DNA from: Acidimicrobiia bacterium
Lineage (GTDB): Bacteria; Actinomycetota; Acidimicrobiia; Acidimicrobiales; AC-14
DNA: 64,000 nt
Assembly (NCBI GenBank): GCA_023265025.1
Contig: JAHFUP010000018.1
Coordinates: 1 to 64,000 of the forward strand
Direction: 5' to 3'
A model generated the notes under the pieces. It made no database searches and was not told the DNA's origin. It saw only the letters and a program-made list of their open reading frames with translations. The position numbers and the translations under genes are program-made. Shown in pieces: positions 1 through 64,000 of the stretch. Position 1 is the first letter of the stretch, and every line of letters begins with the position of its first letter.

Positions 1-88
1 ATCGTGTCGGGGTGGAAAATGGGCACGGCTGGCTCCTTCCGTATGTTGGCTCTGCCCGCTCAGCGTGGCGGATGATCCACGCAGATGC

Positions 89-108
89 GGAACGGAGCCG
101 GCCGTTCC
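89..108 (-). terminator. Hairpin downstream of the PPOX-fold gene
   Basis: A perfect 7-bp inverted repeat, GGAACGG and CCGTTCC around a 6-base loop, lies just past the 3' end of the minus-strand gene that stops at 122. There is no clear U-run, so the terminator role is inferred. I see no gene in bases 1-121. Confidence 0.35.
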
Positions 109-121
109 ATGTTGACTAGCA

Positions 122-625
122 CTAGCCCGCGTCGAAGCGCCAGCGCGTCGGCGAGCCGGCGAAGTCGTCGTGGAGCAGGCCGAACGCCCATCGGGGCCTG
201 ACCCGCACCGTGGCGTTGACCGCCGGGTCGAGGAAGTCCACCGTCAGGGTGCTCGAGTACTTGCTGTTGATGGCCTCGATCGTCCGGGCCAGCGTCGCCG
301 TGTCGGTGACCGTCTCGGCCACCCCCTCGAGGACCACGGGGTTGGTCGGATCCTCGGTGGTCACCACACAGCGGGGCTCGGCCAGCAGGTTCTTCACCTT
401 CCGTGACCGCCCCCCGCTGCTGAACAGGAGGCTGTCGTCGTCCCAGACGCCCCACACCGGCATGGCATGCGGCCGGCCGTCGGGCCAGACGGTCACCAGC
501 CAGTAGTCGTGCGAGGCGGCCAGCTTCTCCCGGGCCCACTGCCACGTCAGCAACCCGGTTCCCTGGTCGGGGCCGACCACGCCATAGCCGGGCATGAACG
601 GTCGTCCGGACCTGGGTTCGTTCAC
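122..625 (-). CDS. Pyridoxamine 5'-phosphate oxidase-fold flavoprotein
   Basis: This 167-residue soluble protein has the split-barrel flavin-binding fold of the PPOX superfamily. The segment RPHAMPVWGVW (residues 51-61) and the following SSGGRSRKVKNL are typical of actinobacterial PPOX-class proteins that use F420 or FMN to reduce small substrates. The fold appears to start near residue 28, after a short leader. It is divergent from the glycerophosphodiesterase gene and does not look co-transcribed with anything. The family assignment is good. The cofactor (F420 or FMN) and the substrate cannot be read from the sequence. Confidence 0.85.
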   Translation of the reverse strand: MNEPRSGRPFMPGYGVVGPDQGTGLLTWQWAREKLAASHDYWLVTVWPDGRPHAMPVWGVWDDDSLLFSSGGRSRKVKNLLAEPRCVVTTEDPTNPVVLEGVAETVTDTATLARTIEAINSKYSSTLTVDFLDPAVNATVRVRPRWAFGLLHDDFAGSPTRWRFDAG

Positions 626-771
626 GGCGAAAGCCTAGGGTGCCGCGCCGATAGATTGGTCGCCTGGCACCGCCACCGCCGGCCGGGAGCAGCGCCCGAC
701 CCCGTCTTGAGAGGCAAGAGCATGCGTGGACGCCGTGACCTGACGTCCAATGCCAGCCGCCCAATGGCGGC

Positions 772-1551
772 ATGGGCGACGGCCAATTGACGGCGCGGCG
801 GTGGCCCTTCCTGGATTGGGACGGGGTGATTCCCGTCGCCCATCGGGGCGGCGCGGCCGAGCAGCCGGAGAACACCATGACCGCCTTCGCCGCCGCGGTC
901 GCATTGGGCTATCGCTACGTCGAAACCGACGTACACGCCACGTCGGACGGCGTGCTCGTCGCCTTCCACGACCACACGCTCGACCGCGTCACCGATCGAA
1001 CTGGCGTAGTCGGCGAGTTGCCGTACGACGCCGTACGGCAGGCCCGTGTCGGCGAGGAGCCCATTCCCCTGCTCGAAGACCTGCTGGGTGCCTGGCCCGA
1101 CCTACGCGTCCACGTCGACGCCAAACACCTGGCGGCGGCGGCGCCCCTGGTGGCAGCCGTCGAACGGACGGGCGCCCGGGACCGGGTGTGCATCGGCTCG
1201 TTCTCCGACCGGACCGTCATGGCCCTGCGGCGCTTGAGCGGGGGCCGCGTCTGCACGTGGATGGGGCGCATGGAGATCCTTGCGTTGCGGCTGGCCAGCT
1301 TCGGCGTGCCGGTCCCCCGGTCGGCGGCCGGCTGCACGCAGGTCCCGGTGCGCCAGGGCCGGCTGCGCCTGCTCGACCAGCGCTTCGTGGACACCGCCCG
1401 CCGGCGCGGCGTCGGGGTCCACGCCTGGACGATCAACGAACGCGCCCAGATGGAGGCGCTTCTCGACCTCGGCGTGGACGCCATCCTCTCGGACCGGCCG
1501 ACGGTGTTGAAGCAGGTCCTCACCGACCGCGGCCTCTGGATCGAGGCATGA
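772..1551 (+). CDS. Glycerophosphodiester phosphodiesterase
   Basis: This 259-residue enzyme probably hydrolyses glycerophosphodiesters to glycerol-3-phosphate and an alcohol. The GDPD motifs are in order: AHRGG at 23-27 with the catalytic His24, PENT at 32-35, ETDVH at 51-55 with metal ligands, and FHDHTLDR near 65-72 with the second catalytic His. The C-terminus has the usual HAWTINE and DAILSDRP strands that close the TIM barrel. No signal peptide is seen, so it should be cytoplasmic. The stop codon overlaps an ATG of the next frame, but the downstream gene probably starts later. No PHO box is visible upstream, unlike several phosphate genes further right. Confidence 0.92.
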   Translation: MGDGQLTARRWPFLDWDGVIPVAHRGGAAEQPENTMTAFAAAVALGYRYVETDVHATSDGVLVAFHDHTLDRVTDRTGVVGELPYDAVRQARVGEEPIPLLEDLLGAWPDLRVHVDAKHLAAAAPLVAAVERTGARDRVCIGSFSDRTVMALRRLSGGRVCTWMGRMEILALRLASFGVPVPRSAAGCTQVPVRQGRLRLLDQRFVDTARRRGVGVHAWTINERAQMEALLDLGVDAILSDRPTVLKQVLTDRGLWIEA

Positions 1552-1724
1552 ACCAGGCCCGCGGCAACGACAATGGCGGTGAGGTCCTGATGACCCGGAT
1601 CGACGGAGCCAAAGCTCGGCTCTTGGTTCACATAAAAAGGCTTGAAGGGTCACCGGACGAAGGGTGCAGCACTGGTATTGTCGATGACGCTCACCCACGA
1701 TCGGCGGGGAAAGCGAGAAATAGA

Positions 1725-2156
1725 TTGGCAAAGAAATCCGCTGCACCGGCCGAGAAGGCGCCTCGATCGATGTCCGACGCTCACAAGGAGGCCCTGGCGG
1801 AGGGTCGCGAGCAGGGGCGCGCCGTGCGCCGCTATCTGGAGGCACTCGAGGCCAACAAGCCCCGCCGAGGCCGAAAGCGCACGCCGGAGGGCATCCAGCG
1901 CCGGCTTGTCGCCATCGAGGAGCGGCTGGCATCGGCCGACGCCCTGAGCCGCCTGCACCTGGCCCAGGAGCGCATGGATCTGCAGGCCGAGTTGGCCTCG
2001 TCGTCCGACGGTGTCGACATCGGCGCCCTCGAGGCCGCCTTCGTCAAGGCCGCCGGCCCGTACAGTCAACGCAAGGGCATCGGCTACGAGGCCTGGCGGG
2101 CCGCCGGCGTCGAGCCCCGGGTCCTCAAGGTCGCCGGCATCGGCCGGGGCCAATAG
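1725..2156 (+). CDS. Conserved basic helical protein of unknown function
   Basis: I chose the TTG start at 1725, giving 143 residues beginning AKKSAAPAEKAPRSM, because protein-like composition begins there; the frame itself is open much further upstream. The N-terminus is Lys/Ala/Pro-rich and disordered. A charged helical middle follows (HKEALAEGREQGRAVRRYLEAL, then a KPRRGRKR patch) that could bind nucleic acid or form a coiled coil. The C-terminus holds YSQRKGIGYEAWRAAGVEP, which resembles a helix-turn-helix-like actinobacterial tail. I know of no assigned function. It converges on the glutamate dehydrogenase gene. Confidence 0.75.
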   Translation: MAKKSAAPAEKAPRSMSDAHKEALAEGREQGRAVRRYLEALEANKPRRGRKRTPEGIQRRLVAIEERLASADALSRLHLAQERMDLQAELASSSDGVDIGALEAAFVKAAGPYSQRKGIGYEAWRAAGVEPRVLKVAGIGRGQ

Positions 2157-2204
2157 GAACAGCCGCCGGCATCCGCCGCGGCCGGTAGGAGCAGGGCACC
2201 ACCC

Positions 2205-5200
2205 TTACCCGATGGCCCGTCGCACGGCGCGGGTGGCAACCGCCACCGCGTCGAGCGACGGCGTCGGTTCGCTCTCGATCTCGCGGAGCAGCCGCGTCAG
2301 CTCGCCGACCTGATGGGCGCGGTCGAGAAGGAACCGGAGCACTGCATCCGCCTCGGGCCAGCCCCGGGGCTGAGCCAGGGCGCGTTCGGCCGCCGCCCGG
2401 CGCAGGTGGTCGAGGTCGTCGACCAGGCCCCGCAGTGCCGCCTCGCCCCAGCGTCCCTGCGGCGCGGCCTGGCGCAGCCGGTCCCCCAGCCGGTCGATGC
2501 CCAGTGACTCGCCCAGCTGGAGTACCGCCTCGGCGACCGCGGTGACGGGGCGACCGGTGGCCCGGGCCAGTTCGGCCGCGTCGGGGCCGACCTCCAGCTC
2601 CGGGAGGCCGGCCCAGCGCGCCGCCATCGCCGGCTCGAAGCCGCTGTCGGCGAGCATCTCGGCCCGGCGGGCCCGCAGCCGGCGCCGGTAGGGCGTGCCC
2701 AGGTCGCCGATCGTCGCCGCCAGCTCAGCCAGCGCCGGCCGGTCACGGCCCACGACACCCGCGATGTCGACGGTTTCGCCCCGCCGCAGGTAGTCGCGGG
2801 CCAGCGCCTCCAGCATCCCTGTCAGCACCGGTGCGGCGGCGAGGAGGGTGGCGGTTGCCGGCTGGCCGTCCTCGCCCTCCATCTCGGCCCACCAGACCGG
2901 CGCGCAGACGACCTCCCGGGCAATCCAGTAGGCGGCGGCCACCGCCGGCGGCGGGGCGCCAGTGTCGCCGGCCAGGCGGGTGACGAACGTGGGCCCCATG
3001 CGGTTGACCACGTCGTTGGCCACCAGCGACGCCACCAGCTCCCGGCGGAGGCGGTGGCCGTCGAGGAGGGGGCCGAAGCGCTCCACCAGGCGGGGAGGGA
3101 AGTAGGCGGCGAGGGCGGCCCGCAGCGCCGGCTCGTCGGGCACCCCCGACGCCAGGATCCGGGCGGTCAGGCTGCGCTTGGCGCCGGCCAGCAGCACGGC
3201 CAGCTCGGGGCGGGTGAGGCCGGCGCCGGCCTCCTCCCGGGCCGCCATCTCGGCCGGGGTCGGGAGCGCCTCCACCATGGGGTCGACCACCCCCGCCGCC
3301 TCCAACTCCTCCATCAGCACCCGGGCGACCGCCATCTTCGACGCGCTGGTGGCCGCCGCCCTGGTGAGCGCCATGCTCTGCAGCGAGGAGTCGCGGAGGA
3401 CGGCGGCCACCACGTCGCCGCACACCTCGTCGAGGAGCCGGTCCCGCTCGGGGACCGTCAGCTCTCCCGCCTCGACCGCGGCCCGCAGCAGGATCTTCAG
3501 GTTGACCTCATGGTCGGAGATGTCGACGCCGGCCGCGTTGTCGATGGCGTCGGTGTTGACGTGCCCGCCCCGCCGGGCGTACTCGATGCGGGCCCGCTGG
3601 GTGAAGCCGAGGTTGGCCCCCTCCCCCACCACCCGGGCCCGGACGGCCGAGCCCTCGATGCGCACGTCGGCGTTGGCCCGGTCGTCGATGTCCTGGTCGG
3701 GCTCGGTGCTGGCCCGCACGAAGGTGCCGATGCCACCAGTGAAGAGCAGGCCGACGGGCGCTTGGAGGATGGCGCGGATCAGCTCCGGCGCGGTCACCTC
3801 CGCGGCGTCGACCCGCAGCACCGCCCGGACCTGGTCGCTGAGCGGGATCCGCTTCTCCAGCCGGGACCACACCCCGCCGCCGGCACTGATCAGCGACCGG
3901 TCGTAGTCCTGCCAGGACGAACGTCCGAGCCCGAACAGCCGCAGCCGCTCCCCGTAGGAAGCCGTCGGGTCGGGGTCGGGGTCGAGGAAGATGTCGCGGT
4001 GGTCGAAGGCGGCGACCAGGCGGATCTGCTCGGACCGGAGCATGGCGTTGCCGAACACGTCACCGGACATGTCGCCGATGCCGACCACCGTGACCGGCTC
4101 GGCCTGGACGTCGATCTCCAGCTCGGCGAAGTGGTGCCGCACCGCCACCCACGCCCCCCGGGCCGTGATCCCCAGGCGCTTGTGGTCGTACCCGCTCGAC
4201 CCCCCGGACGCGAAGGCGTCGCCCATCCAGTACCCCCGCTCGGCGCTGATGCGGTTGGCCAGGTCGGAGAACGACGCCGTCCCCCGGTCGGCGGCGACGA
4301 CAAGGTAGGTGTCGTCGCCGTCGCGCCGGCGGGGGATACCGACGACCTCCTGGCCGACCACGTTGTCGGTGACCTGGAGCAGGCCGGCGACGAAGACCTC
4401 GTACGCCCGGGCCACGTCGGCCCCCCGGCGCTTCGCCACGAAGCCGCCCTTGGCGCCGGTGGGGACGATGACCGCATTCTTGAGGACCTGGGCCCGCATG
4501 AGGTCGAGGACCTCGCGGCGGTAGTCGTCGACCCGGTCGCTCCAGCGGATGCCGCCGCGGGCCACCGGGCCCCACCGCAGGTGGACCCCTTCGACCGCCG
4601 GCCCATGGACGAAGATCTCCCGGAAGGGCACCGGCCGGGGCATGCCGGGCACCGCGGCGCTGTCGAACTTGAGGACGAGGTGGTTGCGGGCGGGGCCGTC
4701 CTGGAGATACCGGTTGGTCCGCAGGGTGGCGTCGACGAGGGCGAGGAAGCCCCGCAGGATGCGGTCGTGGTCGAGGCGGTCGACGGCATCGCAGGCGTCG
4801 ACGACCCGCTGGCGGAGCTCGGCCACAACCTCCGGGCCGGCGTCGGGCACCGGGTCGAACAGGGCGGCGAACAGGTCCACCAGGCCGGCGGCGATCGGGG
4901 CGTGGTCGACCAGCACCTGGTCGACGTAGGCCGTCGTGAACGTGGTGCCCACCAGGCTCCGGTACCGCCGGTAGGCCCGGAGGACGGCGACGTCGTCCCA
5001 CGCCAGACCGGACCGCATGACCAGCCGGTTGAGCGAGTCGACCTCGGCCCGGCCATGCCAGAGCGCGCTGGCGGCGGCAGCGAGCCGGGGGCCGTCACGC
5101 CCGACGTCGAGCGTGCCGCCGGGGTCGGTCACGCCGAAGTCGTGCAGGTGGGCCAGCGCCGGCTCCCCGCCGAGGGCGTAGGGCTGGTCCTCGACCGCCC

Positions 5201-6920
5201 ACAGCCCCAGGCTCTCCAGCAGTGGCAGGAACGCGGACAGCTCCACGCCGGCTCCGACGGTCATCACCTTCAGCCGGGCCGGCGGGCCCCCCTCCACGCC
5301 GGGCCGGAGCACGATGCTGATCCGCTCGTCGCCGGCGAACAGGGCGTCGAGCTGGCGCACGTCGGCCGCGGCCTGCTCGGGGGTGACTCCGTCGCGGTAG
5401 GCGGGCGGGAACCAGTCGACCCAGGTGTGGGCCGTGCGGGCACCGGCGTCGCCAGCGGCGAGCTCCAGGGCCTCGGCCAGCTGCTCCTCCCAGGTGCGGC
5501 AGAGCCGGCGGAGCTCGTGCTCCAGCGCGTCCAGTGGCTGCGCCGGCGGCGGCCCGGGCACGTGCACCACGAAGCGGACGATCGCCTCGGGTCGGTCCCC
5601 CAGTGCGACGTCGGCGTCGACCCTGTCGCCGTCGAGCTGGGCGAGCAGGAACCGCTCGATGCGGTGGCGGAGGGCGGGGTTGTAGGTCTCCCCCGGCACG
5701 GAGAGCAGCGCCGAGACCGTGTGGTTGGCGGCGTCGACCCGGAGGAAGACCCGCACCTCGTGCTCGTCCTCGGCGGCCAGGAGCTCGACCAGGAGCCGGC
5801 GCAGGGATCCGACGTCGGTCTCGAACAGCTGGTCCTTGGGCAGGATCTGGAACAGCGAGACGAGCGCGGCCTCGTCCTGGCTGCGCTCGACCACGTCTTC
5901 CAGCTCCAGGATGCGACGCAACTTGAACCGCAGCACGGGCGCGTCCGCCGCCGGCTCCACGTTCGCCTTCGCGGTGAACACGCCCACGACCCGGAACACC
6001 GTGCCGTCGGGCTCAGTCAGGTCGATGCAGTGCATCGGCACCTGGCGGTGGACGGTGCTGACCGCCGAGGTGCGGACGATCCGCAGGAGCTCGGCCGGCC
6101 CTTCGTCCCGCTCCCAGCGCCGCAGGGCGGCGTCGGGTCGGGCCAGCACGCCGAGGGCGTCGGCGACCTGGCGGTCCGGCCCCACGAACCGGCAGCAACC
6201 GGCCAGGACGAAGTTGCCGTCCAGGAGCCACGCCAGCAGGTCGGCCGCCTCCTCGACCTCCTCGCCCCCGGCTACCCCGGCGGCCTCGGCTCCAGGCACG
6301 GATTGGCGAGCCTGCCGCGCCGCGGCCGTGACCTCTCCCCGCATGGCCGCGTAGTCGCCAGTGGCGGCGAACACGTCGGCCAGTACGGACTCGACCGCCG
6401 CGACCAGGGCGGCCCGGTCGCGCTCGGGCACGCGATCGGCCAGCTCCACCTGGAGGAACGACTCCCGAAACGCCGCGGGCCGGGCCGGGAGGATGGCGGC
6501 CAGCCGCCCGTCGCCGTTGCGCTCGCACCCGAAGACGGGGTGGAGCTCCCGGACGACCTTGTGCCCGAGCCGGCGCAGCTCCTCGGTGACGCTCGACACG
6601 ATGAACTGCCGGTCGCCGCAGCTGACCTCGAGCACCGACCCGGGGGGTCGCCCGCCGTCGAGAGCGACGTCAGGGTCGAAGACCCGGACCCGGATGGCCT
6701 GCGGCGGTCGGGTGTCGACGAAGCGGAAGCTGTCGGCCACCGCGGCCGCGGTGGCCGACGGGTCGGCCACCGACAGCTGAGAAGGGGGTGCCCGGCGGAG
6801 GACGGCGCGGGCGAAGTCCCGTAGGACGGGAGTGGCACCGCCCGTGCCGCCCAGCCGGTCGAGGATCGGGGCGAGCGCGCCGCCGGCCTGGCCGTCCTGG
6901 TCCCCAGCCGTCTCTCGCAC
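2205..6920 (-). CDS. NAD-specific glutamate dehydrogenase, large (180-kDa) type
   Basis: This 1571-residue protein matches the length of the large NAD-GDH class, which oxidises glutamate to 2-oxoglutarate and ammonium. A long N-terminal regulatory region with ACT-like segments precedes the catalytic core in the C-terminal half. The core contains LRWGPVARGGIRWSDR and AVIVPTGAKGGFV, the family's substrate and catalytic lysine region, followed by the Rossmann part (VGIGDMSGDVFGNAML). The coding strand is unambiguous; a very long antisense open frame is a GC artefact. It is divergent from the LCP gene with a 98-bp gap and stands alone. The role is glutamate catabolism and carbon-nitrogen balance in the cytoplasm. 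Confidence 0.95.
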   Translation of the reverse strand: MRETAGDQDGQAGGALAPILDRLGGTGGATPVLRDFARAVLRRAPPSQLSVADPSATAAAVADSFRFVDTRPPQAIRVRVFDPDVALDGGRPPGSVLEVSCGDRQFIVSSVTEELRRLGHKVVRELHPVFGCERNGDGRLAAILPARPAAFRESFLQVELADRVPERDRAALVAAVESVLADVFAATGDYAAMRGEVTAAARQARQSVPGAEAAGVAGGEEVEEAADLLAWLLDGNFVLAGCCRFVGPDRQVADALGVLARPDAALRRWERDEGPAELLRIVRTSAVSTVHRQVPMHCIDLTEPDGTVFRVVGVFTAKANVEPAADAPVLRFKLRRILELEDVVERSQDEAALVSLFQILPKDQLFETDVGSLRRLLVELLAAEDEHEVRVFLRVDAANHTVSALLSVPGETYNPALRHRIERFLLAQLDGDRVDADVALGDRPEAIVRFVVHVPGPPPAQPLDALEHELRRLCRTWEEQLAEALELAAGDAGARTAHTWVDWFPPAYRDGVTPEQAAADVRQLDALFAGDERISIVLRPGVEGGPPARLKVMTVGAGVELSAFLPLLESLGLWAVEDQPYALGGEPALAHLHDFGVTDPGGTLDVGRDGPRLAAAASALWHGRAEVDSLNRLVMRSGLAWDDVAVLRAYRRYRSLVGTTFTTAYVDQVLVDHAPIAAGLVDLFAALFDPVPDAGPEVVAELRQRVVDACDAVDRLDHDRILRGFLALVDATLRTNRYLQDGPARNHLVLKFDSAAVPGMPRPVPFREIFVHGPAVEGVHLRWGPVARGGIRWSDRVDDYRREVLDLMRAQVLKNAVIVPTGAKGGFVAKRRGADVARAYEVFVAGLLQVTDNVVGQEVVGIPRRRDGDDTYLVVAADRGTASFSDLANRISAERGYWMGDAFASGGSSGYDHKRLGITARGAWVAVRHHFAELEIDVQAEPVTVVGIGDMSGDVFGNAMLRSEQIRLVAAFDHRDIFLDPDPDPTASYGERLRLFGLGRSSWQDYDRSLISAGGGVWSRLEKRIPLSDQVRAVLRVDAAEVTAPELIRAILQAPVGLLFTGGIGTFVRASTEPDQDIDDRANADVRIEGSAVRARVVGEGANLGFTQRARIEYARRGGHVNTDAIDNAAGVDISDHEVNLKILLRAAVEAGELTVPERDRLLDEVCGDVVAAVLRDSSLQSMALTRAAATSASKMAVARVLMEELEAAGVVDPMVEALPTPAEMAAREEAGAGLTRPELAVLLAGAKRSLTARILASGVPDEPALRAALAAYFPPRLVERFGPLLDGHRLRRELVASLVANDVVNRMGPTFVTRLAGDTGAPPPAVAAAYWIAREVVCAPVWWAEMEGEDGQPATATLLAAAPVLTGMLEALARDYLRRGETVDIAGVVGRDRPALAELAATIGDLGTPYRRRLRARRAEMLADSGFEPAMAARWAGLPELEVGPDAAELARATGRPVTAVAEAVLQLGESLGIDRLGDRLRQAAPQGRWGEAALRGLVDDLDHLRRAAAERALAQPRGWPEADAVLRFLLDRAHQVGELTRLLREIESEPTPSLDAVAVATRAVRRAIG

Positions 6921-7018
6921 GGTCCTCCCGCATGCTGTGTGATCCGATCGTACCTCCGGTCCCCTGTGAGGCAGAATGATGACGGTTCGACAGCGCCCGC
7001 GCCCGCTACGCTGGTCGC

Positions 7019-8437
7019 GTGGCTCACCCGGGCGGACCCCCGCGCGCCGGTCTGCGCCAGAGCCCTTGGGGACATCGGCTCCGCACCGGACTCCTTGTCT
7101 TTCTCGCCCTCTGCGTCATGCTCGTCGGGAGCAGCTACTTCTACTTCCGGCACCAGCTCAGCCGGCTGACCCGCCTCGACATCCCGGGCCTCGTCGAGGA
7201 CGACAAGGGCAGCGTCATGAACGTCCTGCTCGTGGGCTCCGACAGCCGGGAGAACACCACCGGCGACATCGCCGATGCCACTGGCAAGGGCGACGACGGG
7301 ACCACCGGCCAGCGCAGCGACACCATCATGGTGCTGCACATCGACCCGAACTCGGGGAGGGCGGCGATCCTCTCGATCCCGCGCGACCTGTTCGTGCCGA
7401 TCCCGGGCACCGGCGGCCGGGACAAGGTCAACGCGTCCTTCAGCTCCGGTGGGCCGCAGCTCCTGATCCGAACGATCAAGGAAGCGCTCGGCATCGAGAT
7501 CAACCATTACGTCGAGGTGGACTTCACCGGCGTCGAGCGCATCGTGAACGCCATCGGCGGAATCAAGGTCTACGCCGACGCCCCGGCCCGCGACGAGATG
7601 ACCGGCCTCGACATCCCCCAGGTCGGCTGCAACGAGCTCGACGGCTACCAGGCCCTCGCCTACGTCCGCAGCCGCTACTACGAGACCTGGGAGCGCGGTC
7701 GGTGGGTGTCGGGCACGAACTCCGACATCGACCGCATCGGCCGCCAGCAGGACTTCATCCGCCGGATGATGAAGAAGGCCATCTCCTCAGGTCTCAGCAA
7801 CCCGCTGACCCTCAACCGCCTCATCGGGATCGGCGTCGACAACGTCCGCGTGGACCAGGCGATGTCCACCAAAGACATCACCACCGTGGCCAGGCGGTTC
7901 CGGTCAATCGATCCCGATACCGTCGACATGCTCACCCTGCCCACGTCCGACGGTTACATCGGCGGCGCGGCGGTGCAGTTGCTCGACGCTGCACAAGCCC
8001 AGCAGTACATCGACCGCCTGAACGGCATCGCCCCGCCGCCGCCGGCCGCCCCCGCGATCCTGCCCTCGTCCATCGCCGTCCAGGTGCTGAACGGCAACGG
8101 AGGCGACGCCTCGGCCACGGTGGCCGCCGCCGCCCTGGCCCAGGCCGGGTTCCACGTCGCCTCCACCGGCAACGCGCTGTCCTTCGACTACGCCCGAACG
8201 ATCGTCCAGTACGCCCCCGGCCAGCAGGCCAAGGCCGCGGTCGTGAGCACCACGCTGGCCGCCGGCGCCAAGGTGGAGGAGGACCGGACGCTGGTGGGCG
8301 CCGACGTCACCGTCGTTCTGGGCCTCGACTACACCGGGCTGCGGGCCACGACGCCGGCGGTCACCGCCGCCCCGTCCAGCACGCAGGCGCCGGGTGCCAC
8401 GACGCCGACCAGCAAGGCGCCGGCGCCGAACTGCTGA
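7019..8437 (+). CDS. LytR-CpsA-Psr (LCP) family wall-polymer ligase with LytR_C domain
   Basis: The GTG start gives 472 residues: a short cytoplasmic leader, one membrane anchor at about 22-40, then an extracellular LCP domain. LCP hallmarks include VLLVGSDSREN near 71, RSDTIMVLHID, LSIPRDLFVPIPG and INHYVEVDF. Arginines and aspartates of these motifs bind polyprenyl pyrophosphate in the family. A second domain at about 350-440 (SIAVQVLNGNG and following) matches the LytR_C fold. LCP enzymes attach glycopolymers such as arabinogalactan or teichoic acids to peptidoglycan. The tail is Thr/Pro/Ser-rich. The GTG was chosen because the anchor follows immediately. Confidence 0.92.
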   Translation: MAHPGGPPRAGLRQSPWGHRLRTGLLVFLALCVMLVGSSYFYFRHQLSRLTRLDIPGLVEDDKGSVMNVLLVGSDSRENTTGDIADATGKGDDGTTGQRSDTIMVLHIDPNSGRAAILSIPRDLFVPIPGTGGRDKVNASFSSGGPQLLIRTIKEALGIEINHYVEVDFTGVERIVNAIGGIKVYADAPARDEMTGLDIPQVGCNELDGYQALAYVRSRYYETWERGRWVSGTNSDIDRIGRQQDFIRRMMKKAISSGLSNPLTLNRLIGIGVDNVRVDQAMSTKDITTVARRFRSIDPDTVDMLTLPTSDGYIGGAAVQLLDAAQAQQYIDRLNGIAPPPPAAPAILPSSIAVQVLNGNGGDASATVAAAALAQAGFHVASTGNALSFDYARTIVQYAPGQQAKAAVVSTTLAAGAKVEEDRTLVGADVTVVLGLDYTGLRATTPAVTAAPSSTQAPGATTPTSKAPAPNC

Positions 8438-8466
8438 GGGCCCGGCGACAGAACGACCGCCCGGCG

Positions 8467-9014
8467 ATGAGCGTGGCCCAGGCTGGCGACTGGTGGATGG
8501 TCCTGTGCCCGGTCCTGATCGGCGTGGTCGCCGCGCTCGACGCCGCCCTCGGCGCCGGCGGCCTGGAGGCGGTGTTACTCGTCGGACCGGTGTTCGCATC
8601 CCCGCGACGCCCTGGTCGGCGGCGACTTCTACGAGGTCGTCGCAACGGCGGGCGGCGTCCGGGTCGCCCTCGGCGAGGTGCCGGGCAAAGGCCTCGATGC
8701 CGTCCACCTGGCCTCCATCGTGACTGCCAGCTTCCGGCAGGCGGCGGCGAGCCACACCGAGCTCGTTGATGTGGCCCAGTCGGTGGACCGGGCCGTCGCC
8801 GGCCACCTGCAGGACGAGGACTTCGTGACCGCCGTCTTCCTCCAGTTCGGGGCCGACGCCGGTTTGCAGGTGGTCAACTGCGGCCACTACTCCCCGCTCC
8901 TGCTGCGGTCCGGCGCCATCGAGGAGCTGCCGCCGCCGGCGGCTGGCCCATGTCGGTGGCCGGCTCGACGACGACCTCGCCCTCGTGCTGGCCGAATGGC
9001 GGGCGCCGGGGTGA
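8467..9014 (+). pseudogene. Remnant of a SpoIIE/PP2C-type (RsbU-like) serine phosphatase
   Basis: Three pieces in three frames make up one decayed gene. The ATG at 8467 opens a membrane-like N-terminus (VLCPVLIGVVAALDAALGAGG). From about 8600 the second frame gives ALVGGDFYEVV, then VALGEVPGKGLDAV and VVNCGHYSPLLLRSGA, which are SpoIIE-domain motifs. Near 8945 a third frame carries DDDLALVLAEWRAPG and the stop at 9014. The usual block between the NCGH motif and this tail, which includes the YTDG motif, is missing. So there are at least two frame changes and an internal deletion. The intact ancestor would have been a membrane phosphatase in a partner-switching sigma pathway. Confidence 0.75.
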
Positions 9015-9038
9015 CCATCGGCCCGGCACCCGATGTCG

Positions 9039-10151
9039 TCAGTCACCGCCGGGCAGGTTGATCCCCCGGTCCTCCGCCCACCGCCTCGGGCTCGGCGCCT
9101 CGGCCATTGAGTCCTCCGCCGCCCGCTGCAGCGCGGCGGCCCGCTCCTCACGGGTCGACGCCGGCCCCACCCGCAGCGACAGGTAGGCCAGGCCCCCGAC
9201 CGGGATCGGCAACCAGAAGTTCACCAGGCGGTACACCACCACGCCGAGCACCGCCGTCCCGCGGGGCGCCCCGAACCCCACCAGGGCCGACGTGAGGACG
9301 GCCTCCACCACGCCCAGGCCGCCCGGCGTGATCGGCACGGCGGCGAGCACGTTGGCCAGGCCGAACGCCACGATCAGTCCGTCGACGTCCAGGCGGTAGC
9401 CGAAGGCGGCGACGAACACCCACAGCGAAGCGGCGTCGAGCAGCCAGTTGGCGCCGGCCCAGAGCGCGGCCCGTACCAGCAGGGCGCGGTCGGCGCCGAG
9501 CATTCGCAACCGCTCGGCCACCCGGTGGAGCACGCGGCTCACACCGTCACCGTCGAGCATCGGGATCCGGTTGGCGATCCGGCAGACGACGCCGGCCACC
9601 CGCTCTTCGCCCCGGGTGAGCAGGATGACGGCCACGGCGAAGCCGGCGATGAGCAGGGCGCCGATGATCGCGGCCGTCCCGTACAGCGGGTTGAAGCCGC
9701 GCCTCGGGATCGAGACCAGCAGGCCCAGCCACAGCAGGAGGTTGAGCACCATGGCCGAGCCCAGCCCCTGGGCGGCGAGGGCCAGCCCGGCGTCGGGGCC
9801 GGCCACGCCGGCCCCGGTGAGGAGTCGGTATCCGAGACCGGCGCCGGCGGCCGACCCACCGGGGACGATGTGGCTGGCGGCGAGGGTCGACAGGTTGATC
9901 CGGAGCAACGTCGGGAGGCGGGGCCGGGTGGCCGGCGGCAGCACGGCCTGCGTCAGCTTGGCGTAGGCGGCGATGGCGGCCAGCTCCAGGAGGACGCCGG
10001 CCACGAGCCCGCCGAGGCTGACCGACGACAGCAGATCGAGGGACTTGTGGGCGCCGGCGATCTGGGGCAGCACCAGGTACTCGATGACGACCAGGACGGC
10101 CAGGCCGGCGACCAGCCGGCGCAGAGATCGGGGCAGACGCCGGCGGGCCAC
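9039..10151 (-). CDS. Flippase-like integral membrane protein (LPG_synthase_TM / YbhN family)
   Basis: This 370-residue protein has about eight hydrophobic segments and the family's short motifs: HIVPGGSAAGAGLGYRLL in the middle and VPITPGGLGVVEAVLTSALVGFG towards the C-terminus. Proteins of this fold include the membrane part of lysylphosphatidylglycerol synthases and flippase-like lipid transporters. It follows the peptide ABC ATPase on the same strand with a 39-bp gap, so it may be the last gene of that unit. The substrate is unknown. A fused aminoacyl transferase domain, as in MprF, is absent. Confidence 0.85.
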   Translation of the reverse strand: MARRRLPRSLRRLVAGLAVLVVIEYLVLPQIAGAHKSLDLLSSVSLGGLVAGVLLELAAIAAYAKLTQAVLPPATRPRLPTLLRINLSTLAASHIVPGGSAAGAGLGYRLLTGAGVAGPDAGLALAAQGLGSAMVLNLLLWLGLLVSIPRRGFNPLYGTAAIIGALLIAGFAVAVILLTRGEERVAGVVCRIANRIPMLDGDGVSRVLHRVAERLRMLGADRALLVRAALWAGANWLLDAASLWVFVAAFGYRLDVDGLIVAFGLANVLAAVPITPGGLGVVEAVLTSALVGFGAPRGTAVLGVVVYRLVNFWLPIPVGGLAYLSLRVGPASTREERAAALQRAAEDSMAEAPSPRRWAEDRGINLPGGD

Positions 10152-10190
10152 GGGGGAAACTGTCCCTCATGGCGGGGCCGGCGGGTGATT

Positions 10191-10979
10191 TCAGGCCGTC
10201 GGCTCGAGCCGGCCGACGTCGGCGGCGGCCTCCAGCAGCAACTTCGTGTATGGGTGCTGCGGCGACCGGAAGACCTCCACAGTCCGCCCCGACTCCACCA
10301 GCCGGCCCTCCTGCATGACCGCGACCTCCTCGGCGACGGCGGCGGCCATCTCCGGGTCGTGGGTGATCACCAGGAAGGCGATGCCGTGGCGGTCCCGGAG
10401 GCCCCGGATGAGCTCGACGATGCTGCCGCGCAGGGTGGCGTCGACCATCGACGTCGGCTCGTCGGCGACGACGAGGCGGGGCAGCCCGACGAGGGCCCGG
10501 GCCAGCACGACGCGCTGGCGCTGGCCGCCGGAGAGCTGGTGGGGGAAGCGGTCGCGGAACGCCGACGCCGGCGCCAGACCCACCTCCTCCAGGGCCTCGT
10601 CGACCCGGGCGGACCGGGCGTTCCCGGTGCCGGCGATATCGAGCGGCTCGGCCACGGCGGCGGCGACCCGCATCCCGGGATGCAATGACTGGTACGGGTC
10701 CTGGAGCACGAGGTGCATCCGCCGGCGCAGCGAGCGCAGCCGGCGCTCCCGCATGCGGGCGTACTCCTGGCCTTCGAAGACGAGCTCGCCGGCGTCGAGT
10801 CGCTCCAGGCCGACGACGGCCCGGCCCAGCGTCGACTTGCCGGAGCCGCTCTCGCCCACGAGGGCGACGATCTCGCCGGCGCCGACCGCGAGGGACACGT
10901 CGTCGAGCGCGGTGACCCGCCGGCCACCGGCGCGGAAGGTCTTGCTGGCGTCGCGGATCTGAAGGATGGCGTCGTTCAC
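10191..10979 (-). CDS. Peptide/nickel-type ABC transporter ATPase, DppF-like
   Basis: This 262-residue nucleotide-binding domain has Walker [10 protein letters not shown], signature LSGGQRQRV and Walker B LVVADEPTS, followed by the switch His in VITHD. Spacing and sequence fit the DppF/OppF half of a peptide, opine or nickel importer. The start ATG overlaps the stop of the permease-ATPase fusion by 4 bases, so the two are translationally coupled. It lacks the long C-terminal OppF extension with a Cys cluster. It would pair with the ATPase half of the fusion to form the ATPase dimer. The transported substrate cannot be read. Confidence 0.92.
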   Translation of the reverse strand: MNDAILQIRDASKTFRAGGRRVTALDDVSLAVGAGEIVALVGESGSGKSTLGRAVVGLERLDAGELVFEGQEYARMRERRLRSLRRRMHLVLQDPYQSLHPGMRVAAAVAEPLDIAGTGNARSARVDEALEEVGLAPASAFRDRFPHQLSGGQRQRVVLARALVGLPRLVVADEPTSMVDATLRGSIVELIRGLRDRHGIAFLVITHDPEMAAAVAEEVAVMQEGRLVESGRTVEVFRSPQHPYTKLLLEAAADVGRLEPTA

Positions 10980-12676
10980 GACTTCGCTCCGAGGGGTGAG
11001 AGGCGGGTGTTCAGGAGGCGCCGGCTGTACGCCTCGACGGGCGCGGCGGCCACCGTCGCCGCCGGGCCGCGCTCGACGACGTGGCCGTCCTGCAGGATGA
11101 CGAGGTCGTCGGCCACCCGGAGGACCATCTGGACGTCGTGGGTGATGATCAGCACGGTCAGGCCCAGGCGGGCCTTCATATCCTGAAGGAGCCGGAGGAT
11201 CGAGGACTGGGTCACGAGGTCCAGTCCGGTGGTCGGCTCGTCGGCGATGAGCAGTTCGGGCGAGTTGGCCAGCGCCATGGCGATGACCACCCGCTGGCGC
11301 ATGCCGCCGGAGAGCTCGTGGGGGTAGGCGTGGTGCGCGGGCGCCGGCAGCCCGACGTCGGCCAGCAGCTCGTCGGCCCGTGCCCGGACCGCGGCGGCTG
11401 GCATGGTAAGCGCGGCCGCCTCGGCGACCTGGGCGTGGACGGTGTAGGCGGGGTTGAGCGCGTTCATCGCCGCCTGGGTGACGAAGCCGATCCGCCGCCC
11501 CCGCACCCGGGCGGCCGCCGACGCCCGCAGCAGCGGGCGGCCCTCGAAGGTGGCCGCGCCGGCGACGACAGGGTCACCCGGGAGCAGGCCGAGGAGGGAC
11601 ATCACGATCGTGCTCTTGCCCGAGCCGGACTCGCCGACCAGGGCGGTGACCCGGCCGCGCTCCACCTCGAAGGTCACCCCGTCGACCGCCGGCGCCATGC
11701 CGGCCGCGTAGGCCACCCGCAGGTCGGAGACGGCCAGGATCGGGCCGCCAGCCGCCTCGACGGCGACCGGCGCGGCCGTCGTCGCCGGCCGGCGCCGGCG
11801 GCCGGCGAGGAACCGCAGGCGCCCCGAGGACGTGGCCAGCCTGGGGTCGGCCCGCTCCTCGAAGGCGTACCCCATGAACGCGAAACCCAGGACGACCGCA
11901 GTCAGCGCGAACCCCGCCGGCAGCATCCACCACTTCCAGGCACCGGTCAGCAGGGCATTGGCCGAGCTGGCGTTGGACAGCATCGTCCCCCAGCTGGCCT
12001 TGGTGGGGTCGCCCAGCCCGAGGAAGGCGAGGGCGGCCTCGGAGATGACGGCGGCGTTGGCCACCCGGACGAACTGGGCCGACGCCAGCGGGACGAGCCG
12101 CGGCAGGATGTGCCGGCCGACGGTGCGGACGCCCGAGGCCCCCATGGCCCGGGCCGCCTGCACGTGCTGGTACTCCCGCACTTTCAGTACCTGGGCCCAG
12201 AGGACCCGCGCCGGCCGGGCCCAGCTCACGGCGGCGATCACGATCGCCGTCGTCACCAGGCCGCGGCCGAAGAACGCGGCCAGCACGAGGACCAGCGGTA
12301 GGAAGGGGAAGGCCAGGGTGACGTCGGTGATGCGCATCAGCACCGCTTCGGTCCACCCCCGCCGCCAGCCGGCCAGCACGGCGACCAGGAGGCCGACGGC
12401 CAGGGAGAGCGCGGCGGCACCGATCCCGACGGCGAGGGAGATGCGGGCGCCGTGGACGAGCTGGGCGAAGATGTCGACACCGAGGGCGTCGGTGCCCAGG
12501 GGGTGGCCGAGGCTCGGGCGCCGCAGCGGGAGCGCGCTCGGTCGGGTGGCGGAGTGGCGGGCGACGGTGCCGGCCGCCAGCGCGGCCAGTGCCGGCACGG
12601 CCAGCAGCACCATCCCGGCCCGGCCGAGCGTCCTTCCGGCGCTGCGGCTTGTCGAGCTGCGACGGCTGGACATCAT
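10976..12676 (-). CDS. Peptide-type ABC transporter: permease (DppC-like) fused to ATPase (DppD-like)
   Basis: The ATG at 12676 overlaps the DppB stop by 4 bases and gives 566 residues. The N-terminal half is a DppC-type permease with about six membrane helices, [21 protein letters not shown] and the EAA-loop segment [20 protein letters not shown]. After a linker ending in [12 protein letters not shown], an ATPase follows with Walker [10 protein letters not shown], signature LSGGMRQRV and Walker [10 protein letters not shown]. These two units are normally separate genes, so this is a true in-frame fusion and not a frameshift artefact. It is coupled to both neighbours. It forms the inner-membrane channel and half of the motor. 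Confidence 0.9.
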
Positions 12677-13716
12677 GCTCCGACCTTTCCGGGGCGACGG
12701 ACCCGGGGGTCCAGGAACGGGTAGACGATCTCGGCGACCAGGTTGGCGGCGACGACGCCGGCGGCGATCAGCAGGAAGGCGCCCTGCAGGACCGGGTAGT
12801 CGCGGCTGAGGACGCTCTCGTAGATCAGGCGGCCCAGACCGGGGTAGGCGAACACCGTCTCCACCGGGGCGGCGCCGCCGAAGAGCGCCCCGACGTTGAG
12901 CATGGCGACCGTCCACACCGGGACGAGAGCGTTGCGGCGGGCGTGGCGGCGGACCCCGGCGCCGTCCAGGCCCTTGGCCGCGGCCATGGTGACGTAGTCC
13001 TCCCCCAACTCGGACACGGCCGCCGAGCGGGCCACCAGGTAGGCGGAGCCGAGGCCGGCGACAGTGAGGCTGGCGATGGGCAGGACGGCCCGGCGCATCG
13101 TCTCGACCAGGAGCTCGAGGCCGTGGGCCCCGCCTCCCGGCAATGCGCCGAAGACCGGCAGGAGCTTGAGCTGCACGGAGAAGAACAGCATCAGCAGCAG
13201 GGCGAGGAAGAAGGGCGGGAACGAGTCGGCCACCATGACGCCGGTGAGGGTGCGGACGTCGGACTTCGTCCCCCGCCGCCACGCCGAGCGGAAGCCCAGG
13301 GCGGCGCCGATCAGGGTCGACAGGACGACGGACGACCCGACCAGGAGGAGCGTCCACGGGAGGCGCTCGGCCAGCAGCTCGGTGACCGGGCGCCCGTGGC
13401 GGGTGGAGACGCCCAGGTCGCCGTGGGCCAGCCCGACGACGTAGCGGCGGAACTGGTCCCACTCCGAGCCGTCCAGGCCGTAGCTGGCGGCCAGCTCGGC
13501 CCGCCGCTCCGGTGAGACGGCGCTGGCCTGGTCGGCCGGGATGAGGAAGTCGATGGGGTCGCCGGGCGCCAGGCGGGGCAGGGCGAAGTTGAGCACGATG
13601 GCCACGGCCAGGACCAGCGCCGAGAGGGGCAGGGCCCGGCGCAGCTGGCGGATGACCGGGAGGACGCGGCCGGCGTGTCGCCGGGTGGCCGGCGCGGGGA
13701 GGACGAGCTCAGCCAT
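12673..13716 (-). CDS. Peptide/nickel-type ABC transporter permease, DppB-like
   Basis: This 347-residue membrane protein begins MAELVLPAPATRRHAG and shows the DppB signature FALPRLAPGDPIDFL after the first helix. It has about six helices and the EAA segment YVTMAAAKGLDGAGVRRHARRNAL. I chose the start at 13716 because protein-like sequence starts there and the frame upstream is low-quality; a palindrome and a candidate operator lie just upstream. It heads the permease/ATPase part of the operon, downstream of the binding-protein gene. It would heterodimerise with the permease half of the fusion. Confidence 0.9.
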   Translation of the reverse strand: MAELVLPAPATRRHAGRVLPVIRQLRRALPLSALVLAVAIVLNFALPRLAPGDPIDFLIPADQASAVSPERRAELAASYGLDGSEWDQFRRYVVGLAHGDLGVSTRHGRPVTELLAERLPWTLLLVGSSVVLSTLIGAALGFRSAWRRGTKSDVRTLTGVMVADSFPPFFLALLLMLFFSVQLKLLPVFGALPGGGAHGLELLVETMRRAVLPIASLTVAGLGSAYLVARSAAVSELGEDYVTMAAAKGLDGAGVRRHARRNALVPVWTVAMLNVGALFGGAAPVETVFAYPGLGRLIYESVLSRDYPVLQGAFLLIAAGVVAANLVAEIVYPFLDPRVRRPGKVGA

Positions 13717-13797
13717 AGAAGCCCCACTCCGTCGATTGGTTCGCCATCTCTCCCGCTCCTCGTAGGTCGTGTGTGACTTCATTGATGCCGCACGGCG

Positions 13798-13815
13798 TTG
13801 CACGGTCGTTGCGCG
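13798..13815 (-). promoter_or_regulatory. Candidate operator upstream of dppB, copy of the one upstream of dppA
   Basis: TTGCACGGTCGTTGCGCG (plus strand) matches 17 of 18 bases of the site at 15751-15768. It lies 82 bases before the dppB start. A related half-unit CACGGCGTTG sits immediately beside it at 13791-13800. The regulatory role is inferred from the repeat and its matched distance. Confidence 0.5.
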
Positions 13816-13833
13816 TGGCGGACGCGCGGGAAC

Positions 13834-13855
13834 GGGGGCGTCGATCGACGCCCCC
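13834..13855 (-). terminator. Palindrome between binding-protein gene and permease gene
   Basis: GGGGGCGTCGA is followed directly by its reverse complement TCGACGCCCCC, a perfect 22-bp palindrome, 27 bases past the binding-protein stop. It could partly terminate transcription so that the binding protein is made in excess of the channel, a common arrangement. No U-run is present. Confidence 0.45.
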
Positions 13856-13882
13856 GCTCCCTGCCCTCGTCCGGAGGAGCTC

Positions 13883-15673
13883 TTAGGCCTCTTCGGGCTC
13901 GAAGTCCTCCCGCCTCCGGCTGCGGGCGGCCAGGGCGCCGGCGCCGACGGCGCCGAGCCCGAGCACCACACCGATGGCGGCCCACGGCGGGCCGCTGGCC
14001 GCGCCGCCCCCGCTGAGCGCCGCGGAACCGGGGGCCGGCTCGTAGCCGGGGATGAACGACCGCTTGGTCAGGATGCCGTGACCGGTGTCGGCGATCCAGC
14101 CGTTGTAGGCGGTGGTCCTGTAGGCGTAGTCGCCGTTCGGGTAGTACAGCACCAGCGCCGGGGCGTCGGCGGCGTAGATCCGCTGGGCCTCGACGAGCAG
14201 GCGCTTGCGCTCGACGTTGTCGATGGATGACCGGGCCTGCTCCACCAGCCGGTCGAACTGGGGGTTCGAGTAGCTGCCGAAGATGGTGCCCGGCGAGCCC
14301 TGGGCCGGCGAGTGGAAGAAGAAGTACAGGGCGTCGGGGTCGGCGTGGGCGTGGGACTCCAGGTTGGTGATGAACGAGTCGACGTTGCCGGATGCCCGCC
14401 GAGCCCGCAGCGTGGCTGCGTCGATCGACTCCACGTTCATCTTCACGCCGATGGCCTCCACCTGCTGGGAGACCACCTGTGCGGCCCGGGTGTGCTGGGG
14501 CTCGTTGGCCGCCACCGCGAGGGCGAACTCCAGCTTGGCGCCGTCGGGGGCACGGCGGATGCCGTCGTCTCCCCGCCGGTAGCCGGCGTCGTCGAGTGCC
14601 TTGTTGGCCTTGGCCACGTCGAACTCGTGACCGCCCTGGGGGTCGGTCCACGCCGAGTCCGGGTGGACCCACCCGTCACGGCCGGGCTGGCCGTGGCCGA
14701 GGAGCACCGTCTGGACGATGGCGTTGTTGTCGATGGCCTCGGCGATGGCCTTGCGGACCCGGGCGTCGGCCAGCGAGCCCTTCCGGTTGTTGAAGTGCAG
14801 GTGGACCGACTCCATCCGGGTGGACTGGACCACCTTGATGCCGGGCATGGCCGACATCTGGTCGAACAGCTCCGGCGGCACGGCCCGGTCCACACTGTCG
14901 ATCTGGCCGGTCTGGAGGGCGGCGAAGGCCGCGGACTGGTCACGGACGATCGGCAGGTCGATGGCGTCGACCTTCGGCTTGCCCTTGAAGTAGCTGGCGT
15001 TGGCCTCGAGCCGGTAGATCTGGTCGGGCACGAACGACGTCATCTTGTATGGGCCGGTCCCGATCGGGAGGATGTCGGTCGCCTTGTTGGCCTCGTCGAT
15101 CTTCTCCCAGATGTGCTTGGGCACGATCGGCATGTCGGCACCGGGCAGGATCTTGAATGTCGGCGCCGCGTCCTTGAAGTTCACCCGCACGGTGAGGGTG
15201 TCGAGCACCTCGGCGGACTCGAAGACGGGGTACTCCCAGACGTGGTGGCTGTAGCGCCCGCCCGTGGTCGACTTCATCTTCTCGAAGGTGAAGGCCACGT
15301 CCTCAGCGGTCAGCGGCTGGCCGTCGTGCCAGGTCACGCCGGCCCGGAGCTTGACCGTCCACTGCTTGCGGTCGGGCGAAGGGTCGGCCCGCTCGGCCAG
15401 CCACGGCTCGGGGTCGTCCTTGACCTGCGACCAGAAGAGGGTGTCGTAGACCAGGTTGGTCAGGTCATGACTCACCGGCAGCCCGAGCAGGGTCAGGGTG
15501 AAGGGGGTGAGGTTGTTCTCGCTCGCCTTGATGGCGATGGTGAGCTTGGTCGGCTTGTCTTCAGAGCCGGTCTGGGCGCCGGCGCCGGTCGCCAGGCCGG
15601 CGACCAGGGCCGCGGTAAGCACCGCCGCTCCCGCCCGCCGACCGCGTTTCCTCGACACAAGGGTGTCGGTCAT
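13883..15673 (-). CDS. Peptide-type ABC transporter substrate-binding protein (SBP_bac_5), membrane-anchored
   Basis: The ATG at 15673, preceded by AAGGAGCT, gives 596 residues. An N-terminal signal (about residues 10-34, ending GAGAQ) precedes the extracytoplasmic family-5 fold: WTVKLRAGVTWHDGQPLTAEDVAFTFE is the family signature, and YPNGDYAYRTTAYNGW lies near the end of the fold. There is no lipobox cysteine. Instead the C-terminus has a hydrophobic helix (WAAIGVVLGLGAVGAGALAA) followed by RSRRRE, so the protein appears anchored by its tail. It heads the operon with dppB, the permease-ATPase fusion and dppF. Ligand class (peptide, opine, metal chelate) is unknown. Confidence 0.9.
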   Translation of the reverse strand: MTDTLVSRKRGRRAGAAVLTAALVAGLATGAGAQTGSEDKPTKLTIAIKASENNLTPFTLTLLGLPVSHDLTNLVYDTLFWSQVKDDPEPWLAERADPSPDRKQWTVKLRAGVTWHDGQPLTAEDVAFTFEKMKSTTGGRYSHHVWEYPVFESAEVLDTLTVRVNFKDAAPTFKILPGADMPIVPKHIWEKIDEANKATDILPIGTGPYKMTSFVPDQIYRLEANASYFKGKPKVDAIDLPIVRDQSAAFAALQTGQIDSVDRAVPPELFDQMSAMPGIKVVQSTRMESVHLHFNNRKGSLADARVRKAIAEAIDNNAIVQTVLLGHGQPGRDGWVHPDSAWTDPQGGHEFDVAKANKALDDAGYRRGDDGIRRAPDGAKLEFALAVAANEPQHTRAAQVVSQQVEAIGVKMNVESIDAATLRARRASGNVDSFITNLESHAHADPDALYFFFHSPAQGSPGTIFGSYSNPQFDRLVEQARSSIDNVERKRLLVEAQRIYAADAPALVLYYPNGDYAYRTTAYNGWIADTGHGILTKRSFIPGYEPAPGSAALSGGGAASGPPWAAIGVVLGLGAVGAGALAARSRRREDFEPEEA

Positions 15674-15750
15674 TGTCCTGAGCTCCTTCGTCGGTGGCCA
15701 CCGGGGTCGCCGGCGGCCGCTTGGTATGCGAAGGAGCATCCGCCCGGGTA

Positions 15751-15768
15751 TTGCACGGCCGTTGCGCG
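15751..15768 (-). promoter_or_regulatory. Candidate operator upstream of dppA
   Basis: TTGCACGGCCGTTGCGCG (plus strand) lies 78 bases before the binding-protein start and repeats the site before dppB with one mismatch. Position and repetition suggest a shared regulator. Which one is not visible; no regulator gene of an obvious family flanks the operon apart from the orphan receiver protein. Confidence 0.5.
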
Positions 15769-15793
15769 GCCGCGGCGTCAAACGGTCAGGTCG

Positions 15794-16198
15794 TCAGGGC
15801 CGGAGGGGACGCTCGGACCCGCCCTCGGTCCACACCTGGGCCAGGGCGGCGCTGACCTTGCGCTCGCTCACCGGCTTGGTCATGTAGGCGTCCATCCCTT
15901 TGGCGATGGCCAGGTCGGCGTCACCCTCCATGGCCCGTACGCTGAGCCCGATGATCGGCGTGGACGGCTGGCGGCTGGCCCCCTGGTGCTCGCGGATGGC
16001 CGCCGTGGCCTGAAACCCGTCCAGGTCGGGCATCTGGCAGTCCATGATGATGGCGTCGAAGTCCTGACTGACGGCGGCGTCGACCGCGGCACGACCACCT
16101 CCGACGACCACCACCTCGAAACCGAGCCTCTCGAAGAGGTTCTGGGTCAGGAGCCGGCTCAGCCGGTCGTCGTCGGCGACGAGAATTCGGCGCATCAT
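15794..16198 (-). CDS. Stand-alone response-regulator receiver protein
   Basis: This 134-residue protein is a receiver domain only. The acidic pair is D10/D11, the phospho-acceptor is D53 in IMDCQMPDLDG, S86 replaces the usual Thr in LSVRAM, and K108 is in MTKPV. The MDCQMP pattern is typical of receiver domains in hybrid kinases and phosphorelays rather than of OmpR- or NarL-type regulators. No output domain is present and no kinase gene adjoins it. It may receive phosphate from a distant kinase, or be a detached domain. It starts with Met-Met; either could be used. Confidence 0.88.
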   Translation of the reverse strand: MMRRILVADDDRLSRLLTQNLFERLGFEVVVVGGGRAAVDAAVSQDFDAIIMDCQMPDLDGFQATAAIREHQGASRQPSTPIIGLSVRAMEGDADLAIAKGMDAYMTKPVSERKVSAALAQVWTEGGSERPLRP

Positions 16199-16289
16199 CG
16201 AGGTCCCCTCAGTTCACGCTCGTTGACGGACCTTCGAGCCCGAAGTCGCCCCGAGCCGCCTCCACCCCTATGGTACGGGCATCGACGGG

Positions 16290-17693
16290 TTACGTGTCCG
16301 CTTGAGCCGGCGGGATGTTGACGTTGAGGTGGAGGACGTTGCCGGGGTCGTAGGCCGCCTTGACCTGACGCAGCCGGTCGTACTTGTCGCCGTACGCCGA
16401 GCGGACCCGGTCCTCGTCGTGGTCGGTCATGAAGTTCACGTAGCTGCCGACGCCGACGGCGTGGGGCACGAGCGCCGTCCAGAAGTTCCGCACCCATGCC
16501 CGCTCGGCCTCGTAGTCGGCCGGCGACGGGGTCGCGGCCGAGATGTTGACCACGTACTGGATGTCGCGGCTGCCACCGAACGCCGACGCCGCCCCCTCGG
16601 CGCGGGCGTAGGCGCCACCCAGCACGAAGATCGGGAGGAACGACAAGGGCGACATCTTGCCGGGCTGGTGCTCCAGGATGACGTCTATCGCCCCGTCGGT
16701 CAGCTCGGTCAGGTAGACCGCCTTCTCGTAGGCGAGCAGTCCCCAGGGCGCCGACTCGTCGAACATCTGCTGGAGGGCGACGTAGGGCATGGGCGTGACC
16801 ATCTGTACGATCGGCGTGAGTGCCTGGGTGATCGGGGCGATCACCTCCCGGTGGGCGGCGTCGTCGCCGAAGCCCACCACCGCCAACGCGTACGCCGGCG
16901 TGAAGTGGAGCTGCTCGGGCACGAACGGCGCCGGCGGGGCGCTCACGCCGGCGATGAAGACGCCGCAGTCATCGGGGACGCCGCCCACGAAGTCGCGGGC
17001 GAAGCGGAGCATGTCGCCACCCTGGTCGGGGCTGAACAGGAACAGCGCCAGGTGCACGAGCGGCCCGACCGGATGGAGGGCGAACTCGAACTCGGTGACG
17101 ACCCCGAAGTTGCCGCCCCCGCCCCGGAGCGCCCAGAACAGGTCGGCATGCTCACTCTCCGACGCCTGGAGCACCCGCCCGTCCACCGTGACCACCTCCG
17201 CGGCGACCAAGTTGTCCGACGACAGGCCCGCCACCCGTGACAGCCAGCCCAGCCCGCCACCCAGCGTCAGGCCGGCGACACCCGTGTGGCTGATGAACCC
17301 GCCCGGCGTGGCCATGCCGTGGGCCTGGGTGGCGGCGTCGAGCTCCCCCCATGTCGTGCCCCCACCGCATCTCGCCCGGCGGGCGTCGGGGTCGACGGTG
17401 ACCTGCTTCATGGGGGTCAGGTCGATCATCAGCCCGCCGTCGGTGAGGGCGAATCCGGCGTAGTTGTGCCCGCCGCCCCGGACCGAGACCTCGACGCCCT
17501 CGCGTTGCGCGAAGGCCAGCGAGGCGGCGACGTCGGCCGGCGTGGTGCAACGGACCACCAACCCGGGCCGGCGGTCGATGCTCCCGTTCCAGATGTGGAC
17601 GGCCTCGTCGTACCCCGCCTCGCCCGGCTGCGCCACGGTGCCCGCCACCTCTGAACGCAGGGACGCGACGGCCTCGGCCGTGATGTTCGCCAC
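16290..17693 (-). CDS. FAD-linked oxidoreductase, berberine-bridge-like
   Basis: This 467-residue protein has a PCMH-type FAD domain (PADVAASLAFAQREGVEVSVRGGGHNYAGFAL, then FISHTGVAGLTLGGGLGW) and a C-terminal BBE segment ending YDPGNVLHLNVNIPP. The histidine in GGGHN is the usual covalent FAD site. The cysteine that gives a second covalent bond in many BBE-like enzymes is not seen in the ISHTGVAGLTLGGG segment, so attachment is probably single. No signal peptide is evident. Members oxidise sugars or secondary metabolites. No biosynthetic neighbours hint at a substrate, so none is assigned. Confidence 0.88.
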   Translation of the reverse strand: MANITAEAVASLRSEVAGTVAQPGEAGYDEAVHIWNGSIDRRPGLVVRCTTPADVAASLAFAQREGVEVSVRGGGHNYAGFALTDGGLMIDLTPMKQVTVDPDARRARCGGGTTWGELDAATQAHGMATPGGFISHTGVAGLTLGGGLGWLSRVAGLSSDNLVAAEVVTVDGRVLQASESEHADLFWALRGGGGNFGVVTEFEFALHPVGPLVHLALFLFSPDQGGDMLRFARDFVGGVPDDCGVFIAGVSAPPAPFVPEQLHFTPAYALAVVGFGDDAAHREVIAPITQALTPIVQMVTPMPYVALQQMFDESAPWGLLAYEKAVYLTELTDGAIDVILEHQPGKMSPLSFLPIFVLGGAYARAEGAASAFGGSRDIQYVVNISAATPSPADYEAERAWVRNFWTALVPHAVGVGSYVNFMTDHDEDRVRSAYGDKYDRLRQVKAAYDPGNVLHLNVNIPPAQADT

Positions 17694-17771
17694 CAGTTGC
17701 CCCTTTCCCCGACGGTGAAATGCCGTGGTGGCGGAGGCTAGGCCCGGCCCGGCGGCGCCGGCAACCGATTC

Positions 17772-18185
17772 TCATGGTGACGACCGTGGCACCAGCTCCT
17801 CAAGAAGCGCCCGAACCCGCCGGTCGATCTCGTCCCGGATCGGACGGACGGCGTCGAGGCCCCGCCCGGCCGGATCGTCGAGCGCCCAGTCGAGATAGCG
17901 CTTCCCGGGGTAGACCGGGCAGACGTCCCCGCACCCCATGGTGATCAGGACGTCGGAGGCCCTCGCCGCCTCGTCGGTGAGCGGCTTCGGGAACTCCTTC
18001 GAGATGTCGATGCCGAGCTCGTCCATCGCCTCGACGACGGCCGGGTTGACCTGATCGGCGGGTGCGCTGCCGGCGGAGCGGACGACGACGCGGCCCTGCG
18101 CGTGGTGGTCGAGGAGGGCGGCGGCCATCTGCGACCGGCCGGCGTTGTGCACGCAGACGAAGAGGACTTCGGGAACATGGCTCAT
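17772..18185 (-). CDS. arsC: Arsenate reductase ArsC, low-molecular-weight phosphatase fold
   Basis: The start at 18185 overlaps the aquaporin stop by 4 bases and gives 137 residues. The phosphatase loop CVHNAGRS near residue 11 is the catalytic C-x5-R motif of arsenate reductases. The pair of cysteines in MGCGDVCPVYPGKRYLDW would relay the disulfide. The protein reduces arsenate to arsenite using thioredoxin or mycothiol; which thiol is not decidable here. It is the last gene of a minus-strand unit with arsI and the aquaporin. Confidence 0.93.
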   Translation of the reverse strand: MSHVPEVLFVCVHNAGRSQMAAALLDHHAQGRVVVRSAGSAPADQVNPAVVEAMDELGIDISKEFPKPLTDEAARASDVLITMGCGDVCPVYPGKRYLDWALDDPAGRGLDAVRPIRDEIDRRVRALLEELVPRSSP

Positions 18186-18856
18186 AGGGAATTCCTCGGC
18201 TTCTGGTCGGGGTAGAGGAAGCGGGTGACGCCGACGGCCAGTACCGCCCCGAGCAACTGGGCGGCGACGAACGCCGGCACCGAGCCGGGCGCGATGCCGG
18301 CGAAGGTGTCGGAGAGCGTGCGGGCCGCGGTGACGGCGGGATTGGCGAAGCTGGTCGACGCCGTGAAGAAGTACGCGCCGCCGATGTAGGCGCCGACGGC
18401 GAGCGGCGCCATCGACGCCCGGCCGGAGCGGACGACCCCAAAGACCACGAGCAGCAGTCCGAACGTGGCCACCACCTCGGCCAGCCACAGACTGCCGGGG
18501 CGGGCCTTGGTCGACAGCTCGACGGCGGGCAGGGAGAACATCAGGTTGGCGACGACGACACCGGTACCGGCGCCGACGAACTGGGCCACGACGTAGGCGC
18601 CCGCCTCTGCGTTGTCGAGCCCGCCGTACACCCGGTCGGCGAGGGTCACCACCGGGTTGAGGTGGGCGCCGGACACGGGGCCGAGGGCGAGGATGATGGC
18701 GACCAGCGCGGCGGCCGTCGCCACCGCGTTCTCGAACAGCTGGAGCCCGACGTCGCCCGGCGACAGCCGCTCGGCGGCGATGCCGGAGCCGACCACGGCG
18801 ACGAGGAGGAGGCCGCTGCCGAGCGCCTCGGCCGCCAGCCGGCGGCCGAGGTCCAC
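18182..18856 (-). CDS. Aquaporin/MIP-family channel, AqpS-like arsenite exit channel
   Basis: I placed the start at the GTG at 18856, five bases after the arsI stop, because the frame further upstream overlaps arsI and is not protein-like. The 224-residue protein has about six helices and the two MIP half-helix loops: SGAHLNPVVTLADRV (NPV instead of NPA) and FANPAVTAARTLSD (NPA). The gene sits between arsI and arsC and overlaps arsC. In such loci an aquaporin lets arsenite leave down its gradient, replacing ArsB or Acr3, neither of which is present here. The arsenite role is inferred from context. Confidence 0.88.
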   Translation of the reverse strand: MDLGRRLAAEALGSGLLLVAVVGSGIAAERLSPGDVGLQLFENAVATAAALVAIILALGPVSGAHLNPVVTLADRVYGGLDNAEAGAYVVAQFVGAGTGVVVANLMFSLPAVELSTKARPGSLWLAEVVATFGLLLVVFGVVRSGRASMAPLAVGAYIGGAYFFTASTSFANPAVTAARTLSDTFAGIAPGSVPAFVAAQLLGAVLAVGVTRFLYPDQKPRNSL

Positions 18857-18861
18857 GCGGC

Positions 18862-19332
18862 TCAGCAGCAGGAGGAGGAGCCGGCGGTGACCGTGTCCCC
18901 CTCGACCACCGCGCAGCAGGTGGCGCCCGTGTCGGGGTCCACCGTCCGGAGCTGGCCGCCCGGCATCTCGACGTCCTCGAGCACGGTGTAGATCTCCCAC
19001 GGCTCGCCCGAGGGGCCGTCGACCCACACCTTGTCCTGGCGGGCGTAGCAACAGGCCACGCTCTCCTCGGTCGCCGTGGCCAGGCCCTCCCGCGCAAGGC
19101 GGGCCTGGGCCGCCCCGACCTCCTCCGTGGTGTCGACCTCCACGCCCAGGTGGTTGATCGTGCCGCCCTTCCCGGGCTGCTCGAAGAGCACCAGCTTCAG
19201 GGGCGGGACCGCCACCGCGAAGTTGGCGTAGCCGGCCCGCAGCTTGGCCGGCGGGGTGTCGAACAGCTTCGAATAGAACTCGACGGCGGCGTCGAGGTCG
19301 TCGACGTTGAGCGCCAACTGCACACGGGACAC
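18862..19332 (-). CDS. arsI: ArsI/CadI-type glyoxalase-fold metalloprotein
   Basis: This 156-residue VOC-fold protein starts MSRVQLALNVDDLDAAVEFYSKLF and carries INHLGVEVDTTEEV and the diagnostic ACCYARQDKVWV segment with paired cysteines, plus GEPWEIYTVLEDV. ArsI proteins are Fe(II) dioxygenases that cleave the carbon-arsenic bond of methylarsenite and aromatic arsenicals; CadI relatives respond to cadmium. The cysteine pair and the ars context favour ArsI. The tail ends GSSSCC, adding possible thiol ligands. It is the first gene of the minus-strand ars unit, divergent from arsR. Confidence 0.9.
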   Translation of the reverse strand: MSRVQLALNVDDLDAAVEFYSKLFDTPPAKLRAGYANFAVAVPPLKLVLFEQPGKGGTINHLGVEVDTTEEVGAAQARLAREGLATATEESVACCYARQDKVWVDGPSGEPWEIYTVLEDVEMPGGQLRTVDPDTGATCCAVVEGDTVTAGSSSCC

Positions 19333-19387
19333 GGGGGGACCTCCTGCTGTGGTTGAATTGATCGGTGTCTATGAGTAGAGCCTATAC

Positions 19388-19403
19388 ATTGATGATTGTC
19401 AAT
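19388..19403. promoter_or_regulatory. Candidate ArsR operator between arsI and arsR
   Basis: ATTGA and TCAAT form an inverted repeat with a 6-base spacer in the divergent 19333-19419 region. Dyads of this form are normal ArsR/SmtB sites. It sits where it would block both promoters, and overlaps an alternative upstream start codon of arsR. Confidence 0.55.
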
Positions 19404-19419
19404 GGGTAAGGTGGAGGCC

Positions 19420-19749
19420 ATGCGCACGAAGCTGGTCCTGGAGGAGTGCTGCCCCGCAGTGCTCACCGCACCGTTGTCGGAGGGTCGCGCCCAGGAGCTG
19501 GCCGCCGAGCTGGCCGCCGTCGCCGATCCGGTACGGCTCCGGCTGCTGAGCATGCTCGTCTCCGCCGAGTCGGGCGAGGTGTGCGTCTGCGAGATGGTCG
19601 AGCCGATCGGCCGTTCCCAGCCCACCGTCTCCCACCACCTGAAGATCCTGGTCGACGCCGGCCTGATCGCCGGCGAGAAGCGGGGCCGCTGGGTGTGGTA
19701 CCGGGCCCTCCCCGACAAGATGGCCTACCTCCGCAGCGTGCTGGCCTGA
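19420..19749 (+). CDS. arsR: ArsR-family arsenic-responsive repressor
   Basis: I chose the ATG at 19420 (109 residues) because the upstream in-frame ATG at 19402 and TTG at 19396 fall inside the predicted operator. The winged-helix core reads ADPVRLRLLSMLV, then CVCEMVEPIGRSQPTVSHHLKILVDAGLI and GRWVWYRA. The CVCE pair is the classical ArsR metalloid site on the DNA-reading helix; the N-terminal EECC could add thiols. It should repress itself and the divergent arsI-aquaporin-arsC unit until arsenite binds. The gene runs into a 196-bp repeat just after its stop. Confidence 0.92.
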   Translation: MRTKLVLEECCPAVLTAPLSEGRAQELAAELAAVADPVRLRLLSMLVSAESGEVCVCEMVEPIGRSQPTVSHHLKILVDAGLIAGEKRGRWVWYRALPDKMAYLRSVLA

Positions 19750-19756
19750 CGCTAGG

Positions 19757-19952
19757 GCCCTGACACAAACGTTCGCCGCGTTCGTGGGGTTTCCCGTCCG
19801 TGGCCGCCGTCGCCGCCGAAGGCGGCCCCTCCGGCAGCGGACACGATGGAGGGACAGGGCGGAGGCGGCGCGAGCTCCGCTCGCCCGCCGGAGCACGATC
19901 ACTTCGACCGAATGGAGTGAGCGAAGCGAACGAATGAGGTCGAGGCACTAGG
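19757..19952 (+). repeat. 196-bp dispersed repeat, copy 1
   Basis: This block is nearly identical to the reverse complement of 45901-46096: I count one substitution and two single-base indels. Inside are dyads, for example GCCGCC-GAA-GGCGGC near 19811 and GCGAGC-TCC-GCTCGC near 19869. CTAG occurs at both borders (19752-19755 and 19948-19951). It fills the gap between convergent arsR and the MFS gene, and the MFS stop codon lies within it. Confidence 0.9.
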
Positions 19953-21168
19953 GCACCGCCAGATCGGAACCGGGCTCGGCCGCGCCCGTTAGGGGCGGTC
20001 CTGACGCCGCGCCGGCCCGCCTCACGGCCCGGAGGCAGCCGCCGGCGGACGTGGCCACGACGGCGGCGGAGACCAGGTAGATGCCCTGCGCGCCGACGGC
20101 GGGGACCAGGAGGCCGGACAGCCCGTAGCCGGCCATCTGGGCAAGGACGCACATCGAGCTGTTGGCCGCGATGACCCGACCCAGCACGACGTCGGGCGTG
20201 CGGCGCTGACGGATCCCCTGCCCGGCGATGAGGTCGAGGGCGTCGGCCAGGCCGATGAAGAGGTTCAACGCCACGATGGGGGCGAACCACGGCGACAGGC
20301 CCACCGCCGCGGTGGCCACCGCCACGCCGGCCAGGCCCATCACGAACGTCGTGGGCTCCCGGCCGGCGTTGAGCCTCCGGCCGGCGATCGACCCAATGAG
20401 CAGCCCCGCCCCCCACAGGGCGTCGAGCAGGCCCAGCGCCACCGAGCCGAGGCCGAATGACTCGACAAGCGGGACGCGGGCGACCTGGATCAGCCCCAAC
20501 CCGAGGACCAGCGCGGCCTCGGCGAGGAGGAGCACGCGCAGGAGGTCGTCGCGCCAGAGGAAAACCAGGCCGGCCTGCACGCCGCGGTGGTCGTGCGCCG
20601 ACGTCCGCTCCCCCGAGAACCGGCCGTGGACCGACGAGATGACCAACGCCGACACGAGGAACGAGACCGCGTTGACCGCGAAGACCGAGCCCGCCCCCAG
20701 GGTGGCGGCGAGGAGCCCGCCCAGGACCGGCCCGAGCGTCATCCCGAGGTTGCGGCCGGCGCTCACCATGCTGTTGGCCCAGCTCAGGTGCTCGGGCCCG
20801 ACGAGGTTCGGGATGGCGGCCGCCGACGCAGAGTGGAAGGGCGACGCGACGACGGCGCTGAGCAGCGCCACGGCGAGGAGCGGCCCGGGCGCCGGCATGA
20901 ACACCATGGCCAGAAAGCAGGCGCTTCCGGCCACCTCGCAGGCGATCATCAGCCGCCGGCGGTCGAGCCGGTCCCCCAGGCCGGCGGTGAAGAGGGCAAA
21001 GAAGACCTGCACGCCATGCGTGGCCACCAGCGTCACCGAGACCCATGCCGCCGACCCGGTTGCCTCGTACATGGTGATGAGCAGGGCCACGTTCGCCGCC
21101 CCGGTGCCAAGGAGGGAGACGAGTCGCGCCCCGGCTAACCGGCGGACGGCGTCCCTCCCAGAGGCCAC
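19948..21168 (-). CDS. Major facilitator superfamily exporter, EntS-like
   Basis: This 406-residue protein has about twelve hydrophobic segments and the MFS loop motif GLGDRLDRRRLM between helices 2 and 3. The pattern (SWANSMVSAGRNLGMTLGPVLGGLLAA, then a second half starting FLWRDDLLRVLLLAEAALV) fits the MFS_3/EntS exporters of siderophores and drugs. The stop codon is supplied by the border of the 196-bp repeat, so the original C-terminus may have differed; the last residues (GAASGPPLTGAAEPGSDLAVP) are a disordered tail. It lies beyond the ars locus but faces arsR, so an arsenic role is not implied. Confidence 0.87.
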   Translation of the reverse strand: MASGRDAVRRLAGARLVSLLGTGAANVALLITMYEATGSAAWVSVTLVATHGVQVFFALFTAGLGDRLDRRRLMIACEVAGSACFLAMVFMPAPGPLLAVALLSAVVASPFHSASAAAIPNLVGPEHLSWANSMVSAGRNLGMTLGPVLGGLLAATLGAGSVFAVNAVSFLVSALVISSVHGRFSGERTSAHDHRGVQAGLVFLWRDDLLRVLLLAEAALVLGLGLIQVARVPLVESFGLGSVALGLLDALWGAGLLIGSIAGRRLNAGREPTTFVMGLAGVAVATAAVGLSPWFAPIVALNLFIGLADALDLIAGQGIRQRRTPDVVLGRVIAANSSMCVLAQMAGYGLSGLLVPAVGAQGIYLVSAAVVATSAGGCLRAVRRAGAASGPPLTGAAEPGSDLAVP

Positions 21169-21199
21169 GGCGGCAACATAGCGAGCCGCCCCGCCCGCG

Positions 21200-21634
21200 T
21201 CAGGCGACGGGAGCCGGGACCGGAATGCCGAGCCGCTCGACGAGGATCATCCGGTCGAAGTAGATGCGCTGGGCCGAGAGGCGGTCGCCGCGGACCTCGA
21301 AGATGCCGACCCCCCGGCCGCCGAACTCGCGACCGGTCGCCGGCAGGTCGCCGGCCGGGAGGGAGAGCACGTCGGTGTGCGTGCCCCAGGCCAGGATCTC
21401 GCACAGGAGCGAGTCGCCGTTCTGAGCCACCAGGAGGGGTGTGATCGTGAAGTCGGGCGCGGCGTGCTTCCAGATGCCGTCGAAGCCACGGACGGCGTCC
21501 ACGCCCGTGGCGCTCACGCCGCCGAACGCTTCGAGGACGACGTCGGAGGTGAACACGTCGTCGTAGGCCGCCCAATCGCCGGCGGTGAGGGCCCGGTAGT
21601 AACGGGTGACGAGGTCGTAGGGGGTACTGGCCAT
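21200..21634 (-). CDS. SnoaL/NTF2-like small protein, paralogue 1
   Basis: The ATG at 21634 gives 144 residues of a cone-shaped alpha+beta NTF2-like fold: YYRALTAGDWAAYDDVFTSDVVLEAFGG, GVDAVRGFDGIWKHAAPDFTI and a C-terminal FEVRGDRLSAQRIYFDRM. It is a close paralogue of the protein at 23337-23771, and the two genes flank an HD-GYP/LuxR gene. SnoaL-like proteins include cyclases, isomerases and ligand-binding domains of signalling proteins; no catalytic residue set is clear here. The upstream DNA carries a 24-bp motif shared with the paralogue, suggesting common control. Confidence 0.85.
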   Translation of the reverse strand: MASTPYDLVTRYYRALTAGDWAAYDDVFTSDVVLEAFGGVSATGVDAVRGFDGIWKHAAPDFTITPLLVAQNGDSLLCEILAWGTHTDVLSLPAGDLPATGREFGGRGVGIFEVRGDRLSAQRIYFDRMILVERLGIPVPAPVA

Positions 21635-21711
21635 GGGGGGCTCCTTCGGCTCTCGACCGATCCGGTGATCGGTCCGATACCGACGATCTTCCGCCGATCG
21701 GCATCGCCCGG

Positions 21712-21735
21712 CATCGGGCGAACCACCCATGTTTG
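21712..21735. promoter_or_regulatory. 24-bp motif shared by both NTF2-like promoters, site A
   Basis: CATCGGGCGAACCACCCAT and the following five bases align without gaps to 23848-23871 with 19 of 24 identities. It lies 78 bases before the NTF2-like start at 21634 and 29 bases before the divergent HD-GYP/LuxR start at 21764. A binding site for the LuxR-type domains encoded nearby is an inference. Confidence 0.5.
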
Positions 21736-21763
21736 CCAGCCGCCGGCGGTAGCGTTCCGACCC

Positions 21764-23326
21764 GTGGTCGACCATCAGCCGCTCCGTCTGGCTGAGCTGG
21801 CCGCCACCCTCGCCGTGGCGCAGGACCACGCTTTCGGGCAACCCGCCGGCTCCCAGCTCCGGGCCTGCCTCCTCGGCCAGTGGCTCGCCCCTGACGCCGG
21901 CCTGTCCCCCGAGGAGGCGACGACGGCCTACTGGCTCGCGCTCCTGCGCTTCCTGGGCTGCACCGGCCACGCCCACGAAGTGGCGGTGGTCTTCGGGGAC
22001 GAGATCGCATTGCGTGGGCGCTCCCTGCTGTCCGACATGGGGAACCCGGCCGAGGTCGTGCGCGTCGTCCTCGCCCACGGCAGCGCGGTCGGCGACAGCC
22101 CCCTGGCCCGCGTCCGCATGGTGGCGTCCATGCTGGCGGGCGGCAAGACGGCGATGCAGATGAACTTCCGCACCGGCTGCGAGGTGGCGGACGTGTTCGC
22201 CACCCGGCTGGCGCTGCCCGAGGACGTCCGGGCCGCCCTGGCGTTCACCTTCGAGCGGTGGAACGGGCGCGGCTTCCCCCACGGCGCGAAGGGCGACGCC
22301 ATCCCGCTGGCCATGCGGCTCGTCACCCTCTGTCAGGAGGCCGAGGTGCTCAGCCGGGTGCACGGCGTCCCCGACGCCGGCGACGTGATCCGGCGCCGGT
22401 CGGGCAAGTCGTACGACCCAGACCTGGTCGCCGCGCTGCTCTCCCGGCTGCGGACGCTCGTTGAACGCCTGGACTCCGTCGAGCCGTGGGACGACGTCCT
22501 CGCGGCCGAGCCGGCACCACACGCCGTGCGCGAAGGCGAAGCGTTCGACGAGGCCCTCGCCGTCGTCGCCGACTTCGCCGACCTCAAGTCGCCGTTCACG
22601 GGTGGGCACTCCCGGGGCGTGGCCGCCCTCGCCGCCGAGGCCGCGACACGGGCGGGGCTCTCGGAGGACGACGCCCGCACCGTTCGCCGTGCCGGCCTGG
22701 TGCACGACATCGGACGGGTCAACGTGCCGAACTCGGTCTGGGACAAACCCGGTCCCCTCACCCGCAGCGAGCGGGACCGCGTCGAGACCCACTCGCTCGT
22801 CAGCGAGCAGCTGCTGCGGCGCAGTCCGGCGCTGGCCGCCCTGGAGCCGGTGGCGTCGGCCCATCACGAGCGTTGCGACGGATCGGGCTACCACCGCCGG
22901 CTCGGCGCCCCCCAGCAGAGCACCGCCGCCCGCCTGCTCGCCGCCGCCGACTGCTACCACGCGCTCGGCGAGGACCGCGCCCACCGGCCGGCCCGGCCGC
23001 CCGACGAGGCGGCGGCGGAGGTGCGAGCACTGGCCACGGCGGGCCGCCTCGACGCCGACGCCGCCGACGCCGTCCTGGCCGCCGCCGGCCACTTCGTCGG
23101 CCGGCGGCGGACGACCCTTCCCCGCGGCCTCACCGCCCGGGAGGTCGAGGTGCTGCGCGTCCTCGCCCAGGGGCTCACCACCGCGCAGATCGCCGAGAAG
23201 CTGCACATCTCGCCGAAGACGGCCGAGCATCACATCGGGCACATCTACACGAAGATCGACGTGACAACCCGGGGCGCAGCGGCGCTGTTCGCCGTGGAGC
23301 ACGACCTGCTCCGCGGCGCCGGCTGA
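21764..23326 (+). CDS. HD-GYP-like phosphohydrolase with C-terminal LuxR helix-turn-helix, paralogue 1
   Basis: The GTG at 21764 gives 520 residues. The first half is a degenerate HD module (LLRFLGCTGHAHEVAVVFGD, later FERWNGRGFPHGAKGDAIP). The second half is an HD-GYP-type module: FTGGHSRGVAALA, VHDIGRVNVPNSVWDK with intact His-Asp, ASAHHERCDGSGYHRR (GYP reads GYH) and AAADCYHAL. Residues from about 455 form a LuxR/NarL DNA-binding domain (LTAREVEVLRVLAQGL, then TAQIAEKLHISPKTAEHHIGHIYTKI). HD-GYP enzymes degrade cyclic di-GMP, so this could couple a nucleotide signal directly to transcription. It is divergent from an NTF2-like gene. Confidence 0.9.
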   Translation: MVDHQPLRLAELAATLAVAQDHAFGQPAGSQLRACLLGQWLAPDAGLSPEEATTAYWLALLRFLGCTGHAHEVAVVFGDEIALRGRSLLSDMGNPAEVVRVVLAHGSAVGDSPLARVRMVASMLAGGKTAMQMNFRTGCEVADVFATRLALPEDVRAALAFTFERWNGRGFPHGAKGDAIPLAMRLVTLCQEAEVLSRVHGVPDAGDVIRRRSGKSYDPDLVAALLSRLRTLVERLDSVEPWDDVLAAEPAPHAVREGEAFDEALAVVADFADLKSPFTGGHSRGVAALAAEAATRAGLSEDDARTVRRAGLVHDIGRVNVPNSVWDKPGPLTRSERDRVETHSLVSEQLLRRSPALAALEPVASAHHERCDGSGYHRRLGAPQQSTAARLLAAADCYHALGEDRAHRPARPPDEAAAEVRALATAGRLDADAADAVLAAAGHFVGRRRTTLPRGLTAREVEVLRVLAQGLTTAQIAEKLHISPKTAEHHIGHIYTKIDVTTRGAAALFAVEHDLLRGAG

Positions 23327-23336
23327 CCGGCGGTCC

Positions 23337-23771
23337 TCAGCCGGCGAGGGCCGGGACCGGCATGCCCAACATCTCGACGATGACCATCCGGTCGAAGTAG
23401 ATGCGCTGGGCCGAGATCCGGCCACCACGGAACTCGAAGACGCCGACGTACTTGGCCCCGAACTCATTGCCGGTCGGCGGGACGTCGCCGAGCGGGGTGG
23501 TGAGCACGGCCGTCTGCGTGCCCCAGGCCCGGTTCTCGCTGAGCAACGACGCGCCGGTCTGGACCTGGAGGAGCGGGGTGACCGTGAAGTCGGCGGCGGC
23601 CCCCTTCCAGATCTGGTCGAAGGCCCGGACGGCGTCGATGCCGGTGCCGGTCACGCCGCCGGGCGCTTCGAGGGCGACGTCGGCGGTGAACAGCTCGTCG
23701 TACTCGGCCCAGGCGGCATCGTTGATGGCCCGGTAGTAGCGGTTGACGAGGTCCTGCGGGGCGCTGGCCAT
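23337..23771 (-). CDS. SnoaL/NTF2-like small protein, paralogue 2
   Basis: This 144-residue protein is colinear with the one at 21200-21634 (NRYYRAINDAAWAEYDELFTADVALEAPGG, GIDAVRAFDQIWKGAAADFTVTPLL, FEFRGGRISAQRIYFDRM). The stop is 10 bases from that of the HD-GYP gene, so the two converge. The strong conservation of both the proteins and their upstream DNA points to a segment duplication. No function can be assigned beyond the fold. A Shine-Dalgarno AAGGAGACC precedes the ATG. Confidence 0.85.
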   Translation of the reverse strand: MASAPQDLVNRYYRAINDAAWAEYDELFTADVALEAPGGVTGTGIDAVRAFDQIWKGAAADFTVTPLLQVQTGASLLSENRAWGTQTAVLTTPLGDVPPTGNEFGAKYVGVFEFRGGRISAQRIYFDRMVIVEMLGMPVPALAG

Positions 23772-23847
23772 GGTGGTCTCCTTTGAATTCAGCCGGTCCT
23801 GGTGACCGGTCCCGTGCGGCCATCCTCCGCTTCGCCGGCGCCGCCGC

Positions 23848-23871
23848 CATCGGGGGATCCCCCCATCTTCG
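23848..23871. promoter_or_regulatory. 24-bp motif shared by both NTF2-like promoters, site B, with palindrome
   Basis: This site aligns with 21712-21735 and lies 77 bases before the start at 23771, almost the same distance as site A. It contains the perfect palindrome GGGGGATCCCCC (23852-23863). A C5/G5 hairpin overlaps its right part and could also end the minus-strand gene that stops at 23881. Confidence 0.5.
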
Positions 23872-23880
23872 GGGGTGGGG

Positions 23881-24630
23881 TCAGCGGTAGTCGGGATTGG
23901 CGAAGTCGAAGCGGCAGCCGGCGTCCCACGCCGAGCGTTGATTGCCGTGGGCCGGAATGCCGCCGGCGTCCTTCATCATCCGGGCCATGTGCAGCAGGTT
24001 CCACGTCATGAACGTGGTGTTGCGGTTGGTGAAGTCGTTCTCCGGGCCGCCGGAGCCGGGGTCGAGGTAGGAGGGCCCCGGCCCGGCCTCGCCGATCCAG
24101 CCGGCGTCGGCCTGCGGGGGGATAACGTAGCCCAGGTGCTGCAGGGAGTAGAGGATGTTCATGGCGCAGTGCTTCACCCCGTCCTCGTTCCCCGTGATCA
24201 GGCATCCGCCGACCCGCCCGTAATAGGCGTACTGGCCGTCGGCGTTGAGCAGGTGCGAGTTGCCGTACAGGCGCTCGATCACCTTGGTGCACACCGAGGT
24301 CTTCTCACCGAGCCAGATGGCGCTGGAGAGCACGAGGATGTCCGCCGCCATCACCTGCTCGAAGAGGGCGGGCCAGTCGTCGCGGTCCCAGCCGTGCTCG
24401 GTCATGTCCGGCCACACCCCGGTGGCGATGTCAAGGTCGATGGCCCGCACGGAATCGACGGTGACGCCCTGCCGGCGCATGATCTCGATCGACCGGTCGG
24501 CCAGGCCCTGGGTGTGCGACTGCTCCGGGGAGCGCTTCAGCGTGCAGTTGATGAAGATCGCCCGCAGGTCGCTGAAGTCCCAGCGGCTCTGGCGGCACAG
24601 CTCCTCCTGTTGGGGCGTGAGCACGGTCAT
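23881..24630 (-). CDS. NADPH-dependent FMN reductase/flavodoxin-fold protein
   Basis: This 249-residue protein starts at 24630 and has the flavodoxin-like beta1 and phosphate-loop region LRAIFINCTLKRSPEQSHTQGLAD, then ADILVLSSAIWLGEKTSVCTKVIERL and YYGRVGGCLITGNEDGVKHCAMNIL. These match the NADPH-dependent FMN reductase family, which reduces quinones, azo compounds or free flavins. The C-terminus (WNLLHMARMMKDAGGIPAHGNQRSAW) is longer than in small members. It is divergent from the antiporter gene with a palindromic site between. A redox or detoxification role is likely. Confidence 0.87.
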   Translation of the reverse strand: MTVLTPQQEELCRQSRWDFSDLRAIFINCTLKRSPEQSHTQGLADRSIEIMRRQGVTVDSVRAIDLDIATGVWPDMTEHGWDRDDWPALFEQVMAADILVLSSAIWLGEKTSVCTKVIERLYGNSHLLNADGQYAYYGRVGGCLITGNEDGVKHCAMNILYSLQHLGYVIPPQADAGWIGEAGPGPSYLDPGSGGPENDFTNRNTTFMTWNLLHMARMMKDAGGIPAHGNQRSAWDAGCRFDFANPDYR

Positions 24631-24684
24631 CGTTGCGCCTCCTCGAAGTTCGACGGTCACCTGGTGTCCGCCGGCGGGGGGCAG

Positions 24685-24703
24685 CGTTACACACGCCGTA
24701 ACG
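24685..24703. promoter_or_regulatory. Palindromic operator candidate in divergent promoter region
   Basis: CGTTAC and GTAACG form a 6-bp inverted repeat around a 7-base spacer. It is 54 bases before the flavodoxin-fold gene and 29 bases before the antiporter gene, so one repressor could control both. No matching regulator gene is identified. Confidence 0.5.
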
Positions 24704-24732
24704 GTTGCGACACCGGGCGTGACAGAGATTCC

Positions 24733-25953
24733 ATGTCCTCTCCATCGTTCGGCGGCCTCCTGGTGGTAGCCGCCATCGCCCTCGGTGCCCCCCTGCTGGT
24801 CGGCATGGTGCCCGCCGTGCGCGTCCCGGCGGTTGTGCTCGAGATCGTCGCCGGCATCGTCGTCGGCCCCGCCGGCTTCGGATGGGTGGAGGTGGACGTC
24901 CCCATCGAGGTCCTGTCGATCCTGGGCCTCGCCTTCCTCCTGTTCCTGGCCGGTCTGGAGATCGACGTGGCCAAGCTGCGGGGTCCGGTTCTCCGGTCGG
25001 CCGGTTTGGGGTACGGCCTGACCCTCGCCCTGGGCCTGGCCGTTGGTCTGGCGTTCGCCGGCGCCGGCTGGGTCAGGTCGCCGGTGCTCATCGCCATCGC
25101 CCTGTCGGCGACCTCGCTCGGCCTGGTCGTGCCGGTGCTGAAGGACGCGGGGAAGCTGGACGCGCCGGTCGGCCAGCTCACCGTCGCCGGCGCGTCGGTG
25201 GCCGACTTCGCCGCCGTCGTGCTCCTCTCCCTGCTGTTCTCCGAGATGTCCGGCAGCGCCGCCAGCAAGGTCGTCCTCCTCGGGCTGTTCTCGCTCATGG
25301 CCGGGCTGGCCGTCGTCGCCCTGGGCCGGTTGGAGCGGTCGACCCGCCTCTCCACCGTCCTGGTCCGGCTGCAGGACACCACGGCGGAGATCCGGGTGCG
25401 CTTCGCGGTGTTGCTGCTCGTCGCCTTCGTCGCCCTGGCGTCCCGGCTGGGCCTGGAGACGATCCTGGGCGCCTTCCTCGCCGGCGCCATCCTGAACCTG
25501 GTCGACCGCGACACCATGACCCACCCGCACTTCCGGCTCAAGCTCGAAGCGGTCGGCTACGGGTTCGTGATCCCCGTGTTCTTCGTCGCCAGCGGGCTGC
25601 GCTTCGACCTGAAGGCGCTGCTCGACAGCCCGTCGGCCATCGCCCGCGTGCCGCTGTTCCTCCTGGCCCTGCTTGTGGTGCGGGGTGTGCCGGCCGCCCT
25701 CTACGCTTCCACCGTCGGGCGCCGCCAGGCCGTCGCCGCCGGCCTCCTCCAGGCGACGTCGCTGCCCTTCCTCGTGACCGCCACCGCCATCGGCGTGACC
25801 CTCGGTGAGATCAGGCCCGTGACCGCCGCCGCGCTGGTGTCCGCCGGCCTCCTGTCAGTGGTCATCTTCCCGCTCGTCGCCGTCACCCTCCTCTCCGGGG
25901 AGGCGAGCGCAGTTCACCAACCAAAGGTCACCTCCCCTAGGCTCGGCTCGTGA
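24733..25953 (+). CDS. Cation:proton antiporter, CPA2/Kef type, membrane domain only
   Basis: The ATG at 24733 gives 406 residues with about twelve membrane helices. CPA2 hallmarks are LFLAGLEIDVAKLRGPVLR, the helix with ATSLGLVVPVLKDAGKL, GASVADFAAVVLLSLL with its membrane Asp, and LGAFLAGAILNLVDRD. No C-terminal RCK/TrkA-N domain is present, unlike full KefB/C, so gating is by another route. The stop overlaps the GTG start of the next HD-GYP/LuxR gene (GTGA), indicating translational coupling of an ion transporter to a signalling protein. The ion (Na+ or K+) is not decidable. Confidence 0.9.
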   Translation: MSSPSFGGLLVVAAIALGAPLLVGMVPAVRVPAVVLEIVAGIVVGPAGFGWVEVDVPIEVLSILGLAFLLFLAGLEIDVAKLRGPVLRSAGLGYGLTLALGLAVGLAFAGAGWVRSPVLIAIALSATSLGLVVPVLKDAGKLDAPVGQLTVAGASVADFAAVVLLSLLFSEMSGSAASKVVLLGLFSLMAGLAVVALGRLERSTRLSTVLVRLQDTTAEIRVRFAVLLLVAFVALASRLGLETILGAFLAGAILNLVDRDTMTHPHFRLKLEAVGYGFVIPVFFVASGLRFDLKALLDSPSAIARVPLFLLALLVVRGVPAALYASTVGRRQAVAAGLLQATSLPFLVTATAIGVTLGEIRPVTAAALVSAGLLSVVIFPLVAVTLLSGEASAVHQPKVTSPRLGS

Positions 25954-27527
25954 CGGGTGCGGAGGATCGCGGGCACGTCCGTCTGGCGGAGCTCGTCGCC
26001 GCCCTCTCTCTCGGCATCGACCTCGGCTTCGGACAGCCAATGGAACACGTCCTACGCCAATGTCTGATCGCGCTGCGCATTGCCGAACAGATCGGCCTGG
26101 ATGAAGAGACGCGAGCCGACGTCTACTACACCGCGTTGCTTGTGAACGTCGGCTGCCATTCAGATGCCCACGAGCAGGCGAAGTGGTTCGGCGACGACAT
26201 CGCGCTGAAGGCCGACAAGTACGCGTACGGGCTCCATGGAGTGAAGAGCGCGGTAGCGGGGATGCGTCGCATCGGCTCGGGGGCCGACAACGTGATCCAC
26301 CGCTTCCGGGTCGGCCTCGAGTTCGCCGTTTCGGGCTTCAGGGATCTGAACGGCATGATCGATCACCACTCGGCCATGGCCCGGAGGCTCGGCGAGGATC
26401 TCGGGCTCACGAAGAGCGCATGTGCGGCGCTCGAGGCGTCATACGAACAATGGGACGGCAAAGGCTGGCCGGGCGAGCTCAAGGGTGAAGACGTCCCGAT
26501 CGCGGCCCGACTGTCCGCAATCGGCGAGTTCACCGAAGTGGCGTATCGCATCGGCGGCGTGCCGGCGGCGACCGAGCTGGCGCGCAAGCAGCGCGGCAAG
26601 CAGTTCGATCCCAACCTCGTAGATATCTTCTGCGCGAACGCGGAGCTCCTTCTCGCCGGCCTCGACACCGCAGAGACATGGGATGCCGTCATCGACGCCG
26701 AGCCCGCGCTCACCGTCGTGCTGTCAGGTGAGCGCTTCGACGAAGCGCTCATCGCGATCGCCGACTTCATCGACCTCAAGTCGCCGTACTCGCTCGGTCA
26801 CGCCCGCGCCGTGGCGGATCTCGCCAGCGGCGCTGGGGCCCAGCTCGCGATGAGCGACGGCGAGGTGACGACGTTGCGTCGCGCCGGCCTCGTCCACGGC
26901 TTCGGTCGACTCGGTGTGTCCAACTCGATCTGGGACAAGGCCGGACCGCTCGGCGCCGGCGAATGGGAACGCGTCCGAATGTTCCCCTATCTCACTGAAC
27001 GGATGCTGCGGCAATCGCCGGCGCTCGCTCCGCTCGGCGCGATCGCAGTGCAGCACCGCGAACGGTTGGACGGATCCGGCTATCCACACGGACTGTCGGG
27101 TGGGGCGATCTCGCGGCCGGCACGGATTCTTGGTGCGGCGGACGCATATCGAGCGATGCGGGAACCGCGTCCCTACCGTGGCGCGCTGTCGGCGGACGCG
27201 GCCGCGTCGGAGTTGCGCGCCGACGTGAAGGAAGGACGTCTCGACGCGGAGGCGGTCGAAGCCGTTCTCGGAGCCGCCGGACACCGCATGGCGAAGCGTC
27301 GCGAGCGCCCGGCCGGTCTGACGGCGCGGGAGATCGATGTCCTACGGCTGCTCGCGCGCGGCCTCACGAACAAGGACATCGCCGCGTGTCTGGTGATCTC
27401 GCGCAAGACGGTCGCGAACCACGTCGAGCACATCTACACGAAGATCGGAACGTCCACCCGAGTCGCCGCCGGCCTGTTCGCAACGCAACACGGACTCCTC
27501 GCGGACGAGGAGTCCGTGCCGGTCTGA
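25950..27527 (+). CDS. HD-GYP-like protein with C-terminal LuxR helix-turn-helix, paralogue 2 (degenerate HD)
   Basis: This 525-residue protein is colinear with the one at 21764-23326: first HD-like half (LIALRIAEQIGLDEETRADVYYTALLVNVGCHSDAHEQAKWFGDD), second HD-GYP-like half, and LuxR domain (LTAREIDVLRLLARGLTNKDIAACLVISRKTVANHVEHIYTKI). The catalytic His-Asp pair reads VHGFGRLGVSNSIWDK, so the Asp is Gly and phosphodiesterase activity is doubtful; DGSGYPHGLSGG keeps GYP. It may act as a ligand-sensing transcription factor. By eye its base composition is less GC-rich than the neighbours, hinting at separate origin despite its 4-base overlap with the antiporter gene. Confidence 0.9.
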   Translation: MTGAEDRGHVRLAELVAALSLGIDLGFGQPMEHVLRQCLIALRIAEQIGLDEETRADVYYTALLVNVGCHSDAHEQAKWFGDDIALKADKYAYGLHGVKSAVAGMRRIGSGADNVIHRFRVGLEFAVSGFRDLNGMIDHHSAMARRLGEDLGLTKSACAALEASYEQWDGKGWPGELKGEDVPIAARLSAIGEFTEVAYRIGGVPAATELARKQRGKQFDPNLVDIFCANAELLLAGLDTAETWDAVIDAEPALTVVLSGERFDEALIAIADFIDLKSPYSLGHARAVADLASGAGAQLAMSDGEVTTLRRAGLVHGFGRLGVSNSIWDKAGPLGAGEWERVRMFPYLTERMLRQSPALAPLGAIAVQHRERLDGSGYPHGLSGGAISRPARILGAADAYRAMREPRPYRGALSADAAASELRADVKEGRLDAEAVEAVLGAAGHRMAKRRERPAGLTAREIDVLRLLARGLTNKDIAACLVISRKTVANHVEHIYTKIGTSTRVAAGLFATQHGLLADEESVPV

Positions 27528-27533
27528 CGAGGC

Positions 27534-27911
27534 TCAGGCGGACTGCATGGCCTGCATGTTGCGCTCGATCACCTTGTTCACCTCAGCCGAGTACTCGGCG
27601 GGGCTGAAGAGGAGCCACTCGGTTCCAGCCGTCACTGCAGGCGTGTGGCTGGGAGGGACGTAGAACGCGTCACCCGAGTCGAACGTCTCCGAGTGGTCCG
27701 CGAACGTGAACGTGAGCGCACCCTTGATCACGTAGCCCCAGTGCGGGCACGGGCACCGGTCGTCGGGTAGGCCCTTCAGGAACGGTGCCAGGTCCGACGC
27801 CTCACGTATGTCCATGAAGCTGATCTCGTATCCCTCGACGACCTCTTCAGCTACATGACCGACTCCGATTTCCTGCTGCTTCGCGGCACTTGCCTTCGAC
27901 ACCTTCGGCAT
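27534..27911 (-). CDS. Small cupin-fold protein, paralogue A
   Basis: This 125-residue protein is a single cupin barrel: RCPCPHWGYVIKGALTFTF carries the first cupin motif with its histidine, followed by HSETFDSGDAFYVPPSHTPAV, the second motif. The C-P-C-P-H-W-G stretch recurs in the cupin at 32841-33230 (CQCPHWG), so the two belong to one subfamily. The cysteines could join the metal site. It is divergent from an ECF sigma gene and converges on the HD-GYP gene. Cupins can be sensors, ChrR-like anti-sigma domains or small enzymes; the position next to a sigma factor is suggestive only. Confidence 0.85.
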   Translation of the reverse strand: MPKVSKASAAKQQEIGVGHVAEEVVEGYEISFMDIREASDLAPFLKGLPDDRCPCPHWGYVIKGALTFTFADHSETFDSGDAFYVPPSHTPAVTAGTEWLLFSPAEYSAEVNKVIERNMQAMQSA

Positions 27912-28002
27912 CACTGTCTCCCTTGGTTGACCTGTCGCAACCATATGAGCGGGCCGGCAAGGGTTCATGAGGCGTTTTGCCCATCTTTCGCGGCCCAAAC
28001 GC

Positions 28003-28027
28003 GAACCGGGACTGCCGCGTGGACGTT
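28003..28027 (+). promoter_or_regulatory. Candidate ECF-sigma promoter before the sigma gene
   Basis: GAACC (28003-28007) and CGTT (28024-28027) are separated by 16 bases, matching the common ECF promoter pattern. It lies 26 bases before the chosen GTG start of the sigma gene and suggests autoregulation. Confidence 0.45.
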
Positions 28028-28053
28028 CACTGTCGTTGCAGACAGGTAGCGTC

Positions 28054-28719
28054 GTGACCCAGTTGGACGCGAGCGACACCGCCGAGCGCGAGCACGATGA
28101 CGTCGAGGTCGTCGCCGCCCTGCGCGCGGGCGACGAAGCCGCCTTCGCGTCGCTCATCGACCGGCACTACCAGTCCATGTTGCGGGTGGCGCGCCTGCAC
28201 GTCGCCACCCGGGAGGCGGCCGAGGATGTCGTGCAGGAGACGTTCCTCGGTTTGATCAGCGGCATCGACCGCTTCGAGGCGCGGTCGTCGTTGCGGACGT
28301 GGATGTTCCGGATTCTCGTGAACCGGGCCAAGAGCCGGGGCGAGCGCGAGCGACGCTCACAGCCGTTCTCGTCATTGGAGTCCGAGCTCGATGCAGACGA
28401 GCCGGCCGTCGATCCCGACCGGTTCAGGTCCAACGGTCGATGGGCCGGCTTCTGGTGCACGCCGCCGTCGGCCGAGCACCTGCCCGAGGCCGGTGTGCTG
28501 GCGGCCGAGGTCGGCGACCGGCTGGCCGCCGCCATCGACGCTCTACCGCCTGTGCAACGGACGGTCATCACCATGCGCGACGTGCAGGGTCTCTCCTCGG
28601 CGGAGGTGTGCGACCTTCTCGACCTCACCCAGGGGAACCAGCGCGTGCTCCTGCACCGGGCCCGCAGCAAGGCGCGGGCCGACCTGGAGCGGTATCTCGG
28701 CGAACGGGTCGAGGTGTAG
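28054..28719 (+). CDS. ECF-type RNA polymerase sigma factor
   Basis: I placed the start at GTG 28054, downstream of the promoter-like elements, giving 221 residues; an ATG at 27967 in frame would add 29 residues across that promoter. Region 2 is HYQSMLRVARLHVATREAAEDVVQETFLGLISGIDRF with SSLRTWMFRILVNRAKS. Region 4 is LPPVQRTVITMRDVQGLSSAEVCDLLDLTQGNQRVLLHRARSKAR. An acidic linker lies between them. The next gene, two bases downstream, encodes a zinc-type anti-sigma factor. The stimulus is unknown; the divergent cupin gene may be a target or a co-sensor. Confidence 0.93.
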   Translation: MTQLDASDTAEREHDDVEVVAALRAGDEAAFASLIDRHYQSMLRVARLHVATREAAEDVVQETFLGLISGIDRFEARSSLRTWMFRILVNRAKSRGERERRSQPFSSLESELDADEPAVDPDRFRSNGRWAGFWCTPPSAEHLPEAGVLAAEVGDRLAAAIDALPPVQRTVITMRDVQGLSSAEVCDLLDLTQGNQRVLLHRARSKARADLERYLGERVEV

Positions 28720-28721
28720 CG

Positions 28722-28985
28722 ATGCGCCAGCCCGTAGTTCGCTGCGTTGCATTCGTGGAATTGGTCACCGACTGGGAGGAAGGCGCGCTCGGTGACGACG
28801 AACGGGTGGACCTCGAGGAGCACATGGCCATCTGCCCCCCCTGTGTCCAGTACATCAAGCAGCTTCGCCTGACCCGAGCCGTGCTTCGTGAGACAGCGGA
28901 ACGCTACGGGCAGAACGGAGGCGCTCCTCCACCTGCGGCCCGCGCCACCTTGCTGGAGGAGTTCCGCCGCCAGCGCGGCGGCTGA
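28722..28985 (+). CDS. Zinc-binding anti-sigma factor
   Basis: This 87-residue protein has the ZAS motif His34-x3-Cys38-x2-Cys41 (EEHMAICPPCVQY) within a short helical domain. Its start is two bases past the sigma stop, so the two are surely co-transcribed. No membrane helix is present, so it should be a soluble, possibly redox-responsive inhibitor that releases the ECF factor when the zinc site is oxidised, as in RsrA. An extra N-terminal Cys8 could take part. The C-terminus is basic and likely disordered. Confidence 0.88.
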   Translation: MRQPVVRCVAFVELVTDWEEGALGDDERVDLEEHMAICPPCVQYIKQLRLTRAVLRETAERYGQNGGAPPPAARATLLEEFRRQRGG

Positions 28986-28991
28986 CTCGGC

Positions 28992-29603
28992 TCAGAGCCC
29001 GAGCCGGTCGGCCAGCCAGGCCGACTGGAAGGCCCGCTCGGCGGCGTAGCCCTCGTCGAAGGCGGCCTGGTCGCCCTCGGGCCCCGCGGCCAGGTGGCCC
29101 GCGGAGCACGCGGCCACGAACGGCGACTGCGGTGCGGTGCCATGCCGCGCGCAGTACGCGGCATCGGAAGCCAGGACCGCGGCTCGCCCGCCGAAGGTCG
29201 ACTCGTCCTCTCCCGCCCCGATTGCCGCCGCCTCGTCGAGTGTGTTCGCGGCGGCGAGCCGGTCGCCGGCGTCAGCGTCGCCCAGCGCCACCACCGCCCG
29301 GTCCCGGGACCGCCACGCCCCGACGTCGGCAAGTTCCCGCACAGCCGCCTCGTATCCCTCGACCGGCCGTAGCAGTCGCCCCCGACTGGCCACCAGCTTG
29401 CGCCGGGTCCGCTTGACCTCACCGTCGAGCTCGACCTCCCAGAGGGCGGCGGTCAGCCAGTGCGACAGGTCGACGGGCAGGCAGGCGTGCACGCCCTCCC
29501 GGCACGGGTCGGCGGCGCCGGCCTCCACCCACACGCCCGGCGTCCACGGCACGCCGGTGAAGGGCGCCCGGCCGTCGGCGTCGAGGAACTTGTAGGCCTG
29601 CAT
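28992..29603 (-). CDS. Conserved actinobacterial protein of unknown function
   Basis: This 203-residue soluble protein starts MQAYKFLDADGRAPFTGVPWTPGVWVEAG and continues with PCREGVHACLPVDLSHWLTAALWEVELDGEV and an Ala-rich helical C-terminal half (RAAVLASDAAYCARHG, then GYAAERAFQSAWLADRLGL). I recognise the YKFL...PFTG...W opening as a recurrent unnamed family, but know of no experimental function. It converges on the anti-sigma gene and is divergent from the large ATPase by 31 bases, too close for long separate promoters. Confidence 0.75.
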   Translation of the reverse strand: MQAYKFLDADGRAPFTGVPWTPGVWVEAGAADPCREGVHACLPVDLSHWLTAALWEVELDGEVKRTRRKLVASRGRLLRPVEGYEAAVRELADVGAWRSRDRAVVALGDADAGDRLAAANTLDEAAAIGAGEDESTFGGRAAVLASDAAYCARHGTAPQSPFVAACSAGHLAAGPEGDQAAFDEGYAAERAFQSAWLADRLGL

Positions 29604-29634
29604 CGAGCGTCAACGTATCCGCCAGAATCGCGGT

Positions 29635-32600
29635 GTGTCCCGCTTCGTAGGCCGGCGTCGGGAGCTCGTCGAGCTCGAAGAGGCGCTGGACGCGGCAGTG
29701 GGCGGGCGCGGCGGGCTGCTCCTCGTCTCCGGGGAGCCGGGCATCGGCAAGACGCGGCTCTGCCAGGAGCTCGCCGACCAAGCCGAGGCCCGGGGCGTGA
29801 GCGTCGCCTGGGCCCGATGCTGGGAGGCGGGGACCGTGCCGGCGTTCCGCGCCTGGGACCAGCTCCTCGCCGCGCTCGGCGACACGCGGGTACCGACGGG
29901 ACCGGGCGGCCGGGCCGACGACGCCGATCTCGCTCGCATGCGCGTGTTCGACGACGTCGTCGGGGTGGTGATGGTCGCCGCCGCCCGCCGCCCCCTCGTG
30001 CTGGTGCTGGACGACCTCCACTGGGCCGACGTCGGGTCGATCATGCTGCTCGGGTACCTCGCCTCGCAGGTGCGCGGTGCCGGCGTACTCATCCTGACCA
30101 CGTTCCGCGACATCGAGGCCCGGCCGGGCACCGGAGTCGGCGACGCCATCGCCGATCTCGGCCGCCACGGTCGCCACGTCCGGCTCGCGGGGATGGGCGT
30201 CGAGGACGTGCCCACGCTCGTCGAGTCGACCACGGGCGTCGCCGGCCGGGACGTCGACGCCGCCGCCGTCCACCACCACACCGGTGGCAACCCCCTGTTC
30301 GCTGAAGAGCTGGTTCGGCTCCTCGACACGCGGGGGACGCTCTCGACCCTCACCGCCGACGACCTTGCCCCCGTGCCCGCGACCGTCAAGGGTGTCCTCA
30401 GCCGGCGCCTGCACGACCTGTCCGAGGACTGCCGCACGGTGCTGGCCACCGCCAGCGTCGTCGGCGACGAGTTCGACCTCGACGTGGTCGAGACGCTGAC
30501 CGCCCTGCCCAGGGACCGCCTGCTGGAGGTGGTCGACGAGGCGTCGGCCGCGCACATCCTCGAGGACGCCGGCGTGGCCGTGTATGGGTTCACCCACCCG
30601 CTGGTGCGGTCCACGCTCTACGACGACCTCGGTGTCGCCCGTCGGGTCCGTCTCCACGAGCGGGTCGGCCTGGCCCTGGAGGCCATGCTCGCCGCCGGCC
30701 GCGACGTCAACCTGGCCGCGCTCGCCCATCACTTCGTCAAGGCCGCGCCGGCGGGCACCGCGGCGAAGGCCGCTCGCTATGCCGTGGATGCCGCCGACCA
30801 GGCGCTGGCCCGGCTGGCCTTTGAGAGCGCGGCCACGCTGTACACACAGGCGCTGCGAGCCCTGGAGCTCGATCCATCCGCCGGCGACCGCTGTGAGGTG
30901 CTCCTGGGCCTCGGCGCCGCGCAGGCCGCCGCCGGCAGCCCCCTCGCGGCCAGGGCGACCTACCTCGGTGCCGCCGCGCTGGCCCGAGGAGCCGGGCACA
31001 GCGATCAGTTCGCACGCGCCGCGTTGGGGGTCGGCGGGGGCAGCGGGTTCGAAGTCGCCCTCGGCGACCGCGAGCAGATCGACCTCCTGGAAGAAGCGCT
31101 CCGGTCGTTCGGTGACGGCTCGTCGGTGCTCCGGGCGTGGGTGACGGCGCGCCTGTCGGTTGCCCTCTCCCTGTCCGGCGCCGACGACCGGCGGCTGGCT
31201 TTGAGCGAGGAGGCCGTGTCCCTGGCTCGTGCCAGCGACGACCCAACGGCGCTGGCCTACGCCCTTTCGGCCCACTGCGACGTCATCGCCGGGCCCGCCG
31301 ACGTGCACCGGCGACTGCGGGAGTGCACCGAGATGGTGGAGCTGGCGCTCGCCACGGGAGACCGGGCTGCGGAGCTGCTCGGGCGCCGGATGCGCGTCGT
31401 CTGCCTGCTGGAAGTCGGTGACACGACGGCCGCGGACGCCGAGATCGAGGCGTACGCCCGCCTGGCCGGCGTCGTGCGCCAGCCGCTCTACGGCTGGTAC
31501 GTGCCGCTCTGGCGGGCGATGCGGGCCCACATGCGCGGTGACCTCGCCGGCTGCGCACGGTGGCGGGAGGAGGCTACGGAGCTCGGCTCCCAGGCCCACA
31601 GTGGGAACGCCGCCATCCTGGTCGAGGGCCTGCGGTGGTTCGAGATGCGAGCGTCCGGCGACACCGAAGGACCGCTGGCCGCCCTGGACATGCTGTCCGA
31701 GTACGAGCCGCTGCTCGGGGCGCAGGTGCTGGGCACGGTGGCGCTGATCCTGGCCGAAGCGGGCCGGAGGGACGAGGCCCGGGCCCGGCTCGACGCCGGC
31801 GCGGCATCCATCCGGTCCATGCCGGTGGACTCGGAGTGGCTACCGGCTATGGGGCAGCTGGCGGAGGCGGTCGCCGGCGTCGGCGGGCATCCCATCGCGG
31901 CCTGGGCCTACGAGGCGCTGCTCCCCCACCGGAACCTCTTCGGCGTCGAAGGCATCGGCGCGGTGTGCTGGGGGTCGATCGAGCGGCCGCTCGGGCTGCT
32001 GGCGGCCACGCTGGGCCGGACGCAGGAGGCGGCGGCCCACTTCGACGCCGCGGTCGCCGCCAACCGTGCCGTCGGCTCGCCCCTCTACGTCGCCGTCGCC
32101 CTCCGGGACGCCGGCCTGGCCCTCGGCGACCGGGACCGCCTGGCTGCCGCCCTCGCCGCCTATCGGGAGCTGGGCATCGACGATCGGGTGGCGGAGCTGG
32201 AGGCGCGGTTGACGGCGACCGACGACGCGCCGGCGCCGGCGAACGTCTTCCGCCGGGACGGCGACGTCTGGCTGCTGGCGTACGCCGGCACCGTGGCCCG
32301 GCTGAAAGACGTGAAGGGACTGCGGGACCTTGCCTACCTGCTCGGCCGTCCGGGCCGGGAGGTGGCGGCGGTCGACTTGGCCGGGTCGCCCGGCGCCCCG
32401 CCCCAGGGCGACCTGGGCGAGGTGGTCGACGCCCAGGCGAGAGAGGCGTACAGGGCCCGGCTTCTCGAGCTCGACACCGAGCTGGAGGAGGCCGACGCCG
32501 CCGGCGACGCGCCGCGCTCCGCTCAGGCCCAGGAGGAGCGGGAGGCGCTCCTCGCCCAACTGTCGGCGGCGTTCGGGCTCGGGGGACGACCCCGCCGGAC

Positions 32601-32769
32601 GGGCGACGACGGGGAGAGGGCCCGCCAGGCGGTCACGTGGCGGGTGCGCGACGCCATCGGGCGGGTCGAAGCGGCGTCCCCCGAGCTCGGCCGCCACCTT
32701 CGCCGCTCGGTTCGAACCGGCACGTTCTGCGTCTACGACCCTGCCGATCCGGTCGACTGGTCGCTGTAG
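29635..32769 (+). CDS. Large AAA/STAND ATPase with TPR-like repeats and a novel C-terminal domain
   Basis: The GTG at 29635 gives 1044 residues. The N-terminal ATPase has FVGRRRELVELEEAL, Walker A GEPGIGKTR and Walker B LVLVLDDLHWAD, as in LuxR-type MalT-like ATPases. A long alpha-helical middle (about 380-860) has TPR-like repeats. Instead of a LuxR helix-turn-helix, the C-terminus (about 865-1044) carries VWLLAYAGTVARLKDVKGLRDLAYLLGRPGREV, a winged-helix-like segment seen at the end of many actinobacterial ATPases, then an acidic helical stretch. The protein probably integrates a ligand signal; its output is unknown. Confidence 0.88.
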   Translation: MSRFVGRRRELVELEEALDAAVGGRGGLLLVSGEPGIGKTRLCQELADQAEARGVSVAWARCWEAGTVPAFRAWDQLLAALGDTRVPTGPGGRADDADLARMRVFDDVVGVVMVAAARRPLVLVLDDLHWADVGSIMLLGYLASQVRGAGVLILTTFRDIEARPGTGVGDAIADLGRHGRHVRLAGMGVEDVPTLVESTTGVAGRDVDAAAVHHHTGGNPLFAEELVRLLDTRGTLSTLTADDLAPVPATVKGVLSRRLHDLSEDCRTVLATASVVGDEFDLDVVETLTALPRDRLLEVVDEASAAHILEDAGVAVYGFTHPLVRSTLYDDLGVARRVRLHERVGLALEAMLAAGRDVNLAALAHHFVKAAPAGTAAKAARYAVDAADQALARLAFESAATLYTQALRALELDPSAGDRCEVLLGLGAAQAAAGSPLAARATYLGAAALARGAGHSDQFARAALGVGGGSGFEVALGDREQIDLLEEALRSFGDGSSVLRAWVTARLSVALSLSGADDRRLALSEEAVSLARASDDPTALAYALSAHCDVIAGPADVHRRLRECTEMVELALATGDRAAELLGRRMRVVCLLEVGDTTAADAEIEAYARLAGVVRQPLYGWYVPLWRAMRAHMRGDLAGCARWREEATELGSQAHSGNAAILVEGLRWFEMRASGDTEGPLAALDMLSEYEPLLGAQVLGTVALILAEAGRRDEARARLDAGAASIRSMPVDSEWLPAMGQLAEAVAGVGGHPIAAWAYEALLPHRNLFGVEGIGAVCWGSIERPLGLLAATLGRTQEAAAHFDAAVAANRAVGSPLYVAVALRDAGLALGDRDRLAAALAAYRELGIDDRVAELEARLTATDDAPAPANVFRRDGDVWLLAYAGTVARLKDVKGLRDLAYLLGRPGREVAAVDLAGSPGAPPQGDLGEVVDAQAREAYRARLLELDTELEEADAAGDAPRSAQAQEEREALLAQLSAAFGLGGRPRRTGDDGERARQAVTWRVRDAIGRVEAASPELGRHLRRSVRTGTFCVYDPADPVDWSL

Positions 32770-32840
32770 CGCGCCGCTCCTCGCGTCGCGAGGACGCGCC
32801 TCACGCCTTCAGGGTGACAACCCCAGCAAAGGAGTGAGCG

Positions 32841-33230
32841 ATGGCGAAGATCGGCAAGGACCAGACGTCGACCGTGTACCAGATGGAAGGGTTCGAGGGC
32901 CGCTACGAGGACCTCGACGGCTACACGATCGGCTTCGAGACCTACACCGCGGACGCCGACCCGGCACCGCTGTTCGCCGGCCTGCCCGGTGACCGCTGCC
33001 AGTGCCCGCACTGGGGTGTCGTCCTCAAGGGAAGCCTGATCTACAACCACGCCGACGGCAGCCAGGACGTCATCGGCGCGGGCGAGGCCTACTACGTGGG
33101 CCCCGGCCACCTGCCGGTGCTCACCGCCGGCACCGAGATCGTCGAGTTCAGCCCCACCGACGCGCTGGCCAAGACCATGGAGGTCGTCCTGCGGAACCTT
33201 GAAGCGTTCACCGCCGCAGCCGCGGGCTGA
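32841..33230 (+). CDS. Small cupin-fold protein, paralogue B
   Basis: This 129-residue cupin reads GDRCQCPHWGVVLKGSLIYNHADGSQDVIGAGEAYYVGPGHLPV, covering both cupin motifs. It shares the C-x-C-P-H-W-G segment and overall length with the cupin at 27534-27911. Its stop overlaps the ATG of the NTF2-like gene (TGATG), making a coupled pair. A Shine-Dalgarno AAAGGAG precedes the ATG. The metal and role are not known. Confidence 0.87.
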   Translation: MAKIGKDQTSTVYQMEGFEGRYEDLDGYTIGFETYTADADPAPLFAGLPGDRCQCPHWGVVLKGSLIYNHADGSQDVIGAGEAYYVGPGHLPVLTAGTEIVEFSPTDALAKTMEVVLRNLEAFTAAAAG

Positions 33231-33637
33231 TGGCGCCCACCGTCGCCGAGCGCATCGCGGCGCGGCTGGCCGCCCTCGACTTCGACGGGCTGGCCGAGCT
33301 GTACCGGGCCGACGCCCTGCTCGATGTGAGCGTCCCCAGCTGGCGGTACCAGCTGTTGGGAAGCGACGCGATCAGGGAGTCGCTCCGCGAGGAGGCCGGA
33401 TACCTGACCGAGGGCGCCCGGGTGACCGGACAGCGGGTCACGCCGACCGACGACGGGGTGGTCGTCGAGCTGCAGGTGCGCTTCGTCCAGGAGGGCGAGG
33501 AGCGCCAGTGGCGGGAGGTCCACCTGTTCCACACCGACGGCGTGGCCATCACCGAGCACGTCAACTACTGCACCGGGATATGGGACGCGGCGACCATCGC
33601 CCGCCAGGCGGTCGAAGCGCCGATGGTCCGACCGTGA
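33230..33637 (+). CDS. SnoaL/NTF2-like protein
   Basis: This 135-residue protein has the NTF2-like pattern: RLAALDFDGLAELYRADALLDVSVPSWRYQLLGSDAIRESLREE, then strands VVVELQVRFVQEG and REVHLFHTDGVAITEHVNYCTGIWD. It is not closely related to the two NTF2-like paralogues at 21-24 kb. It overlaps the cupin gene upstream and the kinase-like gene downstream, forming a three-gene translationally coupled set. This suggests one small-molecule pathway, but no substrate is apparent. Confidence 0.83.
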   Translation: MAPTVAERIAARLAALDFDGLAELYRADALLDVSVPSWRYQLLGSDAIRESLREEAGYLTEGARVTGQRVTPTDDGVVVELQVRFVQEGEERQWREVHLFHTDGVAITEHVNYCTGIWDAATIARQAVEAPMVRP

Positions 33638-34617
33638 ACGCGGCGACGCTTCTCGGGCACGCAGTCGAGCGGATGCCCCTGTCCGGCCACGACGGCCGGT
33701 CCGGGGCGCGGCTCGAGCGGGTGCTCCTCGACGACGGCACGCAACTCGTCGTGAAGCGGACGTCTCCGACCCTCGACCTCGTCATGCGCCTGACCGGCGC
33801 GACCGAGTCACGGGAGTCCGCCCTCTGGCATGCCGGCGTGCTGGACGAGTTGCCGGCGGGAGTCGGCTGTGCCCTGGTGGGCGCCTGGCGGGAGGGCGAC
33901 GACACGGTGCTGGCCATGCGGGATCTCGGCGACATGGTCGTCGGCTGGTCGCGCCGCATCTCCCGCGAGGAGTGTCGTCGCCTGCTCGCCGCCGCCACCC
34001 TGGTCCACCGCGGATTCGAAGGCGCGTCCATCGACGGGCTCGTCCCGTTGGCCGTCCGCGTGTCGCTCTTCGCTCCGTGGCGCATGCGCGCCGTGGACCG
34101 GAACGCCGGCCCGCTTCCTGCCCTCGTCCTTCGCGGGTGGGAACGGTTCGCCGGGACGGCCGATCCCGCCGTCGCGGCCGCGGTGCTCGACGTGCTCGAA
34201 CGCCCGGAACGGCTCGCCGGGCCGCTCTCCCGCCGGCCCGCCACGCTGATCCACGGGGACCTTTGGCTGGTCAACGTCGCCTTCGAGGCCAACCAGGTGA
34301 CACTGCTCGACTGGGACCTGGCGACGAGCGGGTCGCCGGCGCTGGAGCTGGCCCTGTTCCTCGACGGCAACTCGTCCCAAGTCGCGGCCACCAAGGACGA
34401 GATCCTCGACGACTTCCGCACCATCTGGGGCGACGAGCACGACGAGACCGCGCTGCGACTGGCGCTGTTCGCCGGCCTGGTCGAGCTCGGGTGGAACAAG
34501 GCGCTCGACATCGCCGAACACCCGGACCGGGCCGTCCGCGCCCGGGAGCAGGCCGACCTCGACTGGTGGATCGATCAGGCCCGCCAGACCCTCGCGCTCG
34601 GATTGCTCGATCCGTGA
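33634..34617 (+). CDS. Aminoglycoside phosphotransferase-like kinase (APH fold)
   Basis: The GTG start overlaps the previous stop (GTGA) and gives 327 residues. The APH catalytic loop is LIHGDLWLVNVAFE with the base Asp, followed by VTLLDWDLATSGSPALELALFL with the metal-binding Asp. The N-lobe has the strand QLVVKRTSP with the ATP lysine. APH-fold kinases phosphorylate antibiotics, choline, homoserine and other metabolites. The operon partners (cupin, NTF2-like, SRPBCC) make antibiotic resistance less likely than small-molecule metabolism, but this is open. Confidence 0.85.
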   Translation: MNAATLLGHAVERMPLSGHDGRSGARLERVLLDDGTQLVVKRTSPTLDLVMRLTGATESRESALWHAGVLDELPAGVGCALVGAWREGDDTVLAMRDLGDMVVGWSRRISREECRRLLAAATLVHRGFEGASIDGLVPLAVRVSLFAPWRMRAVDRNAGPLPALVLRGWERFAGTADPAVAAAVLDVLERPERLAGPLSRRPATLIHGDLWLVNVAFEANQVTLLDWDLATSGSPALELALFLDGNSSQVAATKDEILDDFRTIWGDEHDETALRLALFAGLVELGWNKALDIAEHPDRAVRAREQADLDWWIDQARQTLALGLLDP

Positions 34618-34643
34618 ACACCCCCACGACAGGAGGACGAAAG

Positions 34644-35120
34644 ATGAGCACGGGAGAGGCCAGCGTCATAGTCCGGACAGGAGCGGACCGGCTCTGGGCC
34701 ATGGTCGCCGACGTCACCCGCATCGGCGAGTGGAGTCCCGAGGCGGTGCAGGCCGAGTGGATCGACGGCGCCACCGGGCCTGCGGTCGGCGCGCGCTTCA
34801 AAGGCCATAACCGGCGGGGTCGAGCCAAATGGACGACGGTCTGCGAGGTCATCGAGGCCGAGCCCGGTCGGCGCTTCGGGTTCGCAGTCGGTGGGGCGGC
34901 CAAGCCGGAGACGATCTGGCGCTACCGCTTCGAGCCGTCCGGCGATGCGGTCGAGGTGACCGAGTCGTTCGAGTTGGTCAAACCCCTCGGCTTCCTCTCC
35001 CGGCTGGTCACTCGCGTCACGACAGGCGTGAAGGACCGTGAGGCCGACCTCGTGGACGGCATGCGCACCACGCTGGCAGCCATCAAGGAGGCCGCCGAGG
35101 CCGAGGCGCTCAAGGCGTAG
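34644..35120 (+). CDS. SRPBCC-fold (polyketide cyclase/START-like) protein
   Basis: This 158-residue protein starts MSTGEASVIVRTGADRLWAMVADVTRIGEWSPEAVQAEW, the usual opening of the SRPBCC superfamily, with strands around a deep hydrophobic pocket and a long C-terminal helix (READLVDGMRTTLAAIKEAAEAEALKA). A strong AGGAGGA ribosome site precedes the ATG. It lies 26 bases after the APH-like kinase and probably shares its transcript. Members bind or cyclise lipids and polyketides; no catalytic site is evident. Confidence 0.87.
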   Translation: MSTGEASVIVRTGADRLWAMVADVTRIGEWSPEAVQAEWIDGATGPAVGARFKGHNRRGRAKWTTVCEVIEAEPGRRFGFAVGGAAKPETIWRYRFEPSGDAVEVTESFELVKPLGFLSRLVTRVTTGVKDREADLVDGMRTTLAAIKEAAEAEALKA

Positions 35121-35133
35121 CGGGTCCGGAGGA

Positions 35134-35155
35134 GTTCGCGGGCAGTTCGCCCCCT
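35134..35155 (+). promoter_or_regulatory. Weak PHO-box-like direct repeat before the secreted phosphoesterase
   Basis: GTTCGCGGGCA is followed directly by GTTCGCCCCCT, two 11-bp units in the register of actinobacterial PHO boxes, but with TTCGC in place of TTCAC. It lies about 50 bases before the start at 35206. Confidence 0.3.
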
Positions 35156-35205
35156 GGTCGCCGACCGGCCATGGCGCCGTCATTTCGGCCGGTTTGGATG
35201 GGCGC

Positions 35206-36180
35206 ATGCACCGGATCCCTCGAAAGCTCTCGCTCGGCCTGCTGGTCGCGACCGCGGCGCTGTCCTCCTCCTTGTCGCCGGTCGGCGCCGGCGCCGGCAA
35301 CACCGCCGACCAGTCGGCAAACCGCGTGACGCTCGCAGTCATCGGCGACGTTCCCTACGGCACCGTCCAGGAAACGACCTTCGGCGACCTGATCGGCGCA
35401 GTGAACGCCGACGCCAAGGTCCGGGCCGTCATCCACGTCGGCGACATCAAGAGCGGCAGCACGACGTGCACGGACGAGCGGTTCGCAGCCGTCCGCCGGG
35501 CCTTCGACACCTTCGAGGACCCGCTGGTCTACACGCCGGGCGACAACGAGTGGACCGACTGCCACCGGCTGAACAACGGCGCCTACAACCCGCTCGAACG
35601 GCTGGCGACAATCCGCACGATGTTCTTCGCCAACCCGGGGAAGGCGTTGGGCCGCCATCCGATGCGGGTCGAGTCGCAGCCCACGCTCGTCGAGGACGTC
35701 CGCTGGATCGAGTCGCGGGTCGCCTTCGCCACCCTGCACGTCATCGGCAGCAACAACGGCCTGGCCCCCTGGACAGGAATCGGCGAGGCGGCACCGACGG
35801 CAGCCCAGGCCGCCGAGGTCGATGCCCGCGTCGCCGCCGTCCTGGCCTGGATCGACGCGACCTTCGACGCGGCCGAAGCGTTGGGCCTCCAAGGCGTCGT
35901 CCTCGCCATGCAGGCCGACACCTGGTCCCCCACGCCCTCCGGCGCGCAGCAGGCCATCGTGACCCGGATCGCCGCGAGGACCGCCGGTTTCGCCGGCCAG
36001 GTCCTGCTGCTCCAGGGCGACTCGCACCAGTTCGTGACCGACGACCCCCTGGGCCTCCCCAACTTCACCCGGATCGTCGTCCACGGCGAGACGCTGCCAT
36101 TCGAGTACCTCCGCCTCACGGTCGACCCAGGCGTCGCGCAGCTGTTCACCTGGGAGCGGGTCCAGGTCGCACAGGGGTAG
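35206..36180 (+). CDS. Secreted calcineurin-like metallophosphoesterase
   Basis: This 324-residue protein has a signal peptide (RKLSLGLLVATAALSSSLSPVGAGAG) and a metallophosphoesterase-like core: VIGDVPYG, VIHVGDIKSGS, YTPGDNEWTD and LQGDSHQF supply the usual D, GD, GDN and GDxH metal ligands in order. The second-half insertion is larger than in minimal members. It is probably exported and may release phosphate from organic esters, which fits the phosphate gene region downstream. A hairpin follows the stop. Confidence 0.82.
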   Translation: MHRIPRKLSLGLLVATAALSSSLSPVGAGAGNTADQSANRVTLAVIGDVPYGTVQETTFGDLIGAVNADAKVRAVIHVGDIKSGSTTCTDERFAAVRRAFDTFEDPLVYTPGDNEWTDCHRLNNGAYNPLERLATIRTMFFANPGKALGRHPMRVESQPTLVEDVRWIESRVAFATLHVIGSNNGLAPWTGIGEAAPTAAQAAEVDARVAAVLAWIDATFDAAEALGLQGVVLAMQADTWSPTPSGAQQAIVTRIAARTAGFAGQVLLLQGDSHQFVTDDPLGLPNFTRIVVHGETLPFEYLRLTVDPGVAQLFTWERVQVAQG

Positions 36181-36226
36181 CAGGCGAGGTACCGCATCGC
36201 CGGCCCGGTCCCTTCGCCGGCGGAGT

Positions 36227-36268
36227 CACCGGCGTACGGCTCGCCCACGACCGGGCCGTACGCCGGTG
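36227..36268 (+). terminator. Terminator-like hairpin after the phosphoesterase gene
   Basis: CACCGGCGTACGGC and GCCGTACGCCGGTG form a perfect 14-bp stem around a 14-base loop, 46 bases past the stop. There is no strong U-run. Confidence 0.6.
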
Positions 36269-36380
36269 GCAAGGATTTCACCGGTGGTTCGCCTTCCGTT
36301 TACCCTGCGGTTCCCCGTGAACAGACGCCGGTCATTCACAATGTGCGGGTTGCCATGACGACCCCCCTGCTGCCCGCGAC

Positions 36381-37922
36381 ATGACGTCGGTCTTCGTGCC
36401 CGGGCCGGTGGCGCCGGAGCCGGTGGCCCTGCTGAGATCGTTGGCCGGCGCCGGCTTCGAGGTGGGGCCGGCACGATCGGTGGAACGCACGCTGCTCGAC
36501 ACCTTCGACGGCCGGCTGCACGCCGCCGGCATCCGACTGGAGCTTCGAACCGACGCCGGCACCCGACTGATCGTGCACGACGCCGGGCCGGCGACGGCGT
36601 GGACGCCGGTCGGCGCGATGCCGTCAGTGGCCGGCGACCTTCCGGCCGGCCCGCTGCAAGACCGTTTGGCACCCCTGCTGGACGTGCGGGCGCTGATGCC
36701 GACAATCGGCGTTGCGGCCCGGGTCTCCTCCGCGGTACGGCGTGACGCAGAGGGGAAGGCCGAGGTCGCGTTCGCCGTCCACGACCAGCTGAAGCTCGCC
36801 TCCGGCGACCCGATCGCCGGCCCGTGGGCGATCGAGCTCGAGTCCTTCGAGGGCTACCCGAAGGCCGCCCGGCAGGCCGCCCGCCTGCTGTCCTCCCTCG
36901 GGCTGACCCGCCGGGACGCGGGCCTACTGGACGCGGTAGCGGAGGATGCCGGGGTCGATCTCCGGGGCTTCGTCGACTCTCCGACCGTCGCGCTCGAGCC
37001 ATCCGACGGTGCGCTGGACGCGTTCCGGCGCGTGCTGGCCAACCTCGCGGCCACGATCGAGGCCAACTGGCACGGGACGGTCGCCGACGTCGATACCGAG
37101 TTCCTGCACGATCTGCGGGTGGCCGTCCGGCGGACGCGATCGCTGCTGTCACACGGAAGAGGGGTGCTGCCGGCGGGCGAGCGTGACCACTTCGGCGCCG
37201 AGTTCCGCTGGCTGGGGACCGTGACCAGCCCGCCACGCGACATGGACGTGTACCTCATCGAGTGGCCGACGTACGTCGCGTCGCTCGACGAGGCGTCGCG
37301 TCGCGCCCTGGCGCCGGTCGTCGACCACCTCGCCCACCGGAGGAAGGCCGAGCACGACACGCTCATCGGCCACCTGGGCTCGGATCGCTACCGCGCCCTC
37401 ATGACCGCATGGCTGGCGTGGCTCGACGCTCCCCTGCCCGGCGGTCCGTTGCCCAAGCGGGCGACCAAGCCCCTCGGCGCTGTCGTGGCCGATCGCCTGG
37501 TGGATGCGCAGGACCGGCTTCTCACGCGGGGCCGGGCCATCGGTCCGGCCACGCCGGCCGAGGAGCTGCACGAGCTGCGCAAGGACGCCAAGCGCCTCCG
37601 GTACCTGCTCGAGTGCTTCGGCGGGATGCTGCCGGCGGCGCTGAGCAAGCCGTTCGTCCAGCGACTCAAGGCGCTGCAGGCGAACCTCGGCGAGCACCAG
37701 GACACCGAGGTCCACACCGCCCAGTTGACCGCCATGGCGCATGAGCTGCAAGACGCTCCCGGTGTGACGACCGACACGCTCGTGGCCATCGGCCGGCTCA
37801 CCGAGCTCTTCGACCGGCGCCGGCTGGCCGCCCGTGAGGAGTTCGCTGCGCGATTCGCCGACTACGACACGAAACAGACCGCTCGATCGCTGGCCGAGCT
37901 GTTGAACGCGGCACGGCCCTGA
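36381..37922 (+). CDS. CYTH and CHAD domain protein, polyphosphate-associated
   Basis: This 513-residue protein has an N-terminal CYTH-like half (VERTLLDTFDGRLHAAGIRLELR, later VAFAVHDQLKLASGDPIAGPWAIELESFEGYPKA) and a C-terminal CHAD helical domain. The CHAD marks are FLHDLRVAVRRTRSLL with conserved His and Arg, and ELHELRKDAKRLRYLLECF. CHAD domains bind polyphosphate; CYTH domains hydrolyse triphosphates or transfer phosphoryl groups. In the N-terminal half the ExExK motif is not obvious, so catalysis by that domain is doubtful. Its stop overlaps the parA start (TGATG). Confidence 0.88.
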   Translation: MTSVFVPGPVAPEPVALLRSLAGAGFEVGPARSVERTLLDTFDGRLHAAGIRLELRTDAGTRLIVHDAGPATAWTPVGAMPSVAGDLPAGPLQDRLAPLLDVRALMPTIGVAARVSSAVRRDAEGKAEVAFAVHDQLKLASGDPIAGPWAIELESFEGYPKAARQAARLLSSLGLTRRDAGLLDAVAEDAGVDLRGFVDSPTVALEPSDGALDAFRRVLANLAATIEANWHGTVADVDTEFLHDLRVAVRRTRSLLSHGRGVLPAGERDHFGAEFRWLGTVTSPPRDMDVYLIEWPTYVASLDEASRRALAPVVDHLAHRRKAEHDTLIGHLGSDRYRALMTAWLAWLDAPLPGGPLPKRATKPLGAVVADRLVDAQDRLLTRGRAIGPATPAEELHELRKDAKRLRYLLECFGGMLPAALSKPFVQRLKALQANLGEHQDTEVHTAQLTAMAHELQDAPGVTTDTLVAIGRLTELFDRRRLAAREEFAARFADYDTKQTARSLAELLNAARP

Positions 37923-38665
37923 TGAAGGTGCTCGCCACCTACAGCATCAAGGGCGGCGTCGGGAAGACGACGTCGGCGGTGAACCTGGCCCGGGAGGCCG
38001 CGGCGGCGGGGAGCCGCGTCCTGGTGTGGGACCTCGACCCCCAGGGGGCGGCGACCTTCTTCTTCCGGATCAAGCCGAAGGTGAAGGGCGGGACGCAGCG
38101 CCTCGTCGGCGCCAAGGGCGACCTGGTCGACCACGTCCGGGCCAGCGACATCGGCGGGCTGCATGTGATCCCCGCCGACTTCTCCCTGCGCCACCTCGAT
38201 CTGCATCTGGACGGCACGAAGCGCCCCACCGAGCGGCTGGCGTCGCTGCTGGCCGGCGTGGACGGACGCTACGACGTCGCCCTTCTCGACTGCCCGCCGA
38301 GCATCTCCCTGGCCAGCGAGAGCGTCTTCGGGGCCGCCGACTTCCTTCTCGTGCCGGTGATCCCCACGACGCTCTCCTCCCGCACGCTGTACCAGCTCTC
38401 GGAGTTCCTCGCCGGCCAGCAGTCACCCCCCGCCCTGCTCCCCTATTTCTCCATGGTCGACGGACGCAAGCGTCTCCACCGCGACGTGATGGAGGCGGTG
38501 CGGTCCGAGTGGCCCGATCTGCTCACGACGGTCGTCCCGAACGCCAGCGTGATCGAGCGCATGGGCCCCGAGCGGGCTCCGGTGGCGGCGTACGCGCCGG
38601 CGTCGGCGGCGGCGAGGACCTTCGCCTCACTGTGGGCCGAGGTCGCGGCCCGGCTCTGGTCCTGA
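37922..38665 (+). CDS. ParA-family ATPase, orphan
   Basis: This 247-residue protein has the deviant Walker A KGGVGKTTSAVNLA, then VLVWDLDPQGAATFFF (Walker A') and VALLDCPPSISLASESVF (Walker B). No ParB and no parS site are visible. The gene starts within the stop of the CHAD gene, so the two proteins are coupled. ParA-type ATPases position cargo along the nucleoid or cell pole. Polyphosphate granule placement is an attractive but unproven idea, since CHAD proteins associate with such granules. It ends 75 bases before a small zinc-ribbon gene. Confidence 0.9.
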   Translation: MKVLATYSIKGGVGKTTSAVNLAREAAAAGSRVLVWDLDPQGAATFFFRIKPKVKGGTQRLVGAKGDLVDHVRASDIGGLHVIPADFSLRHLDLHLDGTKRPTERLASLLAGVDGRYDVALLDCPPSISLASESVFGAADFLLVPVIPTTLSSRTLYQLSEFLAGQQSPPALLPYFSMVDGRKRLHRDVMEAVRSEWPDLLTTVVPNASVIERMGPERAPVAAYAPASAAARTFASLWAEVAARLWS

Positions 38666-38740
38666 GCTTTTTCCAGATCGACGGCGCCGCTCCATTCGCC
38701 GGACGCCTGGCGGACACCTTCCCCCCGTAGCGTCTGCAGC

Positions 38741-38989
38741 ATGGTCCCGAGGTTGCTTGGCCGGGTATGGATGTGTTCCGCGTGCGGCGCTCCGTCGGAG
38801 GCGCCGGTGCTCTGCGCGCCATGCAGCGAGGCGTTCGCGCTGGCTCGGGATGCCCATCCGAGCGCCGGCGGCACGCCGATCCCGACCGAGGTCGACGCCC
38901 CAGCCGGCGCCGACGACATGGACATGTGGGACGCGTGGTCCCGCCTCGGCGATGTGGGCGGTCGACCGGAGCGGTCCCGCTCCGGCTGA
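38741..38989 (+). CDS. Small protein with paired CxxC motifs
   Basis: This 82-residue frame starts MVPRLLGRVWMCSACGAPSEAPVLCAPCSEAFALARDAHPSAGG and has two CxxC knuckles (CSAC and CAPC), consistent with a zinc ribbon. The C-terminal half is acidic and low in complexity. It follows parA on the same strand and ends two bases before the convergent pstA stop. I recognise no family. The spaced cysteines and lack of a competing frame favour a real gene, but short GC-rich frames can deceive. Confidence 0.5.
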   Translation: MVPRLLGRVWMCSACGAPSEAPVLCAPCSEAFALARDAHPSAGGTPIPTEVDAPAGADDMDMWDAWSRLGDVGGRPERSRSG

Positions 38990-38990
38990 A

Positions 38991-39854
38991 CTATCGGACC
39001 GTGAACCTCCGGGCGACCAGGCGGGCGACCGCGGTCAGCACGAAGACGAGGACGATGAGGGTGAGCGCCGCGCCCCAGGCCCGGTCGATCGCCCCCTCGA
39101 ACGGCTGGCGGGCATTGATGAAGATCTGGGCCGACAGCGACGTGTTCGTCCCGTCGAAGAGATGACGGTTCGACTCGGTCACCGTGCCGATGGTGAACAG
39201 CAGCGGCGCCGTCTCGCCCGCGGCCCGGGCGACGGCCAGCAGCGCCCCGCTGACCACGCCGGCCAGCGCCGCGGGCAGCACGACGGTGAGGATCGTCCTC
39301 GACGGACGGGCACCCAGCGCGGCGCTGGCCTCCCGGAGCTCGTTCGGCACCAGTTGCAGGGCCGTCTCCGCCGAGCGAATCACGATCGGCAGCATCAGGC
39401 AGCCGAGCGCCAAGGCGCCGGCGAACCCGGTCTGGCCGAAGCGCAGCACCCACACGGTGTAGATGAACAGGCCCATGACGACGGACGGCACACCGGCCAT
39501 CACGTCGGACAGGAACCGGATGACCCCCGCCAGCCGGCCCCGCTTGCCGTATTCGTTGAGGTAGACGGCGGCGAGCACGCCCAGCGGCACCGCCATCGCC
39601 GTGGCGGCACCGGTAGTGAGGAGCGTTCCCAGAACGGCCGGCCCCATGCCGGGGCCCCGGAGCCGCGAGCTGATCGGGATGTCGCCGGTGAGGAACTTCC
39701 AGTCGACGATGCCCGCGCCCCGTCGGACCAGGTACGTCACGACGAAAGCCAGGGGGATGGCGGCGACCAGCACCGACAGCCAGATCGACGCGGTGGCCAG
39801 CCGATTGCGGAGCCGGCGCGCCGGGCTGACGGTGCCGAGAAGAAGCGTGCTCAT
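38991..39854 (-). CDS. pstA: Phosphate ABC transporter permease PstA
   Basis: This 287-residue inner-membrane protein has about six helices and PstA signatures: GIVDWKFLTGDIP after the first helix, MAGVPSVVMGLFIYTVWVL, REASAALGARPSRTILTVVLPAALAGVVSGALLA and ARAAGETAPLLFTIG. With PstC it forms the channel for phosphate. The start overlaps the pstC stop by 4 bases. It is the last gene of pstS-pstC-pstA; pstB is in the divergent unit. Confidence 0.95.
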   Translation of the reverse strand: MSTLLLGTVSPARRLRNRLATASIWLSVLVAAIPLAFVVTYLVRRGAGIVDWKFLTGDIPISSRLRGPGMGPAVLGTLLTTGAATAMAVPLGVLAAVYLNEYGKRGRLAGVIRFLSDVMAGVPSVVMGLFIYTVWVLRFGQTGFAGALALGCLMLPIVIRSAETALQLVPNELREASAALGARPSRTILTVVLPAALAGVVSGALLAVARAAGETAPLLFTIGTVTESNRHLFDGTNTSLSAQIFINARQPFEGAIDRAWGAALTLIVLVFVLTAVARLVARRFTVR

Positions 39855-40822
39855 CCGTTGCGGCGGCCCCGGGCGATGATCGTGCGGGCGACCACGTTCA
39901 CGACGATCGTCAGCGCGAAGAGCTCGACGCCGAGGCCGATCAGGGCGGCGCGGTGCACGCCACCGGACTCGCCGAACTCGTTGGCGATCACCGCGGCCAT
40001 GGAGTCGCCGGAACGAAAGAGGTGGGCGGTGATCTGGGGGCTCGAGCCGATGACGAGGGCGGCGGCGATCGTCTCGCCCATGGCCCGGCCGAGCCCGAGC
40101 ATGACCGCGCCCGTCATGCCGGCGCGACTGTGGGGGAAGACTGCGGCCCGCAGCATCTCCCAGCGGGTGGCGCCGAGGGCGTAGGCCGCCTCCTTGGCCG
40201 TGACGGGGACGGTGTCGAACACCTCCCTCGTGATCGAGGTGATGATCGGCGTGACCATGAGGGCCAGGATGATGCCGGCGGTGAACAGGCCCCGGCCCGT
40301 CGACGGCCCGGCGAAGAGGGTGGAGACGAACGGGACCGGTGAGGTGACGTCGCTGATCCGGTCGTAGACGCCCGAGATCCACGGGGCCAGGACGATCACC
40401 CCCCACAGGCCGTACACCACCGACGGGATGGCGGCCAGCAGGTCGACGAGGGAGCTGACCGGTCGCCGCAGCCGGCGGGGCGCCACGTCGGAAAGGAAGA
40501 GGGCGATCCCGACGCTGACGGGGACGGCCAGCACCAGGGCGATGATGGCGGTGACGACCGTGCCGTAGACGAAGGGAAGGGACCCGAAGACATCCGCGCT
40601 CGGGGCCCACCGCTTCGACGTGAAGAACCGCAGTCCGTCGTGGGAGAACGCCGGCCACGCCTCACGGGTGGTGGAGACGGCGATGAGCCCCAGGATGACC
40701 AGGACGAGCAGCCCGCAGCCCAAACTCACACCGCGGAAGGCACGGTCGCTCCAGCCCGCCCGGCCGGGGCTGGTGAGCGGCCTCCGCGCCGGCGGGCTGG
40801 GTGGAGCGGTGGTGATGGTCAT
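39851..40822 (-). CDS. pstC: Phosphate ABC transporter permease PstC
   Basis: This 323-residue permease has a long N-terminal cytoplasmic leader, a first helix, the external segment GLRFFTSKRWAPSADVFGSLPFVYGTVVTAIIA, and family motifs LLAAIPSVVYGLWGVIVLAP, TAKEAAYALGATRWEMLRAAVFPHSRAGMTGAVMLGLGRAMGETIAAALVIG. It pairs with PstA. The pstS stop lies 25 bases upstream of its start. Confidence 0.95.
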   Translation of the reverse strand: MTITTAPPSPPARRPLTSPGRAGWSDRAFRGVSLGCGLLVLVILGLIAVSTTREAWPAFSHDGLRFFTSKRWAPSADVFGSLPFVYGTVVTAIIALVLAVPVSVGIALFLSDVAPRRLRRPVSSLVDLLAAIPSVVYGLWGVIVLAPWISGVYDRISDVTSPVPFVSTLFAGPSTGRGLFTAGIILALMVTPIITSITREVFDTVPVTAKEAAYALGATRWEMLRAAVFPHSRAGMTGAVMLGLGRAMGETIAAALVIGSSPQITAHLFRSGDSMAAVIANEFGESGGVHRAALIGLGVELFALTIVVNVVARTIIARGRRNG

Positions 40823-40846
40823 CGACGGACGGTTCGGGAGACTGAG

Positions 40847-41950
40847 CTAGGCGGGCACGACGAGGACGTCCAACTGGGAGGCGGCCTTCTGCAGCAGCGC
40901 CGGCGCCAACGGGGCGTAGTCGACGTCCTTGGCCAGCTTCTGCCCGTCGGTGAGCATGTAGCGCAGGAAGGAGCGGATGGCCTCGCCCTTGGCCTTGTCG
41001 GCCTGGTTCTTGTACACGAGGATCCACGTCGGTGCGGTGATCGGGTAGGCGTCGGCACCATCGGCGTTGAGGGGGTTGTAGGTGAGGTCGGCATTGACCT
41101 GGGCGCCGGCGAGGGCGGCGGTCGCCCCGGCCAGATCGGCCACCACGGCCTTGCCCGCCTTGTTCTTGATCTTGGCGAACTGCAGGCCGGACGCCTTGGC
41201 GTCGGAGAGGTCGACGTAGCCGATGGCACCACTGGTGGCCTTGACGATCTGGGCCACGCCCTGATTGCCGTTGCCGCCCTGGGTGTCGGCCGGCCACTCG
41301 ACGGTGGAGCCGGACTTGAGCGTCCACGCCGCCGGCGCCGCGGCCACCAGGTACTTGGTGAAGTTCTCCGTGGTGCCCGAGCCGTCGGAGCGGTGGGCGA
41401 CGGTGACGTCGGTGGAGGGCAGCTTGACGCCCGGGTTCAGGGCGGCGATCGCGGGGTCGTCCCACTTCTTGATCTGGCGCTGGAAGAGCTTGGCGATGGT
41501 GTCGGCGTCGAGGGTGAGATCCTTCACCTCACCGAGGTTGTACGAGACGGTGATGGGCGCCGCAGTCGTCGGGATGTACAGGAACTCGCCCTTGTACTTC
41601 GACACGTCCGCGGCGGCGACCAGGCCGTCGGAGCCGGCGAAGTCGACCACGCCGTCCTGAAGGCTCTGCCGACCGGCACCGGAGCCGGTGGCGTTGTAGT
41701 TGACGGTGACGCCCGGCTGGACCTTCTTGTAGCCGGCGATGACGACCTCGTAGAAACCCTTGGGGAAGGTCGCCCCGGAGGCGTTGAGCGTGGCCGAGAG
41801 CGCCGGTTCCTTCGTGGTCGCCGTCGCCTGGCTGCCGGTGTCGGTCGAAGCGGTGTCGGCCTTGTCGCTGCCGCCGCAGGCGCTGGCGAGCAGCGCCACG
41901 CCCAGCAGACCGGCAACCGGACCGGCGAATCGTGTTGACCTTCGGCGCAT
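40847..41950 (-). CDS. pstS: Phosphate-binding lipoprotein PstS
   Basis: This 367-residue protein has a lipoprotein signal with lipobox LLASAC, so it is anchored outside the membrane. The phosphate-binding fold shows LNASGATFPKGFYEVVIAGY, TVNYNATGSGAGRQSLQDGVVDFAGSDGLV and AHRSDGSGTTENFTKYL, the standard ligand loops. It captures phosphate for PstCA. Two PHO-box units on its coding strand lie about 90-105 bases upstream, so strong induction by phosphate starvation is expected. Confidence 0.96.
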   Translation of the reverse strand: MRRRSTRFAGPVAGLLGVALLASACGGSDKADTASTDTGSQATATTKEPALSATLNASGATFPKGFYEVVIAGYKKVQPGVTVNYNATGSGAGRQSLQDGVVDFAGSDGLVAAADVSKYKGEFLYIPTTAAPITVSYNLGEVKDLTLDADTIAKLFQRQIKKWDDPAIAALNPGVKLPSTDVTVAHRSDGSGTTENFTKYLVAAAPAAWTLKSGSTVEWPADTQGGNGNQGVAQIVKATSGAIGYVDLSDAKASGLQFAKIKNKAGKAVVADLAGATAALAGAQVNADLTYNPLNADGADAYPITAPTWILVYKNQADKAKGEAIRSFLRYMLTDGQKLAKDVDYAPLAPALLQKAASQLDVLVVPA

Positions 41951-42035
41951 CGTATGAGCCCCCTTCTTCGTCGTTCTGTAGCGATCGACGCTAGAGAGCG
42001 ATGGTTGACGCCACGTGGCTCGAAAGTGGATTCGA

Positions 42036-42054
42036 GGTGAACGCGACGTGAAAC
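42036..42054 (-). promoter_or_regulatory. pstS: PHO box facing pstS
   Basis: On the minus strand, TTTCAC and GTTCACC occur 11 bases apart (GTGAA cores at 42037 and 42048 on the plus strand). Tandem 11-bp units with a TTCAC core are the PhoP/RegX3-type PHO box of actinobacteria. Confidence 0.65.
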
Positions 42055-42083
42055 GGCGGTCGAATCCGGCGATGACACCTGGC

Positions 42084-42105
42084 GTTCACCGCCCGTTCAC
42101 CGCGC
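42084..42105 (+). promoter_or_regulatory. pstB: PHO box facing pstB
   Basis: GTTCACCGCCC is followed directly by GTTCACCGCGC, two nearly identical 11-bp PHO units. They lie 48 bases before the chosen pstB start and point away from the pstS box, giving a divergent pair of PHO boxes. Confidence 0.75.
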
Positions 42106-42152
42106 AGACGGTTCTGCGTCACTGTCGCTCGGTACGTTCCCGTCAGAGCCTC

Positions 42153-42998
42153 ATGACCGACGTCCGTGGCCCCGTCCCCAGCCTGGCAGCCGTCACCCGC
42201 GACACCGTCCCGCCCGTCGGGCCCGTCGTCTTCGAATTGGCGAAGACGAGCGTCTACTACGGCGACTTCCGGGCCGTGCGGGATGTGACGCTCGACGTGC
42301 GCAAGGGCCAGATCACCGCCCTCATCGGGCCGTCGGGCTGCGGCAAGACCACCCTGCTGCGCGCGCTGAACCGCATGCACGATCTCATCGCCGGCGTGCG
42401 CGTCGAGGGAGCCCTGCGCTACCACGGCGACGACCTCTACGGGCCCGGCGTCGACCCGGTCGTGGTCCGGCGCCTGATCGGCATGGTCTTCCAGCGCCCG
42501 AACCCGTTCCCCAAGTCGATCTACGACAACGTCGCCTTCGGCCCCAGGCTGGCCAAGCTTGCGGTGAACATGGACGACTGCGTGGAGCACTCGTTGAAGA
42601 AGGCGGCGCTGTGGGACGAGGTCAAGGACCGCCTCAAGTCCTCGGCCACCCAGCTGTCGGGCGGCCAGCAGCAGCGGCTCTGCATCGCCCGTGCCCTCGC
42701 CGCCGAGCCCGAGGTCATCCTCATGGACGAGCCGTGCTCGGCCCTGGACCCCGTCGCTACGCTTCGCATCGAGGACCTCATGCAGGAGCTCCAGGCCGAC
42801 TACACGATCGTGATCGTGACCCACAACATGCAGCAGGCAGCCAGGGTCAGCGACATGACCGCCTTCTTCACCGCCGAGGTCGACGCCGACGCCGACCGCC
42901 GCGCCGGGGTGCTCGTGGAGTTCGACCGCACGGAGAAGATCTTCACCAACCCGTCCGATCCGCGGACCGAGAGCTACGTCAGCGGGCGCTTCGGGTGA
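42153..42998 (+). CDS. pstB: Phosphate ABC transporter ATPase PstB
   Basis: I chose the ATG at 42153 because it follows the PHO box; an upstream in-frame ATG at 42015 would place the box inside the gene. The 281-residue ATPase has Walker [10 protein letters not shown], signature [15 protein letters not shown], Walker [14 protein letters not shown] and switch THNMQQA, all classic PstB. It powers PstCA although it is encoded in the opposite unit, with phoU and regX3. It overlaps the phoU start (TGATG). Confidence 0.96.
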
Positions 42999-43657
42999 TG
43001 TCCAGTCGGGCGCAGTTCCAGGAGGCGCTGGACATGCTCCGGATCGACGTGGACGCGCTGGGGCTGATGGCCGAACAGGCGGTGAGCGCCTCCCTGCGCG
43101 CCCTGGTCGGCGGCGACCGTGAGGCGGCGCTCGGCGTCGTCGCCGGCGACGACCGCACCGACGCTCTGTTCGTGGCCCTCGAGGAGCGGGCCTACGCCCT
43201 CGTGGCCCAGCAGGCGCCGGTCGCCGCCGATCTGCGCTTCCTGATGTCGTCGCTGCGCGTCATGGCCGACTACGAGAAGACCGGCGACCGGGCCGTGGCA
43301 GTGGCCAAGTCGGCGCTGGCCGATTGGGACCGCGAGGCGACCACGGTCGGGCTGCTGGCCCGCATGGGCGACCTCGCGCTCACGCTTCTGACGGCCGCCC
43401 GCCGGGCGTGGCTGGACCAGGACCTCATCGTCGCCTCCGACCTCAAGTACCGCGACGACGTCCTCGACGAGACCTTCCGCCGCCTCGTCGCCCACCTCCT
43501 CGACCGGAGCGGGCCGGGGGCGCCGAGCCTGGTGCTGCACGCCCACGCCGCCGGCCGCAACCTCGAACGCATCGCCGACCACGCGGTGATCATCGGCGAA
43601 CGCGTCAGCTACACCCTCACCGGCGACCCCAGCGCCCTCGCCGCGGAGATCCGATGA
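42998..43657 (+). CDS. phoU: Phosphate-signalling regulator PhoU
   Basis: This 219-residue protein is two three-helix PhoU bundles: SRAQFQEALDMLRIDVDALGLMAEQAVSASLRAL and a second repeat with DLKYRDDVLDETFRRLVAHLL. The metal-binding pattern DDRTDALFVALEERAYAL and NLERIADHAVIIGERVSY are conserved. PhoU relays Pst transporter status to the sensor kinase and dampens uptake. It overlaps pstB upstream and regX3 downstream by a few bases, so dosage of the three is tied. Confidence 0.95.
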   Translation: MSSRAQFQEALDMLRIDVDALGLMAEQAVSASLRALVGGDREAALGVVAGDDRTDALFVALEERAYALVAQQAPVAADLRFLMSSLRVMADYEKTGDRAVAVAKSALADWDREATTVGLLARMGDLALTLLTAARRAWLDQDLIVASDLKYRDDVLDETFRRLVAHLLDRSGPGAPSLVLHAHAAGRNLERIADHAVIIGERVSYTLTGDPSALAAEIR

Positions 43658-44382
43658 CTGCTGTGGCTCCAGACGCGGCGACCACGGTGTTGGTCGTCGA
43701 GGACGAAGAGTCTTTCGTCGAAGCGCTCACCGTCGGTCTCAAGCGCGAGGGGTTCCGGGTGGAGGTGGCCCGTGACGGCGTCGAGGCCCTCGAGCGTTTC
43801 GACGCTGTCCACCCCGACCTGGTCCTCCTCGACGTCATGCTGCCCATGGTCTCCGGCATCGAGGTCTGTCGGCAGATCCGCACCCACTCTCGCGTCCCGA
43901 TAATCATGGTGTCGGCCCGGACATCGGAGATCGACATCGTCGTGGGCCTGGAGGTCGGGGCCGACGACTACGTCTCGAAGCCGTACCGGATGCGGGAGCT
44001 GGTGGCCCGGATCCGGGCCTCCCTCCGGCGCCTCCCCGTAAGGGACGAGGCCACCGCTCCCACCGTGGTGGAGGTCGGCCATGTGCGCCTTGATGCGGAG
44101 CGTCACGAGGTCTTCGTGCGGAACAATCCGGTCAGGCTCCCGCTCAAGGAGTTCGAGCTCCTGGAGGCGCTGCTCGACAACGCCGGGCGGGTCCTCACCC
44201 GGGACGCGCTCATCGATCGGGTGTGGGGGTCGTCCTACGTCGGCGACACGAAGACGCTCGACGTCCACATCAAACGGCTCCGGGCCAAGATCGAGGCCGA
44301 CCCGAAGTCGCCGGTCTCCATCGTCACGATCCGGGGGCTCGGCTACAAGTTCGAGCGACCGTCCGCCGCCAAGGACCGGTAG
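43654..44382 (+). CDS. regX3: OmpR-type phosphate response regulator, RegX3-like
   Basis: This 242-residue regulator has a receiver domain (VLVVEDEESFVEALTVGLKREGF, phospho-acceptor Asp in LVLLDVMLPM, Lys in VSKPYRMREL) and an OmpR/PhoB winged helix (PLKEFELLEALLDNAGRVLTRDALIDRVWG, then KTLDVHIKRLRAKIEADP). The order phoU-regX3 and the PHO boxes nearby make it the Pho-regulon activator. A SenX3-type kinase gene, usually adjacent, is absent from the window. It is the last gene of the pstB unit. Confidence 0.93.
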   Translation: MTAVAPDAATTVLVVEDEESFVEALTVGLKREGFRVEVARDGVEALERFDAVHPDLVLLDVMLPMVSGIEVCRQIRTHSRVPIIMVSARTSEIDIVVGLEVGADDYVSKPYRMRELVARIRASLRRLPVRDEATAPTVVEVGHVRLDAERHEVFVRNNPVRLPLKEFELLEALLDNAGRVLTRDALIDRVWGSSYVGDTKTLDVHIKRLRAKIEADPKSPVSIVTIRGLGYKFERPSAAKDR

Positions 44383-44462
44383 ACCACAGCTCGGGCGTCG
44401 ACCCGTCGCCGAGGCCGTCAGAATTGCAATGTTCATGCTTGCATCTGACAGGAGGCGCCGAC

Positions 44463-45905
44463 ATGGCCGGTGAAACGCACTTCGGGATCACGGGCCTGGC
44501 CGTGATGGGCGCCAACCTGGCCCGCAACGTCGCCCACCACGGCATCCCCGTCGCCGTCCACAACCGCACCGCGAGCAAGACGGAGCGGTTCATGGCCGAG
44601 CACGGGCAGGAGGGACCGATCACCGGCGCCGGCTCCGTCGCGGACTTCGTGGCCGCCCTCGAGCGCCCGCGCACGATCATGGCCATGGTCAAGGCGGGCC
44701 CGCCGGTGGACGCGGTGATCGACGAGCTGGCGCCCCACCTCGACGAGGGCGACACGCTCGTCGACGGCGGCAACTCGCATTTCCGGGACACCCAGCGCCG
44801 GACCCGGGCCCTCGCCGACCGCGGGCTGCGGTTCCTCGGCGTCGGCGTCTCCGGAGGCGAGGAGGGAGCACTCGTTGGGCCGAGCATCATGCCGGGCGGC
44901 GACCGTCAGGCCTATGCGCACGTCGAAGACATCCTCACCACCATCGCCGCCCAGGTCGACGGCACCCCGTGCTGCACCTACGTCGGCCCCGACGGCGCCG
45001 GCCACTACGTGAAGATGGTCCACAACGGCATCGAGTACGCCGACATCCAGCTCATCGCCGAGGCCTACGACCTGCTGCGCAACTGCGTCGGTCTGGAGGT
45101 GCCCGAGGTGGCCGACGTCTTCGTCGGGTGGAACGAGGGCGACCTCGACTCGTTCCTGATCCAGATCACCGGCATCGTGCTCGGCAAGACGGACGACGCC
45201 ACCGGCCGTCCTCTGGTCGACGTCATCGTCGACGAGGCGGAGCAGAAGGGCACCGGACGGTGGACCGCCCAGGATGCCCTCGAGCTCGGCGTCCCGCTCA
45301 CGACCATCACCGAGGCCGTGTTCGCCCGCACGCTCTCCGCCCGTCGCGACGAGCGGGCCCAGGCGTCCCGCCGGCTCGCCGGCCCCCGGCCCGGCGACAG
45401 CGCGGCATTGGACAGGGCCTTCGTCGATGACGTGCAGCGGGCGCTCTACGCCTCCAAGGTGGTGGCCTACGCCCAGGGATTCGCCCAGATGACGACCGCG
45501 TCGGAGGCCGAGGGCTGGGACGTCGATCTGGGTGCCATGGCTACGATCTGGCGAGGCGGGTGCATCATCCGGGCCGAGTTCTTGGATCGCATCCGGGAGG
45601 CATACGAAGCCGACCCGCACACGCCCAACCTGCTCTTCGTCGACTACTTCCGAGACGCGGTCGCCGACGCGCAGGACTCATGGCGGCGGGTGGTCAACGT
45701 GGCCACGGAGCGCGGCGTGCCCGTCCCGGCCTTCTCCTCCGCCCTGTCCTGGTACGACGGCTACCGGCGGGCGTCGGGCCCCGCCAACCTCGTGCAGGGC
45801 TTACGCGACTACTTCGGCGCCCACAGCTACCGGCGCACCGACCGCGAGGGCAGCTACCACACCCGCTGGGCCCAGGACGGCGACGAGGTCCGCACCGGCG
45901 CCTAG
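44463..45905 (+). CDS. gnd: 6-phosphogluconate dehydrogenase, decarboxylating
   Basis: This 480-residue enzyme converts 6-phosphogluconate to ribulose-5-phosphate, CO2 and NADPH in the pentose phosphate pathway. Motifs are GLAVMGANLARNVAHHG (dinucleotide fold), TLVDGGNSHFRDT, GVGVSGGEEGALVGPSIMPGG and GAGHYVKMVHNGIEYADIQLIAEAYDLL with the catalytic Lys and Glu. The 480-residue length and the C-terminal AHSYRRTDREGSYHTRW are typical of the long NADP form. The TAG stop falls inside the left border of repeat copy 2, so the last codons touch the inserted element. Confidence 0.96.
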   Translation: MAGETHFGITGLAVMGANLARNVAHHGIPVAVHNRTASKTERFMAEHGQEGPITGAGSVADFVAALERPRTIMAMVKAGPPVDAVIDELAPHLDEGDTLVDGGNSHFRDTQRRTRALADRGLRFLGVGVSGGEEGALVGPSIMPGGDRQAYAHVEDILTTIAAQVDGTPCCTYVGPDGAGHYVKMVHNGIEYADIQLIAEAYDLLRNCVGLEVPEVADVFVGWNEGDLDSFLIQITGIVLGKTDDATGRPLVDVIVDEAEQKGTGRWTAQDALELGVPLTTITEAVFARTLSARRDERAQASRRLAGPRPGDSAALDRAFVDDVQRALYASKVVAYAQGFAQMTTASEAEGWDVDLGAMATIWRGGCIIRAEFLDRIREAYEADPHTPNLLFVDYFRDAVADAQDSWRRVVNVATERGVPVPAFSSALSWYDGYRRASGPANLVQGLRDYFGAHSYRRTDREGSYHTRWAQDGDEVRTGA

Positions 45906-46096
45906 TGCCTCGACCTCATTCGTTCGCTTCGCTCACTCCATTCGGTCGAAGTGATCGTGCTCCGGCGGGCGAGCGGAGCTCGCGCCGCCTCCGCCCTGTC
46001 CCTCCGTCGTGTCCGCTGCCGGAGGGCCGCCTTCGGCGGCGACGGCGGCCACGGACGGGAAACCCCACGAACGCGGCGAACGTTTGTGGTCAGGGC
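45901..46096 (-). repeat. 196-bp dispersed repeat, copy 2 (inverted relative to copy 1)
   Basis: This block is the reverse complement of 19757-19952 with about 3 differences. CTAG borders it at 45902-45905 and 46102-46105. It begins at the gnd stop codon and carries the same internal dyads (GCGAGC-GGA-GCTCGC and GCCGCC-TTC-GGCGGC). It encodes no convincing protein. Confidence 0.9.
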
Positions 46097-46101
46097 ACTG
46101 A

Positions 46102-46280
46102 CTAGCGACTTTCGGGTCGGAACCAAAGGTTCCGACCCGAGCCATCAAGGTGCTCCGGGCGGCCGGCGAAGCCGGTCGCCCTCCGCCGTTCTTGTCGGCC
46201 GGCAGCCGGGGAGGCCGCCTGCGGCGGCGTCGGCGGCCACCGGCGAAACTGCCTCGTTCGCGCGAGTGTCGTCCCTCTAG
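46102..46280. repeat. Diverged relative of the 196-bp repeat, CTAG-bounded
   Basis: Between CTAG at 46102-46105 and CTAG at 46277-46280 lies a segment resembling copy 2. From about 46149, TGCTCCGG, then CTCCGCC, and GAGGCCGCCTGCGGCGGCG with CGGCGGCCAC recur in the same order as in 45958-46053. It begins with a 13-bp-stem hairpin. The whole gene-free stretch 45906-46400 therefore holds two elements and then PHO boxes. Confidence 0.5.
46112..46140 (+). terminator. Strong hairpin downstream of gnd and repeat copy 2
   Basis: TCGGGTCGGAACC and GGTTCCGACCCGA form a perfect 13-bp stem with an AAA loop. No U-run follows. It could terminate gnd or be part of the diverged element. Confidence 0.55.
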
Positions 46281-46289
46281 CCGGCGCGA

Positions 46290-46345
46290 GTTTCACCGAG
46301 GCTTCACCTCGGGTCCTCCGCCCGCTCACTCCCGGTTCACGGCGG
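46290..46345 (+). promoter_or_regulatory. PHO-box array upstream of the PhoX-type gene
   Basis: GTTTCACCGAG (46290-46300) and GCTTCACCTCG (46301-46311) are tandem 11-bp units. After one degenerate unit come GCTCACTCCCG (46324-46334) and GTTCACGGCGG (46335-46345). All TCAC cores stay in a single 11-bp register, ending 56 bases before the start at 46401. Confidence 0.7.
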
Positions 46346-46400
46346 CGCCATTCCGGTACGCAAGGTTGGGCTCCTTCAGACAGATGGAGGTGGACCGATC

Positions 46401-47804
46401 ATGACCATGTCACGACGCGACCTGTTGAAGCGCTCGGCCGTCGGCGCCGGCGTGCTCGCCGTGGGCAACGTCCGCTCGCTGTTCGGCGCGACGCCGGCGC
46501 TTGCTATCCCACGGGGACTGGAGGCGGCGGGGTCCTACGGGCTGCTCTACCCCGACCCGGCGGGCATTCTGGATCTGCCGCCGGGATTCACCTACCGGAT
46601 CGTCTCCCGTGCCGGCGACGTCCTCACCAACGGCGCCCGCCTGCCGGGCAACTTCGACGGGACCGGCGCCTTCGCTGCTCCTGGTGGGGGCGTCCGCCTG
46701 GTCCGTAACCACGAGCAGGGTGGATCCGCCACCTGGTCGACGGTGGCCGCAGCCGACTCCACCGTCGTCTACGACCCGGGCGCGACCGGAGGCACCTCGA
46801 CACTGGAGCTCAACAAGTACGGCGACCGGGCCGACGAGTACGTGAGCCTGGCCGGCACGTTCAGCAACTGCGCCGGTGGCGTCACGCCGTGGGGCACGTG
46901 GCTCACCTGCGAGGAGACGGAGACGAAAGCCGGCGGTCAGTTCACCAAGAGCCATGGCTTCGTGTTCGAGGTCGACCCAGCCAACCCGGCGAACAACGCC
47001 ACGCCGGCGCCCTTGACCGCGCTCGGCCGCTACGCCCACGAGGCCGCGTGCATCGACCCCGGCACCGGCACCGTCTACCTCACCGAGGACGCCGGCAACC
47101 CCAACGGGTTGGTCTACCGGTGCGTGCCCGCCAACCCGAGCCCCGGGTACGGGAACCTGCGGGACGGCGGGACCCTCACGGCCATGCGTTGCCGCTCCGG
47201 TGGCTCGGCCGTGCCCGACCTGTCCGTGTACACGCAGCCCGGAACGGAACTGTCGGTCGAATGGGTCACCGTGCCCGACCCGCTGGCGGCGTCGACGTCG
47301 ACGCGCAAGCAGTTCAGGTACGCCTCCAACGCCGGTGCGCCCGAGGCGACGAGGAGCCGCAAGTTCGAGGGCGCGTGGTGGGACGCCGGCCGGGCGTTCA
47401 TCGTGTGCTCGTTCGCCCGGCGTTCGGACGGCTCCGTCGGCGAGCACGACGGTCAGGTGTGGAGCTACGACCCCCTGACCGCCGTGCTTCGCCTCGAGGT
47501 TCGCTTCGATGTGAACTGGGCGCCCGACGGGGAAGGCGCAGACCTGCCGGACGGCCCGGACAACATCACCGTCTCACCGTGGGGCGGTCTCGTCTTGTGC
47601 GAGGACGGCGACGGCGTGCAACACCTCCTGGCGGTGGCGCCCGATGGCAGCACGTCGCTCTTCGCCCGGAACCACGCGAACGACTCCGAGTTCACCGGTG
47701 CGACGTTCTCGCCCGACCGCCACACCCTCTTCGCCAACATCCAGTCGCCCGGCATCACGTTCGCCATCACCGGCCCGTTCGCCAAGGTCAACAGGTCCAG
47801 GTAG
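46401..47804 (+). CDS. Tat-exported PhoX/DUF839-type phosphatase-like protein
   Basis: This 467-residue protein has a twin-arginine signal (SRRDLLKRSAVGAGVLAVG), so it is exported folded. The rest fits the DUF839/PhoX beta-propeller family: VRLVRNHEQGG, GGTSTLELNKYG, CAGGVTPWGTWLTCEET, GRYAHEAACIDPGTGTVYLTEDAG, PDNITVSPWGGLVLCEDGDG and SEFTGATFSPDRHTLFANIQSPG. PhoX enzymes are Ca/Fe alkaline phosphatases. The PHO-box array upstream supports a role in phosphate scavenging. Members of the family differ in activity, so phosphatase function is likely but not proven. Confidence 0.88.
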   Translation: MTMSRRDLLKRSAVGAGVLAVGNVRSLFGATPALAIPRGLEAAGSYGLLYPDPAGILDLPPGFTYRIVSRAGDVLTNGARLPGNFDGTGAFAAPGGGVRLVRNHEQGGSATWSTVAAADSTVVYDPGATGGTSTLELNKYGDRADEYVSLAGTFSNCAGGVTPWGTWLTCEETETKAGGQFTKSHGFVFEVDPANPANNATPAPLTALGRYAHEAACIDPGTGTVYLTEDAGNPNGLVYRCVPANPSPGYGNLRDGGTLTAMRCRSGGSAVPDLSVYTQPGTELSVEWVTVPDPLAASTSTRKQFRYASNAGAPEATRSRKFEGAWWDAGRAFIVCSFARRSDGSVGEHDGQVWSYDPLTAVLRLEVRFDVNWAPDGEGADLPDGPDNITVSPWGGLVLCEDGDGVQHLLAVAPDGSTSLFARNHANDSEFTGATFSPDRHTLFANIQSPGITFAITGPFAKVNRSR

Positions 47805-47812
47805 TCGCTTGT

Positions 47813-47851
47813 GGTGTGGTGACCGGTTCCCATCGAACCGGCCACCACACC
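47813..47851. terminator. Bidirectional hairpin between phoX-like gene and katG
   Basis: GGTGTGGTG-A-CCGGTTC pairs with GAACCGG-C-CACCACACC around a 5-base loop. It fills the gap between the two convergent stops (47804 and 47862) and could end both transcripts. Confidence 0.7.
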
Positions 47852-47861
47852 GGGCCTTCGA

Positions 47862-50502
<2,641 letters not shown>

Positions 50503-50531
50503 CGCTTCAGTTCTAGCGCATTACTGGAGTG

Positions 50532-50547
50532 CATCCACATCTGGATG
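50532..50547 (-). promoter_or_regulatory. furA: Candidate FurA operator
   Basis: CATCCA and TGGATG form an inverted repeat around CATC, 30 bases upstream of the furA start. Its position suits autoregulation; it is GC-richer than typical FurA sites. The rest of 50548-50740 shows no gene I can support. Confidence 0.4.
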
Positions 50548-50740
50548 AAGTACCGATTCGGCGCCGGCCTCGACTCAGCCGGAGGTTGAAAGTCCGTTGG
50601 GTCTGCAACCCCTCGGCGAGGCGCTCGAGGCTGTCCACCAGGTCGTCGTCGCTCAGTTCGACCCCTCCCCGTGTGAGATGCATCCATCGTGGGCTTCTCC
50701 GGTCGGCTCGATACGGGCCTCAATCGGCGATCCGTGGAGA

Positions 50741-50758
50741 CATGCGTTCATTCGCATG
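50741..50758 (+). promoter_or_regulatory. Candidate SmtB-like operator before the arsR-zur pair
   Basis: CATGCG and CGCATG flank TTCATT, a 6-6-6 dyad directly before the ArsR-family start. Such dyads around the promoter are usual for self-repressing ArsR/SmtB proteins. Confidence 0.5.
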
Positions 50759-50763
50759 CTACG

Positions 50764-51156
50764 ATGCGTCCGATGGCCGATGCCGCACGCTCTCCGAGCG
50801 TGGCTCCTGAAGCTGTGCCCTCGACGGATATGTCCGACGCCGGCCTGGAGGCGGGCGCCGAGTTACTGCGTGCGCTGGCGAACTCCCATCGCATGGCCAT
50901 CGTGTCCGAGCTCAACAGGGGGCCCCGATGCGTCCACGAGCTGGTGGAGGCGCTGGGCGTCTCCCAACCTCTCGTGTCCCAACACCTCCGCATTCTGCGG
51001 ACCGGCCATCTCGTGCGCGCCGAACGTCGCGGCCGGGAGATCGCCTACTCCCTGGGCGACCAGCACGTCTTCCACATCGTGCACGACGCCGTCGTGCACT
51101 CCACCGAGCGCCGGCTCTCCGAAGCCAGCCACGACGGTCACTGGGGCGAGCACTGA
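50764..51156 (+). CDS. ArsR/SmtB-family metal sensor, probably zinc
   Basis: The ATG at 50764 (130 residues) directly follows the operator dyad; ATG 50773 is an alternative. The winged helix is LLRALANSHRMAIVSELNRGPRCVHELVEALGVSQPLVSQHLRILRTGHLVRAERRGREIAYSL. The C-terminal helix carries DQHVFHIVHDAVVHSTERR, with Asp and His spacing typical of the alpha-5 zinc site of SmtB/CzrA proteins, and a His-rich tail (HDGHWGEH). The arsenic cysteine pair is absent (CVHE). It sits upstream of zur and faces znuACB, so it likely senses zinc excess. Confidence 0.88.
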   Translation: MRPMADAARSPSVAPEAVPSTDMSDAGLEAGAELLRALANSHRMAIVSELNRGPRCVHELVEALGVSQPLVSQHLRILRTGHLVRAERRGREIAYSLGDQHVFHIVHDAVVHSTERRLSEASHDGHWGEH

Positions 51157-51245
51157 GCACCGCGGAGGTTCTGACGACCAAGTCGACCGCGGGTCGCCGC
51201 GGCACCTCTGACGACCTCGGCCTCCACGCCGCCGCCGCCGAGCGG

Positions 51246-51644
51246 GTGGCCGCGGTCGACCAGCGCTACACCGCCAGTCGCCGGGCCCTCGTCCAGGCCC
51301 TCCTCAAGGCGGGGCGCCCGCTCACCATCAGCGAGATCCTGGCCGGCGTCGCCGGCATGCCGCAGTCGTCGGCCTACCGCAACCTCACCGTGCTGTGTGA
51401 CGCCGGCGTGGCCAGGCGCCTGCCCGGCATGGACGACCTGGGGCGCTTCGAGCTGGCCGAGGATCTGTCCGGCCATCACCACCACGTGATCTGCGCCGAC
51501 TGCGGCACCGTCGTCGACTTCGCGGCGTCGGACCGGCTGGAGCGGGCCCTGCTCGAAGCCAGCCGCCTGGTGGCCGAGCAGACCGGCTTCGACATCAGCG
51601 GCCACCGTCTCGATTTCGACGGCCGCTGCCCGAACTGCTCCTGA
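51246..51644 (+). CDS. zur: Fur-family zinc regulator, Zur-like
   Basis: The only ATG/GTG/TTG start in frame near the beginning is the GTG at 51246, giving 132 residues. However, family-like sequence (LGLHAAAAERVAAVDQRYTASRRAL) begins earlier, so a CTG start is possible: CTG 51171 follows GCGGAGG, and CTG 51153 overlaps the previous stop. The winged helix is GRPLTISEILAGVAGMPQSSAYRNLTVLCDAGV, and the zinc domain has GHHHHVICADCGTVVDF and CPNC. With ZnuACB next door, Zur is the best call. It is co-directional and coupled with the SmtB-like gene. Confidence 0.87.
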   Translation: MAAVDQRYTASRRALVQALLKAGRPLTISEILAGVAGMPQSSAYRNLTVLCDAGVARRLPGMDDLGRFELAEDLSGHHHHVICADCGTVVDFAASDRLERALLEASRLVAEQTGFDISGHRLDFDGRCPNCS

Positions 51645-51653
51645 CGGCGGTTC

Positions 51654-52484
51654 CTACGACGCCCGGACCCGCCGGCGTCCGAGGTCGATAGTCGAGGTGA
51701 GGGCGAAGGTCGCCGACGCCACCAGCACGATGGTGCCGCCGGGGGCCAATCCGCCGGCTCGGGCCACGGCCAGGCCGACGACGACAGAGCCGACGCCGAC
51801 GGCGACCGCCCAGCGCAGCGTGGCCGCGAAGGACCGGGCCAGCCGCTGGGCCGCTCCGACGGGTAGGACCATCAACGCCGCCACCAACAGCACGCCGACC
51901 ACGCGCATCGCGGCCACCACCGTGACCGCGGTGAGGGTGGCCAGACCGAGGCTCAGGGCGTCGACGGGGAGCCCGGCCACCCGGGCCGCCTCCTCGTCCA
52001 GGACGACGGCGAACATGGCCCGCCACGACACCGCGACCACGGCGAGGATGACCACGCCCAGGATGAAGATGCTCCGGGCATCGGCCGGGCTGACGGTGAG
52101 CACGGACCCGAACAGGTAGGTGAGGACGCCGGCGTTGAGGGAGCCGGCGAGGCCCGTCAGCACGACGCCGCCGGCGATGCCCGTATAGAAGAAGACGGCG
52201 AGGGCCAGGTCGCCGCTGGCCCGTTGGTGCAGACGGAGCCACTCGATCGTCACCGCCCCGGCGACTGCGGCGACGAGCGCCGTCCACAGCGGGCTCACGC
52301 CGGCCAGGAGCCCGGCCGCCACCCCGGCGAAGGCCATGTGGCCCACGCCGTCGCCCATCAGCGACAGCCGCTTCTGGACCAGGAACGTGCCGATCAGCGG
52401 GGCGCAGGCTCCGACGACGAGACCCGAGAGCAGCGCCAGCTGCATGTACTGGCGGTCGAAGGGCCACGGCAGGGGCAGCGTCAT
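51654..52484 (-). CDS. znuB: Zinc ABC transporter permease ZnuB
   Basis: This 276-residue permease of the ABC-3 family has about eight helices and motifs FLVQKRLSLMGDGVGHMAFAGVAAGLL, GSLNAGVLTYLFGSVLTVSPAD and RVVGVLLVAALMVLPVGAAQRLARS. It is the last gene of znuA-znuC-znuB and overlaps znuC by 4 bases. Its stop is 10 bases from the convergent zur stop. Confidence 0.93.
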   Translation of the reverse strand: MTLPLPWPFDRQYMQLALLSGLVVGACAPLIGTFLVQKRLSLMGDGVGHMAFAGVAAGLLAGVSPLWTALVAAVAGAVTIEWLRLHQRASGDLALAVFFYTGIAGGVVLTGLAGSLNAGVLTYLFGSVLTVSPADARSIFILGVVILAVVAVSWRAMFAVVLDEEAARVAGLPVDALSLGLATLTAVTVVAAMRVVGVLLVAALMVLPVGAAQRLARSFAATLRWAVAVGVGSVVVGLAVARAGGLAPGGTIVLVASATFALTSTIDLGRRRVRAS

Positions 52485-53239
52485 CCCGGGCCCTCCAGCC
52501 AGACCGGCAGGTCGGTGCGGTGCACACCGAGGCTCACACCCTCGGCGGTCAGCTTCTCCGGCGTATCGTCGAAGACCACCCTGCCGCCCCGCAGGACCAC
52601 GAGGCGGTCGAGATCGTCGGCCACCGCGCCCAGCTCGTGGGAGACCAGCAGCACGGCCACGCCGTCCTGGTGGCAGCGGGTGACCAGGGCGTCGCGGAAA
52701 CGGGCCTGGGACTCCACGTCCACGCCGGCGATGGGCTCGTCCAGCACCAGCAGCTCGGGTTCGGAGACGAGGGCGCGGGCGATGAAGGCGCGCTGCTGCT
52801 GGCCGCCGCTGAGCTCGGTGATGGGGACACGGCGCTGGTCGCTGAGGGCCACCACCTCAAGCGCCCGATCGACCCGCACCGGGTCGTCGCGCCGGGGCCG
52901 GCGGGCCCACCCCCGACGGGCCACCCCACCCGAAGCCACCACCTCCTCGACGGTGGCGGGAAGGTGGTCGACGAGCATGGCGCGCTGGGGGACATAGCCC
53001 ACCCGCCACCGCTGGCGCAGGGCGCCAGGCACCTCGCCGAAGAGGTGGACCTCCCCGGAGTGCGGCGCCGACAAGCCGAGGGCCACGCGCACGAGGGTCG
53101 ACTTCCCGGAGCCGTTCGGACCGGTGAGGGCCACGAACTCGCCGGCGCGCACGTGGAGGCTCACGCCGTCGAGCACGGCATGGCGGCCGTACGCGTAGCG
53201 GACGTCGTCAAGACGGAGGGCGTCGGCGGTCAGCGGCAT
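52481..53239 (-). CDS. znuC: Zinc ABC transporter ATPase ZnuC
   Basis: The ATG at 53239 gives 252 residues; the frame stays open further upstream, but homologous sequence starts here (MPLTADALRLDDVRYAYGRHAVLDGVSLHV). Walker A is GPNGSGKST, signature [15 protein letters not shown], Walker B LLVLDEPIAGVD, switch VSHELG. It overlaps znuA by 10 bases. Confidence 0.94.
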   Translation of the reverse strand: MPLTADALRLDDVRYAYGRHAVLDGVSLHVRAGEFVALTGPNGSGKSTLVRVALGLSAPHSGEVHLFGEVPGALRQRWRVGYVPQRAMLVDHLPATVEEVVASGGVARRGWARRPRRDDPVRVDRALEVVALSDQRRVPITELSGGQQQRAFIARALVSEPELLVLDEPIAGVDVESQARFRDALVTRCHQDGVAVLLVSHELGAVADDLDRLVVLRGGRVVFDDTPEKLTAEGVSLGVHRTDLPVWLEGPG

Positions 53240-54132
53240 CCCAGCGCCGAACGCAGCGTGGCCAGGTTCTCGCGCATGACTGAGATGTACGTCGCCCCCG
53301 CGTTGAGCGCGTCGTCCGAGAGGCCCTCCAGCGGGTCGAGCGCCGCGGTCGAGACGCCGGCCTCCCGAGCCAGCGTCTGCGCCACCTTCGGCGAAACGAG
53401 GGTCTCGTAGAAGATCGTCCTGGTGCCCTGCGCTCGCACCTGGGACGCCAATTCGGCCAGACGCTGGGGCGTAGGCTCGGCGTCGGGCTGGAGGCCGGCG
53501 ACGGCCTCCTGGCCCAGCCCGTAGCGGCGTGCGAGGTACCCGAAGGCCGCGTGCGAGGTGACGATGACCTTTCGGTCGCATTGGGCCAGCCCCTGGCGGT
53601 ACGCGCTGTCGAGGTCGTCGAGCTCCCGTCCGTACGCCGCAGCGTTGGCCTCGTAGGCGCCCTGGTTGGCCGGGTCAACTCGGGACAACGCGGTCGCGAC
53701 CTTGGTCACCATGCCCTTGAACAGGGTGGGATCGAGCCAGACATGGGGGTCGACGTCGAGCTCCTGGTCCCCGGGAGGCGCCCCCAGGAGGGTGCCCGCC
53801 TCGCTCAGCAGGTCGACCTTCGTCCCCTTGGCCCGCGCCGCCACCTTCTCCAGCCCCGGCTGGAACCCGTGGCCGAAGTAGAGCACCACCGCCGCATCCT
53901 CGATCCGGTCAAGCTGGCGCGAGCTCAGTTCGATGTCATGGGGCTCGCCGCCGGCGGGCGTGACGTTCGTGACCTGGACATGTGCCCCGCCGACCCGCTG
54001 GGCGGCCTCGAACAGCGGATAGAAGGCGGCGACGACCTTCGTGCGCCCATCGGCCGGGTCCTCGCCCTCCGTGCCACACGCGCCGAGGGCCATCGCCCCG
54101 ACCAGCAGCAGGACGCCCAGACGAACGCGCAC
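53230..54132 (-). CDS. znuA: Zinc-binding lipoprotein ZnuA
   Basis: This 300-residue cluster-9 binding protein has a lipobox (GAMALGAC) and metal-site histidines in GGEPHDIELSSRQ, VDPHVWLDP and VTSHAAFGYLARRYGL, plus a late Asp/Glu segment (FYETLVSPK). The His-rich loop of some ZnuA proteins is short here (APPGDQELDVD). It delivers zinc to ZnuB/ZnuC. It heads the operon and has a Zur-like site upstream. Confidence 0.93.
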   Translation of the reverse strand: MRVRLGVLLLVGAMALGACGTEGEDPADGRTKVVAAFYPLFEAAQRVGGAHVQVTNVTPAGGEPHDIELSSRQLDRIEDAAVVLYFGHGFQPGLEKVAARAKGTKVDLLSEAGTLLGAPPGDQELDVDPHVWLDPTLFKGMVTKVATALSRVDPANQGAYEANAAAYGRELDDLDSAYRQGLAQCDRKVIVTSHAAFGYLARRYGLGQEAVAGLQPDAEPTPQRLAELASQVRAQGTRTIFYETLVSPKVAQTLAREAGVSTAALDPLEGLSDDALNAGATYISVMRENLATLRSALGCR

Positions 54133-54143
54133 GGGACCTCCTA

Positions 54144-54158
54144 TGAGAATGAGAACGA
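54144..54158 (-). promoter_or_regulatory. znuA: Candidate Zur box before znuA
   Basis: TGAGAATGAGAACGA (plus strand, from 54144) partly matches the actinobacterial Zur consensus TGAAAATGATTTTCA; the left half fits well and the right half poorly. It lies 12 bases before the start. Confidence 0.4.
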
Positions 54159-54259
54159 CTCCCCACTCTACCCCCGCTCCTGTCGGATCGCCATGTCGTC
54201 GCAGGGCCGGCTCGCCGACCGAGCTGCATAGCCCCAGCGCAGGGTCATGGACCTATTCC

Positions 54260-54274
54260 ATAAGGTGTGGTTAT
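54260..54274. promoter_or_regulatory. LysR-type site overlapping the lysR start
   Basis: ATAA-N7-TTAT, inside a longer CCATAA/TTATGG inverted repeat, overlaps the start codon. The same 15-bp form recurs at 55230-55244, downstream of the gene. Autoregulation is likely. Confidence 0.55.
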
Positions 54275-55193
54275 GGACCTCCGCCAGATCGAGTATTTCC
54301 TCGTCGTGGCGCGCCAACAGAACTTCACGCGTGCGGCCGAGGCTGTCGGTGTCGCCCAGCCCGCCCTTTCCCAGCAGATGAAGCGCCTCGAGGAGGAGTT
54401 GGGCGTCATCCTCCTGGACCGCAGCACGAGGCCGCTGACGCTGACCGAGGCGGGCCAGGCCTTCGAGGTCAGAGCCGAGCGCATCCTGGCGGATGTGCGG
54501 CTGGCGAAGGCGGAGATACGCGAGTTCGCCGGTGTCGGCCGGGGCAAGCTGGTCATCGGTGCGCTGCCCGCCCTGGCTGCCTGGCTGCCCCGGATCCTGG
54601 CGATCTTCCATGCCGCGCACCCGATGATCGAGATGATCCTCCGTGAGGAGAACTCCGAGGTGCTCGCCCGACTGGTCGGTTCGGGTGCGCTGGACTTGGC
54701 GGTGCTCCACGCCGTGCCGGGCATGTACACCGGGGACCCTTCGCAGCTGGGCATCGTGATGGAGCGGCTCTTCGACGACGAGCTCGTCGCGATCGTCGGA
54801 CCGAAACACCGGCTCGCAGACCGCGGGACCATCGAGCTCCGGGAGCTCCGGGATGAACCCTTCGTGCTCCGGACCCGCGGCTCCGGGCTGGCCCACACGC
54901 TCACGACGGCGATGACCGCCGAGGGCTTCTCGCCGCGTGTGGTCGCCGAGACCCCGACGCTGACGTCGGTGCGCGCCTTGGTGGCCGCAGGAATCGGCGT
55001 GTCGATCATCGCCCGGATACCGGCGCAGGCACCCGGCCCACCGATTGCCATCCTGGCCGTCCGCCCGGCGTTGCCGACGCACACCGCCGCGATCGCATGG
55101 CGCGGTGATCGCCGTCCCTCAGCGGCCGCGGAGGCCCTGCTCGGTGTTCTTCGCAATCACGGCGCGATCGCCCGACGGTCTCGCAACACGTAG
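54273..55193 (+). CDS. LysR-family transcriptional regulator
   Basis: The ATG at 54273 gives 306 residues beginning MDLRQIEYFLVVARQQNFTRAAEAVGVAQPALSQQMKRLEEELGVILLDRSTRPLTLT, a textbook LysR helix-turn-helix. The effector domain follows (GKLVIGALPALAAWLPRILAIFHAAHPMIEMIL). It is closest in pattern to the CbbR/CynR subgroup, but the inducer is unknown. The operator overlaps its start codon. The nearest plausible target is the surface-protein pair downstream, whose promoter region has a second matching site. Confidence 0.93.
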   Translation: MDLRQIEYFLVVARQQNFTRAAEAVGVAQPALSQQMKRLEEELGVILLDRSTRPLTLTEAGQAFEVRAERILADVRLAKAEIREFAGVGRGKLVIGALPALAAWLPRILAIFHAAHPMIEMILREENSEVLARLVGSGALDLAVLHAVPGMYTGDPSQLGIVMERLFDDELVAIVGPKHRLADRGTIELRELRDEPFVLRTRGSGLAHTLTTAMTAEGFSPRVVAETPTLTSVRALVAAGIGVSIIARIPAQAPGPPIAILAVRPALPTHTAAIAWRGDRRPSAAAEALLGVLRNHGAIARRSRNT

Positions 55194-55229
55194 GGGCCAC
55201 CAGTCAGGGACCCGGTCCGTCTCGCGTCT

Positions 55230-55244
55230 ATAAGTTCTTCTTAT
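55230..55244. promoter_or_regulatory. Second LysR-type palindrome, upstream of the surface-protein genes
   Basis: CTATAAG and CTTATAG flank TTCTT, a perfect 7-bp inverted repeat containing ATAA-N7-TTAT as in the site at 54260. It is about 145 bases before the next gene. Confidence 0.55.
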
Positions 55245-55387
55245 AGTCGATCAAACGTGATCAATCTGGTGTTATCCTTTGCCGCTGGGGCGTCGGCCCC
55301 GACGCCGCGTGGGGGCGGCTCGATCTGAGGCACGCGTCACGCCTCGGGTTCCTCAAACTGCACATTGGGTCGAATCGAGAAAGGCAC

Positions 55388-55987
55388 GTGACGACAATGA
55401 GGTCTCTTCGTAGGTTGGCGGGCGCCGGCTTGGCCGCCGCGGCGGTCGCGGTGGTCACCACAGCCACAGCGTGGGCATGTGTGTCCGGCCCGGCCGTGCT
55501 GATGAACACCTCCACCATCAAGGCGGGCGAGACGGTGCAGATCAAGGCCACCAACTTCACCAAGCCCGAGTCCGTCGTCGTGCGTTTCAACGCCCTCGAC
55601 GGTCCCGTGCTCGCCGACCTGGGCGCCCCGAGGAGCGGTGCCCTCGAAGGCAGCGTCACCATCCCCGCCGGCACCGCCCCCGGCTCCTACGTCCTGCTGT
55701 TCACCCAGACCACGCCCGACGGCAAGCCTTCACAGGTGCCGGCCCGGTCCCTCATCAACATCACCGGTGACTCCGGCGCCAAGCCGGTCCTCGGCGCCAC
55801 GCCGGCATCGTCCGGGAACCGGCTGGACAGCCTGGCCACCGCCAACAGCGACTCGGTCAGTGGTGGCACGCTGGCGCTCATCGCCATGGGCGTGGGCGGC
55901 ATCGCCCTCTTCATGGCCGGCATCGCCACCCTCATGACCAGCCGTCGCAGCAGCGACTCCCCGGTGGCCGCCAAGGCCCGCAGCTAG
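55388..55987 (+). CDS. Secreted, tail-anchored surface protein of unknown function
   Basis: The GTG at 55388 (or ATG 55397) gives about 199 residues: signal peptide (LRRLAGAGLAAAAVAVVTTATAWA), a beta-rich domain with repeated strands (NTSTIKAGETVQIKATNFTKPESVVVRFN, then GSVTIPAGTAPGSYVLLFTQTTPDG), and a C-terminal helix (LALIAMGVGGIALFMAGIATLM) followed by TSRRSS. The domain looks Ig- or copper-binding-like; the pattern is that of a cell-envelope protein. No family is recognised. A long hairpin lies between it and the next gene. Confidence 0.78.
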   Translation: MTTMRSLRRLAGAGLAAAAVAVVTTATAWACVSGPAVLMNTSTIKAGETVQIKATNFTKPESVVVRFNALDGPVLADLGAPRSGALEGSVTIPAGTAPGSYVLLFTQTTPDGKPSQVPARSLINITGDSGAKPVLGATPASSGNRLDSLATANSDSVSGGTLALIAMGVGGIALFMAGIATLMTSRRSSDSPVAAKARS

Positions 55988-56017
55988 GCACCCAGCTTCC
56001 CGCATCACCCGTTCATG

Positions 56018-56050
56018 GGCGGCCTCCCTTCCTCGTGAAGGGAGGCCGCC
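56018..56050 (+). terminator. Perfect 14-bp-stem hairpin between two surface-protein genes
   Basis: GGCGGCCTCCCTTC and GAAGGGAGGCCGCC pair fully around CTCGT; GTCGGGTTT follows. It ends 30 bases before the next start, so it may terminate the first gene or modulate read-through. Confidence 0.75.
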
Positions 56051-56080
56051 GTCGGGTTTCGACCGAGATCAGGAGTAGAC

Positions 56081-57835
56081 GTGACGAGACGACCCCAGCG
56101 TGTTCTGGCCGCCTTGGCCGCCGGTGCCATCGGCGCCGTACTGGCCGCAGGCCCGGCGCCCGCCGCCGGCCCGGTGGGCCTGACCAAGCCCACCCAGGCA
56201 TCCAAGGTCGACGTCGACCCCGGCCGCCTCTACGGCAGCCCGTCACTGGCGATCGATCCCGAGAACCCGATGCACATGGCCGCCGGCTGGGGTGACCTCC
56301 GCAGCCGCCGCTGCGGCGTGCTCCGCTCCGTCGACGGTGGTGCCACGTGGACCCGGCCCGACGCCTCCCCGGACACGGCGACCTTCCCGTTCTGCATTCA
56401 GCAGCAGGGCGGTGTCATCCAGGCTCCGATCGCCTTCGGCGCCAAGGGCATGCTCTACATGGCCCTCGGTGGATGGGGACCTGAGGACGTCGGCCGCAGC
56501 TCCGGCGCGGTGATGGTGGCCCGCTCGGCCAACCTCGGCGACTCCTGGGAGACCACGGTCGTGCGCAGCGGCCGGGGCAAGACCGGCGAGGCCGCAGAGG
56601 ACCTCCGCCCGGTACAGGACATCGCGGTGACCGCCAAGGCCGGCAAGGACGATGTCCTCTACCTGACGTTCGCCCAGGCCCGCACCGGCTTCACCGCCCC
56701 GAACGCGGCGCCCGGCATTCCGATGGTCGCCGTCTCCCGGGACGGCGGTCGCACGTTCGACGAAGGCACCAACCTCGCCGACAAGGTATTCGAGGACAAA
56801 GCCATACGTGACCGGGCCATCGCCGCGGTGACCACGACCGTCCCCGCCCCCGGGGTGACCACCACCACCACGACCGCCCCGCCGGCCGGGTCCAAGGCCG
56901 CGACGCCCAACCAGGCGTCCAACTTCGGTAGCCGGGGTGGGCGCAACGGGCACACGGTCGCCGTGGACGGCAAGGGCAACGCCTACGTTCTCTGGGGAGC
57001 CGGCTCGGCCAATATCACCCCGTCCCCGCCGGGAGCGCTGTTCCTCTCCAAGTCCACGGACGCCGGCAGGACCTGGACAACGACCCAGGCCACCCCCTAC
57101 GGGTACGACAACCCCATCGGGGGGCCCGCCTTCGCCGGCCAGCAGATGGCGGTGAGCAAGGAAGGCACCATCCACATCGTCTACGGGTTCAACCCGAAGC
57201 CCGAGCTCGCCGCCTACGGAGAGGTCTACCACCGGGCCTCCTACGACGGCGGCAATACCTTCAGCCCGCTCAAGGACCTGAGCGATGACGATCCCAAGAA
57301 CCTGGCCGCCCAGTTCTTCCCCAACATCAGCGTGGCTCCCAACGGCCGCGTCGACGCCGTGTGGTGGGACACCCGTGACGACCCCGGCATCCGCTCGAAC
57401 GACGTCTACTACGCCTACTCCACCGACGACGGCAGGACCTGGAGCAAGAACGAGCGTATGACCGACCAGAGCGTCGACCGCCGCCTCGGCGTCTACGGCC
57501 TCGGGTACGACATCGCCGCCCCGCCGGGGGTCGCGTCCACCAACGCCTACGCCGTTGTCGGTTGGGACGACACCCGCAACAGCGGGCCGGCGCCCACCGG
57601 CTTCAACGCCGAGCTCGGCGGTGGTCTGCAGGACATCTACACCGCCGCCGTCCAGTTCGAGGCCATCGGTGGGGGTGGAACGTCCAACGCGGCCAAGATG
57701 GCGCTGGCCGCCGTCGTGGGCATCGTGGTTGTGGGCGTTGTGCTCGTCGTCGCCGCCCTGGCCGCCCGACGCCGAAACCCTCCGCCGGCATCCACCAAGC
57801 CTGCGGGCCAGAAATCGGCCGCGCAGGTCAGCTAA
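56081..57835 (+). CDS. Secreted tail-anchored beta-propeller protein with Asp-box (BNR) repeats
   Basis: The GTG at 56081 gives 584 residues with a signal peptide (RVLAALAAGAIGAVLAAGPAPAAG). Asp-boxes recur: SVDGGATW, SRDGGRTF, STDAGRTW, SYDGGNTF and STDDGRTW, marking a sialidase-type propeller. A Thr-rich linker (VPAPGVTTTTTTAPPAG) interrupts it near 255. The C-terminus has a membrane helix (MALAAVVGIVVVGVVLVVAALAA) and basic tail. Catalytic residues of sialidases are not evident, so enzyme activity is not claimed; adhesive or glycan-binding roles are possible. It follows the other tail-anchored protein. Confidence 0.85.
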   Translation: MTRRPQRVLAALAAGAIGAVLAAGPAPAAGPVGLTKPTQASKVDVDPGRLYGSPSLAIDPENPMHMAAGWGDLRSRRCGVLRSVDGGATWTRPDASPDTATFPFCIQQQGGVIQAPIAFGAKGMLYMALGGWGPEDVGRSSGAVMVARSANLGDSWETTVVRSGRGKTGEAAEDLRPVQDIAVTAKAGKDDVLYLTFAQARTGFTAPNAAPGIPMVAVSRDGGRTFDEGTNLADKVFEDKAIRDRAIAAVTTTVPAPGVTTTTTTAPPAGSKAATPNQASNFGSRGGRNGHTVAVDGKGNAYVLWGAGSANITPSPPGALFLSKSTDAGRTWTTTQATPYGYDNPIGGPAFAGQQMAVSKEGTIHIVYGFNPKPELAAYGEVYHRASYDGGNTFSPLKDLSDDDPKNLAAQFFPNISVAPNGRVDAVWWDTRDDPGIRSNDVYYAYSTDDGRTWSKNERMTDQSVDRRLGVYGLGYDIAAPPGVASTNAYAVVGWDDTRNSGPAPTGFNAELGGGLQDIYTAAVQFEAIGGGGTSNAAKMALAAVVGIVVVGVVLVVAALAARRRNPPPASTKPAGQKSAAQVS

Positions 57836-57870
57836 GCCACTCAGCACCACGCGCTCGCATCAGCCGCTGT

Positions 57871-57917
57871 CCGGGACAAGGCTCGACGAAACCCCCACTT
57901 CGTCTGCCTTGTCCCGG
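57871..57917. terminator. Long hairpin between the BNR gene and FmdE-like gene
   Basis: CCGGGACAAGGC pairs with GCCTTGTCCCGG, and inside the loop GACGAA pairs with TTCGTC, giving a nested stem of 18 pairs. It lies between convergent stops (57835 and 57964) and probably ends both. Confidence 0.75.
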
Positions 57918-57963
57918 CACGGGCGCGAACAAACGAACCGGCCCTCTTAGCCCGTCCAGCGAC

Positions 57964-58611
57964 TTAACTGGTGGGACTGGGCGAGGGGCCCCTGCGCAGG
58001 AGGATTGGTTGGTCCGGGGCCATTGCGGCGTCGAAGCACGGCTGGCACAGCTCCCGACCGTCGAGCCGTCGCACCCGCGTCTCCATAGCGGACTCGCCGC
58101 ACTCCGCGCAGACGACGCTCGCGTGGATGCGCGCCTTGCGCGGCGCCGGCGTGTGGATCTCCTCGATCCGGTACAAATCGTCGGGTGCGATGGCGAGCAC
58201 CTTGCGCGACTGCGCCACGTGCAACTCCTGGAACCGGGCGCGCTCGGCTTCGGTCGCCGACCCGGACCGAACTTTGGCGAACAGAGCCTGGTGCTCCGGG
58301 TCGCGCAGCCAGGCGTCGGCGCGCAGGACGATCCGCACCGCCCGCCCGTCGGACCGGCGGTGGAAGCTGAAGGCCGTCTTGCCGTAGTCGTGGTGGATCA
58401 GGTTGCCCTTGCCGAACGTGCACCCGGTCAGGAACTGGATGGCGTCGACGCCGCACATGTCGGTCTCCACCACGGCGACGACTTCCTCGTCCTTGGCGTG
58501 GGGCCCGATCTCGCGGAGCCCGATGAGGGCGGCCTGCACGCCCATGGCCAAGCCGGGGCACATGTGCCCGTGGAACTCCACCACCCGTTCGAGTGTCGCC
58601 TCGTCGATCAT
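57964..58611 (-). CDS. FmdE-like metal-binding protein with zinc finger
   Basis: I chose the ATG at 58611, preceded by GAGGAG, giving 215 residues. The FmdE domain reads VEFHGHMCPGLAMGVQAAL, ETDMCGVDAIQFLTGCTFGKGNL, with conserved His and Cys residues for metal binding. A C-terminal zinc ribbon follows (VCAECGESAMETRVRRLDGRELCQPCFDAA). FmdE is named after formylmethanofuran dehydrogenase subunit E of methanogens, but bacterial members are not part of that enzyme and are linked to metal or molybdenum handling. It is divergent from a peptide/nickel-type ABC operon, which may be its functional partner. Confidence 0.85.
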   Translation of the reverse strand: MIDEATLERVVEFHGHMCPGLAMGVQAALIGLREIGPHAKDEEVVAVVETDMCGVDAIQFLTGCTFGKGNLIHHDYGKTAFSFHRRSDGRAVRIVLRADAWLRDPEHQALFAKVRSGSATEAERARFQELHVAQSRKVLAIAPDDLYRIEEIHTPAPRKARIHASVVCAECGESAMETRVRRLDGRELCQPCFDAAMAPDQPILLRRGPSPSPTS

Positions 58612-58704
58612 CGCGCTCTCCTCACCTCGGGTGCGGAACTCCATTGTCGGAGGTCTGGATCCGACTCCGCAAGCGATGCGCGGACGACGCTCATCTGCAT
58701 TGAT

Positions 58705-58719
58705 CGATTAGAGCAATCG
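58705..58719. promoter_or_regulatory. Palindromic site in the fmdE/ABC divergent region
   Basis: CGATT and AATCG flank AGAGC in the 253-bp intergenic region. It may be an operator serving either gene; no regulator is assigned. Confidence 0.35.
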
Positions 58720-58811
58720 CATCTTCCTGTCGATGACCCGACGCGGTTTGTCGGCTGAACTGCAATTCGGCCCTACGCTGGAAACGTTCGGTAGGGGCAC
58801 CATTGATCCCG

Positions 58812-58833
58812 GCGCCCTGCACAGGCGCTTTTT
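58812..58833 (+). terminator. Small hairpin with T-run in the leader of the second ABC operon
   Basis: GCGCC and GGCGC flank a 7-base loop and are followed directly by TTTTT. This resembles an intrinsic terminator 32 bases before the binding-protein start, so it may attenuate the operon. Confidence 0.35.
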
Positions 58834-58864
58834 CTCGCACGTATGTACAACAGGAGGAGTATCC

Positions 58865-60526
58865 ATGGTCAGACGTCATCTGCGCGTCGCCGCGGCGGCG
58901 GCCGTGTTCGCATTGGCCGCCGCGGCCTGCAGCAGCACGAGCGAGAACGCCGGCACCTCGGCGTCGACCACGCCGGGCCAGCAACGGGTGACGTTGCGGA
59001 TCGCGGCCAACACCCAGAGCGGTGGCTACCCGACCCCGTACGCGGCCATCCGCGGTCCCGGCCGGCTGATCACCACCTACATCTTCGACACGCTCGCCTT
59101 CCCGGACGTCACCGGGGAGCCCAAGCCCTGGGTGGCCAAGTCGTGGACGACCTCGCCCGACGGCAAGACGTGGACGTTCAACCTGAACGAAAACGTCAAG
59201 TTCCACGACGGGATGCCGCTCACGTCCGACGACGTCGTCTTCTCCTTCAACTACAACCTCACCGGGCCGGGCGCGGCGTCCGGCGTGGCCCAGGGCGTGA
59301 CCTACATCGACACGGTCACGGCCCCCGACCCGAAGACGGTCGTCATCACCCTGAAGACGGTGCGGCCGAGCTTCCTGCAGGACATCGCCGGCGCGTTCGG
59401 CTTCGCCATCATGCCGAAGCACATCTGGTCGACCGTGACCGACCCCGCCAAGTTCCAGGGCCCGACGGCCCTCATCGGCTCCGGTCCCTACAAGCTCGAG
59501 AACTTCGACCTGACCACCAACAGCTTCAACTTCGTGGCCAACGAGGACTTCTTCCTCGGCCCGGCCAAGGTGCAGAAGTTCCAGATCGTCCCCGTGGCCG
59601 ACGCCCTCCTTGCCCTCGAGCGGGGCGAGGTCGACGCTGCCAGCGGCGGCAACAGCCTGATCCCCAAGATCCAGTACGACGCCCTGGCCAAGAAGTACAA
59701 GGTCCTGACCGCGCCGGGTGAGTTCAACCTGGCCCTGTTCTTCAACCAGGCCAAGGGCTTCCCCTACAACGAGAAGGCGTTCCGCCAGGGCGTCGTCTAC
59801 GGCCTTGACCGCAAGGACATGGTGACCCGGCTCCTCGACGGCCGCGGGATTCCCGGCCCGGCCGGCGCCCTGGGCCCGGGCAACGAGTTCCTCAACAAGA
59901 ACCTGCCCGCCTACCCGCTCGACAAGGCGAAGGCCGGCGCCCTCTTCGACCAGATCGACCTCAAGGACCGCAACAACGACGGCCTCCGGGACAAGCCCGA
60001 CGGCTCGGCGTTCAAGATCCCGCTGTCGGTCAGCTCGACGGACACCCAGCAGGCCCAGCTGGTGAAGGAGTACCTGCGGGCCGTGGGGCTCGACGTCGAC
60101 ATCAACGCCGTCGACCAGCAGACCTCCGACGACCGGGGCGCCAAGGGCGACTACGAGATGGCCGTCCAGCACTTCGGCGGCCTCTCCGGCGACCCGTCCG
60201 GTCTGATCACCCGGTTCCAGTCGACCACGCGCAGCACGTCGTTCACCCGGGTGTGGGGGTACAACAACCCCGCCTTCGACAAGGTCTCCAACGACCAGGC
60301 CGTCGAGATCGACAGGACCAAGCGTGGGGCACTGGTCGACCAGATGCAGAGCATCCTGGCCGACGATCTGCCCCAGATCTCGCTCTACGTGCCCGAGCAG
60401 ATCACCTTCGTCGACTCGGCGAAGTACAACGGGTTCGCCTACACGCCGGGCTGCCCGCCGTGCGGTGCCACCGGCAACAAGCGCAACCTGTTCACCGGCA
60501 ACGCCGACCCGGCACCGAAGAACTGA
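58865..60526 (+). CDS. Peptide/nickel-type ABC transporter substrate-binding lipoprotein
   Basis: This 553-residue protein has a lipobox (LAAAACSS), so it is an anchored lipoprotein, unlike the tail-anchored one at 13.9 kb. The SBP_bac_5 fold is clear: WTFNLNENVKFHDGMPLTSDDVVFSF, KHIWSTVTDP, IGSGPYKLENF and LPQISLYVPEQITF. A good ribosome site (AGGAGGA) precedes the ATG. A peptide, nickel-chelate or related ligand is possible; the adjacent FmdE-like gene and embedded methyltransferase do not settle it. It heads the operon with methyltransferase, double ATPase and permease. Confidence 0.93.
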   Translation: MVRRHLRVAAAAAVFALAAAACSSTSENAGTSASTTPGQQRVTLRIAANTQSGGYPTPYAAIRGPGRLITTYIFDTLAFPDVTGEPKPWVAKSWTTSPDGKTWTFNLNENVKFHDGMPLTSDDVVFSFNYNLTGPGAASGVAQGVTYIDTVTAPDPKTVVITLKTVRPSFLQDIAGAFGFAIMPKHIWSTVTDPAKFQGPTALIGSGPYKLENFDLTTNSFNFVANEDFFLGPAKVQKFQIVPVADALLALERGEVDAASGGNSLIPKIQYDALAKKYKVLTAPGEFNLALFFNQAKGFPYNEKAFRQGVVYGLDRKDMVTRLLDGRGIPGPAGALGPGNEFLNKNLPAYPLDKAKAGALFDQIDLKDRNNDGLRDKPDGSAFKIPLSVSSTDTQQAQLVKEYLRAVGLDVDINAVDQQTSDDRGAKGDYEMAVQHFGGLSGDPSGLITRFQSTTRSTSFTRVWGYNNPAFDKVSNDQAVEIDRTKRGALVDQMQSILADDLPQISLYVPEQITFVDSAKYNGFAYTPGCPPCGATGNKRNLFTGNADPAPKN

Positions 60527-60529
60527 ATC

Positions 60530-61471
60530 GTGGCCCTTCCCACCGACCTCACGTTCCTCGCGCCTCCGGGGGAGACCGCCGACTGGCGCCTCATCCTGTT
60601 GTGTGACGCCGCCGCCTCGACCGGGATCTTTGAGAAGCTGCCCGGCACCGCCGAGGAGCTCGTGGCTCGCACCGGGCTCGACCCGGAGTCCCTGCGGGTC
60701 GTCCTCGACGCGCTCGTCGCCCTCGGCGTGCTGGAGCGCGGTGACGGCGGAGCGTTCCGGCTCGCCGCCGGCGCGCCGGAACCGGCGGCCATGCCCAGGA
60801 TCCGGCACCACGCCCGGGCTCTCAAGCGCTGGGCGAACACGATCGAGCCCCGGCTACGGGGGGAGGCAACGGCTGCCGGCGCCGCGGTGGACCCCGAGAT
60901 GTTCCACGACGCCTTGGCGGCCAACGCCCGCGCGGTGGCACCCGAGGTCGTCGACGTGTGCCTGCAGCGCTTCCCCGAGGCCAGCAGCGTGCTCGATCTC
61001 GGGGGCCTGCACGGCGAGTACTCCCTGGAGTTCACCCGGCGCGGCCTGACGGCGACGATGCAGGACCAGCCGGCCATGATCGACGTGGCCCGCCGGCGGG
61101 GTCGCCTCGAGGCGGCCGGCGTCGAGCTGTTCGAGGGCAGCTTCTTCGAGACCGTCCCCGACGGGCCGTTCGACCTGGCGTTCTGCTCGGGCATCACCCA
61201 CACCTTCGACGGCGAGCACAACGGCATGCTGTTCCGGAATCTGCGCCGGATCGTCCCCGCCGGCGGCGGCGTGGCCGTGGTCACCTTCCTCCGCGGTCGC
61301 AGCCCGATGACGTCGCTGTTCGCGGTGCAGATGCTCGTCAACGACAACGGTGGCGACACCCACACCGAGGCGGAGTATCGGGAGTGGTTGTCCGAGGCAG
61401 GCTTTGCCGTCGACGACACGATCCTGGACCTCCCTGGGCAGGGAGCCAGGTCGGTGCTCTTTGCCACCTGA
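60530..61471 (+). CDS. SAM-dependent methyltransferase, O-methyltransferase-like, in the ABC operon
   Basis: The GTG three bases after the binding-protein stop gives 313 residues. An N-terminal winged-helix dimerisation part (GIFEKLPGTAEELVARTGLDPESLRVVLDALVALGVLER) precedes the class-I fold: VLDLGGLHGEYSLEFTRRGL (motif I), ELFEGSFFETVPDGPFDLAFCSGITHTF and VPAGGGVAVVTFL. This architecture is that of small-molecule O-methyltransferases. Its tight spacing on both sides shows it is a true operon member. It may modify an imported or exported compound; the substrate is unknown. Confidence 0.87.
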   Translation: MALPTDLTFLAPPGETADWRLILLCDAAASTGIFEKLPGTAEELVARTGLDPESLRVVLDALVALGVLERGDGGAFRLAAGAPEPAAMPRIRHHARALKRWANTIEPRLRGEATAAGAAVDPEMFHDALAANARAVAPEVVDVCLQRFPEASSVLDLGGLHGEYSLEFTRRGLTATMQDQPAMIDVARRRGRLEAAGVELFEGSFFETVPDGPFDLAFCSGITHTFDGEHNGMLFRNLRRIVPAGGGVAVVTFLRGRSPMTSLFAVQMLVNDNGGDTHTEAEYREWLSEAGFAVDDTILDLPGQGARSVLFAT

Positions 61472-63230
61472 GCCGGCCAGCCTCGAGATAGGTGATCTCG
61501 TCGTCACCTATCCGGGGCCACCGCCGGTCCGGGCCGTCGCCGGCGTCAGCCTCACCGTTGCTCCGGGGGAATGCCTCGGCATGCTCGGCGAGTCCGGTTC
61601 GGGGAAGTCAACGCTCGCCCGCAGCCTCCTCGGCCTTCTCCCCGAGGCGGAGGTGCAGGGTTCCATCCACCTCGGCGACATCGACCTGCGGTGCCTCGAC
61701 GAGGAGGGTTGGCGTGACGTGCGCTGGAAGCGGATCTCGCTCTCCTTCCAGTCGACGACGGCGCTGAACCCGGTCCTGCGCATCGGCCAGCAGATGGCCG
61801 AGCCGCTGCGGGTCCACCTCGACATGAGTCACGGCGACGCCGGCCGGCGGGCCGTGGAGCTCCTCGGCGAGGTCGGCTTGGGCACCTGGGCGGCCGACCG
61901 GTACCCGAGCGAGCTCTCGGGGGGCCAGCGCCGGCTCGTCATGCTGGCCATGGCCCTGGCCTGTCGTCCGCAGGTGGCCGTGCTCGACGAGCCCACCGCC
62001 GGCCTCGACCCTGCGACCCGCAACCGGGTGCTCGCCCTACTGCGCTCGGTGCGCGACGAGAGCGGGATGTCCCTTGTCGTCCTCAGCCACGACGCCGACG
62101 CCCTTGAGCTGCTGGCCGACCGTGTGGCTGTGCTCTACCGGGGCTGGTTGGCCGAGGTCGGGCCGGCCGCAAGTGTGCTGGGCGACCCCCGGAACCCGTA
62201 CTCGTGGGCGCTCCTCAACGCCCGGCCCACGCTGGCGTCGGTGAAGGACCTCCGGGGCATCCGTGGCGTGCCACCCAACCCGACGGAGCTGGCCGAGGGC
62301 TGCCCGTTCCTCGGCCGCTGCCACCAGAGCCGCGACGAGGTGTGCCGGCCGGCGTCGCCGCCGATGGTGCCGCCCCACGGCGAGGACGGTCCCCGGATGG
62401 TCGCCTGCGCCCGGGGCGGAGTGGTCGCGCTGCTCGCCGCCCGCCACCTCCGGAAGACCTACACCTCCGGCGGCCTTCTCGGTCGACGGTCGTCGGTGCG
62501 GGTCGTCGACGACGTGGACCTCGACGTGCGCGAGGGCGAGGTGGTCGGGCTGGTTGGTGCCACCGGCGCCGGCAAGTCGACGCTCGGGATGCTGCTCGTC
62601 CGCCTGCTTGACGCCGATGGGGGCACGGTCACCTTCGACGGTCACGATCTCCTCGGCGCCCACGGCGCCGAGCTCAAGGCCCTCCGGGCACAGGTCCAGA
62701 TGCTCTTCCAGGACCCGTTCGAAGCGCTGTCGCCCCGACTCACGATCGGCGCCGCCGTCCGGGAGCCGCTCGACGTCCAGGGCATCGGCGACGCCGCGGG
62801 GCGCCGGGCCAAGGTCAAGCAGGGGCTGGCCGACTGCCGGCTGCCCACCGACGACGCATTCCTCGACCGCCACACCCACGAGCTTTCCGGTGGCCAGCTC
62901 CAGCGCGTGGCGCTCGCCCGCGCCCTGGTTCTCGACCCCCGCCTTCTGGTGGCCGACGAAGCGGTCTCGATGCTCGACCCGAGCGAGCAGGCGAAGATGA
63001 TCCAGCTCCTCAAGCACCTCCAGGTCGAGCGGGGGATGGCGATGGTGTTCATCTCCCATGACCTGTCCGTCGTCCTGCGCGTCGCCGACCGGGTGCTGGT
63101 CCTGTCGGACGGGAAGATCGTCGAGGAGGGCTCCGGGGGGTCCATGCTGGCGTCGCCCCGCCACGAGGTCACCCGGTCCCTTCTGTCCGCGGCGGGCCGG
63201 GACCTGCTCTTCGCCGCCGCCGACACATGA
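61461..63230 (+). CDS. Double ATPase of a peptide/nickel-type ABC transporter (DppD-DppF fusion)
   Basis: I chose the TTG at 61461, which overlaps the methyltransferase end by 11 bases, giving 589 residues. The first ATPase has [24 protein letters not shown] and VAVLDEPTAGLDP, then an oligopeptide tail (NPYSWALLNARP, later CPFLGRCHQSRDEVC). The second has GATGAGKST, LSGGQLQRVALARAL and LVADEAVSMLDP, where the usual DEPT reads DEAV. Both halves keep the catalytic Asp-Glu. So one polypeptide supplies both motor sites. It overlaps the permease start by 4 bases. Confidence 0.92.
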   Translation: MPPEPASLEIGDLVVTYPGPPPVRAVAGVSLTVAPGECLGMLGESGSGKSTLARSLLGLLPEAEVQGSIHLGDIDLRCLDEEGWRDVRWKRISLSFQSTTALNPVLRIGQQMAEPLRVHLDMSHGDAGRRAVELLGEVGLGTWAADRYPSELSGGQRRLVMLAMALACRPQVAVLDEPTAGLDPATRNRVLALLRSVRDESGMSLVVLSHDADALELLADRVAVLYRGWLAEVGPAASVLGDPRNPYSWALLNARPTLASVKDLRGIRGVPPNPTELAEGCPFLGRCHQSRDEVCRPASPPMVPPHGEDGPRMVACARGGVVALLAARHLRKTYTSGGLLGRRSSVRVVDDVDLDVREGEVVGLVGATGAGKSTLGMLLVRLLDADGGTVTFDGHDLLGAHGAELKALRAQVQMLFQDPFEALSPRLTIGAAVREPLDVQGIGDAAGRRAKVKQGLADCRLPTDDAFLDRHTHELSGGQLQRVALARALVLDPRLLVADEAVSMLDPSEQAKMIQLLKHLQVERGMAMVFISHDLSVVLRVADRVLVLSDGKIVEEGSGGSMLASPRHEVTRSLLSAAGRDLLFAAADT

Positions 63231-64000
63231 CCGACGTGCTGCAGCGCGAGGCGCGCGCCGCGGCCCGGGGCCACGACGCACCACCGCGGTCGAGGGTCCC
63301 CTACCTGCGGACCATCGGGCTCTACGCGCTGACGCTGTGGGCGCTGGTGACCCTCGTGTTCTTCCTCCCCCGCTTCATGCCCGGGGATCCGCTCCGTGCG
63401 CTCCAGGACGCCGACAGCGGCCAGTTCATCTACGACGCGCAGGAGCGGGACAAGATCGCCGCGTACTACGGGCTCGACAAGCCCCTGGTCTCCCAGTACC
63501 GGTCCTACCTCTCCGACCTCCGGAAGGGCGACTTCGGCTGGTCGATCTCCCAGAACACGCCGGTCGCCACGCTGCTGAAGAAGCGCCTGCCGTGGACGCT
63601 GCTGCTGACCGGCAGCGCCCTTCTCCTCTCGTCGACGATCAGCTACTTCGTCGGGATCACCGCCGCGTGGCACCGGGGCCGCTTCGCCGACCGCGCCCTC
63701 ATCGTCGTGCTGTCGGCCACTCGCGCCATCCCCGAGTACGCGATGGCCAGCGCGCTGCTGATCACCTTCGCGGTGACCTATCCGATCTTCCCCCAAGCCG
63801 GGGCGCAGCAGGCGTTCGCCACCTACGGGTCACCACTCGACGCTATCGGTGACGTCCTCTTTCACCTCGCCCTGCCGCTCGCCGCCCTCACGGTCGGATT
63901 GGCCGCCAACAAGTTCCTGATCGTCCGGAACACCGTGATCTCCACCCTGGGCGAGGACTACATGGTCCTGGCCCGGGCCAAGGGGTTGTCGCGCCGGTTG
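63227..64000 (+). CDS. Peptide/nickel-type ABC permease, DppB-like, cut by the window end
   Basis: The ATG overlaps the ATPase stop (ATGA) and the frame stays open to the window end (258 codons). After a basic leader and first helix comes FFLPRFMPGDPLRALQDADSG, the DppB signature, then YYGLDKPLVSQYRSYLSDLRKGDFGWSIS and the start of the EAA region (NTVISTLGEDYMVLARAKGL). It would form the channel with a DppC-like partner expected just beyond the window. Confidence 0.92.
   Translation, partial: MTDVLQREARAAARGHDAPPRSRVPYLRTIGLYALTLWALVTLVFFLPRFMPGDPLRALQDADSGQFIYDAQERDKIAAYYGLDKPLVSQYRSYLSDLRKGDFGWSISQNTPVATLLKKRLPWTLLLTGSALLLSSTISYFVGITAAWHRGRFADRALIVVLSATRAIPEYAMASALLITFAVTYPIFPQAGAQQAFATYGSPLDAIGDVLFHLALPLAALTVGLAANKFLIVRNTVISTLGEDYMVLARAKGLSRRL

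Follow-up and report, generated by a model that had tools for sequence, protein, structure and literature searches.

A CHAD protein and a ParA-type ATPase are encoded side by side in a 64,000-nucleotide stretch of an Acidimicrobiia genome (hereafter the window), and the best explanation of the findings is that CHAD and ParA act together as a single unit in the storage of phosphate. That CHAD and ParA are functionally coupled, and that they are linked to phosphate and polyphosphate (polyP), is well supported, because the pair is conserved across phyla, the two genes occur together and are lost together, and ppk1 or pst genes are present in their neighbourhoods. The first-pass annotation had suggested that ParA may place or segregate polyP granules. 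We still infer this, and on the more specific reading, in which ParA positions or segregates the granules and the CHAD protein serves as the granule adaptor, we are evenly divided. Because it recurs in several phyla, often by phosphate genes, the pair is a good candidate for granule positioning.

The two genes were confirmed to overlap by a single base and to lie next to a Pho locus, as had been annotated, and a PstS-like protein, two permeases, an ABC ATPase, PhoU and an OmpR-type regulator were recognized there by Pfam (Table 1), with the names PstA, PstC and PstB assigned from gene order and Pfam family. A small cysteine-containing ORF of 82 aa follows parA (38741–38989); since a similar frame follows a parA remnant in another genome of the same genus (G003; L019), this ORF is conserved without the CHAD-parA pair. 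The gene upstream of the pair (35206–36180) gave no Pfam match at 0.01; its start resembles a signal peptide, and some of its motifs are what we take to be metallophosphatase-like.

Table 1. Features of the CHAD-parA pair and the adjoining Pho locus, in window coordinates.
Feature	Position	Strand	Basis or remark
CHAD protein gene	36381..37922	+	513 aa; ORF list, Pfam, AlphaFold2 model
TTM/CYTH-like fold region without ExExK (residues 1–198)	36381..36974	+	fold match
CHAD domain (Pfam residues 218–449) with residues matching the polyP pore	37032..37727	+	Pfam, alignment to CtCHAD
TGATG, 1-base stop/start overlap of CHAD gene and parA	37920..37924	+	sequence
ParA ATPase gene, Soj-like fold	37922..38665	+	247 aa; Pfam, AlphaFold2 model
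Deviant Walker A KGGVGKT (ParA residues 10–16), invariant	37949..37969	+	alignment
Family-specific basic loop FRIKPKVKGG (ParA residues 48–57)	38063..38092	+	alignment
PstA-like permease, approximate start	38991..39854	-	Pfam BPD_transp_1 on ORF 38991–40658
PstC-like permease	39851..40822	-	Pfam BPD_transp_1
PstS-like phosphate-binding protein	40847..41950	-	Pfam PBP_like_2, E 3e-39
PstB-like ABC ATPase	42015..42998	+	Pfam ABC_tran on 42162–42998
PhoU	42995..43657	+	Pfam PhoU, E 4e-29
OmpR-type response regulator, PhoB-like; true start inside ORF	43324..44382	+	Pfam Response_reg, Trans_reg_C

The CHAD domain of the window protein is of the long type and was matched by Pfam CHAD (PF05235) at residues 218–449 (E 3e-56; 191 bits compared to a cut-off of 25.6). 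In the AlphaFold2 model, residues 197–512 showed their best structural match to CtCHAD of Chlorobium tepidum (6qv7; Z 35.0). The polyP-binding pore of CtCHAD is described in the available text of its report as consisting of H253, R256, R260, R296, R418 and Y419 (PMC6537752). Counted along the alignment to CtCHAD (6qv7, 6qva), all six pore residues are common to both proteins and correspond to H243, R246, R250, R286, R407 and Y408 of the window protein, and they were invariant in 32/32 aligned rows. Of the two surface patches tested in CtCHAD, the front patch has one of two positions basic here (K441, corresponding to K430) and the back patch one of four (K390, corresponding to R379). Since CtCHAD reaches 284–286 bits against a profile built from the paired CHADs, the solved polyP complex belongs to a close relative of the paired CHADs. 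Judged from the alignment and the predicted structure, the CHAD protein has the pore that binds polyP in the CHAD family.

The CtCHAD structure comprises the CHAD part alone, whereas the window protein adds an N-terminal domain of the TTM fold. Pfam detected no CYTH domain in the 513-aa protein even at E<=10. However, residues 1–192 of the AlphaFold2 model (mean pLDDT 94.3, built from 32 aligned relatives) could be aligned to TTM/CYTH enzymes (Z 14.4 to the TTM of Sulfolobus acidocaldarius, 7ns9; 159 residues at an rmsd of 2.9 to the predicted model), and the N-terminal ~198 residues are thereby predicted to have the CYTH fold. The TTM/CYTH enzyme motif, which goes by the name ExExK, was present in this domain in 0/32 aligned relatives. 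Since the TTM fold is predicted and ExExK is absent, the domain looks like a dead enzyme with a degenerate CYTH/TTM fold. Of the label CYTH-CHAD given in the first-pass annotation, the CHAD half was upheld and CYTH was kept as a predicted fold, whereas CYTH as a sequence-level Pfam assignment was rejected.

The same order of the two domains is found in CYTH-CHAD enzymes of the E. coli ygiF type and in a CHAD paralog on another contig (C181) of the same genome. This paralog contains ExExK, shows a Pfam CYTH match and adjoins a gene for PPK1, whereas the paired protein has lost ExExK. The C181 cluster contains PPK1, CYTH-CHAD, a Ppx-like frame, a response regulator and Pst-like frames, where the Ppx, Pst and regulator names were assigned by reading translations; it is a second phosphate locus in the window's genome (L219; G000:C181:24000–34500). 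ExExK was found in 1/47 paired CHADs compared to 14/21 CHADs from genomes without ParA (proteins without the N-terminal part, one paired and four from genomes without ParA, are omitted), a contrast that is confounded by descent, as the paired CHADs are mostly of one clade and the CHADs of that clade from genomes without ParA also lack ExExK. Within this clade, at least 180 residues precede the CHAD domain in 44/44 paired rows compared to 2/6 rows without ParA, which represents few independent events. In the pairs of two genomes (G357 and G404) the CHAD protein does not contain the N-terminal domain.

The 247-aa ATPase was assigned to ParA-type Pfam families (AAA_31, E 2e-31), and BcsQ-type models of Pfam and NCBIfam matched it weakly. 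Residues K10, K15, D39 and D123, which represent the deviant Walker A with its signature lysine and the aspartates of Walker A′ and Walker B, were invariant in 32 rows, and by its sequence ParA retains every ATPase motif. The invariance of the Walker residues across these rows indicates that ATP use by ParA is under selection. The AlphaFold2 model (pLDDT 87.2) aligned to Soj with a Z of about 30, to McdA with a Z of 26 and to BcsQ and FleN with a Z of 24–25. A basic loop, FRIKPKVKGG, in which R49, G56 and G57 are invariant and positions 49, 51, 53 and 55 are K or R in 31–32 of the 32 rows, is absent from the Soj sequences with which ParA was aligned. ParA has a pI of 9.06, and its nearest named relative, from an Acidimicrobiia metagenome-assembled genome, showed 80% identity.

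A scan of genome contigs yielded 380 ParA relatives, the best 80 of which were kept. CHAD was found directly upstream on the same strand in 44 of these best 80 of 380 loci, and a 4-base overlap of CHAD and parA in 31 of the best 80. The paired loci included some from Actinomycetota and Methylococcales, besides loci labelled Desulfuromonadaceae, Deferrisomatales and Deltaproteobacteria; the 36 loci without CHAD include four (L055, L086, L098 and L112) that have <1 kb upstream and are uninformative. When the neighbouring frames were clustered with ParA, CHAD and antisense frames set aside, no further gene shared by every pair, for instance one for a small adaptor, was found; other clusters were present in at most 15/80 loci, and CHAD is the sole constant partner beside ParA in the best 80 loci.

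Co-occurrence was observed in two classes, with Fisher tests that ignore descent. Among 247 genomes of the window's class, ParA (E<=1e-40) was present in 26 and CHAD in 116; CHAD was found in 25/26 genomes with ParA compared to 91/221 without it (p 4e-8, descent ignored), the single exception being a genome that is 79% complete (G209), and CHAD was adjacent to ParA in 11/26. Among 143 genomes of the class of Methylobacter tundripaludum, ParA was present in 18 and CHAD in 42; CHAD was found in 16/18 genomes with ParA compared to 26/125 without it (p 3e-8, again ignoring descent) and was adjacent in 13/18. The pair is patchy yet recurrent, and by these counts it goes beyond chance. Conservation of the pair, a check of which the first-pass annotation had proposed for Actinomycetota, was found to extend across phyla, whereas within Actinomycetota itself, the window's phylum, ParA was found in just 10 of 296 sampled genomes and a CHAD adjacent to it in 7 of these. 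A CHAD of the same clade was also present in six sampled genomes without the paired-type ParA.

The two genes also kept company where they had been separated. Each of eight Methylococcales genomes in which ParA is unlinked contained one same-clade CHAD, and pstS was located within about 3 kb of the unlinked CHAD in 8/8 of these genomes. Among the 10 genomes of the window's family, two contained both genes and eight contained neither gene of this type; all 10 contained a CHAD matching the window's at just 26–31% identity, so that the window's genome (G000) and G002 hold both kinds. In one of the genomes of the same genus (G003), 43 codons from the 3′ end of parA survive (L019:1500–1632) and no such CHAD gene was detected, in a draft genome in which misassembly is possible.

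Trees were built from rows hand-chosen from the collected loci, an incomplete census, and are limited by long branches and quick searches. In the CHAD tree (92 rows), 44/48 paired CHADs fell into one branch of 59 rows (support 96), which also included nine unlinked CHADs and six from genomes without ParA. In the ParA tree (90 rows), 49/49 paired ParAs fell into one branch of 65 rows (support 91) together with 16 unlinked ones, and a further 12 ParAs from the window's family were set apart (support 99). Path lengths of 48 partners were correlated (r 0.80, whereas none of 2000 permutations exceeded 0.42).

Among the best 80 loci, 19/44 pairs had a Pst, PhoU, PPK1, Ppx or SixA-like gene in their vicinity, compared to 2/36 other loci. 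The order ppk1-CHAD-parA was present in five loci (L041, L046, L051, L066 and L087), with a gap of 20–37 bases between ppk1 and CHAD. In the genome samples, in which bias is smaller, the fetched flanks contained a gene for PPK1, Pst, a SixA-like protein or CYTH in 15/27 pairs compared to 0/13 unlinked controls, which were basal ParA relatives away from CHAD, mostly of two families (f9 and f33), and this difference shows that the phosphate link is not general to all ParA relatives. PPK1 or Pst itself was found in the flanks of just 5/27 pairs, the remainder of the 15 having SixA-like or CYTH neighbours, and in 12/27 pairs no phosphate or polyP gene was detected inside the fetched flanks. Genes for stand-alone CYTH proteins and SixA-like histidine phosphatases recur by the pair (L041, L046, L087, L230, L241 and L256). 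In Paracoccus marcusii pCP157_03, genes in the order pstC-pstA-pstB-phoU-phoB are followed by small genes, CHAD, an AAA ATPase, CYTH and NUDIX, and in Paracoccus aestuarii CHAD, an AAA ATPase, CYTH and NUDIX were found. The CYTH, SixA-like and, in Paracoccus, NUDIX neighbours possibly belong to a larger module.

Cargo positioning is the simplest way to understand a polyP-binding protein tied to a ParA ATPase. If the pair acts on granules, the CHAD protein would coat or dock onto polyP granules, and an ATP-bound ParA dimer would bind the nucleoid or another surface as well as the CHAD protein. Contact with granule-bound CHAD would stimulate ATP hydrolysis and release of ParA, and the resulting ParA gradient may space the granules and divide them among daughter cells, on the model of the ParA/McdA gradients for plasmids and carboxysomes. 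ParA would make contact either with the dead TTM domain or with some part of the CHAD domain surface. For known partners of ParA/MinD ATPases, a positively charged and disordered N-terminus is described, in the sections available, as the part that touches the ATPase (PMC10241942). A basic N-terminal tail of this kind was sought on the CHAD protein and was absent: the N-terminus begins in a strand in the AlphaFold2 model, and the first 15 residues have a net charge of 0 or below in 30/32 relatives. At the other end of the protein, a basic tail (>=2 K/R in the last 12 residues) was present in just 16/32 CHAD rows. The CHAD N-terminus being without a basic disordered tail, either the contact would have to be of another kind or ParA regulates and does not position. 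The missing tail is the strongest point against granule positioning. The two pairs whose CHAD has no N-terminal domain, the 12/27 pairs without phosphate genes and the six same-clade CHADs in genomes without ParA also count against it, as do CHAD proteins of Ralstonia, the deletion of which is stated to be without apparent phenotype in the available part of a report that also describes the physiological roles of CHAD proteins as awaiting definition (PMC6537752). Our tentative view, held at slightly less than even confidence, is that the pair represents a dedicated ATP-driven system by which polyP granules are positioned and inherited in several phyla, and in which an adaptor consisting of a dead TTM domain and CHAD meets ParA via a folded surface and not via a disordered tail.

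The system resembles several known ones in part. The likeness to McdAB drawn in the first-pass annotation stands as an analogy, in that a ParA-type ATPase is encoded beside a cargo-linked protein without ParB and a ratchet is proposed, but the window ParA fits Soj (Z about 30) better than McdA (Z 26), and its partner is a folded CHAD protein without a basic disordered N-terminus, the cargo of which would be polyP. Soj/Spo0J (ParAB) contains the ATPase closest to that of the window in fold and sequence but differs in that no ParB is found at the window pair and a separate ParA-ParB is present on C113. AlgP of Pseudomonas aeruginosa affects the spacing of polyP granules according to the text available, as is proposed for the pair, but it is a histone H1-like DNA-binding protein and not an ATPase. 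In Acidithiobacillus, a folD-ppk-parA-CHAD group is called highly conserved in the genus (PMC10892726), and a figure legend places parA near ppk and a CYTH-CHAD gene (PMC6416229); parA, CHAD and ppk1 are thus neighbours there as in our ppk1-CHAD-parA loci. The available text of these papers presents ParA just as a partition protein and proposes neither a role for it nor granule positioning. Within a search of mostly open-access literature without preprints for CHAD with ParA or polyP positioning, the gene pair was mentioned in the available text of these two papers alone, and the words polyphosphate and CHAD do not occur in the main text of a survey of multiple ParA/MinD ATPases (PMC10241942). 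A 2025 review counts polyP granules, in its available part, among the bacterial organelles for which positioning is little understood, and it leaves the energy need open (PMC13052382). If true, granule positioning by the pair would provide the ParA/MinD family with one more cargo and CHAD proteins with a function, and the ParA-CHAD unit is a concrete candidate for polyP positioning in Methylotuvimicrobium buryatense, Methylomonas lenta and Paracoccus marcusii.

The main rival to granule positioning is that ParA acts as a nucleotide-dependent regulator or scaffold, which would bind CHAD, and perhaps PPK1 or Pst, and switch polyP synthesis, polyP breakdown or phosphate uptake, a role comparable to that of BcsQ for cellulose synthase and of FleN for FleQ. 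We regard this as rather unlikely, but as an explanation to be taken seriously: the tight genetic link with ppk1, pst, SixA-like phosphatase and CYTH genes, without any cell-biology gene, speaks for it, as do the weak BcsQ-type matches, the alignment of BcsQ and FleN structures with ParA and the CHAD N-terminus without the usual partner tail, whereas the closer fit of ParA to Soj in sequence and fold (Z about 30 compared to 24–25 for BcsQ/FleN) and the absence of any one enzyme gene that is constant by the pair, CHAD being the sole constant partner, speak against it.

Less probable is a static tether modelled on proposals for AlgP and Pha proteins, in which ParA would hold CHAD-coated granules on the nucleoid via non-specific DNA binding and without an ATP-driven gradient. 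It would agree with the pI of ParA and the conserved basic loop, and nucleoid-tethered polyP and PHB granules are described in the available part of the 2025 review, which calls their ATP need unknown (PMC13052382), but the invariant Walker residues in 32 rows argue against it. We find it quite improbable that the two genes share regulation alone, as members of a phosphate-starvation regulon that do not work together; the adjoining Pho locus would be explained by this, but the mostly 4-base overlaps, the co-loss and the co-occurrence after unlinking suggest more than co-regulation. A role in chromosome or plasmid partition, with ParA beside CHAD by chance, was rejected as highly improbable in spite of the generic ParA annotation and of relatives on Paracoccus plasmids, since the genome holds a different ParA with a ParB_N match directly beside it on C113, no ParB_N was found on the pair's contig C101 (the three matches in the genome are on C113, C165 and C80, in line with the first-pass description of an orphan ParA without ParB), CHAD adjacency recurs across phyla and the copy on an annotated plasmid sits in a pst/CHAD/CYTH cluster.

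A mobile plasmid gene was also considered and rejected, as plasmid relatives of ParA showed <60% identity and both Paracoccus ones examined sit in a CHAD/CYTH cluster. For a ParA relative in Pontibacter sp. G13, no CHAD was present in the listed stretch, which ends at the end of the record, and the record of a Halomonas relative is unannotated. One parA match (G104:C2:143625–144371) was reported by the search with one in-frame TGA. The basal ParA relatives of families f9 and f33 (L137–L149) were found apart from CHAD, some of them by a phosphoglycerate-mutase-like frame.
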